This document shows positions 1 to 64,000 of a stretch of DNA of 64,000 nucleotides, piece after piece. The position numbers and the translations under genes were made by a program. This DNA is from an uncultured Faecalibacterium sp. (lineage in GTDB: Bacteria; Bacillota; Clostridia; Oscillospirales; Ruminococcaceae). The notes below the pieces were generated by a model. The model did not search any database and was not told the DNA's origin. It saw only the letters and a list, made by a program, of their open reading frames with translations. Position 1 is the stretch's first letter. Each line of letters starts with the position of its first letter. The stretch spans positions 22,550 through 86,549 of the forward strand of contig CALWZL010000111.1 in the NCBI GenBank assembly GCA_944385995.1, in the 5' to 3' direction.

Positions 1-2
1 TC

Positions 3-383
3 AACAGTCTCCATCTGCTGCACAACAACTCCTATACAGTGAACGGCTATGCCCTGTGTGGGACCCGCGGCTGGTTGTTTGATGTGGGAGAGCCCCACGA
101 TGAAAAAGTGATGAACCGGGAGATCGGGCGGCTGCGGCTCAGCCTGGAAGCGGCCGAACCGGGTAAGGAGAAGCTGGTGTTTCTCCACTATCCGCCGGTT
201 TATACCGGGGCCGATGCACCCGAGATTGTGGCTGTCCTCAAAGAATATGGGATTCAGCGGTGTTTTTACGCCCATCTGCACGGCAAAGCGCTGCGTTTTG
301 CGGTACAGGGCGAGGTGGACGGCATCCGCTATAAACTGGTCAGCGCCGACGGACTGCGGTTTTGCCCGTATAAAATCACATGA
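3..383 (+). CDS. Metallophosphoesterase, C-terminal part (truncated by window edge)
   Basis: This is the 3' end of a calcineurin-like phosphoesterase gene; the reading frame is open from base 3, so the start lies outside the window. The visible part has late metal-ligand motifs of the family: FLHYPPVY (His in the GHxP-like block) and YAHLHG (the GHxH-like block). The N-terminal DxH and GNHE motifs are not in the window. Known members hydrolyse phosphomono- or diesters with two metal ions; the substrate cannot be told. It ends about 200 bases before trigger factor and is probably a separate unit. Confidence 0.75.
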   Translation, partial: NSLHLLHNNSYTVNGYALCGTRGWLFDVGEPHDEKVMNREIGRLRLSLEAAEPGKEKLVFLHYPPVYTGADAPEIVAVLKEYGIQRCFYAHLHGKALRFAVQGEVDGIRYKLVSADGLRFCPYKIT

Positions 384-450
384 AATGACCTGGAAAACCA
401 GTAGAAAATCCCAAAATATCAAAAAACAGCTGGCTTTTATGCAGCGAACG

Positions 451-459
451 TGTTATAAT
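451..459 (+). promoter_or_regulatory. Extended -10 promoter candidate for tig
   Basis: TGTTATAAT is an extended -10 element (TGnTATAAT). The -35 region 17 bases upstream (TGGCTT) is poor, which is usual for extended -10 promoters. It lies 130 bases before the tig start, leaving a leader with GC-rich hairpins (around 495-510 and 536-557). Sequence match only. Confidence 0.5.
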
Positions 460-588
460 AAACGCTGACGCGATTGTCGTACCCAAAGGCGCGAGCGCCG
501 TTTGGAAAAAGAAGATAGGCGCGCAGCGCAGATGCGGGGAGAGGGAGCCTCTGCCCCAGCACCAATATTTGAGCGGAGGAAAAGCAAA

Positions 589-1908
589 ATGAATCTTATC
601 AAGTGTGAAAAGCTCGAGAAGAGCATGGTCGAACTGCAGTTTTCCATCGATGCCGAGACCTATAAGAACGAGGTCCTGAAGGTCTTCCAGACCGAGGGCA
701 AGAAGTACACCGTCCAGGGCTTCCGCAAGGGCAAGGCCCCTCGTCACCTGATCGAGCGGATGTACGGTCCCGATGTCTTCACGTATGACGCCATCAACAA
801 CCTGTTCCCGACCGAGTTTGAGGCTGCTGTCAAGGCTGCCGGCATCGAGGCTGTGGGCCGTCCTGAGGTCACTGTGGATTCTGCCAGCGACGACCAGGGC
901 GCAACCCTGACCGTCAAGGTTGCTGTCAAGCCCGAAGTCAAGATCGGTGCATATTCCGGTTTGACCGTTGAAAAGACGGTCCATACTGTGCAGGAGTCGG
1001 CAGTGGATGCCGAGCTCAAGCGGGTGCAGGAGCGCAACGCTCGTGAACTGACCCGTGACGGTGCCGCCCAGAACGGCGATATCGTCGACATCGACTTTGA
1101 GGGCTTCACCGACGGTGTTGCTTTCGAGGGCGGCAAGGCTGAGCACTACAGCCTGACCCTGGGCAGCGGCAGCTTCATCCCTGGTTTTGAGGATCAGGTC
1201 GTGGGCCACTCTGCCGGCGACGAGTTCGACGTGAACGTCACCTTCCCCGAGCAGTACCAGGCTTCCGAGCTGGCCGGCAAGCCCGCTGTCTTCAAGATCA
1301 AGCTGCACGAGGTCAAGTACAAGGAGCTGCCTGCTCTGGATGATGAGCTGGCCAAGGATTGCTCCGAGTACGACACTCTGGAGGAGTTCAAGGAGTCCAT
1401 CCGCAAGTCCAACCAGGAACAGCTGGATAAGCAGGATGATCTGGCCGTTGAGAACGCTCTGGTGGATCAGGTCATCGCAGGCATGGAGGCCGAGATTCCT
1501 CAGGCTATGTACGATGTCCGCATGGATGAGTTGGTCAACGACTTTGCTTTCCGTGTGGAGCAGCAGGGCCTGAACCTGGACACCTATCTGAAGTATATGG
1601 GCCAGACCATGGAGCAGTTCCGCGCTTCCTTCATGCCGCAGGCTGAGAAGCAGGTCAAGATTCGTCTGGCTCTGGAGGCTGTCGCTGCAGCTGAGAACAT
1701 CACCGCTTCGGAGGAGGATGTCAACGCTGAGATCAAGCGGATTGCCGATCAGTACAAGATGGAAGAGGACAAGGTCCGCGAGCTGGTCAACATGGACGAG
1801 CTGAAGAAGGACCTGGCTGTCAATAAGGCCATCGACTTCATCAAGAGCCACGCCAATATCGTGGAGAAGGCCGCTGAGGCCGAAGAGAAGGCTGCCGACG
1901 CTGAGTAA
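589..1908 (+). CDS. tig: Trigger factor, ribosome-associated chaperone and peptidyl-prolyl isomerase
   Basis: Binds the ribosome exit tunnel and folds nascent chains in the cytoplasm. The 439-residue product has the ribosome-binding signature GFRKGKAP at residues 44-51, a central FKBP-type PPIase domain (roughly 155-245, with FEGFTDGVAFEGG and GSGSFIPGFEDQ), and a long helical C-terminal chaperone domain. The length is usual for the family. I chose the ATG at 589 because GGAGGA lies 9-14 bases upstream and the product then begins at the family N-terminus; the frame is open further upstream but that extension is not homologous. It heads the classic tig-clpP-clpX order and is separated from clpP by a strong hairpin. 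Confidence 0.96.
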   Translation: MNLIKCEKLEKSMVELQFSIDAETYKNEVLKVFQTEGKKYTVQGFRKGKAPRHLIERMYGPDVFTYDAINNLFPTEFEAAVKAAGIEAVGRPEVTVDSASDDQGATLTVKVAVKPEVKIGAYSGLTVEKTVHTVQESAVDAELKRVQERNARELTRDGAAQNGDIVDIDFEGFTDGVAFEGGKAEHYSLTLGSGSFIPGFEDQVVGHSAGDEFDVNVTFPEQYQASELAGKPAVFKIKLHEVKYKELPALDDELAKDCSEYDTLEEFKESIRKSNQEQLDKQDDLAVENALVDQVIAGMEAEIPQAMYDVRMDELVNDFAFRVEQQGLNLDTYLKYMGQTMEQFRASFMPQAEKQVKIRLALEAVAAAENITASEEDVNAEIKRIADQYKMEEDKVRELVNMDELKKDLAVNKAIDFIKSHANIVEKAAEAEEKAADAE

Positions 1909-1975
1909 TTGCCGCCGGTGAGCTGAGCGAAGGCAGAAACTGTACCTCAGTACACTGCCTGTGCACATGTTGTTG

Positions 1976-2021
1976 AAATTGACCGATGCGGCGGTTTTAG
2001 GATGCCGCATCGGTCAATTTT
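1976..2021 (+). terminator. Hairpin terminator between tig and clpP
   Basis: Perfect 15-bp inverted repeat (ATTGACCGATGCGGC at 1978-1992 and its complement at 2004-2018) with an 11-base loop, extendable by A-T pairs and ending in TTTT. It probably reduces rather than abolishes read-through, since clpP follows 45 bases later without a clear promoter of its own. Confidence 0.8.
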
Positions 2022-2065
2022 GCAAAAATCGCGAAACAAATTTGATTTTCAGGAGGCGAACTGTT

Positions 2066-2665
2066 ATGAGTTTTGTTCCTTATGTTGTAGAACAGACGGC
2101 CCACGGAGAGCGCTCTTACGATATTTTCTCCCGTCTGCTGAACGACCGCATCATCGTCCTGAGCGAGGATGTCAATGATACTTCTGCAAGCCTGGTTGTC
2201 GCCCAGCTGCTGTACCTTGAGGGGCAGGACCCGGACAAGGACATCAGCCTGTATATCAACAGCCCTGGCGGCTCCATCAGTGCAGGCATGGCCATCCACG
2301 ACACCATGCACTATATCAAGTGCGATGTCTCCACCATCTGCATGGGTATGGCTGCCTCGATGGGCGCATTCCTGCTGGCCAGCGGTACCAAGGGCAAGCG
2401 CTTTGCTCTGCCCAACTCGGAGATTCTGATCCATCAGCCTCTGATCGCTGGCGGGCAGGGGGGCGGCCTCTCGGGCCAGGCCACCGATATCAAGATTCAT
2501 GCCGACCACATCGTCTACCTGCGCGACAAGATCAACGGCCTGCTCAGCGAGTATACCGGCCAGCCCATCGAGCGGGTCCGGCAGGACACCGAGCGGGACA
2601 ACTATATGACTGCTCTGCAGGCCAAGGAATATGGCCTGGTGGATGATGTCATCACCACACGCTGA
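2066..2665 (+). CDS. clpP: ATP-dependent Clp protease proteolytic subunit
   Basis: Serine peptidase that forms the tetradecameric barrel fed by ClpX or ClpA/C ATPases. The 199-residue product has the catalytic Ser98 in GMAASMG, His123 in ILIHQPL and a matching Asp174, plus the oxyanion segment SPGGSISAG. Length and motifs are typical. The ATG at 2066 has AGGAGG 9-14 bases upstream; the upstream in-frame extension would run through the terminator hairpin and is rejected. clpX follows 45 bases downstream, so the two are likely co-transcribed. Confidence 0.97.
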
Positions 2666-2710
2666 ACCGCTGGCTGAGCGCAGAAACGCACAATAAAGGA
2701 AAGTACAGCT

Positions 2711-4042
2711 ATGGCAAATAACAATTCCGGCAGAGATAAAAACGAAAAAGATCTTGTTTGCAGCTTCTGCGGCAAGCATCAGGACGAAGTCGAGCGGATG
2801 ATTATCGGGCCCGGCGTCAATATCTGCAGTGAGTGCATCAACCTGTGCTACGATCTGCTGGGCGAAAAGCCTGACCGCTCCAGCGGCAACCGGCCCAATC
2901 GCGGCGGGGCTCCCAATGCCCGGAGCCGGATACAGCCGGCTGTGCCCGCTCAGATCAATATCATGACCCCCGAAGAAATCAAGGAGGGTCTGGATCAGTA
3001 TGTCATCGGACAGGATGACGCCAAGCGGGTCCTGTCGGTCTCGGTGTACAACCATTACAAGCGGATCATGAGCGGGAAGGGGAATGACGTAGAACTACAG
3101 AAGTCCAACGTCCTGTTGCTGGGGCCTTCCGGCGTGGGCAAGACCCTGCTGGCACAGACTTTGGCCCGGATGCTGGGCGTCCCCTTTGCCATTGCGGACG
3201 CCACCACCCTGACGGAGGCGGGCTATGTGGGTGAGGATGTGGAGAACATCCTTCTGAAGCTGATCCAAGCAGCGGATTTCGACGTGCAGCGGGCTCAGAT
3301 TGGCATCATCTACATCGATGAAATCGACAAGATCACCCGCAAGAGCGAAAATCCTTCCATCACCCGCGACGTGGGCGGTGAGGGTGTACAGCAGGCTCTG
3401 CTGAAAATTCTGGAGGGTACGGTCAGCAACGTCCCGCCCCAGGGCGGCCGCAAACATCCCCAACAGGAATTCATCCAGATCGATACCACCAACATCCTGT
3501 TTATCTGCGGCGGCGCCTTTGACGGACTGGACAAATACATCCAGCGCCGTACCGACAACTCCGCTCTGGGCTTTGGCAGCACTTTGAAGGACAATTCTTC
3601 TGATGCACAGAAAGCTCTGCTGCGGAAGGTGGAGCCTCACGACCTGGTGAAGTTTGGTTTGATTCCTGAATTGATCGGTCGTCTGCCGGTCATTACCGTT
3701 CTGGATGACCTGGATGAGGAAACTCTGGTTCGAGTTCTGAAGGAGCCCAAGAATAGTCTGGTCAAGCAGTACAAAGCCCTGCTTGGGATGGACAACGTGG
3801 ATCTGGTCTTTACCGATGATGCACTGCGTGCCATCGCCCGCAAGACCATCGAGCGCAAGAGCGGCGCCCGCGGCCTGCGCAGCGTGATGGAAAATCTCCT
3901 GATGCCGGTGATGTACGCAGTTCCCAGCGATCCCACCATCGTCCGGGTCACCATCGATCAGGACACCGTGGAAGGCGGCGAACCTCATATGGAATACGGC
4001 GCCGTCCGCAAGCGCTATAAAAATCAGATTTCGGTGAGCTGA
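2711..4042 (+). CDS. clpX: ATP-dependent Clp protease ATP-binding subunit ClpX
   Basis: AAA+ unfoldase that recognises substrates and threads them into ClpP. The 443-residue product has the N-terminal zinc-binding domain (Cys17, Cys20, Cys39, Cys42), Walker A GPSGVGKT near residues 138-145, Walker B IIYIDEID near 199-206, the sensor region and a ClpP-contacting IGF-like loop within the usual place ([10 protein letters not shown]-type segment reads [13 protein letters not shown]). Start ATG has AAAGGA upstream. Last gene of the tig-clpPX cluster; a terminator follows. Confidence 0.97.
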
Positions 4043-4075
4043 GTTTCATGGAATCTTTGCCCGGCCGGGGACCCC

Positions 4076-4099
4076 AAAAGCCTCCGGTTGGGCTTTTTT
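4076..4099 (+). terminator. Rho-independent terminator after clpX
   Basis: AAAAGCC (4076-4082), an 8-base loop and GGCTTTT, continuing as a run of six T. It ends the tig-clpP-clpX unit. Confidence 0.8.
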
Positions 4100-4111
4100 C
4101 GTGTAAAATTC

Positions 4112-4140
4112 TTGTTTCTCAAGGCAAAGTGTACTATAAT
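4112..4140 (+). promoter_or_regulatory. Sigma-A promoter for the aminotransferase gene
   Basis: TTGTTT (4112-4117), 17-base spacer, TATAAT (4135-4140). It sits just after the clpX terminator and about 110 bases before the next start codon, so the aminotransferase is its own unit. Confidence 0.75.
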
Positions 4141-4258
4141 AATAAAGTCTGGGATCGTGCCGGCAGACCCGGCCGATGGAAAGGTATTTCTGCCGCACTT
4201 CCTCTGGCAGGGAGGCTGCGGCCGTGGGCAAAGAAAGTATAGTAAAGGAGTACTTGAT

Positions 4259-5539
4259 ATGGCAAATTATCTGGAGATGAGCACCGAAGAACTGCAGGCA
4301 GAGGAGAACCAGCTGCGCACCGCCTATCAGAACTTTAAAAACATGGGTTTGAAGCTGAACATGGCCCGTGGCAAGCCCGGCCCTCACCAGATGGATCTGG
4401 CGATGGATCTGTTCAAAACCACCGATTATACCGCTGAGGACGGCACCGACGCCCGCAACTATGGCAATCTGGAGGGGCTGTATGAGGCCCGCAGACTGTT
4501 CGGCGAAGTGATGGGCGTCAAGCCGGAGAACGTCTTTGTGGGCGGCAACTCCAGCCTGCAGCTGATGTATTTCCTGGTGAGCATTGGCTACACCTTTGGC
4601 TTCCCTGAGTCTCCCTGTCCCTGGTCCCAGGTGGATCACCCCAAGTTCCTCTGCCCGGTGCCTGGCTATGACCGCCACTTCCGCATCACCGAAGAGTTCG
4701 GCATCGACATGATTAATATCCCCATGACCCCGGAAGGCCCCGATATGGATATGGTGGAAAAGCTGGTGGCCGAAGATCCCACCATCAAGGGAATTTGGTG
4801 CGTGCCCCAGTATTCCAACCCCGATGGCTATACCTACAGCGACGAAACGGTGCGCCGCTTCGCTTCCATGAAGACCGCCGCGCCTGATTTCAAGATTTTC
4901 TGGGATGAAGCTTACATTGTTCATCATCTGACCGACGAGATCATTGAGACGCCGGTCCTGCTGGAAGAGAGCAAGCCCTATGGCAATGAGGACCGTGTGT
5001 TTATGTTCACTTCCACCAGTAAGATCACCTTCCCTGGTGCTGGTGTTTCGGCTCTGGCCTGCAGCGACAACATGATGAAGTATGTCTGCAAGCGCTTTGA
5101 AGTCATGATTATCAGCTACGATAAGATGAACCAGCTGCGTCATGTGCGTTTCCTGAAAAACAAGGCCGGCGTGCTGGCTCACATGCTCAAGCATCGCCGC
5201 CGTCTGGTGCCCTGCTTTGATGCGGTCAAGACCACCTTTGCCCAGAAGCTGACCCCCTGCGGCAACATCGCCCATTGGACCAATCCCAAGGGCGGCTATT
5301 TCATCAGCCTGTATGTGATGCCTGGCTGCGCCAAGCGGGTTGCCCAGCTGTGCAAGGAGGCTGGTCTGGTGTTGACGGGCGCCGGCGCTTCCTTCCCGTA
5401 CGGCAAGGACCCCGAAGATTCTCATCTGCGCATTGCACCTACCTATCCCAGCCTGAGCGAGGTGGAGCAGGCCTCGGAGCTGCTGACCATCTGCACCCGG
5501 CTGGCCACGGTTGAGCATCTGCTCGCAAATAAGGCCTGA
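4259..5539 (+). CDS. PLP-dependent aminotransferase, type Ic aspartate/alanine-like family
   Basis: Fold-type I aminotransferase of the bacterial type Ic aspartate aminotransferase family (PF12897-like), 426 residues. Visible features: LNMARGKPGP near the N-terminus (substrate carboxylate region), NYGNLEGL, GGNSSLQLMY (cofactor phosphate binding), FWDEAYIVHHL (PLP-ring Asp/Tyr region) and the Schiff-base lysine Lys255 in STSKITFPG. Family members transfer the amino group between aspartate or similar donors and 2-oxoglutarate; the exact substrate is not visible. Start ATG follows AAAGGAG. It has its own promoter and is not part of an obvious pathway operon here. Confidence 0.85.
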   Translation: MANYLEMSTEELQAEENQLRTAYQNFKNMGLKLNMARGKPGPHQMDLAMDLFKTTDYTAEDGTDARNYGNLEGLYEARRLFGEVMGVKPENVFVGGNSSLQLMYFLVSIGYTFGFPESPCPWSQVDHPKFLCPVPGYDRHFRITEEFGIDMINIPMTPEGPDMDMVEKLVAEDPTIKGIWCVPQYSNPDGYTYSDETVRRFASMKTAAPDFKIFWDEAYIVHHLTDEIIETPVLLEESKPYGNEDRVFMFTSTSKITFPGAGVSALACSDNMMKYVCKRFEVMIISYDKMNQLRHVRFLKNKAGVLAHMLKHRRRLVPCFDAVKTTFAQKLTPCGNIAHWTNPKGGYFISLYVMPGCAKRVAQLCKEAGLVLTGAGASFPYGKDPEDSHLRIAPTYPSLSEVEQASELLTICTRLATVEHLLANKA

Positions 5540-5558
5540 GCCTCTGGCTTGAGGCCGG

Positions 5559-5614
5559 TCTGAAAAGTCCCCCAGCGCTTTGCAGCCAATGTTCGGCCTG
5601 TTTGACTTTTCAGA
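5559..5614 (+). repeat. Long-loop inverted repeat after the aminotransferase
   Basis: Perfect 11-bp arms (TCTGAAAAGTC at 5559-5569 and GACTTTTCAGA at 5604-5614) separated by 34 bases. There is no T tract after it. It could be a weak terminator or a structured leader of secDF; nothing else is seen in this 134-base gap. Confidence 0.5.
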
Positions 5615-5673
5615 TACATCCTGAAAAATCTCCTCTGTCCGTCCGGGAAACCGGCGGGCGGGAGGTTATTTAA

Positions 5674-8013
5674 TTGGGAGGTTTCCAAAATTTTATGAAG
5701 ACAAAAGGCAGAGCATGGCATCTCGTGGTCACGGTGCTGCTGATCGTGGTATTTGCAATTACCGCGTTTTTCGGCGTGTCGGTGAAGTACGGAGATGTGA
5801 CCACCACCTACATCAAGGGCGTATCAGATATCCGCTTCGGCGTGGATATCAAGGGCGGCGTCAATGTGACGTTCCTCCCTTCGGACGGCTTTGATGCCAC
5901 CGACGAGCAGCTCGACGCGGCCCAGTCGGTCATCGAGAATCGTCTGGTTGCCCTGAATATCACCGACTATGAGCTCTATGCAGACTACAACCAGGACAGC
6001 CTGATTCTGGAGTTTCCCTGGCAGTCGGACGAGACCGAATTTGATCCCGAAGCGGCCATCCAGGAGATCGGCACCACCGCATACCTGACCTTCCGGGAGG
6101 GGAGCAGTGCCGACGGCACCCTGATTCTGGATGGTTCCAGCGTCGAAACCGCCACCGCCCAATATGGTCCGGTCACCAATGGCGGTGCCTCTGAGTATTA
6201 TGTGGCACTGGAGTTCGATGCAGATGGCGCGGCAGCCTTCAGCGACGCTACCACCCGCCTGTATCAGGAGGGCGGCACCATCAGCATTTGGCTGGACGAT
6301 CAAAACATCAGTGTAGCTACTGTCAATGCAGCCATTACCGATGGTAAGGCGGTCATCACCGGTTCCAACTTTACCCGGGATGACGTGGTCACCCTGGCCC
6401 GCCAGATCAATTCCGGCGCACTGCCCTTTGCTCTGACGGTGGACAGCTACTCCACCATCAGCCCCACCCTGGGCGAAAACAGCCTGGAGGCCATGGTCTA
6501 TGCGGGTATCATTGCATTCATCCTGATCTTTGTCATCATGATTGCTATGTACCGTCTGCCCGGCGTTCTGGCCTGTGTGGCTTTGCTGGGTCAGGTGGCC
6601 GCAACGCTGGCTTTTGTCTCTGGCTACTTCCCGGTGTTCAACAGCTTCACCCTGACTCTGCCCGGCATTGCCGGTATCATTCTGGCCATCGGTATGGGTG
6701 TTGACGCCAACGTCATCACCGCAGAGCGAATCAAAGAGGAACTGCGCAGCGGAAAATCTCTCCCCGGCGCCCTCAAGAGCGGCTTTGCCCGCGGCCTGAC
6801 CCCTGTCATCGACGGCAATGTCACCATCGTGATTGTGGCCATCGTCCTGATGGGTGCATTTGGTCCTACCGACGGTATCTTTGCCCGGCTGCTGAACTTC
6901 GTGTTCTTTGCTTTCGGCGCATCGACAGCCGGCACCATCTATGCTTTCGGTTATACGCTGCTCACCGGCGTCCTGCTGAACTTTGTGTTCGGTGTGTTCT
7001 GCACCCGCGTGATGATTGCAGGTGCTGCCTCCATCAAGGCTCTGCAGAACCCCTGGCTGTACGGTGCAGACAAGGAGAAAAAGGAACCCAAGAAGATCGA
7101 CTTTGTCGGCAAGCGCAAGGCCTTCCTTACGTTCTCTACCTGCCTGATGGCAGCCATCGTGCTCTGTGCCGTGGTATTGGGTGTCAAGATGGACACCGAG
7201 TTCACAGGTGGCGCTATGATTACCCTGAGCTATGAAGGCACGCCGGATCTCTCGATGGTCCAGCAGACCGCCGAAACCGCTCTAAACAGCACCGACCTGA
7301 CCGTCCAGACCGGCGAAAATGTCGCCACCGGTGAGGCTACCCTCAAGATTTCGATGCCCGGCCGTGAGACAGTTACCACTGATCAGGTCACCGGACTGCT
7401 GGACAATCTGGATGAGAGCTTCCCCGACAACCATTTCGCCCAGCTCTCTCTGAGCAATGTCAGCCCGGCCATGGGCACCCGCTTCCTCCAGAAGAGTCTG
7501 GTGGCGGTTATCTTTGCCCTGGCCCTGATCCTGATTTACATTGCCTTCCGCTTTAAGAATATCGGCGGCCTGACTGGCGGTGCCATGGCAATTCTGGCTC
7601 TGTTGAATGACCTGATGGTGATTTTTGGCGTCTTTGTAGTACTGCGTGCACCGCTGGACGGCAACTTTATTGCGGCTCTGCTGACCATCCTGGGCTATTC
7701 GGTCAACGATACCGTTGTCATCTACGACCGTATCCGTGAAAACCGCAAGCTTCTGGGCAAAAAGGCTCCCTTTGGTGAGCTGGTCAACCTCTCTTTGAAC
7801 CAGTCTCTCCGCCGTACCCTGATGACCACCATCACTACGGTGGCCGCTTTGGCTGTGATGTGCATTGTCTCGGTGCTCTATGGTCTGGACAGCATCTTCA
7901 CCTTTGCGTTCCCCCTGATGATGGGTATGGTCAGCGGCGTCTACACCTCGCTGTGTGTTTCTACCTCGGCGTGGGTAACCTGGACCAGTCGAAAGAACAA
8001 GCAGAAGGATTGA
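5674..8013 (+). CDS. secDF: Fused protein-export membrane protein SecDF
   Basis: Uses the proton gradient to help the Sec translocon release exported proteins. A single 779-residue chain carries SecD (N-terminal TM helix, periplasmic P1 region with DIRFGVDIKGGV, then six-TM block with GMGVDANVITAERIKEE) and, from about residue 480, SecF (VKMDTEFTGGAMI, then YSVNDTVVIYDRIRENR). Fusion is common in Firmicutes. Two starts are possible: TTG at 5674 with GGAGGT seven bases upstream, or ATG at 5695 (MKTKGRAWH) with GGGAGG about 13 bases upstream; spacing favours the first, codon preference the second. yajC, the partner subunit, is at 39 kb. Confidence 0.95.
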   Translation: MGGFQNFMKTKGRAWHLVVTVLLIVVFAITAFFGVSVKYGDVTTTYIKGVSDIRFGVDIKGGVNVTFLPSDGFDATDEQLDAAQSVIENRLVALNITDYELYADYNQDSLILEFPWQSDETEFDPEAAIQEIGTTAYLTFREGSSADGTLILDGSSVETATAQYGPVTNGGASEYYVALEFDADGAAAFSDATTRLYQEGGTISIWLDDQNISVATVNAAITDGKAVITGSNFTRDDVVTLARQINSGALPFALTVDSYSTISPTLGENSLEAMVYAGIIAFILIFVIMIAMYRLPGVLACVALLGQVAATLAFVSGYFPVFNSFTLTLPGIAGIILAIGMGVDANVITAERIKEELRSGKSLPGALKSGFARGLTPVIDGNVTIVIVAIVLMGAFGPTDGIFARLLNFVFFAFGASTAGTIYAFGYTLLTGVLLNFVFGVFCTRVMIAGAASIKALQNPWLYGADKEKKEPKKIDFVGKRKAFLTFSTCLMAAIVLCAVVLGVKMDTEFTGGAMITLSYEGTPDLSMVQQTAETALNSTDLTVQTGENVATGEATLKISMPGRETVTTDQVTGLLDNLDESFPDNHFAQLSLSNVSPAMGTRFLQKSLVAVIFALALILIYIAFRFKNIGGLTGGAMAILALLNDLMVIFGVFVVLRAPLDGNFIAALLTILGYSVNDTVVIYDRIRENRKLLGKKAPFGELVNLSLNQSLRRTLMTTITTVAALAVMCIVSVLYGLDSIFTFAFPLMMGMVSGVYTSLCVSTSAWVTWTSRKNKQKD

Positions 8014-8062
8014 TTCCTTGCCTGATCTGATTGGACCACTTTGATATGATGGAGGACACCCT

Positions 8063-8524
8063 ATGAAATGCCCCTACTGCGGCGGCGAAGAGTCCAAGGT
8101 GATTGATTCCCGCCCGACCGAAGACGGCGAGCGGATTCGCCGCCGCCGTGAGTGCCTGGCCTGCCACAAACGGTTCACCACCTATGAGGCCGTGGAGACG
8201 CTGCCTTTGATGGTCATCAAGAAAAACAACTCACGGGAGCCCTTCGACCGTCAGAAAGTTCTGAACGGGATGCTCCGCTCCTGTGCACAGCGGCCGGTCA
8301 GTTATGAACAGCTGGAACAGGCTGTCAGCAACATCGAGCAGACTCTGCTCAGCAACTATGACCGTGAGGTCAGCAGTGTGCAGATCGGTGAACTGGCGAT
8401 GCAGGAACTGAAAAAGATCGATGAAGTAGCCTATGTGCGTTTTGCCTCGGTCTACCGCCGCTTTGCGGATGTGGAGAGTTTCATTGCTGAACTGGAACAG
8501 CTGATGAAGGACCGCAAGTCCTGA
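8063..8524 (+). CDS. nrdR: Transcriptional repressor NrdR
   Basis: Zinc- and ATP/dATP-binding repressor of ribonucleotide reductase genes. The 153-residue product has the N-terminal zinc ribbon (Cys3, Cys6, Cys31, Cys34), the DSRP and RRRREC segments, and the ATP-cone (VIKKNNSREPFDRQKV onward). Length is standard. ATG follows GGAGG in ATGGAGGACACC. No nrd gene lies nearby. A strong bidirectional terminator separates it from the convergent DUF4363 gene. Confidence 0.96.
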   Translation: MKCPYCGGEESKVIDSRPTEDGERIRRRRECLACHKRFTTYEAVETLPLMVIKKNNSREPFDRQKVLNGMLRSCAQRPVSYEQLEQAVSNIEQTLLSNYDREVSSVQIGELAMQELKKIDEVAYVRFASVYRRFADVESFIAELEQLMKDRKS

Positions 8525-8536
8525 GCCATTCACTAC

Positions 8537-8585
8537 AAACGAAGAACAGCCCGGATGCAGACAGCATCCGGGCTGTTCTTCGTTT
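8537..8585. terminator. Bidirectional terminator between nrdR and the DUF4363 gene
   Basis: A 22-bp perfect stem (core CGAAGAACAGCCCGGATGC and its complement) with loop AGACA, flanked by AAA and TTT so that it can act on both strands. It sits between two converging genes. Confidence 0.9.
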
Positions 8586-8596
8586 ACAAATCAATT

Positions 8597-8965
8597 TCAC
8601 AGCCAGCGGCGGGTCAGCCAATCGATCTTTTCCGCCTGAAAAGCTGCCCGTCCCAATTCGCCTCGCGCTTCTTCTTCGGCATTCTCCGCCAGATAATTGG
8701 CGGCAGCCCGCAAACTGGTTTCCAGTTCCACAAAGTCTTCGACGCGCAGATAGAGGACACTGCCACGCCACATCTTTTCGCAGAGGTCAGCTCCATCCAG
8801 AACAGCCTGATGAGCCGCAGGCAAATCATCCTGGTCCAGGGCATCTGATGCCGTCTCAACCTGCGTCCTCACCTCATCCGCAAAAGCTCGCACCTGGTAG
8901 GTACTGTAACCTGTCAGCAGCAAAATCCCCACTGCGATCGCGAGACACAGCCAGATCCGCTTCAT
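8597..8965 (-). CDS. DUF4363 family membrane-anchored protein
   Basis: 122 residues with one N-terminal hydrophobic segment (about residues 4-20, WLCLAIAVGILLLTGYS) followed by a helical, acidic extracytoplasmic part. This matches the DUF4363 family, which in Clostridia is usually encoded directly downstream of a DUF421 protein, as here. Its role is unknown. Start ATG has AAAAGGAG upstream, inside the end of the DUF421 gene, so the pair is translated together. Confidence 0.7.
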   Translation of the reverse strand: MKRIWLCLAIAVGILLLTGYSTYQVRAFADEVRTQVETASDALDQDDLPAAHQAVLDGADLCEKMWRGSVLYLRVEDFVELETSLRAAANYLAENAEEEARGELGRAAFQAEKIDWLTRRWL

Positions 8966-8969
8966 GGTA

Positions 8970-9674
8970 TCAGCTCCTTTTTTCGGCGCCCTTGTTTGGG
9001 GTGCCTTTTTCTTTTCGCAGAAGAAAATAGTCCTCGGTATCGTTGCCCACCAACAGCAAAATTTCGCTAATCATCAGGGTGTTGGCTGCGGCGGTGTGTT
9101 CCAGCCAGTCACTGTCCTTACCGCAGAAACGGAGATTGTCATTCAGCACCTGGCCATCCACTACAAAGGGGATCGTCGCTTGGGTCCGCTGGACTGCCAC
9201 ACCCAGATCGGAAAGGGTAACTGTCTCTTTGGATGGTTTGCGGGCCACAGAAAGGCTGCCGTTGGTTTCCACAATGGCGTAGGACACATCACGCGGATCA
9301 TAGATATCTTTACCCCGCAGGGCTTCCAGCAGATCAGCAGCTGTCAGGCGAAGCATCCGCAGGGCCTGCTGGTCAATTTGACCATCCTGAATCACCGTCT
9401 TGGGCCGCCCGGACATCAGATTGGAAAAGCGCTGGCTGTGAAAACTGAGAACAGAGCCCAGCAGCTCCAGCAGAGCAATCAGAAACAGGGGAATCAGGCT
9501 GGCGGTGATGGGGACTTCCTCCGACTCAATCGAAATCGAGGCAAGGTTGGAAATCAGCATGGTAGAGACAAATTCTTCAGGCTGCAGTTCCCCCAACTGA
9601 CGTTTACCCATCAAACGCATCGCGAACAAAACGCATAGATAAATCAATATGGTGCGGAAGATCAACAACTTCAA
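8970..9674 (-). CDS. DUF421 (YetF-like) membrane protein
   Basis: 234 residues: three N-terminal TM helices (about 5-20, 35-55 and 60-78) followed by a soluble DUF421 domain (GRPKTVIQDGQID, then LRLTAADLLEALRGKDIYD). This is the YetF/YdfS/YcaP family, often linked to spores in Bacillales and Clostridia but of unknown biochemical function. The start is TTG, supported by AAGGAGGA nine bases upstream; no ATG fits. It is divergent from the gerAA gene and pairs with DUF4363. Confidence 0.8.
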   Translation of the reverse strand: MKLLIFRTILIYLCVLFAMRLMGKRQLGELQPEEFVSTMLISNLASISIESEEVPITASLIPLFLIALLELLGSVLSFHSQRFSNLMSGRPKTVIQDGQIDQQALRMLRLTAADLLEALRGKDIYDPRDVSYAIVETNGSLSVARKPSKETVTLSDLGVAVQRTQATIPFVVDGQVLNDNLRFCGKDSDWLEHTAAANTLMISEILLLVGNDTEDYFLLRKEKGTPNKGAEKRS

Positions 9675-9709
9675 TGAACGAGTCCTCCTTTGGGGTCGGA
9701 ATGAAGCGA

Positions 9710-9739
9710 GTATGAACCCGGTTCCTTTCGGGCATAATG
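9710..9739 (+). promoter_or_regulatory. Candidate sigma-G promoter for the gerAA operon
   Basis: GTATG (9710-9714), 18-base spacer and CATAATG (9733-9739) fit the forespore sigma-G consensus GHATR-N17/18-CATWHTA except for the last base. The ATG at 9737 falls inside the -10 box, which argues that translation starts downstream at 9776. Pattern match; not experimentally known. Confidence 0.6.
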
Positions 9740-9775
9740 GGTTTGCAATCAGAAAAGGACGGTGAATGTGTAGGG

Positions 9776-11233
9776 ATGCAGCAGCTCACAACAAAACTCA
9801 GCGAAAATCTGGCGGCGCTCAATACCATGTTTGGCGCATCCGCCGACTATTATGCAAAGCAAATCAGCATCTGCGGCTGTCCGGCGGCCATTATTCTCCT
9901 GGATGGGATGGCCAGCCTTTCATCCCTCTGGACGCTGCTGTTGGATGCTGTCAATCGAGAGGACCAGGTTACCAATTTTGAGCAGGACCCGGCTCCCGGT
10001 CAAAAGGTCTACGATCATCTGATGCACCATTCAGACCTGCCGGCTGAGAGCACACCTGTTCGCACGCTGGATGACATCGTGATGCGGCTGACCGCAGGTT
10101 TTGCCATTTTGCTGCTGGATGGGTGCGAGCAGGGGATGGCCTTTTCAGTCCAAAACCTTAAATTTCGCGCCATCGGAGAACCGTCAGGAGAGGGAAATCT
10201 CCGGGGCAGCCGGGAGGGTTTTTCCGATTTGCTCCGCATCAATCTGAGCCTTCTGCGGCGGCTGATTCGCAATGACGGTTTGGTGATGGAGGTGGCCCAG
10301 GCCAATACCGCCATGAAAACCGAATACGCCCTCTGCTATCAACGAGACAAAGCGGATGCCCAGATGGTTTCCAGGGTGCGGAGCATCCTCCAAAGTGCAA
10401 AGCCCGAAGTTCTGCTGGATTCCAGCTATTTTGTCCCGTGGCTGTTGCCTGTTCGATATCGACTGTTCACCCCGGTCAGCTATACCGAACGGCCTGCTGT
10501 GGCCGCCGCTAAACTCTGTGAAGGAAAAATCCTCATTCTGGTCAATGGCAGTCCATCTGCTCTTGTTCTGCCTGCTCTGTTCGCAGAAAATTTTGAATGT
10601 CTGGATGACTATGCCACCACTGCTTTTTTCTCTTCCTTTATACGAGTCTTGAAATATGTCTCTTTTTATCTGACCATTTTTCTGCCCGGAATTTTTGTCT
10701 GCCTGGCCGTTTATCTGCCGGAACTGATTCCGCCACAGCTTCTGTCCAAAATTGCCGCAGCCGAACAGGGGACACCTCTGCCCCTCTTCGCTGAAATGGT
10801 AATGGTGATTTTGATTTTGGAGCTGATCCGGGAGGCCGGACTCCGGATGCCTCAGTCTCTGGGACACTCGGTCAGCTTGGTCGCTGCCCTCATCATTGGA
10901 GATGCAGCCATTGCCGCTGGCTTGATGAGCACACCTGTCATTTTGACGGCCTGCATCACTTCGGTGGCCCTTTTTATTACGCCGTCCCTTTATGAACCCG
11001 CTACGCTGCTGCGGTTGATGGTGGTGACCGCTGCAGGTTTGGCTGGCCCTGTGGGATTGGCCGGCGTCTTTTTGATATTTCTGTTCAGCTTGTCGGATGT
11101 ATCCGCTATGGGGGTGCCCTATCTGGCACAGCATCCTTTTCCGCACAAGCCACTGGCCGACGATGGTGTGATCCGCCGGGATTATCGCCGGATGTCCCGC
11201 CAGCCCTTCAACATTTGGCAGAGGAGGGGATGA
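9776..11233 (+). CDS. GerA-family spore germination protein (GerAA/SpoVAF-like)
   Basis: A-subunit of a spore germinant receptor, or the related SpoVAF, in the inner spore membrane. About 485 residues: a soluble N-terminal domain (first ~270 residues, with GCPAAIILLDGMASL and FAILLLDGCEQGMAFSVQ) and a C-terminal membrane domain with five or so TM helices (starting near FIRVLKYVSFYLTIFLPG). ATG 9776 is preferred because the ATG at 9737 overlaps the probable sigma-G -10 box, although its own SD is weak (AAAGGA about 16 bases upstream). A GerAB-like gene follows within two bases; no GerAC subunit is present. Confidence 0.85.
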   Translation: MQQLTTKLSENLAALNTMFGASADYYAKQISICGCPAAIILLDGMASLSSLWTLLLDAVNREDQVTNFEQDPAPGQKVYDHLMHHSDLPAESTPVRTLDDIVMRLTAGFAILLLDGCEQGMAFSVQNLKFRAIGEPSGEGNLRGSREGFSDLLRINLSLLRRLIRNDGLVMEVAQANTAMKTEYALCYQRDKADAQMVSRVRSILQSAKPEVLLDSSYFVPWLLPVRYRLFTPVSYTERPAVAAAKLCEGKILILVNGSPSALVLPALFAENFECLDDYATTAFFSSFIRVLKYVSFYLTIFLPGIFVCLAVYLPELIPPQLLSKIAAAEQGTPLPLFAEMVMVILILELIREAGLRMPQSLGHSVSLVAALIIGDAAIAAGLMSTPVILTACITSVALFITPSLYEPATLLRLMVVTAAGLAGPVGLAGVFLIFLFSLSDVSAMGVPYLAQHPFPHKPLADDGVIRRDYRRMSRQPFNIWQRRG

Positions 11234-11234
11234 G

Positions 11235-12113
11235 ATGCAGCAGGAAAAAGGAAGTACGTTTTCTCTCTCAGCCCTAGGACTTGGATTGGTTACCGCTTCT
11301 CTTGCAGAACAATTTTACAGCCCTGCCGGAGAATGGACGGCCCGCAGCACACTTTTACTGGGTTTTCTGAGCACTTCGGGGCTTGTCATTGCCGCCGGGC
11401 TGTTTTGCGCCCTGGCGGAAAAGTTTGATTTGTTCAGCGGCAGGGACTTTTTATCCAAACTGGCCGGATGTGGCTTTTTTGTCTGGTTTGCCATCGAGAT
11501 GGGCCGAACCATTGCTGTCGCTCAGATGGTCTGCCGGGATCATTTCGGGTCCAATGCTTTGATCGCCGTTTTGCCGGTTCTTCTGTTGGCCTCCTGGAAG
11601 ATGCAGGCCGATGCGCTGGACCGTTCAGCCCGTGCCATCTGGTGGCTGCTGGCAGCTGGAATTCTGGCATGTCTGGCAGGTATCTGGAATCAAATGTACT
11701 GGCAGCATCTTTTTTCAGCAGATTGTTTTTCCCTCTGGGAAAACGGCTGGCCATCGGTTCGGCTCTATCCCGAATATTTTGCCCTTCCCCTTCTTTGCAG
11801 AGGGCGAAACATTCATCGCGGCGTTTTGCTGCCCTGTTGGAGTTATGTTGTACAGGCTGGCTATGCCTTTGTGATGCAACTGGTACTTGGCCGAGCCATC
11901 CATCCAGATTATACCGGTCTGGAGTTGCTGCGGGCCTGGACCTTGGGATATTTTTCTCGTCTGGATGCACTGCTATTGTTGCTATGGCTGGCTGCTGCCC
12001 TCTGGAGAATTTGTCTGCTGGCTTATATCCTGCGCACACTCTGGCAGCGCAACATAGGAATGCAAAAAAGCACATGGATCAGAAATCAAAATAATAAGGG
12101 AGCGCAAACGTGA
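11235..12113 (+). CDS. GerAB-like spore germination permease (short)
   Basis: 292-residue polytopic protein with about eight hydrophobic segments. Its position after a GerAA homologue and features such as DALDRSARAIWWLL and FSRLDALLLLLWLAAALW resemble GerAB/endospore permease proteins, which form the germinant-binding subunit. GerAB proteins usually have about 360 residues and ten helices, so this one is shorter and divergent. Start ATG is preceded by GAGGAGGGG and lies two bases after the gerAA stop. The last four bases overlap the spoIVB start. Confidence 0.6.
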   Translation: MQQEKGSTFSLSALGLGLVTASLAEQFYSPAGEWTARSTLLLGFLSTSGLVIAAGLFCALAEKFDLFSGRDFLSKLAGCGFFVWFAIEMGRTIAVAQMVCRDHFGSNALIAVLPVLLLASWKMQADALDRSARAIWWLLAAGILACLAGIWNQMYWQHLFSADCFSLWENGWPSVRLYPEYFALPLLCRGRNIHRGVLLPCWSYVVQAGYAFVMQLVLGRAIHPDYTGLELLRAWTLGYFSRLDALLLLLWLAAALWRICLLAYILRTLWQRNIGMQKSTWIRNQNNKGAQT

Positions 12114-13339
12114 GAAAATCAAATCATTCCACGGGAGGGAAAGGCCGCCGCATTCGCCGCACATGTGCCGCCTATTTGCTGGCCGCTTCGGCGGCGGCCC
12201 TGGGTTGGCTCTATAGCAGTTTGCCCGACCATATCCTCCTGGAGCCGGGGCAGGCGTTGCTGCTGCCCCGTTTTGCCTATATAGAACCGCTGGGCAGCGG
12301 CAATACCCAGAATGTTGTCAGCACGCGGACTGTGGGAAGTTACCAGACCACATTGTCCATCGGCGGTGTTTTTCCGGTCAAAACAGTTCAGGCTGTCATC
12401 ACGCCGCGGCGAACTGTCACCGTCTGCGGTACCCCTTTTGGCGTCAAAATGTTTTCAGAAGGGGCACTCATTGTTGGTTTTACCGATATCAACGGCACGG
12501 ATGGTGTCCCCATGAATCCTGCCAAGGAAGCCGGGCTTCGTCTGGGAGACCGTGTAATCTGTATTGGCGACACCACCACTGAGAGCAACGATGAAGTCAA
12601 GGCAGCCTTGGATGCCGCCGCCGGAAAGCCAGTTCGGGTGGTCTATGTTCGGGACGGTGAACAACAACAGACGACTTTAACGCCCTGTTGGGATGCAGTG
12701 GCAGCAGAATGGCGTGCCGGTATGTGGGTAAGAGATTCTTCTGCCGGTGTAGGGACTTTGACCTTCATCGATGAAGAAAACGAAGTCTTTGCCGGTTTGG
12801 GACATTCCATCAGTGATGGGGACACCGGCCAAAGCATCGCATTGCGCAGCGGGGAGATTGTTCCCTGTGAAATCGTTGGCTGTACCATGGGAACAGCAGG
12901 AAGCCCCGGTGAATTGAAAGGCAAATTTATCGGCGGTCATGCTGTAGGGACCATTGAGATCAACGGAGAGAATGGTGTATACGGCGAAACCCGTACCGAT
13001 TTTGCAGGGCAGGAAATGGAGGTGGCTTTTGCACAGGAAGTTGTTACGGGATCTGCTCAGATTCTGACCACCACTTCAGGACAGACCGCCAAGCTCTATC
13101 AGGTGGAGATTGAAAAGGTCACCGACGCTGAATCTGTCCGCAATATGGTAATTCATGTGACTGACCCGGATTTGCTGGCTGAAACCGGCGGCATTGTCCA
13201 GGGAATGAGCGGCAGTCCCATTCTTCAGAATGGACGCCTGGTAGGGGCAGTAACGCACGTTTTGGTAAATGACCCCACCCGCGGCTATGCCATTTTTGCT
13301 GAAACGATGCTGACCCAGGCCGAACAACTGGGATCATAG
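12110..13339 (+). CDS. spoIVB: SpoIVB peptidase (sporulation checkpoint serine protease)
   Basis: PDZ-containing S55 serine peptidase secreted from the forespore to trigger pro-sigma-K processing. 409 residues: N-terminal TM/signal anchor (about residues 18-36), PDZ domain (about 115-190, AKEAGLRLGDRVICIGDT), then the peptidase with His232 in GLGHSISDGDTG and Ser367/Ser369 in QGMSGSPIL. Start is GTG with AAGGGAG seven bases upstream, overlapping the gerAB-like gene by four bases, so it shares the probable sigma-G transcript; spoIVB is a sigma-G gene in Bacillus. In many Clostridia it sits next to recN and spo0A; here neither is adjacent. Confidence 0.93.
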   Translation: MRKSNHSTGGKGRRIRRTCAAYLLAASAAALGWLYSSLPDHILLEPGQALLLPRFAYIEPLGSGNTQNVVSTRTVGSYQTTLSIGGVFPVKTVQAVITPRRTVTVCGTPFGVKMFSEGALIVGFTDINGTDGVPMNPAKEAGLRLGDRVICIGDTTTESNDEVKAALDAAAGKPVRVVYVRDGEQQQTTLTPCWDAVAAEWRAGMWVRDSSAGVGTLTFIDEENEVFAGLGHSISDGDTGQSIALRSGEIVPCEIVGCTMGTAGSPGELKGKFIGGHAVGTIEINGENGVYGETRTDFAGQEMEVAFAQEVVTGSAQILTTTSGQTAKLYQVEIEKVTDAESVRNMVIHVTDPDLLAETGGIVQGMSGSPILQNGRLVGAVTHVLVNDPTRGYAIFAETMLTQAEQLGS

Positions 13340-13375
13340 GGCAGGGCACTTTTTAATCCCATATGATGCTACCTC

Positions 13376-13404
13376 GACCGCAGAAATCGTACTGCGGTCT
13401 TTTT
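13376..13404 (+). terminator. Rho-independent terminator after spoIVB
   Basis: GACCGCAG (13376-13383), 8-base loop, CTGCGGTC, then TTTTT. Separates the germination/spoIVB unit from the spoIIIA operon. Confidence 0.9.
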
Positions 13405-13490
13405 GATTTTTGGGACACGCAGTTCTAAAAAGACAGGCCGTCCCATATAGTGTGATAACCCGGCCAGACCGGAGCAAGGAAGGGAACGCA

Positions 13491-14387
13491 ATGGACTCAT
13501 ACCAACAAGCGATCGCGGCACTTCCCGACTTTTTGGCGGGACCGCTGGCACGGATTGGGCCGGAAATGACTTGTCACATTCACGAGGTTCGTCTGCGGGC
13601 AGGATGCCCAATCTGGTTGAATCTGGGTGGTTCTCTCTGTCCGGTTCAGCGTCTGTCCAATTGTCCGCCCAATTTGAAGGCACTTCGGCCTACCCAGGCT
13701 CAGATGGAAGACGTGCTTTATACCCTCTGCGGCGGGTCTGTTCACACCCATCAGAACGAACTCGCCAACGGTTATTTGACGTTGCCTGGCGGGCATCGGG
13801 TAGGCGTAGGCGGGCAATATCTGTTTCATCCAGAAGAAGGGGTAGTCCTGCAAGCAGTTCACTCTCTGAATATCCGAATTGCCCGCGAAAAACAGATGGT
13901 TTTACCGCCACAGCTCACCCAACTATTGCAGGAACATTTCATTGGGTTGATGGTTTCCGGAGAACCAGACAGCGGAAAAACCACCTTGCTGCGGAGCATG
14001 GCTGTCTTTTTGGCAGAACTCGGAAAAGCAGTCTCTATCATCGACGAGCGCCAAGAGCTTTGGCCGCCATCCTCATCTTACACCCGTCCCCCCGTGGATT
14101 TTATTGCAGGATTGCCCAAAGAACAGGCCGTTCAGATGGCATTGCGCACCCTTGCTCCCCAGGTGATCCTTCTGGATGAGCTGGGCGGTATGCAAGAAGT
14201 GCAGAGTCTGGAACAAGGTTTTTTCAGCGGCGTGAATTATATCGCCAGCCTCCATGCAGCCAGTTTGGAAGAAGCTCTCTGCCGTCCGCAGGTAGCCTAT
14301 ATGAAAAGCCAGAAAATGCTTCGGGTTATCGTTCAGCTCACAGGCAGACAAGCACCCGGGCAGATCAGCGGAGTACATGTTCTATGA
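13491..14387 (+). CDS. spoIIIAA: Stage III sporulation protein AA (ATPase)
   Basis: Secretion-type ATPase that powers the SpoIIIA-SpoIIQ channel between mother cell and forespore. 298 residues with Walker A GEPDSGKTTLL near residue 158, Walker B VILLDELGG and the GFFSGVNYIASLHA segment of secretion ATPases. The ATG at 13491 is chosen over the upstream open frame because GGAAGGG lies close before it. CATATAGT at 13444-13451 resembles a sigma-E -10 box (CATACAnT), but no convincing -35 is seen. First gene of eight. Confidence 0.95.
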   Translation: MDSYQQAIAALPDFLAGPLARIGPEMTCHIHEVRLRAGCPIWLNLGGSLCPVQRLSNCPPNLKALRPTQAQMEDVLYTLCGGSVHTHQNELANGYLTLPGGHRVGVGGQYLFHPEEGVVLQAVHSLNIRIAREKQMVLPPQLTQLLQEHFIGLMVSGEPDSGKTTLLRSMAVFLAELGKAVSIIDERQELWPPSSSYTRPPVDFIAGLPKEQAVQMALRTLAPQVILLDELGGMQEVQSLEQGFFSGVNYIASLHAASLEEALCRPQVAYMKSQKMLRVIVQLTGRQAPGQISGVHVL

Positions 14388-14869
14388 ATTCTATGGCTTT
14401 ACGGATGGCGGCGGCGGTTCTGTTGACCGTATGCGGTTTCTGCCTGGGCGATGCCCGGAGGCAAAAGCTAACCGCCCGGAGACGCACGCTGGAGGCTGTT
14501 ACAGAACTATTAACCCGGCTGCGTCAGGAAATTGCCTATCGCCGCACCGATCTGGGACAGCTTTATCACACGCTTGCAACCGAATATGACTCCGGCAGTC
14601 CGCTCGGGAATACTTTCCGCCTTGGAAATTGCTTCCAGCAAATGGTGCCGCCTGAATCTCTTAAAACAGAGGAAGCTGCCTGTTTTACTGTCTGTTTTGC
14701 CGATCTGGGCCATGCCGACGCCAAACAGGAATGTGCCCGGCTGGACTATTATCTTCAGCGATTTGATGGATTTCTGACCTGCGCCAAAGAAGAAGAACAG
14801 CTTTCAACACATCTGGACAGGCGTCTTGGTCTGGCAGCAGGGGCAATGCTGGGATTATTGATGCTGTAA
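14384..14869 (+). CDS. spoIIIAB: Stage III sporulation protein AB
   Basis: 161-residue protein with a hydrophobic helix at each end and a helical middle, the SpoIIIAB pattern distantly related to type II secretion protein F (GspF). It overlaps spoIIIAA by four bases (ATGA), a sign of translational coupling. It is thought to sit in the mother-cell side membrane and contact the SpoIIIAA ATPase. Assignment rests on position and topology plus the conserved RRQKLTARRRTLEAV start region. Confidence 0.9.
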   Translation: MNSMALRMAAAVLLTVCGFCLGDARRQKLTARRRTLEAVTELLTRLRQEIAYRRTDLGQLYHTLATEYDSGSPLGNTFRLGNCFQQMVPPESLKTEEAACFTVCFADLGHADAKQECARLDYYLQRFDGFLTCAKEEEQLSTHLDRRLGLAAGAMLGLLML

Positions 14870-14880
14870 ATGCAAAGGAG

Positions 14881-15084
14881 ATGAAAGGCTTGGAAATCGA
14901 CCTTGTGTTCAAAATTGCTGCGATTGGAATCATTGTGGCGGTGCTGAATCAACTTTTGATCCGCTCGGGTCGGGAAGATCAAGCCATGATGACCACTTTG
15001 GCGGGGCTGGTGGTGGTTCTGTCCATGCTGGTACAGCAGATCAGCGACTTGTTTGTGACCATCAAGTCCCTTTTTGCCCTCTAG
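14881..15084 (+). CDS. spoIIIAC: Stage III sporulation protein AC
   Basis: 67-residue membrane protein with two TM helices (about residues 8-24 and 40-56), typical of SpoIIIAC. It is part of the SpoIIIA channel with SpoIIIAD. The ATG follows GGAGATGAAAGG-like SD sequence; the gene lies 11 bases after spoIIIAB and 10 bases before spoIIIAD. Confidence 0.92.
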   Translation: MKGLEIDLVFKIAAIGIIVAVLNQLLIRSGREDQAMMTTLAGLVVVLSMLVQQISDLFVTIKSLFAL

Positions 15085-15094
15085 GGCTGCTATT

Positions 15095-15481
15095 ATGATG
15101 GAGAGTCTGCTGCCCACTCTGGGCCTGGCCGCTGCGGCCGCTCTGCTGTATGGTCTGCTCCGCAAACCGGCTCCGACCTTTGCTATGCTGCTTTCTCTGG
15201 CAGCAGGTCTTGTCATTTTGGCGCGGCTGATCTTCTTTCTGCAGGGAATGATTACGGGACTGACCGCGTTGGCTGGCCGGGTGGAAGGGGTAGCATTTAC
15301 CAGTTTGCTGCGCTGTGCAGGCGTTCTGCTGCTGACCGACTACGCCTGTGCAGTCTGCAAGGAAGCCGAGGCTGAGGCACTGGCCTGGTGCACCGCTTTT
15401 GCCGGGCGGGTGATCACCCTGGCAGCGCTCTGGCCTCTGCTGGAGGAGGTCTGCGAAATGATATGGAAACTGACTGGTTGA
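15095..15481 (+). CDS. spoIIIAD: Stage III sporulation protein AD
   Basis: About 128 residues with four hydrophobic segments, the third followed by the charged stretch CKEAEAEA. Matches SpoIIIAD in size and position. The ATG at 15095 (with another at 15098) is preferred to an upstream TTG at 15074 that would overlap spoIIIAC. Its 3' end overlaps spoIIIAE by 19 bases and carries that gene's SD (GGAGGAGGT). Confidence 0.88.
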   Translation: MMESLLPTLGLAAAAALLYGLLRKPAPTFAMLLSLAAGLVILARLIFFLQGMITGLTALAGRVEGVAFTSLLRCAGVLLLTDYACAVCKEAEAEALAWCTAFAGRVITLAALWPLLEEVCEMIWKLTG

Positions 15482-16560
15482 AGCGCGTTGTGCTGGCCGT
15501 TCTGCTGACGGTCCTTTTGGCTTTGATGTCCCCCATGGCGCAGGCAGCGGGGAATACAACCCAAGATGGACAGGCTCTTTTGCCAGGCAGTGAGAGCTGG
15601 CAGCCTTATCTGGATGACACTCCCATTGGGATCAAAGACTTTGTCCAAGATCCCTTGGATGCAGTTCGAGAGATCTTGCCGGGGGACATAGCCAAAACCG
15701 TCCGTGATTCTGTTGGCGGCTATGCACAGGTTCTATTGTTTTTACTTTTGGTGATGCTGGTTTCCTTTTTTATAGGGGAGACAAAAGCGAATCTTTTGGA
15801 CCTCGCTGCGGCCGGCGGAACGGCTCTGCTGTGCTGGACTTCTTTAGCTGGTTTGGCCGAGACAGTCTGTACAAAATTGGAAAACTGGAGAGTCTTTCTC
15901 CTTGGGTTTATACCAGTCTATCAAGGCGTCTTGGTTTTGGGCGGAGAAACCACAGCTGCCGCAGCCACCGGCGGACTTTTTCTGAGTGGGTTGTGTCTGC
16001 TGGCACAGATTCTCAGCAGTTGGGTTCCGCCTCTTTTTCACTGTTACCTGGCACTCAGTACGGCCTGCTGCATCAGTACCGAGGCAGCTTTGCCTGCTGC
16101 CTGCCGCGGTGCAGGAAAAGTTTTTCGCAAGGGATTGGGTTGGGCCGGGCGGGCCTTTGGAGCCATTTTAGGCCTGCAAAGGATTTTTACTTGTCAGCTC
16201 GACCGTACCAGTCAGCAACTGGGACAGCTCCTGACCGGTACCATCCCGATCGTTGGCCAAAGTCTCAGCGATGCAGCCGGCACCGTGTTAAGTGGCATTC
16301 AGCTGCTCAAGAGCGGTTTGGGGTTTGCCGCCATCGTCTTTCTTGCGGCCGAATTTCTGCCCTTATATATGATTCTGATGGTTCATACCGTACTTCTCTT
16401 TGGATGTGAACTGCTTTGCAGCGCCGCAGGAATCAACCGCTGCGCCGCCCTATTCAACTGCCTGCGAGAAGCTGTACAAGGGCTGGCAGCAGCAACGGCA
16501 TTGGTTTTTGGAATTGCGGTGCTGGGTACAGCGCTGCTGTTTATGGTGGGAGGTGGCTGA
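15463..16560 (+). CDS. spoIIIAE: Stage III sporulation protein AE
   Basis: Largest membrane subunit of the SpoIIIA complex, 365 residues: a signal-like hydrophobic start ending near MAQAAG, a short extracytoplasmic linker (PLDAVREILPGD), then about seven TM helices. The start ATG at 15463 has GGAGGAGGT upstream; the further-upstream frame lies inside spoIIIAD and is rejected. Length and order identify it; it probably forms part of the membrane channel. Confidence 0.93.
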   Translation: METDWLKRVVLAVLLTVLLALMSPMAQAAGNTTQDGQALLPGSESWQPYLDDTPIGIKDFVQDPLDAVREILPGDIAKTVRDSVGGYAQVLLFLLLVMLVSFFIGETKANLLDLAAAGGTALLCWTSLAGLAETVCTKLENWRVFLLGFIPVYQGVLVLGGETTAAAATGGLFLSGLCLLAQILSSWVPPLFHCYLALSTACCISTEAALPAACRGAGKVFRKGLGWAGRAFGAILGLQRIFTCQLDRTSQQLGQLLTGTIPIVGQSLSDAAGTVLSGIQLLKSGLGFAAIVFLAAEFLPLYMILMVHTVLLFGCELLCSAAGINRCAALFNCLREAVQGLAAATALVFGIAVLGTALLFMVGGG

Positions 16561-16563
16561 AGC

Positions 16564-17040
16564 ATGCAGCAACTCAAAACCGCCGTGGCGGTTTTTTGTA
16601 CAGCCTGCATCTGTGCCGAACTGGTGGGTCGTCTGCTGGGAGACATCTGGGGCAGACAGTGCATAAAAGCTGCTGCCGGGCTATATATTTTAATAGCCCT
16701 TTTTCATGCTCTTCCCAGTATGCGAGCCGGCATAGATTCTTTTGCAGCACCTGAACTGCCGGCAGCTCATTTCGGAACGATGGAAGATGCCGTCCTGCAG
16801 GAAGCGCAGCGCAGCCTTTCGGACCAGATGGAAGAACAGATTGCAAGGGAAACAGGATTGACCGCAACACTGTCCATCATCCTGGAACCATCGCAGACAG
16901 GCATCCAGGTGGTCCGGGTCGAGGTATGTGCTCCTGAAGCCAACGAACAGGAACGCGCCGCCGTGCAGGGTCTGCTCTGTGAATCACTCGAAGCCGGAAC
17001 AGATGCCATTGCCTGGGTCGACCAGATGGAAGGAGGGTGA
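16564..17040 (+). CDS. spoIIIAF: Stage III sporulation protein AF
   Basis: 158 residues with two N-terminal TM helices (about 5-20 and 36-52) and a soluble C-terminal domain related to the ring-building motif domains of SpoIIIAG/AH. Only three bases separate it from spoIIIAE, and it is followed by spoIIIAG. Sequence conservation in this family is low; operon order is the main support. Confidence 0.88.
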   Translation: MQQLKTAVAVFCTACICAELVGRLLGDIWGRQCIKAAAGLYILIALFHALPSMRAGIDSFAAPELPAAHFGTMEDAVLQEAQRSLSDQMEEQIARETGLTATLSIILEPSQTGIQVVRVEVCAPEANEQERAAVQGLLCESLEAGTDAIAWVDQMEGG

Positions 17041-17047
17041 AAAAGCA

Positions 17048-17560
17048 ATGGCCCTGCTGGAACGTGTCACCGATTGGTTCAAAAAGGCCAGGGAGAAACC
17101 TCGGTCTGCCTCATTGGCCGTCGTTTTGGGTGTGGCCGCTATGCTGCTGATCTTGCTGAGCGAAGTATTGCCTGGGTCATCTGATTCAGTTGATTTGAAA
17201 GATAACCAAACGGTCCAGACAGCCGCCTCGTATCAGGCCAGTTTGGAATCCCAACTGGCTGATCTGATCCAACAAATCGAAGGAGCAGGAGAGACCACTG
17301 TCATGATTACATTGGAGAGCGGGGAGGAGAGAATTTATGCGACGGATACCCAGACAGGCGGGGATCAGAGCCAGCAAACCCACGTCTTGCTGGAGGACGG
17401 CACCGCTCTGGAGGAGACGATCTATCTGCCCACCGTGTGTGGCGTGGCGGTTGTCTGTGACGGCGGCGGCGACGTGGGGGTGGAGGCACGAATCACCACA
17501 TTGGTTTCCGCGCTGTTGGATGTCCCGTCCAACCGAATCTGTGTGGAACAGCGCAGTTAG
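17048..17560 (+). CDS. spoIIIAG: Stage III sporulation protein AG
   Basis: 170 residues: one TM helix (about 23-40), then a soluble ring-building-motif domain (YQASLESQLADLIQQIEGAG, with VVCDGGGDVGVEARITTLV near the C-terminus typical of SpoIIIAG). It forms a large ring in the space between mother cell and forespore. The ATG at 17048 follows GGAGGGTGAAA. The upstream frame belongs to spoIIIAF and is rejected. Confidence 0.93.
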   Translation: MALLERVTDWFKKAREKPRSASLAVVLGVAAMLLILLSEVLPGSSDSVDLKDNQTVQTAASYQASLESQLADLIQQIEGAGETTVMITLESGEERIYATDTQTGGDQSQQTHVLLEDGTALEETIYLPTVCGVAVVCDGGGDVGVEARITTLVSALLDVPSNRICVEQRS

Positions 17561-17670
17561 TACATTCTGATGGTCTTTTTCCTGTGTCGGCGCATGGCTG
17601 TGCCGACGCCTGCATATTCTTCTGCAAATGCGCAAACCGCAACCAACGAACCTGAGGGAGGAACCGATGT

Positions 17671-18312
17671 ATGAGAAATATGGCCAAGAGTACCCGCCGT
17701 GCCACCGCTGTGACGCTGGCTGCCGCGTTGGCGGTGGCCTGTTACCTGAACTGGCAGTATGCCAGAACGGACATGGACACCGTAGCGGTGGAAACCGCGG
17801 CGGCAGCCACTTCTGCGGCGTCGTCCGGATCGTCGGACACTTCATCCTCTAGTTCGGGGCAGGTAACCGATGCTTTGTTGACCGAAGCAGAGGCCGCCTC
17901 CGCCGCCAATAAAAACTACGGCGAAGCCCAGCTGGTGAGCGTGGCCAACGACACCGGCAGCCAATTCTTTGACGAGGCCCGTCTCAAGCGTGAAAAAGCC
18001 CATGATGAAGCCTTGGACACCATCCAGAAAACCCTGAAGGATTCCTCACTGTCCGACGCAGAAAAAGCCGAGTATACCGCGCAGATGACCGCCAATCTGG
18101 AGGATATCAATGCTGAAAACGAAATTGAGACCCTTATCAAGGCCAAAGGCTTTGCAGATTGTCTGTGTTTCTTGCAGTCTGGACGGGCCGATTTGACCGT
18201 GATGACATCAGGAGATGCTCTGACCGCAGCTCAAGTAGCCCAAATTCGGGATATCGTGATGAGCAAGAGCAATGTGACGGCTCAGAATATCACCGTGGTG
18301 GAGGTAAAATAA
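17671..18312 (+). CDS. spoIIIAH: Stage III sporulation protein AH
   Basis: Mother-cell partner of the forespore protein SpoIIQ; its YscJ-like domain forms a ring across the intermembrane space. 213 residues: TM helix (about 11-28), a Ser/Ala-rich linker (about 45-63), then a soluble domain with NEIETLIKAKGFADCLCFL, the family signature. ATG follows GAGGGAGG. A 110-base gap with a small GTCGGC/GCCGAC hairpin separates it from spoIIIAG, longer than the other operon gaps. No spoIIQ gene is in the window. Confidence 0.94.
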   Translation: MRNMAKSTRRATAVTLAAALAVACYLNWQYARTDMDTVAVETAAAATSAASSGSSDTSSSSSGQVTDALLTEAEAASAANKNYGEAQLVSVANDTGSQFFDEARLKREKAHDEALDTIQKTLKDSSLSDAEKAEYTAQMTANLEDINAENEIETLIKAKGFADCLCFLQSGRADLTVMTSGDALTAAQVAQIRDIVMSKSNVTAQNITVVEVK

Positions 18313-18347
18313 AAATCTGCTTTTGGCGAAAGGGCACGCATCAACGA

Positions 18348-18404
18348 CAGACCGGTAAAGCCTTGCCGTCAAATCCAGAATGAAAGTAGTTTTTTACTGG
18401 TCTG
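18348..18404 (+). repeat. Long-loop hairpin after spoIIIAH
   Basis: Twelve-base arms CAGACCGGTAAA (18348-18359) and TTTACTGGTCTG (18393-18404), one G-T pair, 33-base loop. It may end spoIIIA transcription, although no long T run follows. The right arm directly abuts the asp23 promoter. Confidence 0.5.
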
Positions 18405-18408
18405 AGTG

Positions 18409-18437
18409 TTGTGAAAATGAAAAAAGGATGGTATAAT
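18409..18437 (+). promoter_or_regulatory. Sigma-A promoter for the asp23-recN operon
   Basis: TTGTGA (18409-18414), 17-base spacer, TATAAT (18432-18437). Start site would be near 18444, giving a leader of about 165 bases before asp23 in which I see no known RNA element. Confidence 0.75.
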
Positions 18438-18609
18438 AACTGCAGAATGGTTCATTGCCCCTCAATCCAGAAAGCCTCCAAAAGACGGGCACAGGATGGG
18501 TTGTGGAATGACCCGCAGCGGGGCAAAACTAAAACAAAGGCCGGGGTATGCAGTAGCCTGATACAAGCGACAGCATTCAATCGAGCCGGAATGAACGGAG
18601 GACCGTAGA

Positions 18610-18990
18610 ATGGATATGCAGAATATGGATCTTATGGGCGGGAGCCTTCAGATTTCTACCGATGTCATCGCCAAGATTGCGCGCTGTGCAGCACTGGAGA
18701 TCGACGGAGTGGCTGATGTTTCCTGCGGCAGACAGCAGAGCAAGAAAGCCAAAGAGCTGCTGGAGATCGTCAACATTCAGTCGCCGGTCACGGTGGAAAT
18801 GCGGGAGGGCACTGCAGATATTACCCTGAACTTGATCGTCCGCTTTGGCACCTGCGTTCCTGTCATGGCTGAAAAGGTCCAGAAAAACGTGAAGAATGCC
18901 GTCCAGAATATGACGCGGGTCACGGTCAGCCGGGTCAACCTGATTATTGCAGGGCTTGCTGCTGAACCGTCCACCGCAGCTGCTGAATAA
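18610..18990 (+). CDS. Asp23/Gls24 family envelope stress protein
   Basis: 126-residue Asp23/Gls24 (YqhY-like) protein. The conserved N-terminal LQISTDVIAKIARCAALEIDGVADV and the middle VTVEMREGTADITLNLIVRFG mark the family. YqhY-type members are encoded just before nusB in many Firmicutes, as here, and are tied to envelope stress or acetyl-CoA carboxylase homeostasis; the exact role is not known. ATG follows CGGAGGA. A hairpin lies between it and nusB. Confidence 0.9.
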   Translation: MDMQNMDLMGGSLQISTDVIAKIARCAALEIDGVADVSCGRQQSKKAKELLEIVNIQSPVTVEMREGTADITLNLIVRFGTCVPVMAEKVQKNVKNAVQNMTRVTVSRVNLIIAGLAAEPSTAAAE

Positions 18991-19020
18991 CCCCGGAACA
19001 GAATACCCAAAGAAAACCGG

Positions 19021-19049
19021 CCTCTCTGCAGGAGCGTCCTGCAGAGAGG
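19021..19049 (+). terminator. Hairpin between asp23 and nusB (attenuator-like)
   Basis: Perfect 13-bp stem CCTCTCTGCAGGA / TCCTGCAGAGAGG with loop GCG. Only ACTTTG follows, so it is a weak or partial terminator that would lower nusB and downstream expression relative to asp23. Confidence 0.6.
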
Positions 19050-19074
19050 ACTTTGATGTTGTGAGAGGAATATT

Positions 19075-19530
19075 ATGGAAAATCAGATGCCTCGCCGCCA
19101 GGCCCGCGAGAATGCGTTCCTGCTGGCCTTTTCTCAGACTTTTGGCGAGTTGCCCCTTGAAGAGGCGTTGGATGCCAACCGCGAAAACGACGAGGAACAT
19201 CCCGTCGATGATTTCGGCGCCTGCCTGCTGCGCACCTATTATGACCACTCCGCTGAGGTGGATGATCTGATCCGTGACCATCTGAGAGGCTGGACCATGG
19301 AGCGCATCCCCCGTGTGACCATCACGATTCTGCGTTTGGCCATTGCCGAGATGCTGTACGGCCCTGAGCATAAGCCCAGCGTCGCCATCAATGAAGCCGT
19401 GGAGCTCACCAAGAAATATGGCGCAGAAGAGGACTATCAGTTTGTCAATGGTCTGCTGGGCAGTGTTGCCCGGGAGGCAGGCTTTGGTGAAGAAGAAACC
19501 GACGCACAGGAGGAGCCTGCAAAGTCGTGA
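19075..19530 (+). CDS. nusB: Transcription antitermination factor NusB
   Basis: Binds boxA RNA with NusE (S10) to allow rRNA transcription. 151 residues, all-helical, with RRQARENAFLLAFSQTF at the N-terminus and ERIPRVTITILRLAIAEML and SVAINEAVELTKKYG, the family signatures. The C-terminal tail is acidic (EEETDAQEEPAKS). It overlaps the next gene by four bases. Confidence 0.95.
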   Translation: MENQMPRRQARENAFLLAFSQTFGELPLEEALDANRENDEEHPVDDFGACLLRTYYDHSAEVDDLIRDHLRGWTMERIPRVTITILRLAIAEMLYGPEHKPSVAINEAVELTKKYGAEEDYQFVNGLLGSVAREAGFGEEETDAQEEPAKS

Positions 19531-20465
19531 GCTATACACTGGGCATTGATACCAGCAACTATGCGACCTCTCTGGCTGTTTTCAGTACAGCCGGGGAGGT
19601 TGTTTGCGCAAAAAAGCGTTTTTTGCCAGTGAAAGAGGGACAGCTGGGCCTGCGTCAGAGTGACGCGCTCTTTCACCATACAGCCGCTCTGCCTGGCATG
19701 CTGACCGAATTGGGAAATGAATTTGATTTGACCCAAATCGACGCGGTGGGCGTTTCCGAGAAACCCCGTCCGGCAGAAGGAAGCTATATGCCCTGTTTTC
19801 TGGCCGGTGTCAGTGCTGGACAAGCTTTTGCGCTGGCCCGGGGTATTCCTTTGGTTCGTACCACACATCAGCAGGGCCATGCAGCGGCAGCCCTCTTTGC
19901 TGCAAAGGAAGCCGAGCTGTTTGAACAGCGGGTACTGCTCTTCCATATTTCAGGGGGAACCACCGACCTTCTGCTCTGTGATGCAGTACGGCGGATTGAA
20001 CGGCTGGGTTCCAGCAGTGACCTATACGCAGGGCAGGCGGTGGACCGCTTGGGCGTTAAACTGGGCTTCGCCTTTCCGGCTGGGGCTGAAGTGTCCCGCC
20101 TGGCAGCCACCTGTGCGGAGGAAATCAAACCGAAATCCTCGGTTAAAGGAATGACCTGCAGTCTTTCGGGTCTGGAAAATCAGTGTTCCGCTCTCCTGGT
20201 GCAGGGCAAGAGTCCTGCCTATGTCTGCAAATACTGCCTGCTCTGCGTTGCAGATACGGTGGTCAAGATGACCCGCGCTGCACTGAAACTCTATCCTGAT
20301 CTACCGGTGGTCTGTGCAGGCGGTGTGATGAGCAGTGATATCATCCGGGAATGGGTTCAGCGCCGGTTGCCGGGTGTGATGTTTGTACCGGCACAGTATT
20401 CCAGTGACAATGCCATGGGGGTTTCTATTCTTGCCGCTCGGGAGGCTGGCTTATGGCTGAAGTAA
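19527..20465 (+). CDS. TsaD/Kae1-like (peptidase M22 family) paralogue
   Basis: 312-residue ASKHA-fold protein related to TsaD. It keeps the iron-binding His-x3-His block as THQQGHAAAAL, an SGGTTDLLL phosphate motif and SSDNAMGVSILA near the end. It is shorter and more divergent than genuine TsaD (about 340 residues), and it lies between nusB and xseA where Clostridia often carry such a Kae1-like paralogue. Its role in tRNA t6A synthesis or otherwise is not established. Start is GTG overlapping the nusB stop; it overlaps xseA by 13 bases. Confidence 0.75.
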   Translation: MSYTLGIDTSNYATSLAVFSTAGEVVCAKKRFLPVKEGQLGLRQSDALFHHTAALPGMLTELGNEFDLTQIDAVGVSEKPRPAEGSYMPCFLAGVSAGQAFALARGIPLVRTTHQQGHAAAALFAAKEAELFEQRVLLFHISGGTTDLLLCDAVRRIERLGSSSDLYAGQAVDRLGVKLGFAFPAGAEVSRLAATCAEEIKPKSSVKGMTCSLSGLENQCSALLVQGKSPAYVCKYCLLCVADTVVKMTRAALKLYPDLPVVCAGGVMSSDIIREWVQRRLPGVMFVPAQYSSDNAMGVSILAAREAGLWLK

Positions 20466-21673
20466 TCACCGTAACTGCGCTGAATCGCTACGTCAAAACG
20501 CTGCTGGATCGCAACGATATCCTCTATGATCTCGCCCTCCGGGGCGAGATCGCCAATTTTGTGCAGAATGCCAAGAGTGGACACTGTTATTTTTCCCTGC
20601 GGGACGGCCAATGCAGCGTCAAGGCCGTGATGTTTCGCTCCGATGCGCAGCGATTGGCCTTTCGTCCTCAAGAGGGGATGCGTGTGGTGGTGCGGTGCCG
20701 TGTGACTTTGTATGAACGGGACGGCGCCTTTCAGGTCTATGTGAATGCCATGTTTCCAGATGGCATCGGTGAGGCCCAGTTGGCGCTGGAGCAGCTCAAA
20801 GCCAAACTACAGGCTGAAGGCCTTTTTGCGCCTGAGCACAAAAAACAGCTTCCGGCTTTTCCTGAGCGAATTGGCCTCGTCACAAGCCGAACCGGTGCTG
20901 CCTTGCAGGACATCAAAAACGTCATCGGCCGCCGGTGGCCTGCTGTCCGGCTGATCCTCTGCCCGGTCAATGTCCAGGGATTTGAGGCTGCGGAGGAGAT
21001 TGCCGCCGCCATCGGCCGGCTGGACCGGTTGGGCGTAGATGAAATCATTGTGGCCCGCGGCGGCGGCAGTCGGGAAGACCTATGGGTATTCAATGCCGAA
21101 ATCATTGCCCGGGCGGCGTACCGCTGCAAAACACCGCTGATCAGTGCAATCGGGCATGAAATCGACTACACCATTTTGGATTTTGTGGCGGATTGCCGCG
21201 CTCCGACTCCTTCAGCCGCTGCCGAGCTTGCGGTCCCGGATCGGGAGGAGCTGCAGCGTCATTTGTGGGAAATCGAAGGAAATATACACGAAAATATGCA
21301 AAGGCGTCGGGAAATATGCTATACTAAATGCAAAGTCTGTGCAGATGCTCTGTTTGGCGGCTTGCCGCGGCGGAAACTTCACGCAGGAGAAGCAGAACTT
21401 GCGGCGCTTTGTGAGACACTGCGCGCCAGCAGCCGCATATGCTGGAAGGATAAGAACCGTCAGCTGGCCCATGCGGCCCAACTGACGGCATCCCTGAATC
21501 CATTTCAGGTATTGGCGCGGGGCTATGCAATGATTGCCGATTCGGACGGCAAAATTCAGCAGGCGGACCAGTTGGCCAAAGGCGAGACCATCCGGCTCAT
21601 CACAGCGCACCGCCGTGCCCAATGCCTTGTCACAGCCGTGGAGGAAACCGATGAAAGCACCCAAAACATTTGA
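20453..21673 (+). CDS. xseA: Exodeoxyribonuclease VII large subunit
   Basis: Catalytic subunit of exonuclease VII, which degrades single-stranded DNA from both ends. 406 residues: N-terminal OB-fold (ITVTALNRYVKTLLDRND, GHCYFSLRDGQCSVKAVMF), catalytic core with GLVTSRTGAALQDI, RRWPAVRLILCPVNVQG, ARGGGSREDLWVFN, SAIGHEIDYTILDFVAD and RAPTPSAAAEL, then a coiled-coil and C-terminal LARGYAMI segment. Start ATG overlaps the upstream gene by 13 bases; the small subunit xseB overlaps its end. Confidence 0.96.
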   Translation: MAEVITVTALNRYVKTLLDRNDILYDLALRGEIANFVQNAKSGHCYFSLRDGQCSVKAVMFRSDAQRLAFRPQEGMRVVVRCRVTLYERDGAFQVYVNAMFPDGIGEAQLALEQLKAKLQAEGLFAPEHKKQLPAFPERIGLVTSRTGAALQDIKNVIGRRWPAVRLILCPVNVQGFEAAEEIAAAIGRLDRLGVDEIIVARGGGSREDLWVFNAEIIARAAYRCKTPLISAIGHEIDYTILDFVADCRAPTPSAAAELAVPDREELQRHLWEIEGNIHENMQRRREICYTKCKVCADALFGGLPRRKLHAGEAELAALCETLRASSRICWKDKNRQLAHAAQLTASLNPFQVLARGYAMIADSDGKIQQADQLAKGETIRLITAHRRAQCLVTAVEETDESTQNI

Positions 21674-21902
21674 AGAGGGCATGACCCGACTGGAAGATAT
21701 CCTTGTAAAAATGCAGAGTGAAGAGACCTCGCTGGCTGAATCTGTCAAGCTGTATGCTGAGGCGGCCAACCTTGTGGAATACTGCAGCCGGACCCTGGGC
21801 AAGGTATCCCTGCAGATGGATGAAATCGATGGCCGATTAGCGGCCGCGGAAAAAGCCCAGAATGGGCCGGAAGTAGAAAGAGATGTGGAGGAAGAGACAT
21901 GA
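21651..21902 (+). CDS. xseB: Exodeoxyribonuclease VII small subunit
   Basis: 83-residue partner of XseA with the family signature KTFEEGMTRLEDILVKMQ and SLAESVKLYAEAANLVEYC. The ATG at 21651 has GTGGAGGAAACC upstream and overlaps xseA by 23 bases; the upstream open frame is a shadow of xseA. The last four bases overlap ispA (ATGA). Confidence 0.95.
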   Translation: MKAPKTFEEGMTRLEDILVKMQSEETSLAESVKLYAEAANLVEYCSRTLGKVSLQMDEIDGRLAAAEKAQNGPEVERDVEEET

Positions 21903-22780
21903 ATTACCAGGAGCAGTATGATGCTTATCTTGCCCGGGCCAAACGGGCCCTTGAGGATGCTTGCCGGCGCTATCTGCCGGCTGAATCCCAGGTGTGCCAG
22001 GCAGCCCGCTATAGCCTGATGGGCGGCGGCAAACGTGTGCGGGCCGTGCTGGTCCTCAGCGTCTGTGATATGCTGGGCGGAGATGTCACTGCCGCGGAAC
22101 AGTTTGCCGCTGCCGTCGAGATGCTGCACTGTTATTCTCTCATCCATGACGATCTGCCCTGTATGGACGACGACGACCTGCGGCGCGGGCGCCCTTCCTG
22201 CCACAAGGCATTTGGAGAGGCGACGGCGCTGCTGGCCGGAGATGTCCTGCTGACAGAAGCCTTCGAGACGGTGGCCCAGACCTCCGCCTCACCGGAAGTC
22301 TGCATGCAGGCCACCCAGGCTTTGAGCCGGGGTGCAGGCAGCCGCGGTATGGTCTACGGTCAGGAACTGGATCTGAAATACGAGGTCCTGGATACCACCG
22401 AAAGCCAGCTGCTGCAAATTCATCGCAACAAAACCGGTGCCTTAATCAATGCAGCCGTCCAGATGGGTGCCGCCGCTGCCGGGGCAAATGAAGCACAGCG
22501 GGAAGCTCTGGAGCAGTACGCGTATGGACTGGGACTTGTCTTTCAGATCGTCGATGACGTTCTGGATGCCACTGCCACCACTGAGCAGCTGGGCAAACCG
22601 GCCGGCAGTGACCAGGCCAACGGCAAAACGACCTTCGTGACACTTTATGGCCCGGATGGCGCCATGACGCTGGCACAACAGGTCAATCAGGACACATGTG
22701 AGGCCGTACATACGGCCTTTGGCGAAAAAGCAGCGTTCCTCGAACAGATGGCAATGGCCATGCTGGAGCGGCGCAGCTGA
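21899..22780 (+). CDS. ispA: Polyprenyl (farnesyl/geranylgeranyl-type) diphosphate synthase
   Basis: Condenses isopentenyl and dimethylallyl diphosphates to short prenyl diphosphates. 293 residues with the first aspartate-rich motif in HDDLPCMDDDDLRRG and the second in FQIVDDVLDAT; GGGKRVRAVL is the IPP-binding region. Typical of IspA in length. It is coupled to xseB and belongs with dxs downstream in isoprenoid synthesis. Confidence 0.93.
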   Translation: MNYQEQYDAYLARAKRALEDACRRYLPAESQVCQAARYSLMGGGKRVRAVLVLSVCDMLGGDVTAAEQFAAAVEMLHCYSLIHDDLPCMDDDDLRRGRPSCHKAFGEATALLAGDVLLTEAFETVAQTSASPEVCMQATQALSRGAGSRGMVYGQELDLKYEVLDTTESQLLQIHRNKTGALINAAVQMGAAAAGANEAQREALEQYAYGLGLVFQIVDDVLDATATTEQLGKPAGSDQANGKTTFVTLYGPDGAMTLAQQVNQDTCEAVHTAFGEKAAFLEQMAMAMLERRS

Positions 22781-22824
22781 ATTTCGCTGCAGGAATATGA
22801 TTGAAAAAAGAAGGGAAGCGGACG

Positions 22825-23304
22825 ATGGAATTGATTCGGAATATTTTGACATGGAATGAGATCCTGACCGTCTCGATTCTGGGCTGGCTGACAGCGCAGC
22901 TGATCAAGACCAGCATCAGCTCAATCCTGGCGGGAAAGCTCCAGCTGGAACGAATGGTGGGGGACGGCGGCATGCCGAGCGCCCACAGTGCTACAGTCTG
23001 TGCTATGGTAGTGGCCACCGGCCGGGTCGAGGGCGTGCATTCCTCTCTGTTTGCAATCGCCTGCGTCATCGCAATCATCACGATGCACGACGCCATGGGT
23101 GTCCGCCATGAAACCGGTGAGCAGGCCAAAGTCTTGAACAACATCATCGAAATGTGGCTGGAAGAAGGCGAAAGCCATTCTCCCTTCCTGCAGAACATGC
23201 ACTTGAAGGAAATGGTAGGCCACACCCCTCTGCAGGTTTATGCAGGCATGATCGTCGGGGCAGTTGTGGGCTTTCTGTACCCGCTGTCCTCGATGATCGG
23301 GTAA
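22825..23304 (+). CDS. Divergent PAP2 (DUF212) family membrane protein
   Basis: 159 residues with the DUF212 signature GGMPSAHSATVCAM and MHDAMGVRHETGEQAKVLN; four hydrophobic segments. Related to acid phosphatase/vanadium haloperoxidase-like PAP2 proteins; members near ispA and dxs are suspected of acting on prenyl phosphates but this is unproven. ATG 22825 has AAGGGAAG eight bases upstream; a TTG at 22801 in the same frame lacks one. Confidence 0.85.
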   Translation: MELIRNILTWNEILTVSILGWLTAQLIKTSISSILAGKLQLERMVGDGGMPSAHSATVCAMVVATGRVEGVHSSLFAIACVIAIITMHDAMGVRHETGEQAKVLNNIIEMWLEEGESHSPFLQNMHLKEMVGHTPLQVYAGMIVGAVVGFLYPLSSMIG

Positions 23305-23326
23305 TAGAAGTATAGGTGGCGATAGG

Positions 23327-25213
23327 ATGGATACACCTCTTCTGGATACAATTACGGGGCCGGAGGATGTCAAGCATTTGCGCGAACCCGAGGTCATCCA
23401 GCTATGCGAAGAAATTCGCCGTTTTTTGGTGGACAGTGTCTTGCATACCGGCGGGCATCTTGCATCAAACCTTGGTACCATTGAATTGACGGTCGCCTTA
23501 CACCGGGCGCTCTGTTCGCCTCAGGATAAAATTGTTTTTGATGTCGGGCATCAATGCTACACCCATAAGCTTCTCACTGGCCGGAAAGCAGGATTTGCCC
23601 ATCTGCGACAGCTGGATGGAATTTCAGGCTTTCCCAATCCGCGGGAAAGTGTGCATGATTCCTTTATTGCCGGCCATGGAAATACAGCGCTCTCTCTGGC
23701 CATCGGCATGGCCTGGGCCAAAAAGCTCAAAGGGGAGCCGGGCTGGGTGGTGGCTGTGATCGGTGACGGTGCCTTTACCGGCGGCATGGTCTACGAGGGA
23801 ATGAACAACATCGCCTCGCTGAACAATCTGATGGTCATCCTCAACGACAACAAGATGTCCATCTCCAAAAATGTAGGCGCTATGGCCCGCTATTTGACGC
23901 ACCTGCGGGCTGATCCCAAATATTTTCGGATGAACCGGCATCTCAGCGATACACTTGGCGGGGTGCCGTTGATTGGTCCGCCTTTGCGGGCTTTTTTGCA
24001 CCGCACTAAAACCATCATCCGCCGGTCCATGTATGATTCCACCATGTTTGAGGACATGGGATTCCAGTATCTGGGGCCACTGGATGGTCATGATGTTTTG
24101 AAGCTGGAGCAGACCTTCCGAAATATAATGGTTCGTTCTGGACCGCTTTTCCTGCATGTGGTGACCATCAAAGGCAAGGGATATCAGCCGGCAGAACAAA
24201 ACCCTGGAGAATATCACGGTGTTTCTGCATCTGTGCCAGGGTATGTTCCAGACCCGGAAATTTCTGCACCAGCCTCTTTTTCTACCGTCTTTGGAAAGGC
24301 ACTGTGTGAAGCCGCGTCTGCTAACCCCAGAATCTGCGCCATCACGGCGGCCATGAAATACGGCACAGGGCTGCAGTTCTTTGGGCATGCTTATCCAGAC
24401 CGTTTCTTTGATGTCGGGATGGCAGAACAGCATGCAGTGACCTTTGCAGCAGGTCTTGCCAGCCAGGGAATGATCCCGGTGGCGGCTATCTATTCAACCT
24501 TCCTTCAGCGGGCTTACGATCAGATCATCCACGATGTAAACTTGCTGCAAGTCAAGGTCCTTTTTGCCATCGACCGGGCTGGTCTGGTTCCGGCCGACGG
24601 TGAAACCCATCAGGGCATCTATGATCCTGCTTTTCTGAGCCAAATCGGCATTCCTACCTATTCGCCTTCCAATTATGCCGAATTGTGTTATTGGATGGTG
24701 AAGCTGTTGGGGCATGAATGCAAAGGTCCCCAGGCGATTCGTTATCCACGCGGCGGGGAAGCAGGCATCCTTGCCCAGTACGGATGCACCGGCCGGGAAT
24801 ACGATTTTCTGGTGGAAATGCCTCAGGCACAGGTCCTTTTGGTCAGCTATGGCAGCGAGGTGGAAGATATCCTGGCCGCCAGTGCGCTTTTGAACTCTTA
24901 TCATATTCCCAACAGCGTCTGCAAACTTGTAAAGATATATCCCTTTACAGACGCTTTTTTGCGTGAAATCACGCATTTTGACGTTATTCTATTTGCAGAA
25001 GAATGTATCGCACGGGGTGGAATCGGTGAGCAGTTGATTGCCCGTCTAACAGAAATCAACTGGCGGGGAATTTATCTCCATCATGGTGTGGACAACACCA
25101 AATTGACCCACGCCACGGTACCGCAGTTGAAAGTGATTCTTGGCTTGGACGCTGAGCACCTGGCACAGGATGTACAGAAGGCCCTGGAAGAGAAAAAGGA
25201 GCAGTTATCTTGA
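23327..25213 (+). CDS. dxs: 1-deoxy-D-xylulose-5-phosphate synthase
   Basis: Thiamine diphosphate enzyme making the first intermediate of the MEP isoprenoid pathway from pyruvate and glyceraldehyde 3-phosphate. 628 residues: THKLLTGRK substrate region, TPP motif GDGAFTGGMVYEGMNN, catalytic Glu in DVGMAEQHAVTFAAG, and C-terminal transketolase domain (IRYPRGG). Slightly longer spacing aside, all domains are complete. It ends overlapping the tlyA start by four bases. Confidence 0.95.
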   Translation: MDTPLLDTITGPEDVKHLREPEVIQLCEEIRRFLVDSVLHTGGHLASNLGTIELTVALHRALCSPQDKIVFDVGHQCYTHKLLTGRKAGFAHLRQLDGISGFPNPRESVHDSFIAGHGNTALSLAIGMAWAKKLKGEPGWVVAVIGDGAFTGGMVYEGMNNIASLNNLMVILNDNKMSISKNVGAMARYLTHLRADPKYFRMNRHLSDTLGGVPLIGPPLRAFLHRTKTIIRRSMYDSTMFEDMGFQYLGPLDGHDVLKLEQTFRNIMVRSGPLFLHVVTIKGKGYQPAEQNPGEYHGVSASVPGYVPDPEISAPASFSTVFGKALCEAASANPRICAITAAMKYGTGLQFFGHAYPDRFFDVGMAEQHAVTFAAGLASQGMIPVAAIYSTFLQRAYDQIIHDVNLLQVKVLFAIDRAGLVPADGETHQGIYDPAFLSQIGIPTYSPSNYAELCYWMVKLLGHECKGPQAIRYPRGGEAGILAQYGCTGREYDFLVEMPQAQVLLVSYGSEVEDILAASALLNSYHIPNSVCKLVKIYPFTDAFLREITHFDVILFAEECIARGGIGEQLIARLTEINWRGIYLHHGVDNTKLTHATVPQLKVILGLDAEHLAQDVQKALEEKKEQLS

Positions 25214-26013
25214 AAACACGATTGGATCAATATCTGGTGCAGCACGGCCTGATCCAAAGCCGGGAGCGCGCCAAAGCGATGATTATGGCCGGTGTCGTTT
25301 ATGTGAACGGTCAGAAAGCGGACAAAGCTGGTGATATGGTCAAGGAAGATGCCGTCGTCGAAGTGCGCGGTCACGACATTGGCTATGTCAGCCGCGGCGG
25401 TCTCAAGCTGGAAAAAGCCATGCAGGTTTTTCCCCTCAGTCCCAAAGGAAAAGTCTGTATGGATATTGGTGCTTCCACTGGCGGCTTCACCGACTGTATG
25501 CTGCAAAACGGTGCGGCCAAAGTCTACGCTGTCGATGTAGGATATGGCCAGCTTGCCTGGAGCCTCCGCACCGACCCGCGGGTGGTCAACATGGAGCGGA
25601 CCAACATCCGCAATGTAACCCCCGATCAGCTGGAGGATCAAATTGCCTTTTTCAGTGTGGATGTATCGTTTATTTCGTTGCACCATATTTTCCCGGTGGC
25701 TCAAGCAGTAACCACGCCGGATGCTGTTGGCGTCTGCTTGGTCAAGCCGCAGTTTGAGGCAGGCCGCGAAAAGGTAGGCAAAAACGGCGTAGTCCGGGAC
25801 CCTGCCACGCACAAAGAGGTTCTGATAAATGCAATGGGCTATGCTGCTGCCAACGGATTTGCCGTACGGGGGCTGGATTTCAGTCCGGTCAAAGGACCTG
25901 AGGGCAACATCGAATATTTGATGTTTGTGGAAAAGAGCACGGAACCCTGTACATTGGGCGAGGAAGCTGCGGCTGCCGTGGTAACAGCCAGTCATCAGAC
26001 CCTTGACCGCTGA
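25210..26013 (+). CDS. tlyA: TlyA family rRNA (cytidine-2'-O)-methyltransferase / hemolysin-like
   Basis: 267 residues: N-terminal S4 RNA-binding domain (LDQYLVQHGLIQSRERAKAM, residues 4-60) and an FtsJ-like Rossmann methyltransferase domain with DIGASTGGFTDCMLQNGA (SAM binding). Family members 2'-O-methylate 16S/23S rRNA. The start is TTG overlapping the dxs stop, giving MKTRLDQYL, the usual N-terminus. It precedes nadK in the standard Clostridial order. Confidence 0.9.
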   Translation: MKTRLDQYLVQHGLIQSRERAKAMIMAGVVYVNGQKADKAGDMVKEDAVVEVRGHDIGYVSRGGLKLEKAMQVFPLSPKGKVCMDIGASTGGFTDCMLQNGAAKVYAVDVGYGQLAWSLRTDPRVVNMERTNIRNVTPDQLEDQIAFFSVDVSFISLHHIFPVAQAVTTPDAVGVCLVKPQFEAGREKVGKNGVVRDPATHKEVLINAMGYAAANGFAVRGLDFSPVKGPEGNIEYLMFVEKSTEPCTLGEEAAAAVVTASHQTLDR

Positions 26014-26036
26014 CCATCAGTCGGGAGGTGGATTTC

Positions 26037-26888
26037 ATGACGGTTTATATTGCGCCCAACACCGGCAAAAGCTCTGCCGGGGAAGTGGCATTGCGGGCAG
26101 CTCAGATTTTGCAGACGCATGGCGCCGTGGTCCTGATGGATCAGGACTTGCGGCCCAGCTGCAATATTGCAGGCGTGCAATATCTGCCCTTCGCTGCCTG
26201 CCTGGAAAAGACAGATGCCATTCTGACCATCGGCGGTGACGGCACCATTCTGCAGGTAGCAAATCAAACCCTCAACTATCACAAGCCGATTTTGGGAATC
26301 AACTTGGGCCGGTGCGGTTTTCTGGCCACCTGTGAAGTGGACGAGCTGGAGACAAAGCTCAGCGCGGTAGCCCATGGACAATATAACCTGGACACTCGAA
26401 TGCTCTTGTATGTGCGTGTTCTGGGGGATACAGATTGGGAAGGGCACGCCCTGAACGATGTGGTGGTAACCAAAGGACGCCTCCAGCAGGCGATTGATTT
26501 CAGCGTTTACTGCGATGATATCCTGGTGGAACATTTCCGTGGCGACGGCGTCATTGTGGCGACTCCCACCGGTTCCACCGCCTATTCTCTGGCCGCTGGC
26601 GGGCCGATTCTGGATTCTCAGACCAAGGGCATTGTCGTGACCCCCATCTGTCCCCATAGTCTGGCAACGCCGGCCATGGTGTTTGCTCAAGAGCGAAAAA
26701 TCCATATCTGTGTCGGCCAGGTTGCAGACGATGAGGTTTTTATCAGCTGCGACGGGGACAGTGGTTATCCGCTGCGAGCCGGCGCAACGGCAATGGTTCG
26801 CTTGTCGGATCAGGTGATTCAGCTGATTACCTTCAGCAAGGCGGATCAATTCCAGGCCATTGACCAGAAACTGCGGAGCAGAACTTAA
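26037..26888 (+). CDS. nadK: NAD kinase
   Basis: Phosphorylates NAD to NADP. 283 residues with the GGDGT motif (LTIGGDGTILQVAN), NLGRCGFLA, the NDVVV segment and the HFRGDGVIVATPTGSTAYSLAAGGP signature read in two blocks (GDGVIVATPTGSTAYS). The ATG at 26037 has GGGAGG eight bases upstream and is preferred to the in-frame GTG at 26028. It is followed by a 195-base gap that holds a bulged GC hairpin near 26986-27018 and a TATAAT at 26947 without a good -35. Confidence 0.94.
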   Translation: MTVYIAPNTGKSSAGEVALRAAQILQTHGAVVLMDQDLRPSCNIAGVQYLPFAACLEKTDAILTIGGDGTILQVANQTLNYHKPILGINLGRCGFLATCEVDELETKLSAVAHGQYNLDTRMLLYVRVLGDTDWEGHALNDVVVTKGRLQQAIDFSVYCDDILVEHFRGDGVIVATPTGSTAYSLAAGGPILDSQTKGIVVTPICPHSLATPAMVFAQERKIHICVGQVADDEVFISCDGDSGYPLRAGATAMVRLSDQVIQLITFSKADQFQAIDQKLRSRT

Positions 26889-27083
26889 TTTCTGACCGAA
26901 GCGGGGCTTTCTGTACATCATTTCTCGGGTAAAGGGCCCTGTTCTGTATAATTCTGCGGGTATGGGGAAGAAAAAGGGTCCGGCAGTCGGAATGCTTCCG
27001 CACTGTCCGGGTCCTTCGTTTCATCCCCGTGCAGGAATCCCGCTGAATTGATAACCTAACGATGAAAAGGAGGCGGAATTCCC

Positions 27084-27572
27084 ATGAGCCGCAAACCGCA
27101 GGAAGATACCAAAACACGAACCGAACGGCTGCAGGCCATTCTTCGGCTGATTCGGGAGCATCCCATCAGCCGGCAGGAGGAACTGCAGGAATATCTGAAT
27201 CAGGAAGGCTATGAGGTCACCCAGGCAACCATTTCCCGGGACATCCGCGAATTGTGCCTGGTGAAAGCCGCCACCGACGAAGGTTACCGCTATGTATCCA
27301 GTCACAGTGACCGGTATGACCCCAAAGTACAGGAACGATTTGAGACCATCTTTCGGGAATCGGTCCTGCAGGTGGACTATGCAGGGCACATTGTGATGAT
27401 TAAGTGCTATTCCGGCATGGCAAATGCAGCCTGCCAGGTGTTCGACTCGATGCAGTGGAAAAATGTAGTGGGTTCTCTTTCGGGTGATGACACCTTTTTG
27501 GTGTTGGTTCGCTCCGAACGAGACGCCAAAAATATCAGCGCCGAGTTGGAACGTTATATTGTGCGCAAGTAA
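27084..27572 (+). CDS. argR: Arginine repressor ArgR
   Basis: Hexameric regulator of arginine metabolism. 162 residues: winged-helix N-terminal domain with QEELQEYLNQEGYEVTQATI and SRDIRELCLVKA, and C-terminal arginine-binding/oligomerisation domain with GDDTFLVLVRS. ATG follows AAAGGAGGCGG. Its own promoter is unclear, so it may be read from the upstream operon. The speA-aguAB cluster at 46-53 kb consumes arginine and is a possible but unproven target. Confidence 0.93.
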   Translation: MSRKPQEDTKTRTERLQAILRLIREHPISRQEELQEYLNQEGYEVTQATISRDIRELCLVKAATDEGYRYVSSHSDRYDPKVQERFETIFRESVLQVDYAGHIVMIKCYSGMANAACQVFDSMQWKNVVGSLSGDDTFLVLVRSERDAKNISAELERYIVRK

Positions 27573-27594
27573 AAGCGGAAGATGAGGCTTTGAC

Positions 27595-29268
27595 ATGCTG
27601 AGCAACTTGCAGATTGAAAATGTGGCCGTGATTCAAAAGGCCGATGTCCACTTTGAAAAAGGTCTGAACGTCCTGACCGGTGAAACCGGCGCAGGCAAAT
27701 CCATCCTGATTGATTCCATCAACGCCATTTTGGGCAATCGTACTTCACGTGAACTGGTGCGGTCTGGCGCTTCCAAGGCCGTGATTCGGGCCGCTTTTGA
27801 GGAAGTTCCTGTTGCTGTCCAGGACAGTCTGGAAAAAGCAGGGTATGAGCGCAGTGAAGAACTGCTTTTGACCCGTGAGATTACCGCCGAGGGCAAGAGT
27901 GTCTGCCGCATCAATGGAATGCCGGCCACTGCGGCCATCCTGAGGGAATTGTGCGGCGGACTGATTAATATCAATGGTCAGCACGACTCTGTGGGCCTGC
28001 TCAATCCGGCCCACCACGAGGGAATTCTGGATAACTATGCCCAGAATCGAACCGAATATCAAAACTATTATAAAATTTATAAGGAACTGATTGCCGTCAA
28101 GCGGGAGCTGGACAGCCTGGTCACTGATGAGGAGGAAAAGCGCCGCAAAACCGATTTGCTCCAATATCAGGTCAACGAGATCGACGATGCAGCCCTGACG
28201 GCCGGCGAAGAAGAAAACCTCGAAAGCCGCCGAAAAGTTCTGTCGAATGTTTCTACCATCCGAGAACAGATCGCCCGCGCTTACGCAGCTCTCTCTGGCG
28301 GAGATGAAGCTGCCGGCGGTGTAGATCTTCTGGGAGAAGCTTCTCATGCCTTGGACACCGCCGCCCAGCTGGACAGCGGCTTGTCTGAGGGCGCCGGACA
28401 GCTTTTGGATCTCTACTATACTGCCAAGGATCTCTCTGCCGATCTGGCATCCCGCCTGGAAGATTATGAAAGCAACGATGGCGAGCTGGACGAGATCGAA
28501 CAGCGGTTGGACCTTATTTATAAACTCAAGCGGAAATACGGCGATACGGTAGAGGATGTGTTGGCCTTTGGAGAAAAGGCAAGGGAAGAGCTGAACCGAA
28601 TTCAATTTTCGCAGGAACATTACGAACGGCTTCAGGCAGATAAGTTGCGTCTCTATGGATTGGCCCGGGAAGCCGCTGAAATCTTGACGCAAACACGCCT
28701 GAAGGCTTTTGAAGACCTGAATCGCCGTATTTCGGATACGCTGGATTTTTTGAATATGCCCGGCGTTCGGCTGAGCCTTCGCCATAGCCGCGGCCCTCTT
28801 GCCAGCCATGGGCAGGACAGCATTGAGTTTTACATTGCCACCAATCCTGGTGAGCCTCCCAAACCTCTGTCTAAAATTGCATCCGGCGGCGAGTTGAGCC
28901 GAATCACTTTGGCCATTAAGAATGCTCTGGCCGATCGGGACGCTGTTCCAACTGTCATTTATGATGAGATTGACAGCGGTGTCTCAGGAAAAGCGGCCGG
29001 CAAGATCGGACAGGTTCTGCGTCAGAGCGCCAAGGGACACCAAATTCTCTGTATCACCCATACCGCTCAAATTGCCGCTTTGGCCGACTGCCATATGCTG
29101 ATCCAGAAGCGCGTGGAAGGAGATCGGGCCTATACCCAGGTGATGCCTCTGGACATCGAAGGACGTGTGGATGCACTGGCCCACTTGATCTCTGGCGACC
29201 ATGTGACCGACCTTTCCCGCGCCAACGCCCGGGAAATGCTTGCTTTGGCTGAGCAGGAGGAAATTTGA
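27595..29268 (+). CDS. recN: DNA repair protein RecN
   Basis: SMC-like ATPase acting early in double-strand-break repair. 557 residues: Walker A GETGAGKS at residues 29-36, a coiled-coil middle, ABC signature IASGGELSRITLAIK and Walker B PTVIYDEIDSGVSG, with ILCITHTAQIAA after it. Length is normal. It closes the operon; the usual next gene in relatives, spoIVB, is instead at 12 kb. Confidence 0.96.
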   Translation: MLSNLQIENVAVIQKADVHFEKGLNVLTGETGAGKSILIDSINAILGNRTSRELVRSGASKAVIRAAFEEVPVAVQDSLEKAGYERSEELLLTREITAEGKSVCRINGMPATAAILRELCGGLININGQHDSVGLLNPAHHEGILDNYAQNRTEYQNYYKIYKELIAVKRELDSLVTDEEEKRRKTDLLQYQVNEIDDAALTAGEEENLESRRKVLSNVSTIREQIARAYAALSGGDEAAGGVDLLGEASHALDTAAQLDSGLSEGAGQLLDLYYTAKDLSADLASRLEDYESNDGELDEIEQRLDLIYKLKRKYGDTVEDVLAFGEKAREELNRIQFSQEHYERLQADKLRLYGLAREAAEILTQTRLKAFEDLNRRISDTLDFLNMPGVRLSLRHSRGPLASHGQDSIEFYIATNPGEPPKPLSKIASGGELSRITLAIKNALADRDAVPTVIYDEIDSGVSGKAAGKIGQVLRQSAKGHQILCITHTAQIAALADCHMLIQKRVEGDRAYTQVMPLDIEGRVDALAHLISGDHVTDLSRANAREMLALAEQEEI

Positions 29269-29321
29269 CTGGATTTCATCCCCCAGCGATCAAATGTGAG
29301 AAAAAGCATCTGTTTTTCCTC

Positions 29322-29350
29322 TTGACATTTTAAGCCGGTTCCTTTACAAT
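29322..29350 (+). promoter_or_regulatory. Sigma-A promoter of the T-box/tyrS transcript
   Basis: TTGACA (29322-29327), 17-base spacer, TACAAT (29345-29350); near-perfect consensus placed directly before the T-box leader. Confidence 0.9.
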
Positions 29351-29356
29351 AGGCAA

Positions 29357-29654
29357 TTGTAAAGGCATTGATGGGAATAAGTACCCTGATGTGTTCTGCC
29401 TAGAGAGGCTCCGGTTGGTGAAAGGGGCATGCAGAACCGCAGGCGAATTACCTCCTGGAGCTGCAGGCTGAACGAGCGATTGCTTTCAGTAGGCCCCGCC
29501 GCATGCGAGCGTTACAAACGCAGAGTGTACCCCATACTCTGAGGGGGTTGCACTTGTGAGGCTGTCATCCGTGAGGGGGCAGCAAACAGAGGTGGTACCG
29601 CGATTTTCTCGCCCTCTGCCAATTTTTAAGGTTGGCGGAGGGCGTTTCTTTTTG
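29357..29654 (+). promoter_or_regulatory. T-box leader (tyrosine-specific) of tyrS
   Basis: Contains the invariant T-box AGAGGTGGTACCGCG (29588-29602), whose GGTGGTACCGCG core pairs with the tRNA acceptor end, Stem I elements (AGAGAG at 29402-29407, GGTGAAA after it) and a specifier region GAATTACCTCC in which TAC at 29449-29451 is a tyrosine codon. The terminator stem CGCCCTCTGCCAA / TTGGCGGAGGGCG (29610-29644) ends in TTTCTTTTT. Uncharged tRNA-Tyr should favour the antiterminator and raise tyrS expression. Confidence 0.93.
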
Positions 29655-29691
29655 CCCTCTGCCCAAAAGAGATACAGGAGGTATGTTTCTC

Positions 29692-30912
29692 ATGAAGCTC
29701 TATGACGAACTGAAGGCCCGCGGCCTGGTGGCACAGATCACCGACGATGAAATCATCGATGTCATCAATGAGGGCAAAGCTACTTTTTACATCGGCTTTG
29801 ACTGCACTGCTGACAGCCTGACCGCTGGCCACTTTATGGCCCTGACCCTGATGAAGCGTCTGCAAATGGCCGGCAACAAGCCCATTGCCTTGATCGGCGG
29901 CGGTACGACTATGATTGGTGATCCTTCGGGCCGCACCGATATGCGCAAGATGCTGACCAAGGAAGACATCGACCACAACGCTGCCTGCTTTAAAAAGCAG
30001 ATGGAGCGGTTCATTGATTTCAGCGACGGCAAAGCCCTGATGCTGAACAATGCCGACTGGCTGCTCAAACTGAACTACATTGAGCTGCTCCGCGAGGTGG
30101 GCGCCTGCTTCTCGGTGAATAATATGCTGCGGGCAGAATGCTACAAGCAGCGTATGGAGAAGGGGCTGTCCTTCCTGGAATTCAACTACATGATTATGCA
30201 GAGCTATGACTTCTACTACATGTTCCAGCACTACGGCTGCAACATGCAGTTTGGCGGCGACGATCAGTGGAGCAACATGCTGGGCGGCACCGAGCTGATT
30301 CGCCGCAAGCTGGGCAAGGATGCCTATGCTATGACCATCACCCTGCTGACCGACTCCCAGGGCAAAAAGATGGGCAAAACCGCCGGCAATGCGGTCTGGC
30401 TCGATCCCAACAAGACCAGTCCCTTTGAGTTCTACCAGTACTGGCGGAATGTGGGTGATGCCGATGTGATGAAGTGCATCCGTATGCTGACTTTTCTGCC
30501 GCTGGAGCAGATCGATGAGATGAGCACCTGGAAAGATCAGAAGCTGAACGAGGCCAAGGAGATCCTTGCCTATGAGCTGACCAGCATGGTTCACGGCAAG
30601 GAAGAGGCCGAGAAGGCCCAGGATGCGGCCCGTGCTCTGTTCAGCGGCAACGCCGCAGACACCGAGCACATGCCCACCACCACCCTTACGGCCGACGATT
30701 TGACCGATGGCAGCATTGGCATTCTGACCCTGATGGTCAAGGCCGGTCTGGCTGCTTCCAACGGTGAGGCTCGTCGTTTGGTGACCCAGGGAGGCGTTCT
30801 GGTCAACGGCGAAAAGGTCCCTGCTCCCACCGCAAGTTACACTGCTGACCAGTTGACAGAAGGTCTGGTCATCAAGAAGGGCAAAAAGGTTTATCACAAA
30901 GTTACCATGTAA
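29692..30912 (+). CDS. tyrS: Tyrosyl-tRNA synthetase
   Basis: Class I synthetase, 406 residues. FDCTADSLTAGHF carries the HIGH-like motif, GGDDQWSNML binds tyrosine, KMGKT is the KMSKS-like loop, and the C-terminal S4 domain (NGEARRLVTQGGVLVNGEKV) binds tRNA. The ATG at 29692 has ACAGGAGG at the right distance; the ATG at 29683 is too close to it. Controlled by the tyrosine T-box just upstream. Confidence 0.96.
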   Translation: MKLYDELKARGLVAQITDDEIIDVINEGKATFYIGFDCTADSLTAGHFMALTLMKRLQMAGNKPIALIGGGTTMIGDPSGRTDMRKMLTKEDIDHNAACFKKQMERFIDFSDGKALMLNNADWLLKLNYIELLREVGACFSVNNMLRAECYKQRMEKGLSFLEFNYMIMQSYDFYYMFQHYGCNMQFGGDDQWSNMLGGTELIRRKLGKDAYAMTITLLTDSQGKKMGKTAGNAVWLDPNKTSPFEFYQYWRNVGDADVMKCIRMLTFLPLEQIDEMSTWKDQKLNEAKEILAYELTSMVHGKEEAEKAQDAARALFSGNAADTEHMPTTTLTADDLTDGSIGILTLMVKAGLAASNGEARRLVTQGGVLVNGEKVPAPTASYTADQLTEGLVIKKGKKVYHKVTM

Positions 30913-30949
30913 ACCTGTGTCTTAACGCTTCAGCAATACAAGCAACATA

Positions 30950-31000
30950 AAAGAGGAATCCGCCCGGCAATTTCAGATGCGCGGGCAGATTCCTCTTTTT
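30950..31000 (+). terminator. Rho-independent terminator after tyrS
   Basis: Stem AAAGAGGAATC.GCCCG / CGGGC.GATTCCTCTTT with one mismatch, followed by a run of T (TTTTTT at 30996 onward). Confidence 0.88.
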
Positions 31001-31073
31001 TCTTTTCCCGCCTCTGTCATGCAGCTGGAGAGGGGAGAATCTTTCCTGCAAAATCCAAATAAACATGCGGAAA

Positions 31074-31095
31074 GCGGGGCTCCGAAAAGCCCCGC
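31074..31095 (-). terminator. Terminator of the crr-like gene
   Basis: GCGGGGCT and AGCCCCGC flank a 6-base loop; on the minus strand the stem is followed by TTT. It faces the tyrS terminator in a convergent gap. Confidence 0.65.
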
Positions 31096-31131
31096 CTCCG
31101 CAATGCAAGATCCCTACACCACAAGGAAGCC

Positions 31132-31659
31132 TTATTTAACCAGGATTACATCCTGTCCCTCAGTAACCTTGCCGGTCGCAATCGGCTCGACGCTGGTAAA
31201 GTCGTCGGTGTTGGTGACAACCACCGGAGTGGTCAGTTTATAGCCAGCAGCCGAGATGGCGGCCATATCGAACTTCAGCAGCAGCTGACCCTTCTTGACC
31301 TTATCGCCAACCTTGACCTTGGGCTCATAGCCCTTACCCTTGAGTTCGACGGTATCCATACCAACATGGATCAGAATCTCAACACCGTTGTCGCCCATCA
31401 GGCCAACTGCATGGCTGGTCTCGGCAACCTGCTCGATAGTACCGTCAAAGGGAGCAACAATCTCACCCTTCGAAGGCTCGATGGCGCAGCCTTTGCCCAG
31501 TGCTTCGCTGGAGAAGACGGGATCGTCAATCTCGCTCAGGATGCGCATTTCGCCCTCCAGAGGAGCACAGACAATCTTATCGCCGGCAGGTGCAGCGGGC
31601 TTTGCAGCCGGTGCAGGCTCAGTCTCTTTTTTGTGGAACAGATTGGAAAAGAATCCCAT
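31132..31659 (-). CDS. crr: PTS glucose-type EIIA protein (stand-alone)
   Basis: 175-residue EIIA-Glc domain protein. It has the phosphorylated His98 in ILIHVGMDTVEL and supporting His83 in ETSHAVGLMG, with the hydrophobic GEIVAPFDGTIEQV core. Residues 1-28 form an Ala/Pro-rich leader. No EIIB or EIIC is fused or adjacent, so it must serve PTS permeases elsewhere or act as a regulator. Start ATG has AAGGAG upstream. It has its own promoter and terminator. Confidence 0.92.
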   Translation of the reverse strand: MGFFSNLFHKKETEPAPAAKPAAPAGDKIVCAPLEGEMRILSEIDDPVFSSEALGKGCAIEPSKGEIVAPFDGTIEQVAETSHAVGLMGDNGVEILIHVGMDTVELKGKGYEPKVKVGDKVKKGQLLLKFDMAAISAAGYKLTTPVVVTNTDDFTSVEPIATGKVTEGQDVILVK

Positions 31660-31737
31660 AACGCGTTTCTCCTTATCATTGCCAGATTAGCTGTTTAATC
31701 CAGTTGTCCAGACAGATCGCAGCTTGTTTCATATGCA

Positions 31738-31766
31738 ATTCTACCACATTTTTCAGTGATTTACAG
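31738..31766 (-). promoter_or_regulatory. Promoter candidate for the crr-like gene
   Basis: On the minus strand: CTGTAA (31766-31761), 17-base spacer, TAGAAT (31743-31738). The -35 is weak; the -10 is good. The rest of this 216-base gap is AT-rich with no other clear element. Confidence 0.5.
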
Positions 31767-31875
31767 CAGAAAAGGGCACAAGATTTACATTTCGTGAATC
31801 AGCCCAAAACAGCACCAATTTTTTTGTAAAATTCAACCATTGAAATGCGGCATTTTCTGTGTACAAGGACCTGTT

Positions 31876-32343
31876 TTAGAGCTCGTAAGCCTTCCGCAGT
31901 GCCTCATAAGCGGCGTCCTCGTTCTCACTGCGGACCAGCAGGGAAATATCCAGGTCACTGGTGGTAATCAGGTGAACTTCGATCTCAGCTGCAGCGAGTG
32001 CGCTCAAAGCGCGGGCTGCCACGCCGCAGCTGGTAACCATCTCCTCACCGAACAGGTTCAGTTTGGAGTAACCAACGCTGATGAGGGGCGCCGCCTTGGC
32101 ATCAGGGTCCAGCTTGGCCGCCGAAATGGCTTTCATCACCAACGGAAGGTCATTGCTGGAAGCTGTGAAGCTGAAGTCCAGCCGCGTGCCGTGGGGAGCA
32201 CTTTGGCTGATCATGTCCACAACGATGCCGGTATCCGAAAAAATTTTGAGATACCGTGCCAGGCTGCCGGCACTGAAGGCAGCGTCCTGCACGCTGATCA
32301 TCATGACGCCGGGTTCGATGCTGATTTTCGATACTCCGTACAT
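31876..32343 (-). CDS. ACT-domain protein (aspartokinase regulatory-domain-like)
   Basis: 155 residues made of two ACT-type repeats without a kinase domain: first about 5-75 (ISIEPGVMMISVQDAAFSAG, TGIVVDMISQSAP), second about 90-150 (LNLFGEEMVTSCGVAARAL, LITTSDLDISLLV). These resemble the C-terminal regulatory half of aspartate kinase, which binds lysine or threonine. It is the downstream neighbour of a cluster holding asd, dapA and dapB, so a role in sensing aspartate-family amino acids is plausible, but no target is visible. The ATG at 32343 has GGAGCG upstream. Confidence 0.75.
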   Translation of the reverse strand: MYGVSKISIEPGVMMISVQDAAFSAGSLARYLKIFSDTGIVVDMISQSAPHGTRLDFSFTASSNDLPLVMKAISAAKLDPDAKAAPLISVGYSKLNLFGEEMVTSCGVAARALSALAAAEIEVHLITTSDLDISLLVRSENEDAAYEALRKAYEL

Positions 32344-32407
32344 AATAACGCTCCATTCTGCCCTCAAAAGGCGCAAAGTAATTCTGCTTTACATTCATTT
32401 GACACGT

Positions 32408-33700
32408 TCAGGAGAAGTCCAAAAACGCCGGATCAATGTATTTTTCTGCGGTGGAACGGATGTATTCATAGCTGAAGTCGCTACTGTTGGCCCGTACACC
32501 GTGAGCGGCGGCCAATTCGGGGGTATAGTCCCGATAGAGATAGGTCCGCACATCCGATTTGTTCGTCCCATAGTGGGTGACAGTGGGATGCAGTTTCGGA
32601 TTGACCAGTCCCAGCGTAACAGTTCCGTCGGGGGCTGTGCTTTTTTGGAATTGCAAGCTGAGAATGGCACCAATCATCTGATCTTTTTTGTTCTGGGTAC
32701 TCAAGAAGTTCCCCAGCGAATAGGCCACGAAAACTTGCCGTCCATCTGCTGCTGTCCGCCATTCTGCATTCTGAATCACGTGGGGATGGGTTCCTACTAT
32801 GACATCTGTACCCCAGTCTGCCAACTGCTGCGCCAATGTCCGCTGCGCATCGGTGATGGTATGGCTGTCCTCAACGCCCCAATGTGTTCCGACCACCACA
32901 AAATCGGCCAGTTCCGCCGCTTTTCGCACCTGCTGTTCCATCACGTCGGTTTGATGGGTATAAATCACATTGGCTTCCATTGCATTGTTGCGGGGGATTC
33001 CATTGGTATGCTCCGTATAAGACAGATAGGCAATGGTAATGCCGTTGACCGTCTGCAAGGGAATGCTGCCATAATCCTCTTCGCCGCACCAAAGACCGGT
33101 TGTCACAACATCTTCCGGCATAGATGCCCAAAATCGGCGTGTAGCAGCAATACCATTGCTGCCCTTGTCATAGGTGTGATTGTTGGAGAGACTGAACACC
33201 CGAATTCCTGCGCGGTACAGCGCTCTCGCACAATCACCAGGCGTCGAAAAGCAGGGATAGGTAGAAGGGACCAGCTCGTCGGTGCAGAGTGTTTCCTGAT
33301 TGATCCAGTTTACATCAAAACCGCTGTAGAAGGGGATCAAATTCTGATAGCAATAGTCAAAACTGTACTGCACATCGCCGACAGCCCGTGCTGCGGCCTG
33401 CTCATAGATTTTGGCGTGGATCAGGTTATCGCCAGAGGCCGAAAAATTCACCGTCGCAACCACTGGTTCAGGTGCCGGCTCCGGTTCAGATGGCGGAATG
33501 CTGGAGGCTATTGGATCTATTGGATGGGGTTCTGTCGTGACAGACTCTCCCGATTGGAAACCACCCAGCCCCACACAGAAGGCCAATGCAGCCAACAGTA
33601 CTACCAAAACACACCAATAGGGCAATGGACCTTGGGAAGGGGCCGCATGGCGCGGGTTTGTACGGTGCCGTCCGGGCGGCCCGGATGAATGCTTGCTCAT
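32408..33700 (-). CDS. CapA-like metallophosphatase-fold protein, membrane anchored
   Basis: 430 residues: an N-terminal TM helix (about 28-46), a Pro/Ser-rich linker (PPSEPEPAPEPV), then a CapA/poly-gamma-glutamate synthesis-type domain (NFSASGDNLIHAKIY, FSLSNNHTYDKG, VVVGTHWGVEDSH, DVIVGTHPHVIQ, YSLGNFLSTQ). The family is related to metallophosphatases; most stand-alone members have unknown substrates and there are no capB/capC genes here. It is the fourth gene of the asd-dapA-dapB direction. Confidence 0.88.
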   Translation of the reverse strand: MSKHSSGPPGRHRTNPRHAAPSQGPLPYWCVLVVLLAALAFCVGLGGFQSGESVTTEPHPIDPIASSIPPSEPEPAPEPVVATVNFSASGDNLIHAKIYEQAAARAVGDVQYSFDYCYQNLIPFYSGFDVNWINQETLCTDELVPSTYPCFSTPGDCARALYRAGIRVFSLSNNHTYDKGSNGIAATRRFWASMPEDVVTTGLWCGEEDYGSIPLQTVNGITIAYLSYTEHTNGIPRNNAMEANVIYTHQTDVMEQQVRKAAELADFVVVGTHWGVEDSHTITDAQRTLAQQLADWGTDVIVGTHPHVIQNAEWRTAADGRQVFVAYSLGNFLSTQNKKDQMIGAILSLQFQKSTAPDGTVTLGLVNPKLHPTVTHYGTNKSDVRTYLYRDYTPELAAAHGVRANSSDFSYEYIRSTAEKYIDPAFLDFS

Positions 33701-33757
33701 GGTCTTGTTCTCCTGCCGGACAAATATCCGGTCGGTGCGTCCTGGATGGTCAAGCGA

Positions 33758-34516
33758 TCAGCGCTCGGCAATCAGGTCGCTCATGTTATACAGGCCAGGC
33801 TCCTTTTTGGCGAGGTAAAGGGCCGCATTGATGGCACCATTGGCAAACACACTGCGGGAGTAGGCTGTATGTTTGAGGGTGATAACCTCATCCGGCCCAC
33901 AGAACAGAACTTCGTGGTCTCCCACAATGCTGCCGCCCCGCACCGAGCTGATACCGATTTCCATGGGGTCGCGCTTGGCCCGCACCGAGGAGCGATCATA
34001 AACATAGTGATAACCGCCGTTGTTTTCCTCGTTGATGGCATCAGCCAACATCAGAGCAGTCCCGCTGGGAGCATCCACTTTATTGTGGTGATGTTGCTCA
34101 ACGATCTCTACGTCGTAGGCAGTGCCAAGAATGGCCGACGCACGCTTGCACAGTTCGGCCAGCAGGTTAATGCCAAGGGACATATTGGCGCTCTTGAATA
34201 CGGGCACACTGCGGGACAGCTGCACAATCTTCAGGTTCAACTCATCCGACATACCGGTGGTGCACAGAACAATGGGCATCTTATGCACTTCGCAGTAGGG
34301 GAGAATTTTTTCTACAGCAGCGGGGGAGCTGAAGTCAATGATGACATCGCCGCGGCCAGCCAGGTCCTCAGGGCTGTTGACCACGGGAATACCATTTTGT
34401 TCGCCGGCGTTCAGGTCAATGCCTGCCACAACTCGGCAATCCTCCCGCTGTCCAATCATATCACAGAGGACATGGCCCATTCGGCCGCCGATACCTTGAA
34501 TGACAATATCCGTCAT
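33758..34516 (-). CDS. dapB: 4-hydroxy-tetrahydrodipicolinate reductase
   Basis: Reduces HTPA to tetrahydrodipicolinate in the lysine/diaminopimelate pathway; in a spore former it also feeds dipicolinate. 252 residues: nucleotide-binding GIGGRMGH at the N-terminus, DFSSPAA, and the substrate motif EQHHHNKVDAPSGTA. Start at MTDIVIQG is supported by AAAGGA upstream; the longer frame is not homologous. A hairpin separates it from dapA. Confidence 0.95.
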   Translation of the reverse strand: MTDIVIQGIGGRMGHVLCDMIGQREDCRVVAGIDLNAGEQNGIPVVNSPEDLAGRGDVIIDFSSPAAVEKILPYCEVHKMPIVLCTTGMSDELNLKIVQLSRSVPVFKSANMSLGINLLAELCKRASAILGTAYDVEIVEQHHHNKVDAPSGTALMLADAINEENNGGYHYVYDRSSVRAKRDPMEIGISSVRGGSIVGDHEVLFCGPDEVITLKHTAYSRSVFANGAINAALYLAKKEPGLYNMSDLIAER

Positions 34517-34546
34517 GGTTTGCGATTCCTTTCTGTTTGATGAGGT

Positions 34547-34581
34547 AAATGCCCGGAATTCCAGTGGCTCTCCGGGCATTT
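34547..34581 (-). terminator. Hairpin between dapA and dapB
   Basis: Perfect 11-bp arms AAATGCCCGGA / TCCGGGCATTT with a 13-base loop. On the minus strand only ATTT follows, so partial termination or mRNA processing is more likely than full termination. Confidence 0.5.
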
Positions 34582-34593
34582 ATATAAAATCTG

Positions 34594-35487
34594 TTATGAC
34601 AGCAGACCATGGGCGCGCAGAGCCTGCTCAATCGTGGCTTTCTGTGCGTCACCCGGTTCCACCAAGGGCAGGCGGCACTGACCAGCCTGCCAGCCCAGCA
34701 GATTCATTGCATACTTGACCGGGATGGGGTTGACATCGCAGAACAGCGCGTCGCTCAGAGGCAGCATCTCCAGCTGGAGACGACGGGCCTTGTCGGTGTC
34801 ACCATCAAACCAAGCTTTGCAGCAATCGTGCACCAAAGTGGGTGCCACATTGGACACTACACTGATGACGCCCTTGCCGCCCAGGGACAGCAGCGGCAAA
34901 ACCTGGTCGTCGTTGCCCGAGTAGATGTTCAGTGCATCCCCGCAGAGGGCCGCGATCTGGGCTACCTGAGCAATGTTGCCTGAGGCTTCCTTGATGCCGT
35001 TGATGAGCGGATGCTCACTGAGCTTCTTGGCAGTTTCCGGCTTGATGTTGACGCCGGTGCGGGAGGGCACATTGTAAACAATTACAGGAATGCCGCCTGC
35101 CTCCGCCATGGCAGTAAAATGAGCTACCAGGCCAGCCTGGCTGGTCTTGTTGTAGTAAGGGGTAACCATCAGCAGGCCATCTGCGCCGCAGGCAGCCGCA
35201 CCGGCAGCCAGTGCGCAGCCATGGGCGGTATCATTGGAGCCTGCGCCTGCCACCACCGGGACACGATGGGCTACCGTGTCCACTGCAAACTTGATGGTGG
35301 ACAGCTGTTCCTGATCGGTCATAGTGGAGCATTCGCCGGTGGTGCCGCAGATCACAATGGCGTCGGTGCCACGGGCAATCTGGTCCTCGAGGATCTGCCC
35401 CAACACGTCAAAGTCGATGCTGCCGTCCTGGTGCATCGGGGTGATGATTGCCACCGCCGCACCCGTAAAAACAGGCTTTTTCATCAT
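34594..35487 (-). CDS. dapA: 4-hydroxy-tetrahydrodipicolinate synthase
   Basis: Condenses pyruvate with aspartate semialdehyde. 297-residue aldolase-class I barrel: CGTTGECSTM, YYNKTSQAGLVAHF, YNVPSRTGVNI (proton-relay Tyr) and the Schiff-base Lys in NGIKEASGN. The ATG at 35487 (followed by a second ATG) has GGAGAG about eight bases upstream; the longer frame is rejected. It lies 58 bases downstream of asd. Confidence 0.96.
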   Translation of the reverse strand: MMKKPVFTGAAVAIITPMHQDGSIDFDVLGQILEDQIARGTDAIVICGTTGECSTMTDQEQLSTIKFAVDTVAHRVPVVAGAGSNDTAHGCALAAGAAACGADGLLMVTPYYNKTSQAGLVAHFTAMAEAGGIPVIVYNVPSRTGVNIKPETAKKLSEHPLINGIKEASGNIAQVAQIAALCGDALNIYSGNDDQVLPLLSLGGKGVISVVSNVAPTLVHDCCKAWFDGDTDKARRLQLEMLPLSDALFCDVNPIPVKYAMNLLGWQAGQCRLPLVEPGDAQKATIEQALRAHGLLS

Positions 35488-35545
35488 AACAAGGCTCTCC
35501 TTTTCAGTTATGGGTTTGATTTGAGTCAGGACACATGCAGGTGCA

Positions 35546-36631
35546 TCAGTCGAGATAGCCTTTGGCGGCCAGCAGCTCAGCCAGCAGCACACCGCCGCCA
35601 GCTGCGCCCCGCAGGGTGTTGTGGCTCATACATGCAAACTTGTAGTCAAAGAGGGTATCTTCCCGCAGGCGGCCGATGCAGACAGCCATGCCGTGCTCGG
35701 TATCGCGGTCCAGCTTGGGCTGGGGACGATCGTTTTCTTCAAAATAATGCAGGAACTGCTTGGGTGCGCTGGGCAGATTCAGCTCCTGGGCAGGACCCCG
35801 GAAGTTCTTCCATGCCTCCAAAATCTGCTCCTTGGTGGGCTTCTTTTCAAAGCTCACAAAGACCGCGGCGGTATGACCATCCGAAACGGGCACACGGAAG
35901 CACTGGGCCGTGATGATGGGTTTTTCGGCATTGACAATCCGGTCGCCCTCAATGTGACCCCACAGCTTGAGAGGTTCCTGTTCGCTCTTTTCTTCTTCAC
36001 CGCCGATATAGGGAATCACATTATCAATGATCTCCGGCATACGGTCGAAGGTCTTGCCAGCGCCCGAAATAGCCTGATAGGTGCAAACCAGCGCCTTGGT
36101 AACGCCAAAGTCCTTCATCAGGGGATGGAAGGCGGGGACATAGCTTTGGAGGCTGCAGTTGGACTTGACAGCGATGAAGCCGCGCTTGGTGCCCAGACGC
36201 TTGCGCTGGGCCGGGATGATCTCGATGTGGTCGGCGTTGATCTCGGGAACGACCATCGGGACATCAGGGGTGCCACGGTTGGCACTGTTGTTGGAGACCA
36301 CCGGGCATTCAGCTTTGGCATAGGCTTCTTCCAGCGCCTTGATCTCACTCTTGGGCATGTTGACTGCACAGAAGATGAAATCCACCTGGCTGGCGATCTT
36401 CTCGACCTCAGCTGCATCCTGGACAACCATCTTCTTGACGCTCTCCGGCATGGGGGTGGTCATGGCCCAGCGGCTGCCCACTGCATCCTCGTAGGTCTTG
36501 CCCGCACTGCGGCTGGAAGCCGCCACAACGGTCAGTTTGAACCAGAGATGATTCTCCAACAGGGTGACGAACCGCTGGCCGACCATGCCGGTCGCACCGA
36601 CGATGCCTACCTTATAAGACTGCTTATTCAT
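35546..36631 (-). CDS. asd: Aspartate-semialdehyde dehydrogenase, archaeal/fungal-type
   Basis: Makes aspartate semialdehyde, the precursor of diaminopimelate, threonine and methionine and a substrate of the carboxyspermidine pathway encoded at 50 kb. 361 residues with GATGMVGQ (NADP binding, residues 12-19), the catalytic Cys in KSNCSLQSY and TYQAISGAG. NSANRGTPDVPMVVPEIN marks the archaeal/fungal-type subfamily rather than the E. coli type. Start at MNKQSYKV has AAAGGTGC upstream. Heads the asd-dapA-dapB-capA-like unit; promoter on this strand is unclear. Confidence 0.92.
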   Translation of the reverse strand: MNKQSYKVGIVGATGMVGQRFVTLLENHLWFKLTVVAASSRSAGKTYEDAVGSRWAMTTPMPESVKKMVVQDAAEVEKIASQVDFIFCAVNMPKSEIKALEEAYAKAECPVVSNNSANRGTPDVPMVVPEINADHIEIIPAQRKRLGTKRGFIAVKSNCSLQSYVPAFHPLMKDFGVTKALVCTYQAISGAGKTFDRMPEIIDNVIPYIGGEEEKSEQEPLKLWGHIEGDRIVNAEKPIITAQCFRVPVSDGHTAAVFVSFEKKPTKEQILEAWKNFRGPAQELNLPSAPKQFLHYFEENDRPQPKLDRDTEHGMAVCIGRLREDTLFDYKFACMSHNTLRGAAGGGVLLAELLAAKGYLD

Positions 36632-36701
36632 TTCAAGCACCTTTCCTTTCAAAACCGGATCGAAATTTTGCTTCATTTGCCGAATGAAATGTATCGGCGG
36701 C

Positions 36702-36730
36702 TTGCAAACCGGATTGTGTTGCAATATAAT
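36702..36730 (+). promoter_or_regulatory. Sigma-A promoter for queA
   Basis: TTGCAA (36702-36707), 17-base spacer, TATAAT (36725-36730). A second candidate overlaps it: TTGCAA (36719-36724), 18-base spacer, TATAAA (36743-36748). Lies in the 176-base divergent gap between asd and queA. Confidence 0.75.
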
Positions 36731-36807
36731 AAAGACCAGTTGTATAAAACTTATGATATCATTGATACGGCTTCCGTGTCAACCCACTGGAAAGGCGAAT
36801 ACATCTC

Positions 36808-37836
36808 ATGTTGAAAAAAGATTTTTGGTACGATTTACCCAAAGAGCTCATTGCTCAGGAGCCGGTCAGCCCCCGCGATGCTGCCCGTCTGATGGTTCTG
36901 AACCGGGAGAACGATTCCATGGAACACCGTATTTTCCACGACCTTCCGGATTATCTTATGCCGGGGGACCTGCTGGTCGTGAACAATTCCAAGGTTCTTC
37001 CGGCCCGAATCGTGGGCATAAAGCAGCCCACCGGGGCAGTTTGTGAACTTTTGCTGCTCCGTCAGGCCAGGGGAGATCAGTGGGAGTGTCTGGCAAAACC
37101 CGGCAAAAGGATGCACCCGGGCAATGTCATCACCTTCGGGGACGGCACCCTGACAGCCACCGTGGATGAAACCATGGAGGATGGCAACAAGCTGGTCACA
37201 TTCCATTACGATACAGAGACCCTCTACGAGAAGCTGGACGAATTTGGCAAGATGCCTCTGCCGCCCTATATCACCAAACAGTTGGAGGATCAGAGTCAAT
37301 ACCAGACTGTCTACGCCAAAGAGCTGGGCAGTGCTGCAGCTCCAACGGCCGGTCTGCATTTTACCCCGGAACTGATGGACGCCATCCGCGCCAAAGGAGT
37401 GGGCATTGCTGAGGTGACCCTCCACGTCGGTCTGGGCACCTTCCGTCCGGTGCAAGAGGATGAAATCACCGATCACAAGATGCACAGCGAATGGTACTCC
37501 ATCAGTGAAGAAACCGCGCAGCGGATTCAGGAAACCAAAGCCTCCGGTCACCGGGTGATTGCCGTGGGCACCACCAGCTGCCGCACCCTGGAGGCAGTAG
37601 CCGCCAAGTACGGCGAAATTCGTCCCTGCAGCGGTAATACCAGCATCTTCCTGTATCCGGGTGTCGAGTTTCACTGCATTGATGGCCTCATCACCAACTT
37701 CCACTTGCCCGAGAGCACCCTCATTATGCTGGTGTCAGCTTTTTACGGCTATGAAAAGACCATGGCAGCTTACAAGGTGGCCGTGGAAGAAAAATATCGT
37801 TTCTTCTCTTTCGGCGATGCCATGCTGATCCTTTAA
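36808..37836 (+). CDS. queA: S-adenosylmethionine:tRNA ribosyltransferase-isomerase
   Basis: Adds the epoxycyclopentane precursor to 7-aminomethyl-7-deazaguanine in tRNA during queuosine synthesis. 342 residues with FWYDLPKELIAQEP, LLVVNNSKVLPAR, GSAAAPTAGLHFT, HVGLGTFRPV and NFHLPESTLIMLVSAF, all QueA signatures. A terminator and separate promoter lie before tgt, the next enzyme in pathway order reversed (Tgt acts before QueA). Confidence 0.97.
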   Translation: MLKKDFWYDLPKELIAQEPVSPRDAARLMVLNRENDSMEHRIFHDLPDYLMPGDLLVVNNSKVLPARIVGIKQPTGAVCELLLLRQARGDQWECLAKPGKRMHPGNVITFGDGTLTATVDETMEDGNKLVTFHYDTETLYEKLDEFGKMPLPPYITKQLEDQSQYQTVYAKELGSAAAPTAGLHFTPELMDAIRAKGVGIAEVTLHVGLGTFRPVQEDEITDHKMHSEWYSISEETAQRIQETKASGHRVIAVGTTSCRTLEAVAAKYGEIRPCSGNTSIFLYPGVEFHCIDGLITNFHLPESTLIMLVSAFYGYEKTMAAYKVAVEEKYRFFSFGDAMLIL

Positions 37837-37853
37837 AGACAGATCGCTTTCCG

Positions 37854-37882
37854 GTCCGGGCGCATAGGCGCCCGGACTTTTT
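37854..37882 (+). terminator. Rho-independent terminator after queA
   Basis: GTCCGGGCGC / GCGCCCGGAC 10-bp stem with loop ATAG, then TTTTT. Confidence 0.92.
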
Positions 37883-37937
37883 GTCGGGGATGATGTCTGC
37901 GGAATGCGAAAAGGAAACGAAAACACCGGCTTTCCAG

Positions 37938-37966
37938 TTGCAAAAAATAGTCCCAGCAGGTATAAT
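37938..37966 (+). promoter_or_regulatory. Sigma-A promoter for tgt
   Basis: TTGCAA (37938-37943), 17-base spacer, TATAAT (37961-37966). Confidence 0.8.
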
Positions 37967-37968
37967 AA

Positions 37969-39192
<1,224 letters not shown>

Positions 39193-39229
39193 AAGACCCG
39201 GTTTTTTCGCCGGATTTGCGGATTTGGCC

Positions 39230-39258
39230 TTGCATCCAGACGTATAAACCGGTATAAT
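39230..39258 (+). promoter_or_regulatory. Sigma-A promoter for yajC
   Basis: TTGCAT (39230-39235), 17-base spacer, TATAAT (39253-39258), 34 bases before the yajC start. Confidence 0.8.
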
Positions 39259-39292
39259 AACGATAAACAAACTCGAGAGGAGAATTTTTACA

Positions 39293-39613
39293 ATGACAGG
39301 CACTGAAAGCTATCTTAGCTTGTTTTTTACCCTCGCACTGATGGTGGTTTTGCTTTACTTTATGATCTACCGTCCCCAGAAGAAGCAGGAGAAGAAGGAC
39401 GCCGCCATGCGCAACAGCCTTGAAATCGGCGACCAGGTGACCACCATCGGCGGTGTCATTGGCCGTGTCGTCGCCATCAAGGACGACACCTTTGTCCTCG
39501 AAACCGGCAGCGACCGCGTCAAGATTCGCTTTACCAAGACCGCAATCGGCTCGGTTGAGAAGTTGAATATGGATAATGCGTCCACTGCATCTTCCAAGCC
39601 CGCCAAGAAATAA
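39293..39613 (+). CDS. yajC: Preprotein translocase subunit YajC
   Basis: Small accessory membrane protein of the SecDF complex. 106 residues: TM helix (about 8-25) ending in YFMIYRPQKKQEKK, then a basic/soluble domain with NSLEIGDQVTTIGGVIGRVV. ATG follows GAGAGGAG. Adjacent to tgt as in many bacteria; secDF itself is at 5.7 kb. Confidence 0.95.
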   Translation: MTGTESYLSLFFTLALMVVLLYFMIYRPQKKQEKKDAAMRNSLEIGDQVTTIGGVIGRVVAIKDDTFVLETGSDRVKIRFTKTAIGSVEKLNMDNASTASSKPAKK

Positions 39614-39631
39614 GTTCCCAAGCATATACAG

Positions 39632-39673
39632 CGCGCCTTCCTGCATAGAGATAGTGCAGGGAGGCGCGTTTTT
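39632..39673 (+). terminator. Terminator after yajC that also contains the next gene's SD
   Basis: 14-bp stem CGCGCCTTCCTGCA / TGCAGGGAGGCGCG (one T-G pair), 9-base loop, TTTTT. GGGAGG in the right arm (39659-39664) is the ribosome binding site for the ATG at 39674, so the stem would hide it in read-through RNA. Confidence 0.85.
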
Positions 39674-40072
39674 ATGTCTGCAAATACCATTCGTCTGTCG
39701 GTACCTGTTCATGTAGTAGCTGCTTTCGCGGTAGGATGTGCTGCTGCCGCAGGCTGTGGGGCGTCGTTTGCATCTCTGATGGTGGCCCGAGGACTGGGCT
39801 TATCTGCTGCCGGGCCCCTCGCAACAGGGGCTATCTGTGCCGGAAGCCTGGTAGGCGGCTGGGTGCTGGCTCTGCTCCAAAAAAGCAGGGGATTGCTCTG
39901 GGGCGGAATGTTGGGCACAGTCTATGCGTTAGCCCTGTTAGGGATTCAGCTCGCCCAGGACACCACCCCTGATCCTGTCCAGCTGGTGCGGCTGGGATTG
40001 ATGATTCTGGCCGGAGCTGTGGGAGGTTATGCCGGAACTCTGCGCAACGGAAAAAGACGCCATCACCAATGA
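39674..40072 (+). CDS. TIGR04086 family membrane protein
   Basis: 132 residues with four TM helices and small-residue-rich helices (AAGCGASFASLMVARG, GAICAGSLVGGWVLA). Fits the TIGR04086/YrzE-like family, commonly found near yajC in Firmicutes and often linked to sporulating species; function unknown. The only good SD (GGGAGG) is embedded in the yajC terminator stem. Confidence 0.7.
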   Translation: MSANTIRLSVPVHVVAAFAVGCAAAAGCGASFASLMVARGLGLSAAGPLATGAICAGSLVGGWVLALLQKSRGLLWGGMLGTVYALALLGIQLAQDTTPDPVQLVRLGLMILAGAVGGYAGTLRNGKRRHHQ

Positions 40073-40126
40073 TACATCGAGAGCCAGAGCCGGGTTATCC
40101 CGGCCCTGGGCAGGAGGACAAGTTCT

Positions 40127-40888
40127 ATGTGGGTTTATCAGGAATCAAGCGAAAAAGCACGTTCTGCATCCGAAAAGGCCGAATCATCCCAAAACACACC
40201 GCAGAGCCTGGAAACCGTGTCCGCTATCGCCAACCCATCCATGGACCGACCGACCCGTCCTCCAGCAAAGGTGCCTGCTGAATCAGGCAGAAGAAACCTT
40301 TCCCGGGACTGTGTCGCACTGGCCGCAGCCTATCTGTTTGGTGCATTGCTGTCAGGAATCGTGTTGGCTCTCTGCCGCGCCAACGAGCTGGACATATTGT
40401 CCGCCTATCTTGACAACTGGTCAAGCCTTTTTACACTGGACGAGTCCGGGGCTGTTTGGAATCTGTTCGGGGCAGAATATCTAACAGCAGCCGGTGGTGC
40501 AACTGTCTTGTTGCTGCTGGGTTTGTCTGCTTTCGGTCCGGTTCTGATTTATCTGTTTGCCATGCTCTTTGGACTGGGAATCGGTGTCCTGGAACTTCAG
40601 CTGTTTCTTCGATCGGGCTGGCAGAGTGCGCTGTTGGGCTTATTGCTTACCGGTGTTCCTACGGCGGCCGCGGTGACTTGTCTGTGCCTGTTTGGAGCAT
40701 CTGCGCTTCGTGTCAGCGGACGACTGCAACATGCCGCTTTTGGGAAAAAGAATCTCTCCGCAGGCCCGGAAGCCCGCCGCTTGCTGGGACAGTATCTCGT
40801 GCTGAACGTTTTGTTTTTGCCAATTTGCGGCGTATCCACCGCCCTGGTCTGCTTGGTTCACCAGCTGAGCACTGGTTTAATCAGCTGA
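40127..40888 (+). CDS. SpoIIM-like sporulation membrane protein
   Basis: 253 residues: about 60 hydrophilic N-terminal residues, then five TM helices. The pattern GPVLIYLFAMLFGLGIG followed by a helix pair and a final RRLLGQYLVLNVLF block resembles SpoIIM (stage II sporulation protein M), part of the DMP peptidoglycan-degrading complex. In Bacillus spoIIM lies next to xerD, and here a Xer recombinase is two genes downstream. Similarity is by topology and a few motifs, so the call is moderate. Start ATG is preceded by GGAGGACAAG. Confidence 0.55.
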   Translation: MWVYQESSEKARSASEKAESSQNTPQSLETVSAIANPSMDRPTRPPAKVPAESGRRNLSRDCVALAAAYLFGALLSGIVLALCRANELDILSAYLDNWSSLFTLDESGAVWNLFGAEYLTAAGGATVLLLLGLSAFGPVLIYLFAMLFGLGIGVLELQLFLRSGWQSALLGLLLTGVPTAAAVTCLCLFGASALRVSGRLQHAAFGKKNLSAGPEARRLLGQYLVLNVLFLPICGVSTALVCLVHQLSTGLIS

Positions 40889-40890
40889 GC

Positions 40891-40919
40891 TTGCAGGCCC
40901 AGCCTGACCGTGGTATTAT
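40891..40919 (+). promoter_or_regulatory. Sigma-A promoter for radA
   Basis: TTGCAG (40891-40896), 17-base spacer, TATTAT (40914-40919), 31 bases before the radA start. Confidence 0.7.
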
Positions 40920-40949
40920 AACGTAAAAAGAATCAGGAGAAGTTGCAAG

Positions 40950-42371
40950 ATGAAAGAGCCCAAACTAAAAACCATCTACGTCTGCTCCAACTGCGGCGAG
41001 ACAAGCCCCCGCTGGATGGGACGCTGCCCCAGCTGCGGAAGCTGGAACACCATGAGCGAAGATGTCATCGCTGAGGCTCCCAAAGCCGGCAGCAACGCTG
41101 CAAAAGCTGCACCGCGTCAGGAAGGCGTCACGACACTGACCGCCAAACGTCTGTCCGAAATCAGTACCACCGAAGAAAAAAGCCGAATCGTCACCGGCAT
41201 CACTGAGCTTGACCGTGTGTTGGGCGGCGGTATTGTTCTGGGGGGAGTTGTACTGCTGAGCGGTGAGCCGGGTGTAGGCAAATCCACCATGCTGCTCCAG
41301 CTCTGCGGGGCTATTTCGGACCGGTATACGGTTCTCTATATCACCGGCGAGGAATCAGTCCGCCAGGTAAAACTTCGGGCTGCCCGTCTGAACATTGCCC
41401 AGGATAATATCTATTTGGCCGCCGAAAACGATGTGGACGAGATCTGCGGCCTGATCGAAAAGGAACGGCCGGACTTAGTGGTGATCGACTCGATTCAAAC
41501 CATGCGCTGCGCTGATATTTCATCATCGTCGGGCACCGTCAGCCAGGTAAAAGAGAGTACCGCTCGTCTGCTGGCTGTGGCCAAAAAGCAGGAAATCCCC
41601 ATGTTTCTGGTGGGCCATGTCAACAAAGACGGCGCAATTGCCGGGCCTAAAGTCATGGAACACATTGTGGATACCGTTCTCTATTTTGAGGGAGATAAAA
41701 TGCTGCCCTATCGAATTCTGCGGGCAGCAAAAAACCGCTATGGCTCCACCAATGAACTGGGCATGTTTGATATGACCGGAAAGGGGCTGACCGAGATTGC
41801 CAACCCTTCCCAGATGCTTTTGGAAGGTCGGCCCATGGGTGTTTCCGGCAACTGTGTTGCCTGCACCATGGAGGGAACCCGGCCCATTCTCAGTGAAATC
41901 CAGGCTCTGGCCGCCAAAACTTCCTTTCCGTCGCCGCGGCGTGCCTGCACCGGTTATGACTACAACCGCGTCAATTTGCTGCTCGCTGTCCTGGAACGCC
42001 GGGCAGGCTATTTCTTCGGTAATCTGGATGTCTATATCAACATTGTGGGCGGCATTGCTTTGCGGGACACATCCTGTGATCTTGCCGTCTGTCTGAGTCT
42101 GATTTCTTCTCTGCTGGACAAGCCGGTCAACGACAAACTGATTGCCATCGGTGAAGTCGGTTTGGGCGGGGAAGTGCGCAGCGTTCCAAACCTTGAGCAG
42201 CGACTCCACGAAGCGGAACGAATCGGATTTGAACAAGCCGTAATTCCCAAACACAGCCTGCGGCATCTGGACCCCGCCGATTATCCTGGCCTTGCTTTGA
42301 TTGGGGCGGCCTATGTTTCAGATGCCATTGCGGCGCTGCAGATTGGCAAAAAGCAGTCCGGTGGAATGTAA
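40950..42371 (+). CDS. radA: DNA repair protein RadA (Sms)
   Basis: RecA-like helicase that processes recombination intermediates. 473 residues: N-terminal C4 zinc finger (CSNCGETSPRWMGRCPSCG), Walker A GEPGVGKS, the RadA-specific KNRYGSTNELG motif, and a C-terminal Lon-protease-like domain (GNLDVYINIVGG, AIGEVGLGGEVR). Full length. Next gene begins 14 bases downstream. Confidence 0.96.
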   Translation: MKEPKLKTIYVCSNCGETSPRWMGRCPSCGSWNTMSEDVIAEAPKAGSNAAKAAPRQEGVTTLTAKRLSEISTTEEKSRIVTGITELDRVLGGGIVLGGVVLLSGEPGVGKSTMLLQLCGAISDRYTVLYITGEESVRQVKLRAARLNIAQDNIYLAAENDVDEICGLIEKERPDLVVIDSIQTMRCADISSSSGTVSQVKESTARLLAVAKKQEIPMFLVGHVNKDGAIAGPKVMEHIVDTVLYFEGDKMLPYRILRAAKNRYGSTNELGMFDMTGKGLTEIANPSQMLLEGRPMGVSGNCVACTMEGTRPILSEIQALAAKTSFPSPRRACTGYDYNRVNLLLAVLERRAGYFFGNLDVYINIVGGIALRDTSCDLAVCLSLISSLLDKPVNDKLIAIGEVGLGGEVRSVPNLEQRLHEAERIGFEQAVIPKHSLRHLDPADYPGLALIGAAYVSDAIAALQIGKKQSGGM

Positions 42372-42385
42372 AAGAGGAGCGGGAC

Positions 42386-43015
42386 ATGAAAGTGCTGATT
42401 GGAACGACCAATCCATCCAAAGTGGAGCGGTTCAAATCCTTGTTAAGTGGATACGATATCACTTTCTATACCTTGAAGGATCTGCACATCTTTCAGGAAC
42501 CCGAGGAAAAGGGACACACCCCGGAAGAAAACGCCGTCATCAAGGCTTCCTATTATGGAAAGTATTTTGATCGCGTCATCTGCAATGATTCGGGTCTGTA
42601 CTTCGACGAATTATCTCTGGAGGATCGTCGGCAGCCCGGCCTGCATATTAGAACCCCCAACGGACTCCCACGGCTGAATGATGAAGAGATGATTTCCTAC
42701 TATACTGAACTTGTTCATTCTCTGGGCGGCAAGGTCTTGGCCTATTATCTGGATGGAATTGCCGTTTATCATCAGGGAAAGATATTCTCTTTCATGGAAA
42801 CCAGGGAGGAAGTAAAAGCTTCCGCCTTCTATCTGGTGGACCAGCCTTCACCCAAACGTCAACCCGGATGGCCTTTGGATTCTCTGTCCCTGGACCGCCA
42901 AACGTTGACTTACTTCGTGGATGAAGAGCAAGAAGACACCACCAGCGAAAACATCATGGTAGGGGAGTACCGGAAACGGCTGGTCGACTTTCTGAAAGAA
43001 TCTCTCGGGTTGTGA
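42386..43015 (+). CDS. HAM1/RdgB-like nucleoside triphosphate pyrophosphatase
   Basis: Hydrolyses non-canonical purine NTPs such as (d)ITP and XTP. 209 residues with IGTTNPSKVERF (family GNxxK motif), EKGHTPEENAVIKASYY and NDSGLYFDEL (DSGL motif). It diverges from classical RdgB after residue 100 and is slightly longer, so it may be a subfamily with a different substrate. SD GAGGAG... upstream (GAGGAGCGGGAC). Probably co-transcribed with radA. Confidence 0.8.
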   Translation: MKVLIGTTNPSKVERFKSLLSGYDITFYTLKDLHIFQEPEEKGHTPEENAVIKASYYGKYFDRVICNDSGLYFDELSLEDRRQPGLHIRTPNGLPRLNDEEMISYYTELVHSLGGKVLAYYLDGIAVYHQGKIFSFMETREEVKASAFYLVDQPSPKRQPGWPLDSLSLDRQTLTYFVDEEQEDTTSENIMVGEYRKRLVDFLKESLGL

Positions 43016-43051
43016 ATTCTGAAGCAACTTTATCAAAGCAAGAGGCCTGTT

Positions 43052-44260
43052 ATGTCAATTTATCTGGACGAGAAAAACCCATCCAAACACAAACCTTTTC
43101 AGGATGCTTCTCAGGATGTGGTGGATTATGTACGGTATTTGGAGGTGATCGCAGGCAAAAGTCCCAACACCGCCTTTAATTATTACTGTGACCTGCGTAA
43201 TTTCAGCCGATTCATGAAGCAGCGAAAAGGACTTGTGCCAGAAGATACCCCGATGCAGGAAATTGACCCCAAAGGTTTGGATACCGCTTTTTGGGGCAGT
43301 GTCACCAAGGAAGATATTTACGAATACTTGTATTTTCTGAACCAGACCTGCGGCAACAAAAAATCTTCCACAGCCCGACGGCTGGCCAGCCTTCACGGCT
43401 TTTATGACTATATGGTCAACCATGCCAGCCGCCTGGAAAATGACCCGACCGCGGCAGTCAGTCCGCCCAAGTTGGATAAGGTTTTGCCAAAATATCTGAC
43501 CGCCGAACAAGCGCGGGAGCTTTTGGAGGCCACCCGGACTCTGAGTGATTTTCCTGAGCGAGACTACTGCATGACGGTTTTATTTCTCAACTGCGGGATG
43601 CGTCTGTCTGAGCTGGTGGGCATGAATGTGGGAGATATCGACCTGGCCGGGCGTCAGATTCGTCTATTTGGCAAAGGTCACAAAGAGCGAATGATTTATC
43701 TCAATGATGCCTGCATCGAGGCCCTGGATTTATACTTGCAGAAGAGGGGGACCGTCGAGGGCCTTTCACCCAAAGAACGGGCCGTCTTCATCACCCGGCG
43801 TCGGAAAGATCGCATTTCCAACCGCCGCGTTGAACAACTGATTACAGGAGCCATGAAGGCAGCTGGCCTCAAGGGCTACTCCACCCATAAACTGCGCCAC
43901 ACGGCCGCCACCCTGATGTACCAGACCGGTGCAGTGGATGTCTTAACGCTCAAGGAGCTGCTGGGACATAGCAGCGTAGGGACGACGCAGATCTACACGC
44001 ATCTGCAAGATGCCCAAGTGCGTGCCGCCATTGAGGCAAACCCACTTGGTGCCGTTCATCAGCCCAAAGCAGCCTCTGCATCTTCCGAGTCGTCTGCCAC
44101 AGCGTCCGATTCCAAGGTAGACACCGATTCTACTTCTACTGAATCGGTAGAAAATGCAGAAAGCACAGGGGAGTGGGCAGGGGAGGCATTGCCCGAAATT
44201 CTGCCTTCCTTGGCAGAAGATTTTAAAGGAGATTCCGATCCAAACTCCGCATCGAATTGA
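43052..44260 (+). CDS. Xer-type tyrosine recombinase with a long C-terminal tail
   Basis: 402 residues: SAM-like core-binding domain (about 20-130, YLEVIAGKSPNTAFNYYCDL) and catalytic domain with Arg184, Lys208, His279, Arg282 (HKLRH), His306 and nucleophile Tyr315 in TTQIYTHL; all active-site residues are present. The first 335 residues fit XerC/XerD; the last ~65 are Ser/Asp/Glu-rich and low complexity. A location near radA and a SpoIIM-like gene suits the housekeeping XerD-like enzyme. ATG at 43052; a weak hairpin CAAAAGG/CCTTTTG follows the stop. A dif/loxP-like dyad lies 2.1 kb downstream. Confidence 0.85.
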   Translation: MSIYLDEKNPSKHKPFQDASQDVVDYVRYLEVIAGKSPNTAFNYYCDLRNFSRFMKQRKGLVPEDTPMQEIDPKGLDTAFWGSVTKEDIYEYLYFLNQTCGNKKSSTARRLASLHGFYDYMVNHASRLENDPTAAVSPPKLDKVLPKYLTAEQARELLEATRTLSDFPERDYCMTVLFLNCGMRLSELVGMNVGDIDLAGRQIRLFGKGHKERMIYLNDACIEALDLYLQKRGTVEGLSPKERAVFITRRRKDRISNRRVEQLITGAMKAAGLKGYSTHKLRHTAATLMYQTGAVDVLTLKELLGHSSVGTTQIYTHLQDAQVRAAIEANPLGAVHQPKAASASSESSATASDSKVDTDSTSTESVENAESTGEWAGEALPEILPSLAEDFKGDSDPNSASN

Positions 44261-44300
44261 ACAAAAGGAATCTTTCTTGACCTTTTGACGATTGTCGGTG

Positions 44301-44345
44301 TTGACAGGCCTGCGAGGGTTTGTTATAATGCAGTTAATGATTAAC
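44301..44345 (+). promoter_or_regulatory. Perfect consensus promoter with overlapping operator-like dyad
   Basis: TTGACA (44301-44306), 17-base spacer, TATAAT (44324-44329): exact sigma-A consensus. Immediately after it is GTTAATGATTAAC (44333-44345), a perfect 6-1-6 dyad centred at about +4 to +10, and a further half site GTTAATC at 44359-44365. An exact promoter with a start-site dyad suggests repression by a dimeric HTH protein. Confidence 0.8.
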
Positions 44346-44412
44346 AATTCGGCTAAAAGTTAATCGTTTGCCCTTGCATTTTCGTCAAGCATCCAGAAGG
44401 AGGTACATTCAC

Positions 44413-45195
44413 ATGGAATTGCAGCCTGTATCCGTTGGCAGTGTGGTCGGCATGATGTTCTCTCTTGCGGTGGCATTCGGAATTCCCATCGGACTTTTTA
44501 TCTACCTGTGGCGTAAGAAAAAAGCAACCTTTTTCAGTTTTGCAACAGGCCTGTTGATTTTTCTGGTCTTTGCACTGCTGTTGGAAAGCATAGTTCATTC
44601 CATTGTGTTCCGTGCCACTGGAACTCTCATCACCGGCAATCTTTTTCTCTATGCTTTGTATGGAGCCTTGATGGCAGCTGGTTTTGAAGAAACCGGTCGG
44701 TATCTGGGCATGAAATTCATCATGCGAAACCATCTTACCAAAGAAAATGCGTTGATGTATGGTGTTGGCCACGGAGGCATTGAAGCCATGTTCCTGCTGG
44801 GGATTACCTCCATCAACAATCTGGCCAACGCCATGATGATTAACGATGGATCGATGACCGGCGTTTTGGCAGAGCTGGACGAGGCAACACGTCAAACAGC
44901 CGTTCAAGGTCTAGCCGTACTCTGGGAGACACCGGCATCTCTCTTCTTTGCTGCGGGATTTGAACGAATCATAGCGATTTGTCTGCAAATTGCGCTGTCT
45001 GTCTTGATCTATCGCGCAGTCAAGGAAAAGAATGGACGCTGGTATTGGGCGGCTTTTGGCGCACACTTTGCGGTAGACTTTGCTGCCGTTTTGCTGTCTA
45101 GTATCTCCATTGCACTGACAGAGGTCGTGATTGCTGTGATGACAGCCGCAGTTGTCTGGTATGTTCACAAGGTTTATCTTGCGTTGAAAGCATAA
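44413..45195 (+). CDS. YhfC-family intramembrane glutamic-type protease
   Basis: 260-residue protein with about seven TM helices. It has the family motifs EETGRYLG (Glu92, Glu93), YGVGHGGIEAMFL (His120, Glu124) and a late H-x3-D (GAHFAVDFAA), matching YhfC (PF10086), which is related to CPBP/glutamic intramembrane proteases. The substrate is unknown. ATG at 44413 has GGAGGT eight bases upstream; the upstream frame is rejected. First gene of a three-gene module under the consensus promoter at 44301. Confidence 0.85.
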   Translation: MELQPVSVGSVVGMMFSLAVAFGIPIGLFIYLWRKKKATFFSFATGLLIFLVFALLLESIVHSIVFRATGTLITGNLFLYALYGALMAAGFEETGRYLGMKFIMRNHLTKENALMYGVGHGGIEAMFLLGITSINNLANAMMINDGSMTGVLAELDEATRQTAVQGLAVLWETPASLFFAAGFERIIAICLQIALSVLIYRAVKEKNGRWYWAAFGAHFAVDFAAVLLSSISIALTEVVIAVMTAAVVWYVHKVYLALKA

Positions 45196-45277
45196 ATTTT
45201 TAAGGGCATCCCTTTGCGATTGAAAGCTACCGAAAAAGATAACCGTACATCACATCAGTAAAAAGGCGGAAAACACC

Positions 45278-45493
45278 ATGAAAGATACCAATACTTGTCC
45301 CAAATGCGGCGGCCATGAGATTGTTCGCGCTCCAGGTAAAGCGGGCGCCTATGGTTCCGGGAATTACATTCCGCTGGGATGGTCGATTTTTTCAACGGCG
45401 CCGGTTCATCGCTATGTGTGCTGTACCTGCGGCTATATCGAAGAATGGATTGACTTGCAGGATATTGACCGCGTAAAGGAAAAATTCCTTTAA
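45278..45493 (+). CDS. Small zinc-ribbon protein
   Basis: 71 residues with two Cys pairs, CPKCGG at residues 8-13 and CCTCGY near 48-53, separated by a Gly/aromatic-rich segment. Such single zinc ribbons may bind nucleic acid or protein; the function cannot be told. ATG follows AAAAGGCGG. Lies 82 bases after the YhfC gene and 41 before the next. Confidence 0.7.
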   Translation: MKDTNTCPKCGGHEIVRAPGKAGAYGSGNYIPLGWSIFSTAPVHRYVCCTCGYIEEWIDLQDIDRVKEKFL

Positions 45494-45534
45494 ATGCCTG
45501 CCCAATTCAGAAAGTATACAAGGATGTGAAACCA

Positions 45535-46149
45535 ATGGAAATTCAACGGATCAACACATACAAAGATGACCGGTTTCCAAAAGAAATTCTGTTGCAGCAT
45601 GGTGCTTTTGTGATTGATGGGCATCAGATCTGCATGTTTAAAATTATCGATCATTATTCAGCTGAAATTTACTTTGACCAAGACATGGAAATTCTTCCTG
45701 TTATCAAAGAATTTCGAGAATACGCCGAACATATTACGAGATTTTATGATAAAAATCACAATAAAATCGTCGAATATCCGCCCATTTCCGTTAAATCCTT
45801 GCCACTTGATCAGATTCAGCCATCGCAATTTTTTGTAGATGAGGATAAGGTTGCAGCTGTTTCTACATTCATTTATGGTCCAGAAGATGTCATCATCCCG
45901 GTTGCTTATGATGAGCGTATAGGAAAGTATCTGTCATTGGATGGACACAGTAGATTGTATTATGCGGCTGTGCAGGGCTGGGAAACTGTAAGAGCGTTTG
46001 AGACAACTCCAGGTTCCTATATCTATGCGTTTTCAGATGAAGCTCGCCGAAGAGGCGTGTTCCATGCAAAGGATATCGTTTCGTTATCTCATCAAGCGTA
46101 TGTGCAGCAGTGGTATTCATTCTGCGACGATTTTTTTGCAAATCAATAA
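45535..46149 (+). CDS. Hypothetical protein with ParB/sulfiredoxin-like segment
   Basis: 204 residues, no signal peptide or TM helix. The middle (about residues 85-155) has SLPLDQIQPSQFFVDEDKV, then YLSLDGHSRLYYAA and GWETVRAFET; this order (pxxI-xxx...DGHxRxxAA) resembles the ParB N-terminal/sulfiredoxin fold, in which the GHxR segment binds CTP/ATP. No HTH follows, so it would not be a classical ParB. Base composition is clearly AT-richer than neighbours. The ATG at 45535 has AAGGAT nine bases upstream; an in-frame GTG lies at 45526. Confidence 0.55.
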   Translation: MEIQRINTYKDDRFPKEILLQHGAFVIDGHQICMFKIIDHYSAEIYFDQDMEILPVIKEFREYAEHITRFYDKNHNKIVEYPPISVKSLPLDQIQPSQFFVDEDKVAAVSTFIYGPEDVIIPVAYDERIGKYLSLDGHSRLYYAAVQGWETVRAFETTPGSYIYAFSDEARRRGVFHAKDIVSLSHQAYVQQWYSFCDDFFANQ

Positions 46150-46156
46150 GAAGACA

Positions 46157-46204
46157 CAGCAAACAGACTCCAACGTCAAAATGTTGGAATCTGTTTGCTG
46201 TTTT
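46157..46204 (+). terminator. Rho-independent terminator after the ParB-like gene
   Basis: CAGCAAACAG-CTCCAAC type stem (46157-46174 with 46183-46200, one mismatch pair), 8-base loop, TTTT. Closes the accessory module. Confidence 0.85.
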
Positions 46205-46326
46205 AATTAAACCACAAAAATATGTACATAAAAATAAAATGTTATCCAATCTGAACAAGCCCGCCATTGGTAGGCCAAAACAGAATAAAAGGTCAAAAAG
46301 TGGCTTGAGGGGGCTTTTTCGCTCCC

Positions 46327-46362
46327 CTCTATTTCGTATAACGTGCATTATACGAAATAGAG
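46327..46362. repeat. Perfect 15-6-15 dyad, dif/loxP-like recombination site candidate
   Basis: Left arm CTCTATTTCGTATAA (46327-46341), centre CGTGCA, right arm TTATACGAAATAGAG (46348-46362). Read as 11-6-11 it has the Xer geometry with ATAA and TTAT bordering the centre; the left 11-mer ATTTCGTATAA agrees at 9 of 11 positions with the Firmicute dif arm ACTTCCTATAA as I recall it, the right at 7 of 11. Read as 13-8-13 it shares the inner TTCGTATA/TATACGAA of loxP. No T run follows and it lies between convergent genes that have their own terminators. The remaining sequence from 46205 to 46445 shows only a small GAGGGG/CCCCTC hairpin at 46307-46329. Confidence 0.6.
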
Positions 46363-46445
46363 ATATTTGCAAAAAGCTCCTCCTCTCCATCCCAGGTTCC
46401 TTCGTCTCCAATCGATGGCCTCCATCAGACAAATTACGGTTACCC

Positions 46446-46494
46446 AAAAAACGCACCCCTCACCTGTGCCCTGCACAAATTTCGGGGTGCGTTT
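46446..46494 (-). terminator. Terminator of the polyamine operon (after aguB)
   Basis: Arms AAACGCACCCC (46449-46459) and GGGGTGCGTTT (46484-46494) with a 24-base loop; on the minus strand a T run follows (complement of AAAAAA at 46446-46451). Confidence 0.8.
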
Positions 46495-46512
46495 CTTATT
46501 CTTTATAGAATA

Positions 46513-47394
46513 TCAATCCAGGTCACAGATAGCACCATAGCATCCGGGTCTGCGATCCCGGAACAAACCCCATTCCAAACGAGCTTGTCGAATAGCCGCA
46601 AAATCATAACTTGCAGTCAATACGGCATCTTCGTCTCGGCCGGCCTGTTCAAGCACAGCTCCTGTCTCGTCGGTCAAAAAGCTAGTCCCGTAAAACCGAA
46701 GTGCACTCTGCTGATTGCCATTCTCCCTGCACGGCGTAACCACTTCCGTTCCATAGCGGTTTGCTGCCACAACTGGCACAATATTAGCGGCAGAATGCCC
46801 CTGCATGGTCCGCTGCCAGTGCCCAGCACTGTCTACATCCAAAATCGGTTCGCTCCCGATTGCTGTTGGATACAAGATGAGGTCAGCCCCGGCCAGCGCA
46901 AGGCAGCGGGCAGTCTCTGGAAACCACTGGTCCCAGCAGATTCCAACGCCTACCCGTCCATACTGTGTATCGAATACCTTGAAACCTGTGTTTCCGGGTG
47001 TAAAATAGAATTTTTCCTGATAATAGTGATCGTCTGGGATATGCGTCTTTCGATAGACCCCCAAAATACTGCCATCAGCGTCCAGCATGGCCACACTGTT
47101 GAACAGCCGGGTTCCATCCTTCTCATAGAAACTGATGGGCATCACCAGTTCCAGATCGCGGCATACCTCTGAAAAGCGTTTAACTGCCGGATTTTCATGC
47201 AGAGGGAGCGCATAGTCATAGTAATCGTATCGGCGCTCCTGGCAGAAATAAGGCCGCTCAAACAGTTCCGGCAGCAGAACAATTTGTGCGCCTTTGGCGG
47301 CGGCCTGGCGTACCAAATCTTCAGCATGGGCGATATTTTGGGCCGGATCGGTGCAGCAAGTCATTTGAACGGCCGCAACAATTGTCTGAGGCAT
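46513..47394 (-). CDS. aguB: N-carbamoylputrescine amidase
   Basis: Nitrilase-superfamily enzyme releasing putrescine, CO2 and ammonia from N-carbamoylputrescine. 293 residues with the catalytic triad Glu43 (LLPELFE), Lys116 (YRKTHIPD) and Cys153 (GICWDQWFPE). ATG at 47394 has AAGGAGG upstream; the longer frame is rejected. Last gene of the speA-speE-CASDH-nspC-aguA-aguB operon. Confidence 0.94.
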   Translation of the reverse strand: MPQTIVAAVQMTCCTDPAQNIAHAEDLVRQAAAKGAQIVLLPELFERPYFCQERRYDYYDYALPLHENPAVKRFSEVCRDLELVMPISFYEKDGTRLFNSVAMLDADGSILGVYRKTHIPDDHYYQEKFYFTPGNTGFKVFDTQYGRVGVGICWDQWFPETARCLALAGADLILYPTAIGSEPILDVDSAGHWQRTMQGHSAANIVPVVAANRYGTEVVTPCRENGNQQSALRFYGTSFLTDETGAVLEQAGRDEDAVLTASYDFAAIRQARLEWGLFRDRRPGCYGAICDLD

Positions 47395-47410
47395 TGGTAT
47401 TCCCCTCCTT

Positions 47411-48490
47411 TTACAGTGGAATTTGCTGTGTAATGCAGTGGATATTTCCCCCGCCCTGCAAAATTTCCCGGGCAGGCAATCCAATTACGCGGCGGTTCGG
47501 ACAAAGTTCCTGTAGAATCTTACAGGCACACACATCGCTGGCAGCATTTTCGCCCCCAAACTGCGGAACTAAGACCGCATCATTGGTGAAATAGAAGTTC
47601 ACATAACTGGCCGCCAGTCGTTCCCCAGGTTCGCGGGTGTCTTCCCCAGGTTCAAAAGAATAAGCCGCGCAATCCTCCGCACTGCACAGGATCGGATGGT
47701 CCGGAATCGGCAACTTATGGATGACCAGCGGCCGTCCCTTGGCATCTGTAACGCTTTGAAGGTAAGCCCAATCTGCCGTGGAAAGCGGATACTGAGGATC
47801 TGACATCTGATCGGTCCATGCAAGCACCACTTCACCCGGCCCGATAAAGGCGCAGACATTGTCTACATGTTCGTTGGTTTCATCGTTGTAAATGCCGCGG
47901 GGCAGCCACAGTACTTTCTCTACGCCAAGACGCCGGCAGAGTTCCTCTTCAATTTCTGCACGGCTCATGGTCGGGTTCCGACCAGCGGAAAGCAGGCAGC
48001 TTTCGGTGACAAGAGCTGTCCCCTCGCCGTCTGTGTGAACACTGCCGCCCTCCAGTACAAACGGTGCTGCATCGTCCCAGGGCAAACCCAGTTCCTGACA
48101 GAAGGCAGACGCGATGGCGTCATCTTTTTGCCAGTCGGCATAGAGGCCGTCGACCGTGCCGCCCCATGCGTTGAAACTCCAGCTGATGCCCTTGAGCTCT
48201 CCCCTGTCATTTTTTACGAAGGTAGGACCGACATCTCGCGCCCAGGCATCATCGGAATCCATACAGAGTATATGCACGCGGTTCTTCAGATGGGCCACAG
48301 CAGCACGGGCCTGTTCCAGGTGGTCTGGATCTGCCAACAGGTAAAGCTCTTCGCTCTGGGTAATGGCTTCAAATACCCGCACAAAAGCTTTCTGTGCGGC
48401 GCTGGGATCTTTTCCCCAACTGCCCGGACGAACCGGCCAGATCATCAGTGTAGCGCGGTGCGGCTCGTATTCAGCCGGCATTCTATACAT
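47411..48490 (-). CDS. aguA: Agmatine deiminase
   Basis: Converts agmatine to N-carbamoylputrescine and ammonia. 359-residue guanidino-modifying enzyme with RMPAEYEPHRATLMIWP at the N-terminus, WSFNAWGG, VLEGGSVHTDGEGT and the catalytic Cys352 in GGGNIHCIT. Start ATG has AGGAG seven bases upstream. Sits between nspC and aguB. Confidence 0.96.
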   Translation of the reverse strand: MYRMPAEYEPHRATLMIWPVRPGSWGKDPSAAQKAFVRVFEAITQSEELYLLADPDHLEQARAAVAHLKNRVHILCMDSDDAWARDVGPTFVKNDRGELKGISWSFNAWGGTVDGLYADWQKDDAIASAFCQELGLPWDDAAPFVLEGGSVHTDGEGTALVTESCLLSAGRNPTMSRAEIEEELCRRLGVEKVLWLPRGIYNDETNEHVDNVCAFIGPGEVVLAWTDQMSDPQYPLSTADWAYLQSVTDAKGRPLVIHKLPIPDHPILCSAEDCAAYSFEPGEDTREPGERLAASYVNFYFTNDAVLVPQFGGENAASDVCACKILQELCPNRRVIGLPAREILQGGGNIHCITQQIPL

Positions 48491-48511
48491 AGAAAAACTC
48501 CTTTGGATACG

Positions 48512-49660
48512 TCAGGACAGACGCATCTTGAAATCCTGATAGCCAAAATGGCGTACCACCTTGCAGCTGCCATCCAGATGGCGCAGCGCGATATCTGGCA
48601 GCGGCATTCCATTGAAGGTGTTGTTTTTCACCATCGAATAGATGGCCATGTCACCGAACACAAGCCGGTCTCCAATCCCGGGACAGGTATCAAAGCTATA
48701 CTCGCCAATCACATCCCCAGCCAGACAGGTCCGGGAAGCCAGACGACAAGTGCAAGCTTTTTCACCCGGCAAACCACCGCCATACAGCGGCGGCCGATAA
48801 GGCATTTCCAGTACATCAGGCATATGGCAAGCCGCCGACGTATCCAGAATCAGCACCGGCATATCGGATGCCGGCACAATGTCCAGCACAGTAGTAATCA
48901 GGGTACCGGCACAAAGGGCAATCGCCTCTCCCGGCTCCAAATAAACCGTCACACCGTATTTTTCACGAATGGAGAGAATCAGCTGTTCCAGCGCAACAAT
49001 ATCATAGCCTGGACGGGTAATATGGTGTCCTCCGCCCAGATTGATCCATTTCAGTCCCGGCAGATACTGTCCAAACTTTTCTTCAAATGCTGCAAAAGTC
49101 TCTACCAGCGGAGCCGAATCCTGTTCACATAGCGTGTGAAAGTGCAGCCCCTCTACCCCTCTGAGCAACTGGTCAGGCAGATTTTGCCGGCGGATGCCCA
49201 GCCGGCTGCCCGGCGAACATGGATCATAAATGGCATGTCCTTCCTGGGTGGAGTGCTCTGGATTCACCCGCAGTCCCACACTGACGCCTGCGGCCTCCCA
49301 AATCGGGCGGTGCATTTCCAACTGTGTGAGCGAGTTGAAACTAATGTGATCGCAGATTTTTACAATCTCCGCCATTTCTTCCGGGGTATAGGCCGGGCAG
49401 AAAACATGATTTTCCTTGCCCGGCATTTCCTCATGAGCCAGCCGCGCCTCAAAAAGGCCGCTGGCTGTCGCACCAGCCAGATACTTTCCAATCAGCGGAT
49501 AAACCCGGAACATCGAAAAGGCCTTCTGTGCCAGCAGAATATGGCAGCCGGTGCGCTGCTGCACACCACGCAGGATCTCCAAATTATGAACCAAAGCTGT
49601 TTCATCCACCACATAGACCGGTGTACTGAGCTCCGGTTCCTGATTTTTCAAATATTCCAT
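48512..49660 (-). CDS. nspC: Carboxy(nor)spermidine decarboxylase
   Basis: PLP enzyme of the alanine-racemase fold that decarboxylates carboxyspermidine/carboxynorspermidine. 382 residues: PLP Lys46 in LLAQKAFSMF, FNSLTQLEMH, GLRVNPEHS, LHFHTLCEQ, INLGGGHHITRPGYD and EPGEAIAL, all NspC signatures. It overlaps the dehydrogenase gene upstream by one base (TAATG), so the two enzymes of the aspartate-semialdehyde route are translated together. Confidence 0.95.
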   Translation of the reverse strand: MEYLKNQEPELSTPVYVVDETALVHNLEILRGVQQRTGCHILLAQKAFSMFRVYPLIGKYLAGATASGLFEARLAHEEMPGKENHVFCPAYTPEEMAEIVKICDHISFNSLTQLEMHRPIWEAAGVSVGLRVNPEHSTQEGHAIYDPCSPGSRLGIRRQNLPDQLLRGVEGLHFHTLCEQDSAPLVETFAAFEEKFGQYLPGLKWINLGGGHHITRPGYDIVALEQLILSIREKYGVTVYLEPGEAIALCAGTLITTVLDIVPASDMPVLILDTSAACHMPDVLEMPYRPPLYGGGLPGEKACTCRLASRTCLAGDVIGEYSFDTCPGIGDRLVFGDMAIYSMVKNNTFNGMPLPDIALRHLDGSCKVVRHFGYQDFKMRLS

Positions 49661-50922
49661 TACTCCACCGTCGCAGGATGCTCATCCACAACCCAGGGCA
49701 GGCCGTACTGGTTCAGCATCTCCATAAAGGGATCGGGGTCCATCTCTTCCAGATTGTGGACACCCGGCTGGCGCCACTTACCATTTGTCACCAGTGCAGT
49801 ACCGATCATGGCCGGAACACCAGTGGTATAGCTGATAGCCTGGCTGCCCAATTCCTTATAGCACTCCTGGTGATCGCATACATTATAAATATAGATGGTC
49901 CGTTCCTTGCCGTCCTTGATGCCGGTGTAGATGCAGCCGATGTTGGTTTTGCCAACTGTGCGGGGTCCCAGAGAAGCAGGATCAGGCAGCAGAGCTTTCA
50001 GGAACTGGATGGGGACAATCTCCCGGCCCTCAAACAGAATGGGGCTGGTGGAGAGCATGCCCACGTCCTCCAGACACTTCATATGGGTCAGATAGCTCTG
50101 GCCAAAGGTCATGAAAAAACGAATCCGTTTGACGCCAGGGACGTTCTTGGCCAGACTTTCGATCTCCTCGTGGTGGAGCAGATACATATCTTTCTTGCCC
50201 ACCTGAGGGAAATCATATTCCCGTTTGATTTCCATGGGCTTGGTCTCCACCCAATGGCCGTTTTCCCAATAGCTTCCGTTGGCCGAAACTTCCCGCAGAT
50301 TGATCTCAGGATTAAAATTGGTCGCAAAAGCATAGCCATGGTCGCCGCCGTTGCAGTCCAGAATATCGATGGTGTGAATCTCGTCAAAGTAGTGTTTCAT
50401 GGCATAAGCGGTAAAAACACTGGTGACGCCCGGATCAAAGCCGGAACCCAGAATAGCGGTCAGACCCGCCTCTTCAAACTTTTTGGCATAAGCCCACTGC
50501 CAGCTGTAGTCGAAGTAAGCGGTGAAGCCCTCCTCCTTGCAGCGCTTTTCATAAATGGCGCGCCAGGCAGGATCGTCGGTATTCTCCGGCTCATAGTTCG
50601 CGGTGTCAATGTAGTGAACGCCGCAGGCCAGGCAGGCATCCATGATGGTCAGATCCTGATACGGCAAAGCTACATTCAGAACCAGCTCAGGCTTATATGC
50701 GTCGATCACACGCTTGACATCTTCGACATCATCTGCATTGACGGTCATGGTGGTAATCTTGACCGGTGTACCAGCTGCCTCCAGCTTTGCTTTCAGGGCA
50801 TCGCACTTGGAAACAGTGCGGCTGGCAATGCACATTTCAGAAAAGGTCTCATGGTTCTGGCAGCACTTCTGGATTGCCACCGAGGCGACGCCGCCGCAGC
50901 CAATAACAAGCAGTTTGCTCAT
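49660..50922 (-). CDS. Carboxyspermidine dehydrogenase (Lys1-like saccharopine dehydrogenase family)
   Basis: Forms carboxyspermidine (or carboxynorspermidine) from putrescine (or diaminopropane), aspartate semialdehyde and NADPH. 420 residues with VIGCGGVASVAIQKC (nucleotide binding, residues 6-20), NVALPYQDLTIMDACL, GSGFDPGVTSVFTAYA and DCNGGDHGY. Since putrescine is the diamine made by this operon, spermidine is the likely end product. Start at MSKLLVIG has AAAGGAG upstream. Confidence 0.92.
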   Translation of the reverse strand: MSKLLVIGCGGVASVAIQKCCQNHETFSEMCIASRTVSKCDALKAKLEAAGTPVKITTMTVNADDVEDVKRVIDAYKPELVLNVALPYQDLTIMDACLACGVHYIDTANYEPENTDDPAWRAIYEKRCKEEGFTAYFDYSWQWAYAKKFEEAGLTAILGSGFDPGVTSVFTAYAMKHYFDEIHTIDILDCNGGDHGYAFATNFNPEINLREVSANGSYWENGHWVETKPMEIKREYDFPQVGKKDMYLLHHEEIESLAKNVPGVKRIRFFMTFGQSYLTHMKCLEDVGMLSTSPILFEGREIVPIQFLKALLPDPASLGPRTVGKTNIGCIYTGIKDGKERTIYIYNVCDHQECYKELGSQAISYTTGVPAMIGTALVTNGKWRQPGVHNLEEMDPDPFMEMLNQYGLPWVVDEHPATVE

Positions 50923-50961
50923 GGAAATACTCCTTTCAAAACAACGCATCTTTGGAATCGT

Positions 50962-51825
50962 TTAGTCTTCCTCTTCTTTCAGAAGATCCTCGACATAGCG
51001 CGGCAGCATGAAAGCGCCGCGATGCAGATGGGTGGTATAATACCAAGTCTTGATTCCCCGCTTGTTCCAACGCTTGGGATCAAAATCTTTGATCGGGTGA
51101 TATTTTTTGCTGGCAAAGCCGAACAGCCAATAACCCGCCGGGCAGGTCGGAATGTGTGCCTGATACACCCGGCTGATGGGAAACGAGCGGTAAGCCCGCT
51201 TGTGCATGGCGCGGCAGGTCTCCTCATCTTCGTCAAAGAAGGGGCTGCCATGCTGATACACCATGATGCCATCCTCGTGCAGAGCCTTGTAACAGCTGCC
51301 ATAGAATTCCTTGGTGAACAGGCCAGCCGCATGACCCAGAGGATCGGTACAGTCGTTGATAATCAGATCATACTCGTCCTCTTTGCTCCGCAGAAAACGC
51401 AGGCCATCTTCGTAATAGACCCGAACCCGAATATCATCCAAGCCACAGGCGTTGTCCGGGAAGAATTTGCGGCAGACATCCACAAACATCTTATCTGGTT
51501 CTACTACGTCAATCACTTCAATTTCCTGGTAATAGGAAAGCTCACGGGCGACACCGCCGTCGCCGCCGCCAATCACCAAGACCCGCTTGACATCGGGATG
51601 CACTGCCATCGGCACATGGACGATCATCTCGTCATAGGTAAACTCGTCCTTTTCAGAGAAAATCACGCTGCCGTCCGAAGTCAGAAACCGGCCGAATTCA
51701 GGCGAATCAAACACGTCAATTCGCTGAAAGTCACTGGTCCCGCTGTAGAGCTGCCGATCCACCCGGATACAGGTCTTGACGTTGGCTGTATGCAGTTCGC
51801 CAAACCAATAATCCATTTCCTGCAA
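50962..51825 (-). CDS. speE: Spermidine synthase family aminopropyltransferase
   Basis: 287 residues: FQRIDVFDSPEFGRF, SAM-type nucleotide motif GGGDGG (86-91), EDG (Asp140) and NDCTDPLGHAAGLF with Asp158 and Asp161, as in SpeE (which usually has GPA where this has GHA). SpeE normally uses decarboxylated SAM from SpeD, but no speD is in this operon and a second spermidine route is. It may therefore work with a distant speD, or on another acceptor. Start ATG (MQEMDYWF) lies 20 bases after speA. Confidence 0.88.
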   Translation of the reverse strand: MQEMDYWFGELHTANVKTCIRVDRQLYSGTSDFQRIDVFDSPEFGRFLTSDGSVIFSEKDEFTYDEMIVHVPMAVHPDVKRVLVIGGGDGGVARELSYYQEIEVIDVVEPDKMFVDVCRKFFPDNACGLDDIRVRVYYEDGLRFLRSKEDEYDLIINDCTDPLGHAAGLFTKEFYGSCYKALHEDGIMVYQHGSPFFDEDEETCRAMHKRAYRSFPISRVYQAHIPTCPAGYWLFGFASKKYHPIKDFDPKRWNKRGIKTWYYTTHLHRGAFMLPRYVEDLLKEEED

Positions 51826-51845
51826 GGGACTCCCTCCTTCTCTGG

Positions 51846-53294
51846 TTATACCAGAACATTCAGTTCCGAAATATCCTCACTGGCCGGGCCCTGCATCGAA
51901 CAGCCCTTGGCCTTTGCAAATTCAATATAGTCGATGATCTCCTGGGTAATCACTTCACCGGGTGCAAGGATGGGGATTCCCGGAGGATAGCACATCACAA
52001 ACTCCGTACAGATCCGGCCGACTGTCTCACGCAGCGGCAGGCACTCCTTGGGAGAATAGAACGCCTGCTGCGGTGTTGCCTTCACTTGAGGGGTAATATA
52101 TTCAGCCGTAAACAAATCGCTGCGGGGTTTGGAATACAGCCGGCGAATGTCGGCCAGAGCGCCCACCAGGCGCTCAATATCCTGAATGCGGTCGCCAATC
52201 GAGATATACGCCAGAATATTGGATAGATCGCCGAACTCAATCTGGATATCATACTCGTCCCGGAGCAAATCGTAAACCTCAATTCCCGTCAAACCGATCC
52301 CTCGGGTATTGACCGCCAGCTTGGTGACATCAAAGTCGTAGATACTGCCGCCATTCATCATCTCAGATCCAAAAGCGTAGTATCCCCCAATGGCGTTGAT
52401 TTCCCGCCGGGCGTATTCCGCCATATCAATCACCCGGGCAAAGCTCTCTCTTCCCCGCATGGCCAGATTTCGGCGGCTGATATCCAGACTGGACATCAAC
52501 AGGTAGGATGCACTGGTGGTCTGGGTCAGATTGATGATATTGCCTACATACCCTGCATTGACTCCCGGCCCGCAGAGCAAAAGGGAACTCTGGGTCAGAC
52601 TGCCACCCGATTTGTGCATGGAAACCGCCGCCATATCGGCGCCAGCGGCCATACCGCTGAGAGGCAGGCTGGGATTGAAATACAAATGGGTACCGTGGGC
52701 CTCATCCACCAGAGCCAGCATATGATGGGCATGGGCCAGCTCCACCAGACTGCGGAGATCCGAACAAATCCCATAATAAGTGGGATTGTTGACGAAGATC
52801 GCCACTGCCTCAGGATTCGCCTCAATGGCAGCCCGCACATCTTCCACTTCCATGCCCAGAGGAATCCCTAGATCCGTGTCAACCTTGGGATCGATATAGA
52901 CAGGTACCGCACCGCACAGAACCAGAGCGTTGATGGCGCTCTTGTGGACATTGCGGGGCAGAATGATCTTATCTCCCGGCTTACAGGCGGTCAGCACCAT
53001 ACTTTGAACGCTGCTGGTCGTACCTCCCACCATTAGAAAAGCATGAGCTGCCCCAAAGGCATCCGCAGCCAGTTCTTCTGCCTCTTTGATAACCGAAACC
53101 GGATGGCACAGGTTGTCCAGCGGTTTCATCGAGTTGACATCGATGCTGACGCACCGTTCTCCCAGCAACTCGACCAGTTCAGGGTTTCCGCGGCCGCGCT
53201 TATGGCCCGGCACATCGAACGGGACGACCCGCTGTCGGCGGAATTTCTCCAGCGCCTCATAGATCGGCGCTCTTTTTTGACGCTCCCGGTTCAA
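51846..53294 (-). CDS. speA: Arginine decarboxylase, fold-type I (Orn/Lys/Arg decarboxylase family)
   Basis: 482 residues, the short Bacillus SpeA/YaaO-type. It has PFDVPGHKRGRG, MVGGTTSSVQSMVL, VDEAHGTHLYF (Asp197) and PLP Lys228 in SMHKSGGSLTQSS, plus the C-terminal CYPPGIPILAPGE. Arginine rather than lysine is inferred because agmatine deiminase and carbamoylputrescine amidase follow. Start is TTG with GAGAGGG seven bases upstream; a nearby ATG is out of frame. First gene of the polyamine operon; a terminated RNA lies 135 bases upstream. Confidence 0.92.
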   Translation of the reverse strand: MNRERQKRAPIYEALEKFRRQRVVPFDVPGHKRGRGNPELVELLGERCVSIDVNSMKPLDNLCHPVSVIKEAEELAADAFGAAHAFLMVGGTTSSVQSMVLTACKPGDKIILPRNVHKSAINALVLCGAVPVYIDPKVDTDLGIPLGMEVEDVRAAIEANPEAVAIFVNNPTYYGICSDLRSLVELAHAHHMLALVDEAHGTHLYFNPSLPLSGMAAGADMAAVSMHKSGGSLTQSSLLLCGPGVNAGYVGNIINLTQTTSASYLLMSSLDISRRNLAMRGRESFARVIDMAEYARREINAIGGYYAFGSEMMNGGSIYDFDVTKLAVNTRGIGLTGIEVYDLLRDEYDIQIEFGDLSNILAYISIGDRIQDIERLVGALADIRRLYSKPRSDLFTAEYITPQVKATPQQAFYSPKECLPLRETVGRICTEFVMCYPPGIPILAPGEVITQEIIDYIEFAKAKGCSMQGPASEDISELNVLV

Positions 53295-53428
53295 AAAACA
53301 TCCCTCTCTTTTTCAGATTGTGAATCAAGCGGAAGTCCGCCTTCCCCCTGAGCGGGCCGCCAGGGCTCTTTCAGGGTGCGATTGGCAAATAAGACCGCAC
53401 TCTGTCAGAAAAGATTCTCGCCTGCAAC

Positions 53429-53461
53429 AAAAAAAGCAGCGCACCCTTTCGGGCACACTGC
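53429..53461 (-). terminator. Terminator of the structured RNA upstream of speA
   Basis: 11-bp stem GCAGTGTGCCC / GGGTGCGCTGC (with G-T pairs), GAAA tetraloop on the minus strand, then seven T. The 134 bases between it and speA hold small GC hairpins and no convincing promoter. Confidence 0.9.
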
Positions 53462-53788
53462 CTGTGAGATACAGTCGAGGCGGCTTGACTCCTCAGCACA
53501 ACGAGGAAGTCGACATGTTGCAATGTCCGGCCATACCTTTGGAAGAGAACTTCAGCAAATAGATCGAAGGGCGGTTCTGCTGCTCTTATTGACGTTTCAC
53601 AAGTGGTGTGCGTCCGCACGAGGTTACAAAAAGTGACCAACTTATAAAATTTCCGGGTGACCCACCCGTTCAATAATGTTGTGGCGCTTTACGCCACACG
53701 CGGCAGCGGCCAGCCCTGTCCGATGAGCTTTAGGCACCCCGCAAGGTACCCGGCCTAATCTATTTGTGTGCACATCTATGCACGCTCT
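53429..53788 (-). ncRNA. Unidentified structured RNA (~360 nt) upstream of speA
   Basis: Bounded by a strong sigma-A promoter and a strong terminator, with no credible ORF. In minus-strand order the hairpins are GTGCA/TGCAC (about 53777-53762), TAGGC/GCCTA enclosing ACC/GGT (about 53757-53731), GTGGCG/CGCCAC (about 53697-53681), CGGGTG/CACCCG (about 53669-53655), GGT.AC/GT.ACC (about 53639-53623), GTGCG/CGCAC (about 53617-53606), and a GACTTCCTC/GAGGAGTC hairpin (about 53512-53487). I find no RNase P, tmRNA, SRP or known riboswitch core. It could be a stand-alone RNA (for example a divergent 6S RNA) or an attenuator leader of the polyamine operon: GCACAC at 53611-53606 could pair with GTGTGC of the terminator arm. 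Confidence 0.6.
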
Positions 53789-53794
53789 GCCATC

Positions 53795-53822
53795 ATTGTA
53801 CCATGTTTTTTTCACTTGTCAA
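53795..53822 (-). promoter_or_regulatory. Sigma-A promoter of the structured RNA
   Basis: On the minus strand TTGACA (53822-53817), 16-base spacer with an A7 tract, TACAAT (53800-53795). Upstream, 53823-53938 is AT-rich and holds no gene that I can support. Confidence 0.85.
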
Positions 53823-53938
53823 GCCATAGTATACAAATCCTTTCACTTTTTATCCATCCAAGGCAAAAAATGGCGAAAAACCGCAACACTGCTAAAACAC
53901 CTTCTTTGATAGCAGACCCGCCGGGTGACCGCTGACAC

Positions 53939-53974
53939 AAAAAACGTCCCACAGGACTTGGAAAGTCTCTGTGG
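53939..53974 (-). terminator. Terminator after the amidase gene
   Basis: CCACAG-A-GACTT, loop TCC, AAGTC-C-CTGTGG on the minus strand, then GGACGTTTTTT. Confidence 0.8.
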
Positions 53975-53996
53975 AGCGGTCCGTCAAACCGTTCCC

Positions 53997-54845
53997 TCAC
54001 TCTTCCAGAGAAACAATGGGCTGTGTGCCAAAATAGGCGCAGATGGCTTCATAGTAAACGCGTGCCGCCAACTGACATCCATCCTGATCGCCGAAACGGT
54101 CCACATCTTCGGCACTGGTCACAAAGCACTGCTCTGCCAAAACCGCCGGGCAACGAGACTCCTCCAAAAGTGTAAACGTCTCCTCTTCCCGAATCCGAAG
54201 ATCATTGGCTTCAGCCAGAACTTTGACACCGTTCTCATAATAGATGTACCGAATCCCCTGTTGTCCCCGCAAATTGCTCCCGGCCGCCTCCATACCGGAC
54301 GCAAGCAGCCGGGCAAAATAGACGCTTTCACGATGCCATGTCCGGCCCGGCGTAATGGGATAGCACTCAAAACCGCTGGCTTCGGTAGATGCCGCGTTTC
54401 CATGGATGGACAAGAGAAGGTCGGGGTGCTGACTGTTGGAACGTTTCGCCCGCTCGGTGGGCGTCGCCGTGACATCATAACTGTCCCGCGTGGTCACCGG
54501 TATGTAATTGGAATCCGACCGCAGCCAGCTCAGGAGTGCTTCAGAAGTAGCTGCCGTCATATCCCGTTCTACAATAAGACCCGTGGCGCCAGGATCATCC
54601 CCGCCATGGCCGGCATCCACCGCCACAGTATAGGGCGGATCTCCCACATCGGGACGAAAATCTTCGGCTGGCTCCTCGGTGGCACTGGCTTCCCGAATGG
54701 CATTTCGGGCATCAATCCACACGCTGCCAATCTGCCAAGCTTTAGCCAGCCCGATCGCAACAGCAATCAACACAACGATCAGCTGCCAATGAAACTTCTT
54801 CTTTTTCTCGTGTTTGGATTTTGTACGCCTGCCCCAGTTCAGCAT
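53997..54845 (-). CDS. N-acetylmuramoyl-L-alanine amidase (Amidase_3, CwlD-like)
   Basis: Zinc amidase that cleaves the lactyl-Ala bond in peptidoglycan. 282 residues: basic N-terminus and one TM helix (about residues 22-39), then the catalytic domain with VAVDAGHGGDDPGATG (first zinc His), a Glu in IVERDMT and LLLSIHGNAA (second His), and a late Glu in PAVLAEQCFVTS. In spore formers a protein of this kind (CwlD) makes cortex muramic-lactam, but vegetative roles are equally possible. The ATG at 54845 has GGAAGGTG upstream. Stand-alone gene between two terminators. Confidence 0.85.
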   Translation of the reverse strand: MLNWGRRTKSKHEKKKKFHWQLIVVLIAVAIGLAKAWQIGSVWIDARNAIREASATEEPAEDFRPDVGDPPYTVAVDAGHGGDDPGATGLIVERDMTAATSEALLSWLRSDSNYIPVTTRDSYDVTATPTERAKRSNSQHPDLLLSIHGNAASTEASGFECYPITPGRTWHRESVYFARLLASGMEAAGSNLRGQQGIRYIYYENGVKVLAEANDLRIREEETFTLLEESRCPAVLAEQCFVTSAEDVDRFGDQDGCQLAARVYYEAICAYFGTQPIVSLEE

Positions 54846-54891
54846 CTGATTTCCGCACCTTCCGCTTTTACTTTGTTCTATAAAACGAAAC

Positions 54892-54919
54892 AAACCGCCC
54901 GTACATTGCAGCCGGGCGG
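54892..54919 (-). terminator. Terminator after mutS2
   Basis: CCGCCCG / CGGGCGG arms with an 11-base loop; TTTGTTTCG follows on the minus strand. Confidence 0.8.
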
Positions 54920-54932
54920 CCGTTTCTTTCTT

Positions 54933-57350
54933 TTACTTCAATTCTACCACCGTTACGCCGCTTTCGCCTTCGCCGTAACGGCCCAGGCGGAAACTTTTAA
55001 CCATCCGATGTCCACGCAGATGCTTTTGGATTGCATTGCGCAGCGCACCCGTACCATTGCCATGGATCAGATAAACGGTGGATTGACCGTTCAGGATGGC
55101 GTGATCGATAAAGGAATCCGCCTCCTGAATGGCTTCATCCACGGTCAGTCCCAACAGATTGCACTCCATCTTTGCATCCCGGCGAACCCGTTCCACATGT
55201 CCGCCCGAAGCGCGGCTGCCATCCCCTGTCTGACGGGTATAGCGCTGCTGTGCCTTGGTCTTGGGAGCAGAGGGCGCTTTCTCCATTTTATCCGGCTGCT
55301 TGAGACCTTTGAGGGGAACTTTGGTCTTGACAATTCCTGCGCGCACCAGAACGTCTCCGTTCCGGTCAGGCAATGCCAATACGGTGGCCAGCTGCCCCAG
55401 CTCTGCAATACAGACTTCCTGTCCCACCTGGACTTCTTTCAGCGGGACAAAATCCCGCACCGGATTGTGGACTACATCGGAGTTGGCAAACAACTTTGCC
55501 GATTCCTTTTTGGCAATTTCCCGGGCGCGCTGGGCACGCTGCTGGGCGCTCATCTTTTCGTCCTTCTGGAGCTGGCGCAGTTCATCGGTCAGGCGATAGG
55601 CCTCATTTTCCACCTGCTGGGCCAAAGTGCGGGCTTTTGCCCGGGCTGCTTCCAGCTCATTTTCGCCCTGGCGAATCAGTTCTTCCTTCTTTTTCTGAGC
55701 ATCTTCCAACTGATGCGCAGCCTCATGGCGGAGGCTCTCCACCTCGTCCTGGCTGGCTTTCAGCTGGAGCTTCAGATCATCCAATTGCCCAAGCACAGCA
55801 TCCAGACGTTTATCGTCGGCCGAAAGGTGCTGCTGTGCTGCCTCAATGACCCGCTCTGGAATACCCAGTTTCTCACTGATGAGAAACGCGTTGGATTTTC
55901 CGGGCACACCGACGCTCAGCTTATAGGTAGGACGCAACGTTTCCAGGTCAAACTCGCAGCTGGCATTGACCACGCCCGGCGTCTCCAGTGCAAATACCTT
56001 CAGCTCCGCATAGTGGGTGGTTGCCATCAGCAAAACATTCCGGCGGCGCAGCTCCTCGATGATGGCCACAGCCAGTGCGGCACCCTCCGCCGGGTCAGTG
56101 CCGGCTCCCAGCTCATCCAGCAGAACCAGCGTACCAGGACCAGCCAGCTCCAAAATACCAGTGATTTTGGTCATGTGTCCCGAGAAGGTGGACAAACTCT
56201 GCTCTATGCTCTGTTCATCGCCGATATCTACCAAGTATTCCTGAAAGACACAGACTTCGCTTCGCTCATCCGCCGGAATCAGGAATCCGCACTGTGCCAT
56301 TGCACACAGCAGACCTGCCGTTTTCAGGGTGACCGTCTTACCGCCGGTATTGGGGCCCGTGATAATCAGTGAATCATATTCCTGTCCCAGCGCAATATCC
56401 ACCGGCACGCACTTGGACGGATCAATCAGCGGGTGACGTGCCCGTATCAGCGAGAAAGAATTTTCATAGCTGACCGATGGCTTGAAAGCTTTCATCTCAA
56501 GGGCCATTCGCGCCTTGGCAAGCAGGATGTCGATTTCCAGCATGGCCTTATAGCTGTACTGGAACTGGGGCTCGATGGCGGCCACCTGACTGGTGAAGGC
56601 CGTCAAAATCCGCTCAATCTCCTGGGCTTCCTGGGCGCGGTACTGCAAAATGCGGGCGTTGGCCTCTACGACGGCCTGCGGTTCCACGAAAACGGTAGCG
56701 CCAGTGGAAGAAACATCGTGAATGATGCCGCTGACCTCGCCGCGGTACTCACTTTTGACCGGAACGACATAGCGCCCGTTGCGGATGGAAACCACGGCCT
56801 CCTGTAAGTACTTGGAGGACTCCATGTTGTGGACCAGGCTGTCCAGCCGGTCACGGATGGCATTTTCAGTGGCACGGATCTTTTTGCGCAGCTCGTTCAG
56901 GGTATGAGAAGCGGTATCCGCCATGGTGTCCGGCGCAAGGATGGCATCCGAAATCTGCTGTTCCAGGCCAGGCTGGGGCGCCAGTGCATAGAACAGATCA
57001 TCTGTCGGCAGAGCATCATGATCGGTGGAGCCGTACCATGTGCTCAGATTCTGAAAGTTGCGCAGAGCACCAGCCACCAACAGAAGTTCTCCCATCGAGA
57101 GCACACCGCCCTTGACGGCGCGGGAAGCCAAGGCACTGACTCCCTCCACACCGCCAAACCGGGGCGAACCGTTCTTGATGAGCAGTGTGTTGATGGCATC
57201 GGTCTGCTCCAGCATAAAGCGGACCTCGTCGGGGTCACACTGGGGCTCCAGCTCCAGCATCTTCGCCTTTGCCTCCTGACAGACACATCCGGCGGCAGCC
57301 CGCTCGATGATTTTATTCAATTCCAGTGTTTTTAAGTAACTTGTCTCCAT
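54933..57350 (-). CDS. mutS2: Endonuclease MutS2
   Basis: MutS-family ATPase without the mismatch-recognition domain, acting in recombination suppression or rescue of collided ribosomes. 805 residues: core/clamp, Walker A ITGPNTGGKTVTLKT, GAGTDPAEGAALA (Walker B region LVLLDELGAGTDP), a long coiled coil (about 520-620) and a C-terminal Smr nuclease domain with ECNLLGLTVDEA and VYLIHGNGTGALR. Full length. ATG has AAAGGA upstream, five bases after recO. Confidence 0.96.
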   Translation of the reverse strand: METSYLKTLELNKIIERAAAGCVCQEAKAKMLELEPQCDPDEVRFMLEQTDAINTLLIKNGSPRFGGVEGVSALASRAVKGGVLSMGELLLVAGALRNFQNLSTWYGSTDHDALPTDDLFYALAPQPGLEQQISDAILAPDTMADTASHTLNELRKKIRATENAIRDRLDSLVHNMESSKYLQEAVVSIRNGRYVVPVKSEYRGEVSGIIHDVSSTGATVFVEPQAVVEANARILQYRAQEAQEIERILTAFTSQVAAIEPQFQYSYKAMLEIDILLAKARMALEMKAFKPSVSYENSFSLIRARHPLIDPSKCVPVDIALGQEYDSLIITGPNTGGKTVTLKTAGLLCAMAQCGFLIPADERSEVCVFQEYLVDIGDEQSIEQSLSTFSGHMTKITGILELAGPGTLVLLDELGAGTDPAEGAALAVAIIEELRRRNVLLMATTHYAELKVFALETPGVVNASCEFDLETLRPTYKLSVGVPGKSNAFLISEKLGIPERVIEAAQQHLSADDKRLDAVLGQLDDLKLQLKASQDEVESLRHEAAHQLEDAQKKKEELIRQGENELEAARAKARTLAQQVENEAYRLTDELRQLQKDEKMSAQQRAQRAREIAKKESAKLFANSDVVHNPVRDFVPLKEVQVGQEVCIAELGQLATVLALPDRNGDVLVRAGIVKTKVPLKGLKQPDKMEKAPSAPKTKAQQRYTRQTGDGSRASGGHVERVRRDAKMECNLLGLTVDEAIQEADSFIDHAILNGQSTVYLIHGNGTGALRNAIQKHLRGHRMVKSFRLGRYGEGESGVTVVELK

Positions 57351-57354
57351 TGAT

Positions 57355-58140
57355 TCAATCCTTTTTAGGCTGTTGGTCCGGGTCCCAGGCCGAAAGGGAC
57401 CGCAAAAATTGCAGGGAATTCAATTGTTTATCCATATGGGCCAGCGCATACTGTTCCGCCACGGCAAACAAAAGCTGTGCGCTTTCGTCTGAAACACGGA
57501 ATCCAAACAGCTTTTTATCTTCGCTCAGACAGATGTACCGCACTGCAAACAGTGCACCTCTATCCAGGTTGCAGGTTCGATTTTCCCTGGCTGCGCAGTC
57601 TGCACAGAGCAGGCATCCGTCTTCGATATCCAGGCAGAAACGCTCACCGTCATAGGCGCCGCATTCCCGACAGGCAAGCAGCTGGGGCATAAACCCGCAT
57701 TCACAGGTCATCCGCAGCTCAAACACAGCTTTTACAATTTTGGGGTCGGTTTTTTTGCAGAGTTTGTACAGGCAGTTCATCAGGAGCTTGAGCTCTTTTT
57801 CAGCCGGCTGTTCCACCAGCGACAGCGCCATGGTGAATTCCAGCATATACATTGCCACGCCCTGGGCCTCGAGGCTGTAGCTGATATCCCGAAAATCGGT
57901 CTCATAGCCCGCCTCCACCACAGTATACATCTTATCCTCTGTGTTCCGGCCCGGACGGAGCACAAACTCCGAGTAACACAGCTGACCACAGGCCGCAAAG
58001 AGATGATTGGTCAGCCGCATGCTGTGTTTGGCAAATGCGGTAATCAATCCCTTTTCAGCCGTCAGTATTTTGAGAATCCGGTCCGACTCGCCGTATTCGA
58101 TCTCCTGCATCACCAGGCCCATGATTACAAAATCGTCCAT
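57355..58140 (-). CDS. recO: DNA repair protein RecO
   Basis: RecA mediator that anneals DNA and loads RecA on SSB-coated strands. 261 residues: N-terminal OB-fold (VIMGLVMQEIEYGESDRILKIL), helical domain, and a four-Cys zinc site (CECGFMPQLLACRECG). Start at MDDFVIMG has AGGAAG upstream. Lies in the era-recO-mutS2 direction. Confidence 0.94.
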   Translation of the reverse strand: MDDFVIMGLVMQEIEYGESDRILKILTAEKGLITAFAKHSMRLTNHLFAACGQLCYSEFVLRPGRNTEDKMYTVVEAGYETDFRDISYSLEAQGVAMYMLEFTMALSLVEQPAEKELKLLMNCLYKLCKKTDPKIVKAVFELRMTCECGFMPQLLACRECGAYDGERFCLDIEDGCLLCADCAARENRTCNLDRGALFAVRYICLSEDKKLFGFRVSDESAQLLFAVAEQYALAHMDKQLNSLQFLRSLSAWDPDQQPKKD

Positions 58141-58246
58141 CGTCTGCTTCCTGCACAGGCTCTTCACCCGATGCCCGCTTATAATTCAAATAGTGATCGA
58201 TCTTTCCCGTCGAGGCAAACGCCTTCCAGCAGCTTTCCGCATCCAT
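58055..58246 (-). CDS. YqzL-like small protein (overlaps recO)
   Basis: 63-residue ORF whose first 25 residues, MDAESCWKAFASTGKIDHYL followed by NYKR, match the WxxFxxTGxxxxYLxYK pattern of YqzL-like proteins found between era and recO in many Firmicutes. ATG follows GAGGTG with seven-base spacing. The tail overlaps recO by 86 bases in another frame, which is longer than usual, so the C-terminus may be a late drift. Function unknown. Confidence 0.6.
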   Translation of the reverse strand: MDAESCWKAFASTGKIDHYLNYKRASGEEPVQEADDGRFCNHGPGDAGDRIRRVGPDSQNTDG

Positions 58247-58330
58247 GTATCAGCACCTCGCCTTCGGATTCAGTGTTGCCCCCATCTTAACGCGCTATCC
58301 CCGGGAAATCTGTCCTCTTCTGGCAGGAGA

Positions 58331-59278
58331 TTACTTGCGGCCTGTGTCCTGCCGGAAGCCGAAACTGTTCAACAGGTACTCGTTGTCCCGCCAATCCGCC
58401 TTTACCTTAACCCAGCATTGCAGATTGACCCGGCAGCCCAAAAACTCCTCGCAGTCAACCCGGGCCGCACTGGCGATCTTTTTGAGCATCGCGCCGCCCT
58501 TGCCGATCACCATGCCCTTGTGGCTCTCCCGCTCACAGTAGATGTTGACATCAATATCCACCAGATCTGTACCGGGACGCTCCTTGAAACGCTCCACCAC
58601 CACAGCCAGTCCATGGGGAATTTCGTCCCGCATGAACAGCAGAGCCTTTTCGCGAATCAACTCTGCCACCAATTCCTTTTCAGGCATATCGGTGTAGGCA
58701 TCGTCGTCGAAATAATGGGGGCCTTCCACTGCATACTGTTCCAGCAGATCAAACAGTTCCTCACAGTTTTGGTTGTCCCGGACACTGACGGCACATACTG
58801 CATCAAAGACGCCCAGGGCTTTCAGCTCTGCTTTCCGGGCTTCCAGTTCCGCCGGGTCTTTGACCAGATCAATCTTATTGATGACTGCAATGGCTGGTCC
58901 GCTGCGCCGCAGAGCATCGATCAGCATCTGTTCCGACTCATTCAAGCCCGGATGGGGTTCAAACAGCATCATGGACACATCCACATCCCCCAGCGAGTCG
59001 CTGGCGGTCTTGTCCATCCGTTTGCCCAGCTTGTTTTTGGCCTTATGGACGCCAGGCGTGTCCAGCAGAACATATTGCAGCGGTCCACGGGTAATGACAC
59101 CGGTGATGCGTGTGCGGGTGGTTTGCGGTTTAGATGTGACAATGGCCACCTTTTCCCCCACCAGCAAATTGGTCAGACTGGACTTGCCCACATTGGGACG
59201 CCCAATGACGGCTACAAAGACCGAAGAGGTGTCATAGTGGGGCATGTGTTCGGTTGTTTTCTTATCCGTGTGATTCAA
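58331..59278 (-). CDS. era: GTPase Era
   Basis: Essential GTPase binding the 3' end of 16S rRNA during 30S maturation. 315 residues: G1 GRPNVGKSSL, switch/G2, DTPGVH (G3), NKID (G4) and C-terminal KH domain (ERESHKGMVIGKGGAMLKKI). A TTG at 59278 with AGAGAG upstream gives MNHTDKKT; the ATG at 59245 has no SD. It precedes the YqzL-like ORF and recO. Confidence 0.95.
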   Translation of the reverse strand: MNHTDKKTTEHMPHYDTSSVFVAVIGRPNVGKSSLTNLLVGEKVAIVTSKPQTTRTRITGVITRGPLQYVLLDTPGVHKAKNKLGKRMDKTASDSLGDVDVSMMLFEPHPGLNESEQMLIDALRRSGPAIAVINKIDLVKDPAELEARKAELKALGVFDAVCAVSVRDNQNCEELFDLLEQYAVEGPHYFDDDAYTDMPEKELVAELIREKALLFMRDEIPHGLAVVVERFKERPGTDLVDIDVNIYCERESHKGMVIGKGGAMLKKIASAARVDCEEFLGCRVNLQCWVKVKADWRDNEYLLNSFGFRQDTGRK

Positions 59279-59329
59279 GGGTCATTCTCTCTTTCCATTA
59301 TCCCAAAAGTATCCCAAAACAAACGCTGA

Positions 59330-59821
59330 TTACTCCGTATAGCTTACGGTGCGGGGCAGGCCCAGCTGAATCAGGATAGCTTCCTCCCGTTCCCGCATCC
59401 GCACTGCCTCCAGGCCGCCATTCTCATGGTCATAGCCCAGCAGATGAAGCATCGAGTGAACGGTCAGGAAGGCCACTTCCCGCTGTAGGGAATGTCCATA
59501 CAGGTTCGCCTGCTCCATGGCCCGCTCCATGCTGATGACAATATCTCCCAGCATCTTGCAGCCGTTGGTTTCATTGATATCATACTGACCATCCACCCCC
59601 AGAGGGAAACTGAGCACATCGGTGGGCATCGGTTTGTTGCGATACTGATTGTTCAGTTCGGCGATGGCGGCATTATCCACAAAGGTCACGCTGATTTCAG
59701 CGGGTCCCTCAAAATGCTCATATTCCAGCACGGCATTGCAGGCCCGGCGGATCAAAATCCGAAGCCCGGACGGTACTTTGACCGTTTTCTGTTCGTTGGT
59801 AATCAATACTTTGTTGGACAT
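59330..59821 (-). CDS. ybeY: Endoribonuclease YbeY
   Basis: Zinc-dependent RNase for 16S rRNA 3' processing. 163 residues with the H-x3-H-x5-H metal motif HSMLHLLGYDHE, and NKPMPTDVLSFPLG. ATG follows AAAGGAG. Sits between phoH and era, the standard order. Confidence 0.95.
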   Translation of the reverse strand: MSNKVLITNEQKTVKVPSGLRILIRRACNAVLEYEHFEGPAEISVTFVDNAAIAELNNQYRNKPMPTDVLSFPLGVDGQYDINETNGCKMLGDIVISMERAMEQANLYGHSLQREVAFLTVHSMLHLLGYDHENGGLEAVRMREREEAILIQLGLPRTVSYTE

Positions 59822-59863
59822 ATAGGTCCGCTCCTTTCTTTTGCAGGCGCTCGGCCTTGGTCT

Positions 59864-60826
59864 TTATCGCTTGGCAGGGTGTGCAGCCGCTTCATATGCC
59901 TTGATGATCTCCTGCACCAAGCGGTGGCGCACCACATCTTTTTCGTTGAAGTAGCACTGTGCAATGCCGGAAATATTCTTGAGCACCTGCAGTGCATCCA
60001 CCAAACCGCTGCGCGTGCGGTCGGGCAGGTCAATCTGGGTCACATCGCCCGTCACCACGACTTTGGAACCGGTGCCCATTCGGGTCAAAAACATCTTCAT
60101 CTGCTCCGGGGTGGTATTTTGTGCCTCATCCAGAATGATAAAGGAATCATCCAGCGTCCGTCCCCGCATATAGGCCAGCGGCGCCACTTCGATCAGCTGT
60201 TTTTCGACCAGCTTTTCAAAAGACTCCGCTCCCAGCATATCAAACAAACCGTCGTAGAGGGGCCGCAGATAGGGATCTACCTTCTGCTGCAAATCACCGG
60301 GCAAAAATCCCAGCTTTTCACCGGCCTCCACGGCGGGCCGGGTCAAAATAATCCGTGACACATCCTTCGCTTTGAAGGCCTTGACCGCCATGGCCACCGC
60401 CAGATAGGTCTTGCCCGTGCCCGCAGGCCCCACACCAAAGGTGATCGGATGGGTGCGAATGGCGTTCAGATATTCTTTTTGTCCCAGCGTCTTGGGCCGG
60501 ATGGGCCGGCCCTTCACGGTAACGGCTACAAAATCTTCCGTCAGTTCCCGCACCCGTTTTTCCTCGCCGTCGTGGGCAAGGCTCATGCAGTAGTGAACGG
60601 TTTGATCTTCCAGCGGCGTATGATTTTCGATCAAGAGCAGCATACCTTCCACCGCGCGGGCCGCGGCCGCCACGTTTTGTTCCTCTCCTGCCAATCGCAG
60701 CATGGTGCCGCGGCAGGTAGCCGTGACGGAAAATTCTTCCTCCAGCAGGCGAATGTTGCAGTCACAGTTTCCAAACACTGCGGCCGCAATCTCTACACTG
60801 TCCAGTTCAATGCTCTTTTCAGCCAT
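59864..60826 (-). CDS. phoH: PhoH-like ATPase (YbeZ type)
   Basis: 320 residues: N-terminal KH-like region, then a P-loop ATPase with Walker A GPAGTGKTYLAVAMAV and Walker B DDSFIILDEAQN, and TGDVTQIDLP. PhoH/YbeZ works with YbeY in RNA metabolism. ATG has GGGAGGG upstream. In many Clostridia yqfC-yqfD precede phoH directly; here they are about 1.9 kb away on the other strand. Confidence 0.94.
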   Translation of the reverse strand: MAEKSIELDSVEIAAAVFGNCDCNIRLLEEEFSVTATCRGTMLRLAGEEQNVAAAARAVEGMLLLIENHTPLEDQTVHYCMSLAHDGEEKRVRELTEDFVAVTVKGRPIRPKTLGQKEYLNAIRTHPITFGVGPAGTGKTYLAVAMAVKAFKAKDVSRIILTRPAVEAGEKLGFLPGDLQQKVDPYLRPLYDGLFDMLGAESFEKLVEKQLIEVAPLAYMRGRTLDDSFIILDEAQNTTPEQMKMFLTRMGTGSKVVVTGDVTQIDLPDRTRSGLVDALQVLKNISGIAQCYFNEKDVVRHRLVQEIIKAYEAAAHPAKR

Positions 60827-60903
60827 GTGATCCCTCCCGATCCATCCGGCCCGGCGCAGGCCAATACGCCCGACGGTTTCAACCCAAAACGGTTCTTGTA
60901 TTT

Positions 60904-60932
60904 ATTATATCACCAAAACTTTGCAGTGGAAA
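60904..60932 (-). promoter_or_regulatory. Sigma-A promoter of the phoH operon
   Basis: On the minus strand TTTCCA (60932-60927), 17-base spacer, TATAAT (60909-60904); start site about 70 bases before phoH. Confidence 0.7.
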
Positions 60933-61039
60933 CTGTGAAAACTATACAAAATTATTCGTGTACATTCAAGCGCTTTTCCATGTGCCGTCCGGGCCTGTCC
61001 CTCTACCTCTCAAAGCTGACCCGCCAGGCATGGAATTGC

Positions 61040-61068
61040 TTGACAGAAACCCGTTTTTATGCTAGAAT
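61040..61068 (+). promoter_or_regulatory. Sigma-A promoter of tRNA-Thr
   Basis: TTGACA (61040-61045), 17-base spacer, TAGAAT (61063-61068), ending 16 bases before the tRNA. Confidence 0.88.
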
Positions 61069-61084
61069 AATTTGCGTCGCATAT

Positions 61085-61160
61085 GCTACTGTGGCTCAGC
61101 CGGTAGAGCAGCTCACTCGTAATGAGCAGGTCGTCCGTTCGAATCGGATCAGTAGCTCCA
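61085..61160 (+). tRNA. tRNA-Thr (anticodon CGT)
   Basis: 76-base cloverleaf. Acceptor GCTACTG pairs with CAGTAGC, followed by discriminator T and encoded CCA. D arm GGCTCAGCCGGTAGAGCAG-type; anticodon stem GCTCA/TGAGC with loop CTCGTAA, anticodon CGT, reading ACG threonine codons; T arm with GTTCGAATC. Single tRNA with its own promoter and terminator. Confidence 0.97.
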
Positions 61161-61166
61161 GAGAAG

Positions 61167-61206
61167 TCCCCGGAACCGTATCAAGCGGTTCCGGGGATTT
61201 TGTTTT
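61167..61206 (+). terminator. Terminator after tRNA-Thr
   Basis: 12-bp stem TCCCCGGAACCG / CGGTTCCGGGGA, 7-base loop, TTTTGTTTT. It reaches into the stop codon region of the convergent ylbJ-like gene. Confidence 0.92.
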
Positions 61207-62257
61207 ATGTTTCAGAGACCGTGCGGCAGAGCTGACAGACCAACAGACAACACCCCAGAAAAACCAACACAGCACAATCCGGCGGCACCCGCCGCAGGAC
61301 AGTGGGGGTGCCTCCCAGTATTGCCCCTGTCGTTACAGTTCCGCCGGGCAGCCAAAGCGTCAGCCGGAACAATCCCAGTGACAAGGGCAAATGCAGCAGC
61401 CGCGCAATCAGAAGTGGACTAAAGGAAATCTCAGCCGGACAGATGGTTCGCACCTGGAGCAGGACCGATGTTCCCTGCAGGCTTATGGCCGCACAGCACA
61501 GCCAACTCGCCCACCGGCCTGTGCGGGATGCCAGATCACAGCCCGAGCAGACTTCCAACAACATGGCGGCCGGCACACGAATTTCCGGCCAGATGGCACC
61601 CAGTCCCCCAGTCAGCAGACGGAAATACAGAATGAACCCGCACAATTTGCAATAGGTGATGGCCGCATCTGCGATGACAGCATCCAGACGAAGGGCCCGC
61701 ACAGATTGGAAGGAATCCTGAACTTGCCCGCTCTGCGCATTGGTTCCAGGATGGAGCCGGCAGAGAATCGCCGCCGCAATCAGCCCAGCCACGGCCTGAA
61801 CCACAAACAAGCGAATACCCAGTCCTGTACTGCCCAGCATTCCCTGCCCCACCGTCAAAATCACAAAGGACGGGCCGGAACAGATGCAGGCGGGCAAGAG
61901 GTTCGACGCTTCACTGGGGGACAATTTGCCGGCCCGGACAGCTTGGGCGGCCGCATTGGCCGCCGGCGCAAACCCGCCAGTAAATCCCATCAGCAGCACG
62001 CCGCCGGCACAGGAAGCCTTTGCACCGGCTAACCGGGCCGCCGGCCGAAGCAGTGTCCCCAGCAGATCCCCTCCGCCGCTGTGAACCAGAAGCGTTGATA
62101 CAATCAAAAACGGGAACAACGACAGCAACAGTGGGCCACCGCAGAGAACCAGGCCCTCTCGAAGCGCCTGAGCGCACGCTTCCGGCGCCCAAAAAGGCAA
62201 AACTGCCGTCAAAAGTGCCACGCCAATCCATCCGGCTCTTTCCCAATCACAGCGCAT
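61205..62257 (-). CDS. ylbJ: YlbJ-like sporulation integral membrane protein
   Basis: 350 residues, about eight to ten TM helices with two Gate-domain-type blocks (GFTGGFAPAANAAAQAVRAG with LLPACICSGPSFVI). This is the YlbJ/nucleoside-recognition pattern; ylbJ is a sigma-E gene needed for spore cortex in Bacillus. The ATG at 62257 has AGGGGGG six bases upstream. It is divergent from yqfC, another sigma-E type gene; CCATATATATGG (62275-62286), a perfect palindrome in the gap, resembles a shared CATA-type -10 region. Confidence 0.8.
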   Translation of the reverse strand: MRCDWERAGWIGVALLTAVLPFWAPEACAQALREGLVLCGGPLLLSLFPFLIVSTLLVHSGGGDLLGTLLRPAARLAGAKASCAGGVLLMGFTGGFAPAANAAAQAVRAGKLSPSEASNLLPACICSGPSFVILTVGQGMLGSTGLGIRLFVVQAVAGLIAAAILCRLHPGTNAQSGQVQDSFQSVRALRLDAVIADAAITYCKLCGFILYFRLLTGGLGAIWPEIRVPAAMLLEVCSGCDLASRTGRWASWLCCAAISLQGTSVLLQVRTICPAEISFSPLLIARLLHLPLSLGLFRLTLWLPGGTVTTGAILGGTPTVLRRVPPDCAVLVFLGCCLLVCQLCRTVSET

Positions 62258-62371
62258 AAGCAGCCCCCCTATTTCCATATATATGGACAGAAGCGCCACG
62301 CCATGCCGGCACAAACGGCGCAGTCCATGCCGCCTGCATGCCGGCCGCAGCGGGCCACAGGAGGGGAAAAG

Positions 62372-62665
62372 GTGTCAAAACAACACAAAAGACGGCTTAC
62401 GCCGCAGAGTTGGCTCAGGCTGCTGTTCCGCCAGCCCCCCGCCGGGATGTACCGCCGTCCATCTGTCTACATGACCGGCACCCAGATGGAGATCGAGCAT
62501 TTCCGGCGGATTCGCACCTATGACGGGAGCAAGCTTTCCCTGGAACTGTACGGCGGTACCTTTACTGTCTACGGTGACCAGATGCGGATTCTCTCCCTGG
62601 CTGCACATCGAATCACTTTGCAGGGCCGGTTTGTGCGGACCGATTTTACCGACAGCACGGATTGA
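62372..62665 (+). CDS. yqfC: YabP/YqfC family sporulation protein
   Basis: 97 residues with the family features VYMTGTQMEIEHFRRIRTYD and IRILSLAAHRI-type core (QMRILSLAAHRITLQGRF). YqfC is a sigma-E-dependent spore-coat/engulfment-stage protein. The start is GTG at 62372 with GGAGGGG six bases upstream; the longer frame has no SD. Followed by yqfD 16 bases later. Confidence 0.85.
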   Translation: MSKQHKRRLTPQSWLRLLFRQPPAGMYRRPSVYMTGTQMEIEHFRRIRTYDGSKLSLELYGGTFTVYGDQMRILSLAAHRITLQGRFVRTDFTDSTD

Positions 62666-62681
62666 TGGAGGAGGCGGCTGG

Positions 62682-63839
62682 ATGGAGGCTGTACAGCTCT
62701 GGGCGGGGGTCGCTTTTACCGCTCTCAACGGCGACACCGAAGGGCTGCTGAACGACGCAGCCAGCACAGGAATTCATCTTTCGCGCATCAGTGCCCAGCC
62801 CGGCGGCTTTTCGGGATGCTGCGCTGCCTGGCGATATCGGAAGCTGGCTTCCCTGGCCCGGCGGCGCAGAGTACGGCTGCAAGTCCAGCGCCGCCGGGGC
62901 CTTTTCTTTCGGCTTCGTCCCCTGTTCCGACGGATCGGGCTTTGGGTGGGAATGGCTGTCTTTGTGCCGCTTTTGCTCTGGAGCCGGGGTCTGATCTGGT
63001 CCGTGGATTATGGCAGCCTGACTGCTGGACAGCAAGCCCGTGCAGCTGTGGTTCTGCGAGAAGAAACAGGTCTGGAACCGGGTGTCCGTGTGACCCAAGA
63101 ACTTTTAACGGCCGGCGAATATGCCCTCCTAAAAAGTGGGGAGTTCTCCTGGGCCAGTCTCAATTTCTTCGGCGGACGACTGGAAGTGGAAGCTGCCGCC
63201 GCCAAACAGGTGCCCGCCATTTTTTCGGGCAAATTGCAGACGCTTCATGCCCGAACCGGCGGTCTTGTGACCGAAGTCAACCTCAAAAGCGGTACTGCCC
63301 TGGTGGTACCGGGCCAGCAGGTGGAAACAGGTCAGCCTCTCATCAGCACAAGCCGCACCGAGCGGGACGGAACCCCCATCTTTGCCCCTGCCGCCGGTAT
63401 CGTGATGGCCCGATTTGAGTGGGGCACCGAATACGATCAGCCTTTGTCGGTGGAAGTCCCCCTTTTGACCGGCAGGACCCATACCAAGCTCAGGCTGTCC
63501 TGTGGCGGTTTGCAGATTCGCCTCCCCGGCCTGGACGGCGGTCTGATAGGCCCTACGCCCAACGATATAGAAATCACCCGGCATGTCCAGCTGGAACTGT
63601 ACGGTCTGCCCTTGCCGGTAGCTGTTGAGGAAACCGTCCGATACCAGCGAAGAATCCGGGAAGTCGCCTATACCGATGATTTGGCCCTGGCAATGGCGCG
63701 GCTCCATTGCCTGCAAGAGATGGCCGAAGAATGGCCCCATGCGCAAATTGTGGCTCAAAAAGAATCGGTTGAAATGCGCTCCGATCATCTGCACTATGCA
63801 GTCACCTACACCCTCCTGGACAACATCGTCGAAGGATAA
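62682..63839 (+). CDS. yqfD: Sporulation protein YqfD
   Basis: 385 residues: soluble N-terminal part, one TM helix (about 94-112, GMAVFVPLLLWSRGLIWSV), then extracytoplasmic domain with KSGEFSWASLNFFGGRLEVE and a barrel-like GGLVTEVNLKSGTALV segment. Typical YqfD organisation. ATG at 62682 has GGAGGCGG upstream; the long upstream frame is a shadow of yqfC. An IS3-type element begins about 30 bases after the stop. Confidence 0.9.
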   Translation: MEAVQLWAGVAFTALNGDTEGLLNDAASTGIHLSRISAQPGGFSGCCAAWRYRKLASLARRRRVRLQVQRRRGLFFRLRPLFRRIGLWVGMAVFVPLLLWSRGLIWSVDYGSLTAGQQARAAVVLREETGLEPGVRVTQELLTAGEYALLKSGEFSWASLNFFGGRLEVEAAAAKQVPAIFSGKLQTLHARTGGLVTEVNLKSGTALVVPGQQVETGQPLISTSRTERDGTPIFAPAAGIVMARFEWGTEYDQPLSVEVPLLTGRTHTKLRLSCGGLQIRLPGLDGGLIGPTPNDIEITRHVQLELYGLPLPVAVEETVRYQRRIREVAYTDDLALAMARLHCLQEMAEEWPHAQIVAQKESVEMRSDHLHYAVTYTLLDNIVEG

Positions 63840-63869
63840 AGAACACAAAAACGGCCGGTCCGTGCTGTA

Positions 63870-64000
63870 TGAAGTGACCCCAAAAAGTTAGACAATAATT
63901 TGAAATAAAAATAGTTCAAGCAACTGAAAGGGCTTGTTGTCTGTGAATTGCAGGCGGCAGGCCCTTTAGCTTTGCCTTAATACGTCGGTTATTGTAGTAA
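63870..64000. mobile_element. IS3-family insertion sequence, one end (cut by window edge)
   Basis: TGAAGTGACCCCAAAAAGTT at 63870 onward is a terminal inverted-repeat-like sequence of IS3-family (IS150-type) elements, followed within 50 bases by the 3' end of an IS3 transposase on the minus strand. The other end and any target duplication are outside the window. Confidence 0.75.
63916..64000 (-). CDS. IS3-family transposase OrfB, C-terminus only
   Basis: On the minus strand the last 27 residues read YYNNRRIKAKLKGLPPAIHR followed by QQALSVA and stop. This is the characteristic end of IS3/IS150-type transposase (DDE integrase core OrfB), which joins IS ends to target DNA. The catalytic residues lie outside the window. 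Confidence 0.8.
   Translation of the reverse strand, partial: YYNNRRIKAKLKGLPPAIHRQQALSVA

Follow-up and report, generated by a model that had tools for sequence, protein, structure and literature searches.

The RNA that precedes the polyamine operon of an uncultured Faecalibacterium sp. is probably a cis-acting transcription-attenuation leader that works like a riboswitch. It was analysed in a window of 64,000 nucleotides, the whole stretch of DNA under study, together with related loci from other genomes. Comparison among these relatives shows a predicted leader built of two conserved domains, D1 (a pseudoknot motif) and D2 (a three-way junction), which lie within a long-range helix, P0, and are followed by a terminator. 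From one species to the next, the 5′ arm of this intrinsic terminator keeps its complementarity with the 3′ strand of the D2 helix P3, and the comparison shows two predicted pairings that are mutually exclusive. Attenuation control of the polyamine genes by the leader is well supported by these sequence comparisons, and the likeliest reading is that D2 itself binds a polyamine.

RNA sensing of polyamines has long been claimed, yet its demonstration is recent and concerns a rare variant of SAM-I. On balance, D2, with or without D1, appears to represent a second class of natural riboswitches for polyamines, one that has no relation to the SAM-I type and is far more widespread. In gut Bacillota it would act over the synthesis of spermidine, through speD, speA and carboxynorspermidine synthase operons, and over its uptake, through potA operons. 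With respect to the literature examined, D2, P0 and the covarying antiterminator are new, as are the speD, carboxynorspermidine synthase and pot contexts; the part already known is D1, as Rfam family RF02440. Because the RNA is common, stands ahead of genes for synthesis as well as for import and allows base pairs to be predicted explicitly, polyamine sensing is directly testable. The sRNA entry RF02440 would then become a single module within a larger regulatory RNA, and the leader would be relevant to the way in which polyamine output is set in gut Bacillota.

The leader and its operon

The promoter, the terminator and the genes that follow are all on the minus strand.

53817..53822 (−), −35 hexamer TTGACA, from a promoter scan
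53795..53800 (−), −10 hexamer TACAAT with TG ahead of it, 16-base spacer
53768..53783 (−), 5′ hairpin GUGCAUAGAUGUGCAC, from the fold
53429..53463 (−), intrinsic terminator (13-bp stem, GAAA loop, 7 T), also in the minimum-energy fold
51846..53294 (−), speA-type Orn/Lys/Arg decarboxylase, first gene of the operon, presumably of the AAT fold; NCBIfam decarboxylase models match only below their cut-offs
50962..51825 (−), speE, polyamine aminopropyltransferase; NCBIfam NF002010 and TIGR00417 above cut-off
49660..50949 (−), carboxynorspermidine synthase; NF043000 at E 2.6e-123, yet under the curated cut-off
48512..49660 (−), nspC, carboxynorspermidine decarboxylase; TIGR01047 above cut-off
47411..48490 (−), aguA, agmatine deiminase; TIGR03380 above cut-off

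The promoter at 53822-53795 (TTGACA-16-TACAAT) matches the consensus at 11 of 12 bases, in addition to the TG before the −10 hexamer, and the 721-base region holds, both strands counted, three promoter-like sites where shuffles lead one to expect 0.3. Transcription is predicted from the −10 position to start at about 53788. The resulting 360-nt RNA (53788-53429) folds at −132.5 kcal/mol, whereas its dinucleotide shuffles have a mean of −116.7 (sd 5.3; z = −2.99), and none of 100 shuffles was as stable. The terminator stem-loop (53463-53434) has 13 pairs and its run of seven T ends at 53429, 134 bases before the TTG start codon of speA at 53294, which is preceded by GAGAGGG. These results confirm what a sequence-only reading of the DNA had described, namely a promoter, a structured RNA of about 360 nt and a strong terminator before speA. 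The same reading saw no credible open reading frame. Frames of 80-100 aa do overlap the leader region, and the 100-aa frame of the minus strand is disrupted or split across frames in 12 of the 13 near homologues that were searched, while L002, the nearest of them, retains 87 aa; the leader therefore has no conserved frame.

Among the scanned frames of the polyamine operon (47411-53294) no speD was recognised, and speE adjoins the carboxynorspermidine route. Immediately upstream, and on the strand of the leader, 53997-54893 encodes an N-acetylmuramoyl-L-alanine amidase (Pfam Amidase_3).

Two domains within a long-range helix

The structures were assigned by eye first and counted afterwards. The parts of the window leader between promoter and terminator are as follows.

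53758..53766 (−), 5′ strand of P0, CAAAUAGAU, nine pairs with 53564-53556 in the minimum-energy fold
53701..53755 (−), D1 (model R2): helix Pa, hairpin Ph, helix Pb and pseudoknot CGGACAG/CUGCCG
53680..53698 (−), linker hairpin UGUGGCGUAAAGCGCCACA between D1 and D2
53586..53676 (−), D2 core, a three-way junction (model R1 and covariation; P1, P2 and P3 also in the minimum-energy fold)
53598..53611 (−), switching strand GCACACCACUUGUG, the 3′ strand of P3/P5 in the aptamer fold or the antiterminator strand in the other fold
53556..53564 (−), 3′ strand of P0, AUCUAUUUG, from the own-versus-swapped test and the minimum-energy fold
53545..53585 (−), possible hairpin P6, GAGCAGCAGAA...UUUGCUGAAGUUCUC, seen by eye, a competitor of the P0 3′ strand
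53453..53466 (−), 5′ arm of the terminator and antiterminator partner CACAGGCAGUGUGC, pairing with 53611-53598

At the DNA level, the region turned up, whole or in pieces, in 17 of 61 genomes, a count that includes the genome of the window and some short matches. A wider set of 94 regions comprised the window, 80 loci upstream of speA (kept from at least 569 confirmed candidates by speA homology) and 13 loci chosen by DNA similarity. With a profile seeded by the window RNA, nhmmer detected relatives in at least 73 of these 94 regions, a lower bound because some of the 21 unmatched regions had been truncated or extracted without the core (L015, L052, L081). The matched loci include Lachnospiraceae, Ruminococcaceae, Sharpea and Streptococcus hillyeri.

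D2 is about 90 nt long and in the window consists of helices P1 (UUAUUGA/UCAAUAA), P2 (CGGGUG/CACCCG) and P3 (AUAAGU/ACUUGU). P1 encloses P2, P3 and an optional P4/P5, with conserved joining strands around AUUUU and GAAACG; the most strongly conserved stretches are AUUUUAUAAG and CUUGUGAAAC. Model R1, made of 26 sequences with none from loci known to belong to the window's genus, finds the window D2 with 51.3 bits (E 3.9e-9 over 661 kb). In alignment A3 (65 distinct rows) 95.5% of the cells are paired, with 11 double-change pairs and 53 cells changed on both sides, and in A4 (94 rows, 87 of them distinct, the spurious L225/G703 still included) 96.3% are paired, with 11 double-change pairs and 34 such cells; these counts lean towards the proposed structure because the alignments were fitted to it. 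No shuffle of 500 reached the covariation score of either alignment, and structures slid along them drop to 21-47% paired. The unfitted alignment A2 has 14 double-change cells (0 of 500 shuffles) and four double-change pairs (8 of 500); its 12 pair types do not exceed those of shuffles (236 of 500). P1 was discarded as covariation support, being too invariant, and an extra GGU/ACC or GAU/AUC pairing within D2 was dropped, as it is broken in L042/L043. No Rfam family reached its gathering cut-off over D2 in 20 relatives, and nothing significant appeared in L055 at E up to 10. Compact forms of D2, 58-59 nt long and devoid of P4/P5, occur at 2596-2653 of L048 and at 2814-2872 of L096.

Judged by model R2, the D1 of the window represents the SpF59/ldcC motif, RF02440, in a divergent copy. 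R2 comprises 33 sequences, among which the GGCC-type close relatives of the window are left out and a single row (L017) is from the same genus, and it scores the window D1 at 25.2 bits (E 9e-4 over 196 kb, 1.9e-6 over 401 bases). The Rfam model does not recognise the window copy: the gathering cut-off of 37.2 bits is not reached, and RF02440 gives nothing even at E up to 10. The letters that correspond to the GACC/GGUC helix, CGGACAG and GCCG of RF02440 are present in the window as GGCC/GGCC, CGGACAG and CUGCCG; its minimum-energy fold is without that helix. All that Rfam finds in the window is a T-box leader at 29359-29619 (+) (106.6 bits) and a tRNA gene at 61085-61157 (+), besides chance-level matches at the leader site (E up to 10). 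By cmscan, RF02440 exceeds its gathering cut-off in 14 of 20 relatives, always upstream of D2 and including L017; those below are L059, L061, L070, L072, L090 and L101. The window is tied to these scanned relatives by nhmmer. The earlier statement that no familiar RNA is visible therefore held for the window copy and failed for the relatives. A significant Rfam hit, which the same reading had named as grounds for abandoning a new RNA, is lacking in the window and is found in those 14 relatives for the 5′ domain only, with D2 outside it. Among 398 Bacillota genomes 17 are RF02440-positive, and D2 is matched in all 17 as well, though only weakly in G391 (29.9 bits). RF02440 also gives a match in the genome of Lactococcus lactis, which served as a control.

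In the 33 sequences of R2, the first pair of Pa (GACC/GGUC type) is UA in 14, GC in 13, UG in three, AU in one and CG in one, the third is AU in 25, CG in six and UA in one, and the middle pair of Pb switches from GC (19) to CG (11), while the pseudoknot CGGACA/UGCCG is almost invariant. The covariation score of D1 is 0.283 versus 0.097 when shuffled (0 of 500), and its double-change pairs do not rise above shuffles (121 of 500). Covariation says little for the D1 pseudoknot and for most of P1, because both hardly vary.

A simple D1 pattern was present in 140 and absent in 19 of 161 leaders, some places being counted twice and four leaders (two of them within the 140) having too little upstream sequence. 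Some of the 19 have a divergent D1, as R2 gives 36.6 bits for L013 and 32.5 bits for L141; in others, such as the Mediterraneibacter group, inspection by eye shows no D1 in the stretch from the conserved AUGCAAAUAUUU to the hairpin that precedes D2. L090 is a leader with no detectable D1. Because some lineages have D2 with no detectable D1, D1 may be an auxiliary or second sensing module, and the two-module form, with D1 and D2 in one closing helix, may read two inputs. The idea that D1 works alone in L066, L068, L074 and L044 was dropped, as a decayed D2 follows D1 in the sequence. These four loci combine an intact D1 with a decayed D2 (AUUA...AUCGCUUCUGAAUAGGUCAAUA) and still possess a hairpin and a T run; they are perhaps an altered variant.

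In P0, a strand ahead of D1 pairs with a strand behind D2, and relatives carry different sequences that are again complementary. Own partners were compared with partners swapped among representatives of clusters below 80% identity, and the test compares means. In set 1, the mean for P0 was −18.23 for own and −13.05 (sd 0.56) for swapped partners, with 39 of 42 representatives tested, L069 (empty segment), L098 and L013 being excluded. Set 2, obtained by dropping 18 of 76 loci at least 80% like set 1, gave −17.71 versus −13.66 (sd 0.54), with 36 of 37 clusters tested. None of 5000 permutations matched either result.

The minimum-energy fold of the window RNA contains, unprompted, P0, P1, P2, the six-pair P3 (AUAAGU/ACUUGU) and the terminator. 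Helices Pa and Pb of D1 and the possible P6 hairpin are absent from it, and the 3′ strand of the pseudoknot pairs elsewhere, the program permitting no pseudoknots. The missing Pa and Pb leave the reading as a switch unaffected, because the switch rests on D2.

The alternative pairing with the terminator

The conserved CUUGUG of D2 is a strand with two alternative partners, one inside D2 and the other in the 5′ arm of the terminator. In the window, 53611-53598 and 53466-53453 can form a duplex of 12 pairs in 14 positions, and the GCACAC/GTGTGC antiterminator that the sequence-only reading had suggested lies within this longer duplex, precisely at the position given there, and covaries across species. 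The pairing was examined with 70 related rows in which a terminator was found, then with cluster representatives and then with set 2. Own partners averaged −10.56 and swapped partners −8.05 (sd 0.33) in set 1 (39 of 42 clusters tested), −9.88 and −7.91 in a further cluster run (44 of 45), and −9.46 and −7.66 (sd 0.32) in set 2 (36 of 37), each with 0 of 5000 permutations; in set 2, two other D2 strands taken as controls scored 717 and 3966 of 5000. The runs with 44 and 36 clusters leave out cluster L192, which has no usable terminator or core, and L225/G703 was also excluded. Examples of arms that change together are AUCACUUG with CAGGUGAU (L046), GCCACUUG with CAGGUGGU (L059), AACUUG/CAAGUU (L094), ACACUUG/CAGGUGU (L149) and UUGUA/UACAAG (L204). 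The antiterminator is weak in some rows, for example L061 (−3.3), L084 (−3.4), L179 (−2.9) and L228 (−3.0).

For the nascent window RNA, the aptamer fold is computed at −114.3 and the antiterminator fold at −112.9 kcal/mol, so that the gap is within 1.4, and in such a folding model this near-balance is what a switch needs. Both comparison and energy thus point to an expression platform exclusive with the core, as expected of a riboswitch. At low ligand, CUUGUG of D2 would pair with the 5′ arm of the terminator, and the polymerase would continue into the operon. A ligand, most likely spermidine, would bind D2, perhaps with D1, and hold P3 and the junction; the 5′ arm would then be released, the terminator would form and the operon would be OFF. 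The OFF direction is what the anatomy of the leader leads one to expect.

A covarying antiterminator is equally compatible with a protein-dependent attenuator, in which D2 or the antiterminator is held by a trans-acting RNA-binding protein in place of a small molecule, and the conserved joining strands of D2 could serve as the protein site. This is improbable, since the same D2 core recurs across Bacillota families and before several kinds of polyamine gene, as with metabolite riboswitches, and an unsystematic look noticed no gene for an RNA-binding protein beside the leaders. Switching between terminator and antiterminator is also shared with ribosome- or tRNA-sensing leaders, and the window does contain a T-box elsewhere. 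A leader-peptide or T-box attenuator is scarcely credible here, as the T-box family (RF00230) has no match at the leader site at E up to 10, most near homologues do not keep the 100-aa frame intact, as described above, and the length variation of D2 ignores multiples of three.

Gene context, probable ligand and known systems

Model R1 finds D2 in 20 of 398 Bacillota genomes and in 83 of 297 genomes of the same order, with one match each; one of the 83 (G703/L225) is judged spurious because it misses the conserved core. These prevalences are lower bounds, because searches of more than 40 genomes (RF02440 and R1) use stricter filters and miss weak copies. The gene-context set has 101 rows, or 100 distinct places, as L010 and L125 are identical. 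The gene after D2 is speD in 44 places, speA in 39, carboxynorspermidine synthase in eight, potA in six and an M28 peptidase in two; the remaining place is the spurious one. D2 therefore precedes some gene in 99 of the 100 places and adjoins polyamine genes in 97, that is, a conserved aptamer-like core occurs in the leaders of one pathway's genes, as in riboswitches. Together with the covarying antiterminator, this strongly supports the earlier suggestion of a terminator-type leader that senses a metabolite such as a polyamine.

All six PotA proteins pass TIGR01187 and four also pass NF043075. Permease-like frames follow potA in five of the six loci, the sequence of L011 ending inside potA; a single PotB was scanned, that of L203, and it falls under the model cut-off. 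L203 sits in G027, a genome of the window's genus.

The carboxynorspermidine synthase-nspC and potA operons use no arginine, agmatine or SAM. The leading places, with speD or speA first in 83 of 100, would by themselves be compatible with SAM, arginine or agmatine, so that the RNA could be a metabolite riboswitch for another compound of the pathway, such as putrescine, agmatine, arginine, SAM or decarboxylated SAM. This reading is unlikely: the eight carboxynorspermidine synthase-nspC and six potA places speak against arginine, agmatine and SAM, whereas putrescine still fits. Arginine, lysine, agmatine and SAM are unlikely ligands because they do not suit the nspC-type and pot operons, and the arginine or agmatine proposed from the sequence alone loses ground accordingly. 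From known pathways, the compound shared by all contexts would be a polyamine end product. As genes for synthesis and uptake both stand behind the leader, a polyamine, most likely spermidine, would exert feedback OFF control; the gene context suits spermidine without telling it apart from putrescine or any other polyamine.

Family RF02440 (SpF59_sRNA, 'ldcC RNA') has 54 positions, is typed as an sRNA gene and bears a name without a function. The D1 of relatives above its cut-off is alike and stands in the same place ahead of polyamine genes; the entry covers D1 only, and D2, P0, the terminator and the antiterminator are all outside it. The ldcC motif was reportedly published as a cis-regulatory candidate by Weinberg et al. 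in 2017. The literature search returned no passage describing D2, which the fuller ldcC alignment of Weinberg et al. 2017 may include.

In Streptococcus pneumoniae, the region before SP_0916, an arginine decarboxylase according to the available text of PMC7531197, yields SN20, listed at 318 nt from a tiling array and catalogued as an sRNA with a predicted promoter and Rho-independent terminator (PMC2887815, in the part available). The accessible passages of PMC3395615 and PMC12323649 catalogue the same RNA as the sRNA F59/srn235/Spd_sr49, the latter placing it at 869478-869804; the limits given for SN20 and Spd_sr49 are array boundaries, not mapped ends, and another partly available source guesses it to be FMN-like. 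From the S. hillyeri locus L061, itself under the RF02440 cut-off, and from the Rfam name, the pneumococcal SN20 may be taken to carry D2. It resembles the window leader in being transcribed, with predicted promoter and terminator, before SP_0916, and differs in that the passages available treat it as an sRNA. Such cataloguing in these three sources (PMC3395615, PMC12323649, PMC2887815), like the leader's own promoter and strong terminator, would suit a stand-alone, trans-acting sRNA. That possibility is nevertheless very improbable: 99 of 100 D2 places precede a gene, 97 of them polyamine genes, an sRNA would not need a terminator arm that covaries with D2, and the terminated leader of an attenuator would likewise appear as a short RNA. 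A stand-alone RNA, one of the options first raised, was accordingly rejected, as every one of the 99 non-spurious copies precedes a gene, and its 6S-like version has no Rfam 6S match in the window.

The cis-acting leader proposed here is closest in proposed job and logic to the spermidine riboswitch of PMC10853860, which the available passages describe as a SAM-I variant upstream of speE, speB and ldcC genes, an OFF switch acting through transcription termination by a terminator/antiterminator pair, with 13 representatives in the alignment of its aptamer. That aptamer is of the SAM-I type, and the window leader differs in fold and sequence; the SAM-I families have no Rfam match in the window or in L055 at E up to 10. 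The potE (WRC-18-1) and odc1 motifs are likewise RNA motifs ahead of polyamine-related genes (PMC8632094, in the part available), their reported sources being Veillonella, environmental samples and alpha-proteobacteria; they have other structures and are set apart from the window leader by their descriptions alone. The accessible parts of the surveys of 26 and 50 genomes (PMC8632094, PMC11109978) contain either these potE and odc1 motifs or none of the polyamine terms looked for.

The two M28 peptidase places, which spermidine feedback does not explain, are D1+D2 leaders before lipoproteins of 724-725 aa (PF04389), with D2 at 322-413 in L195 and at 2940-3007 in L213.
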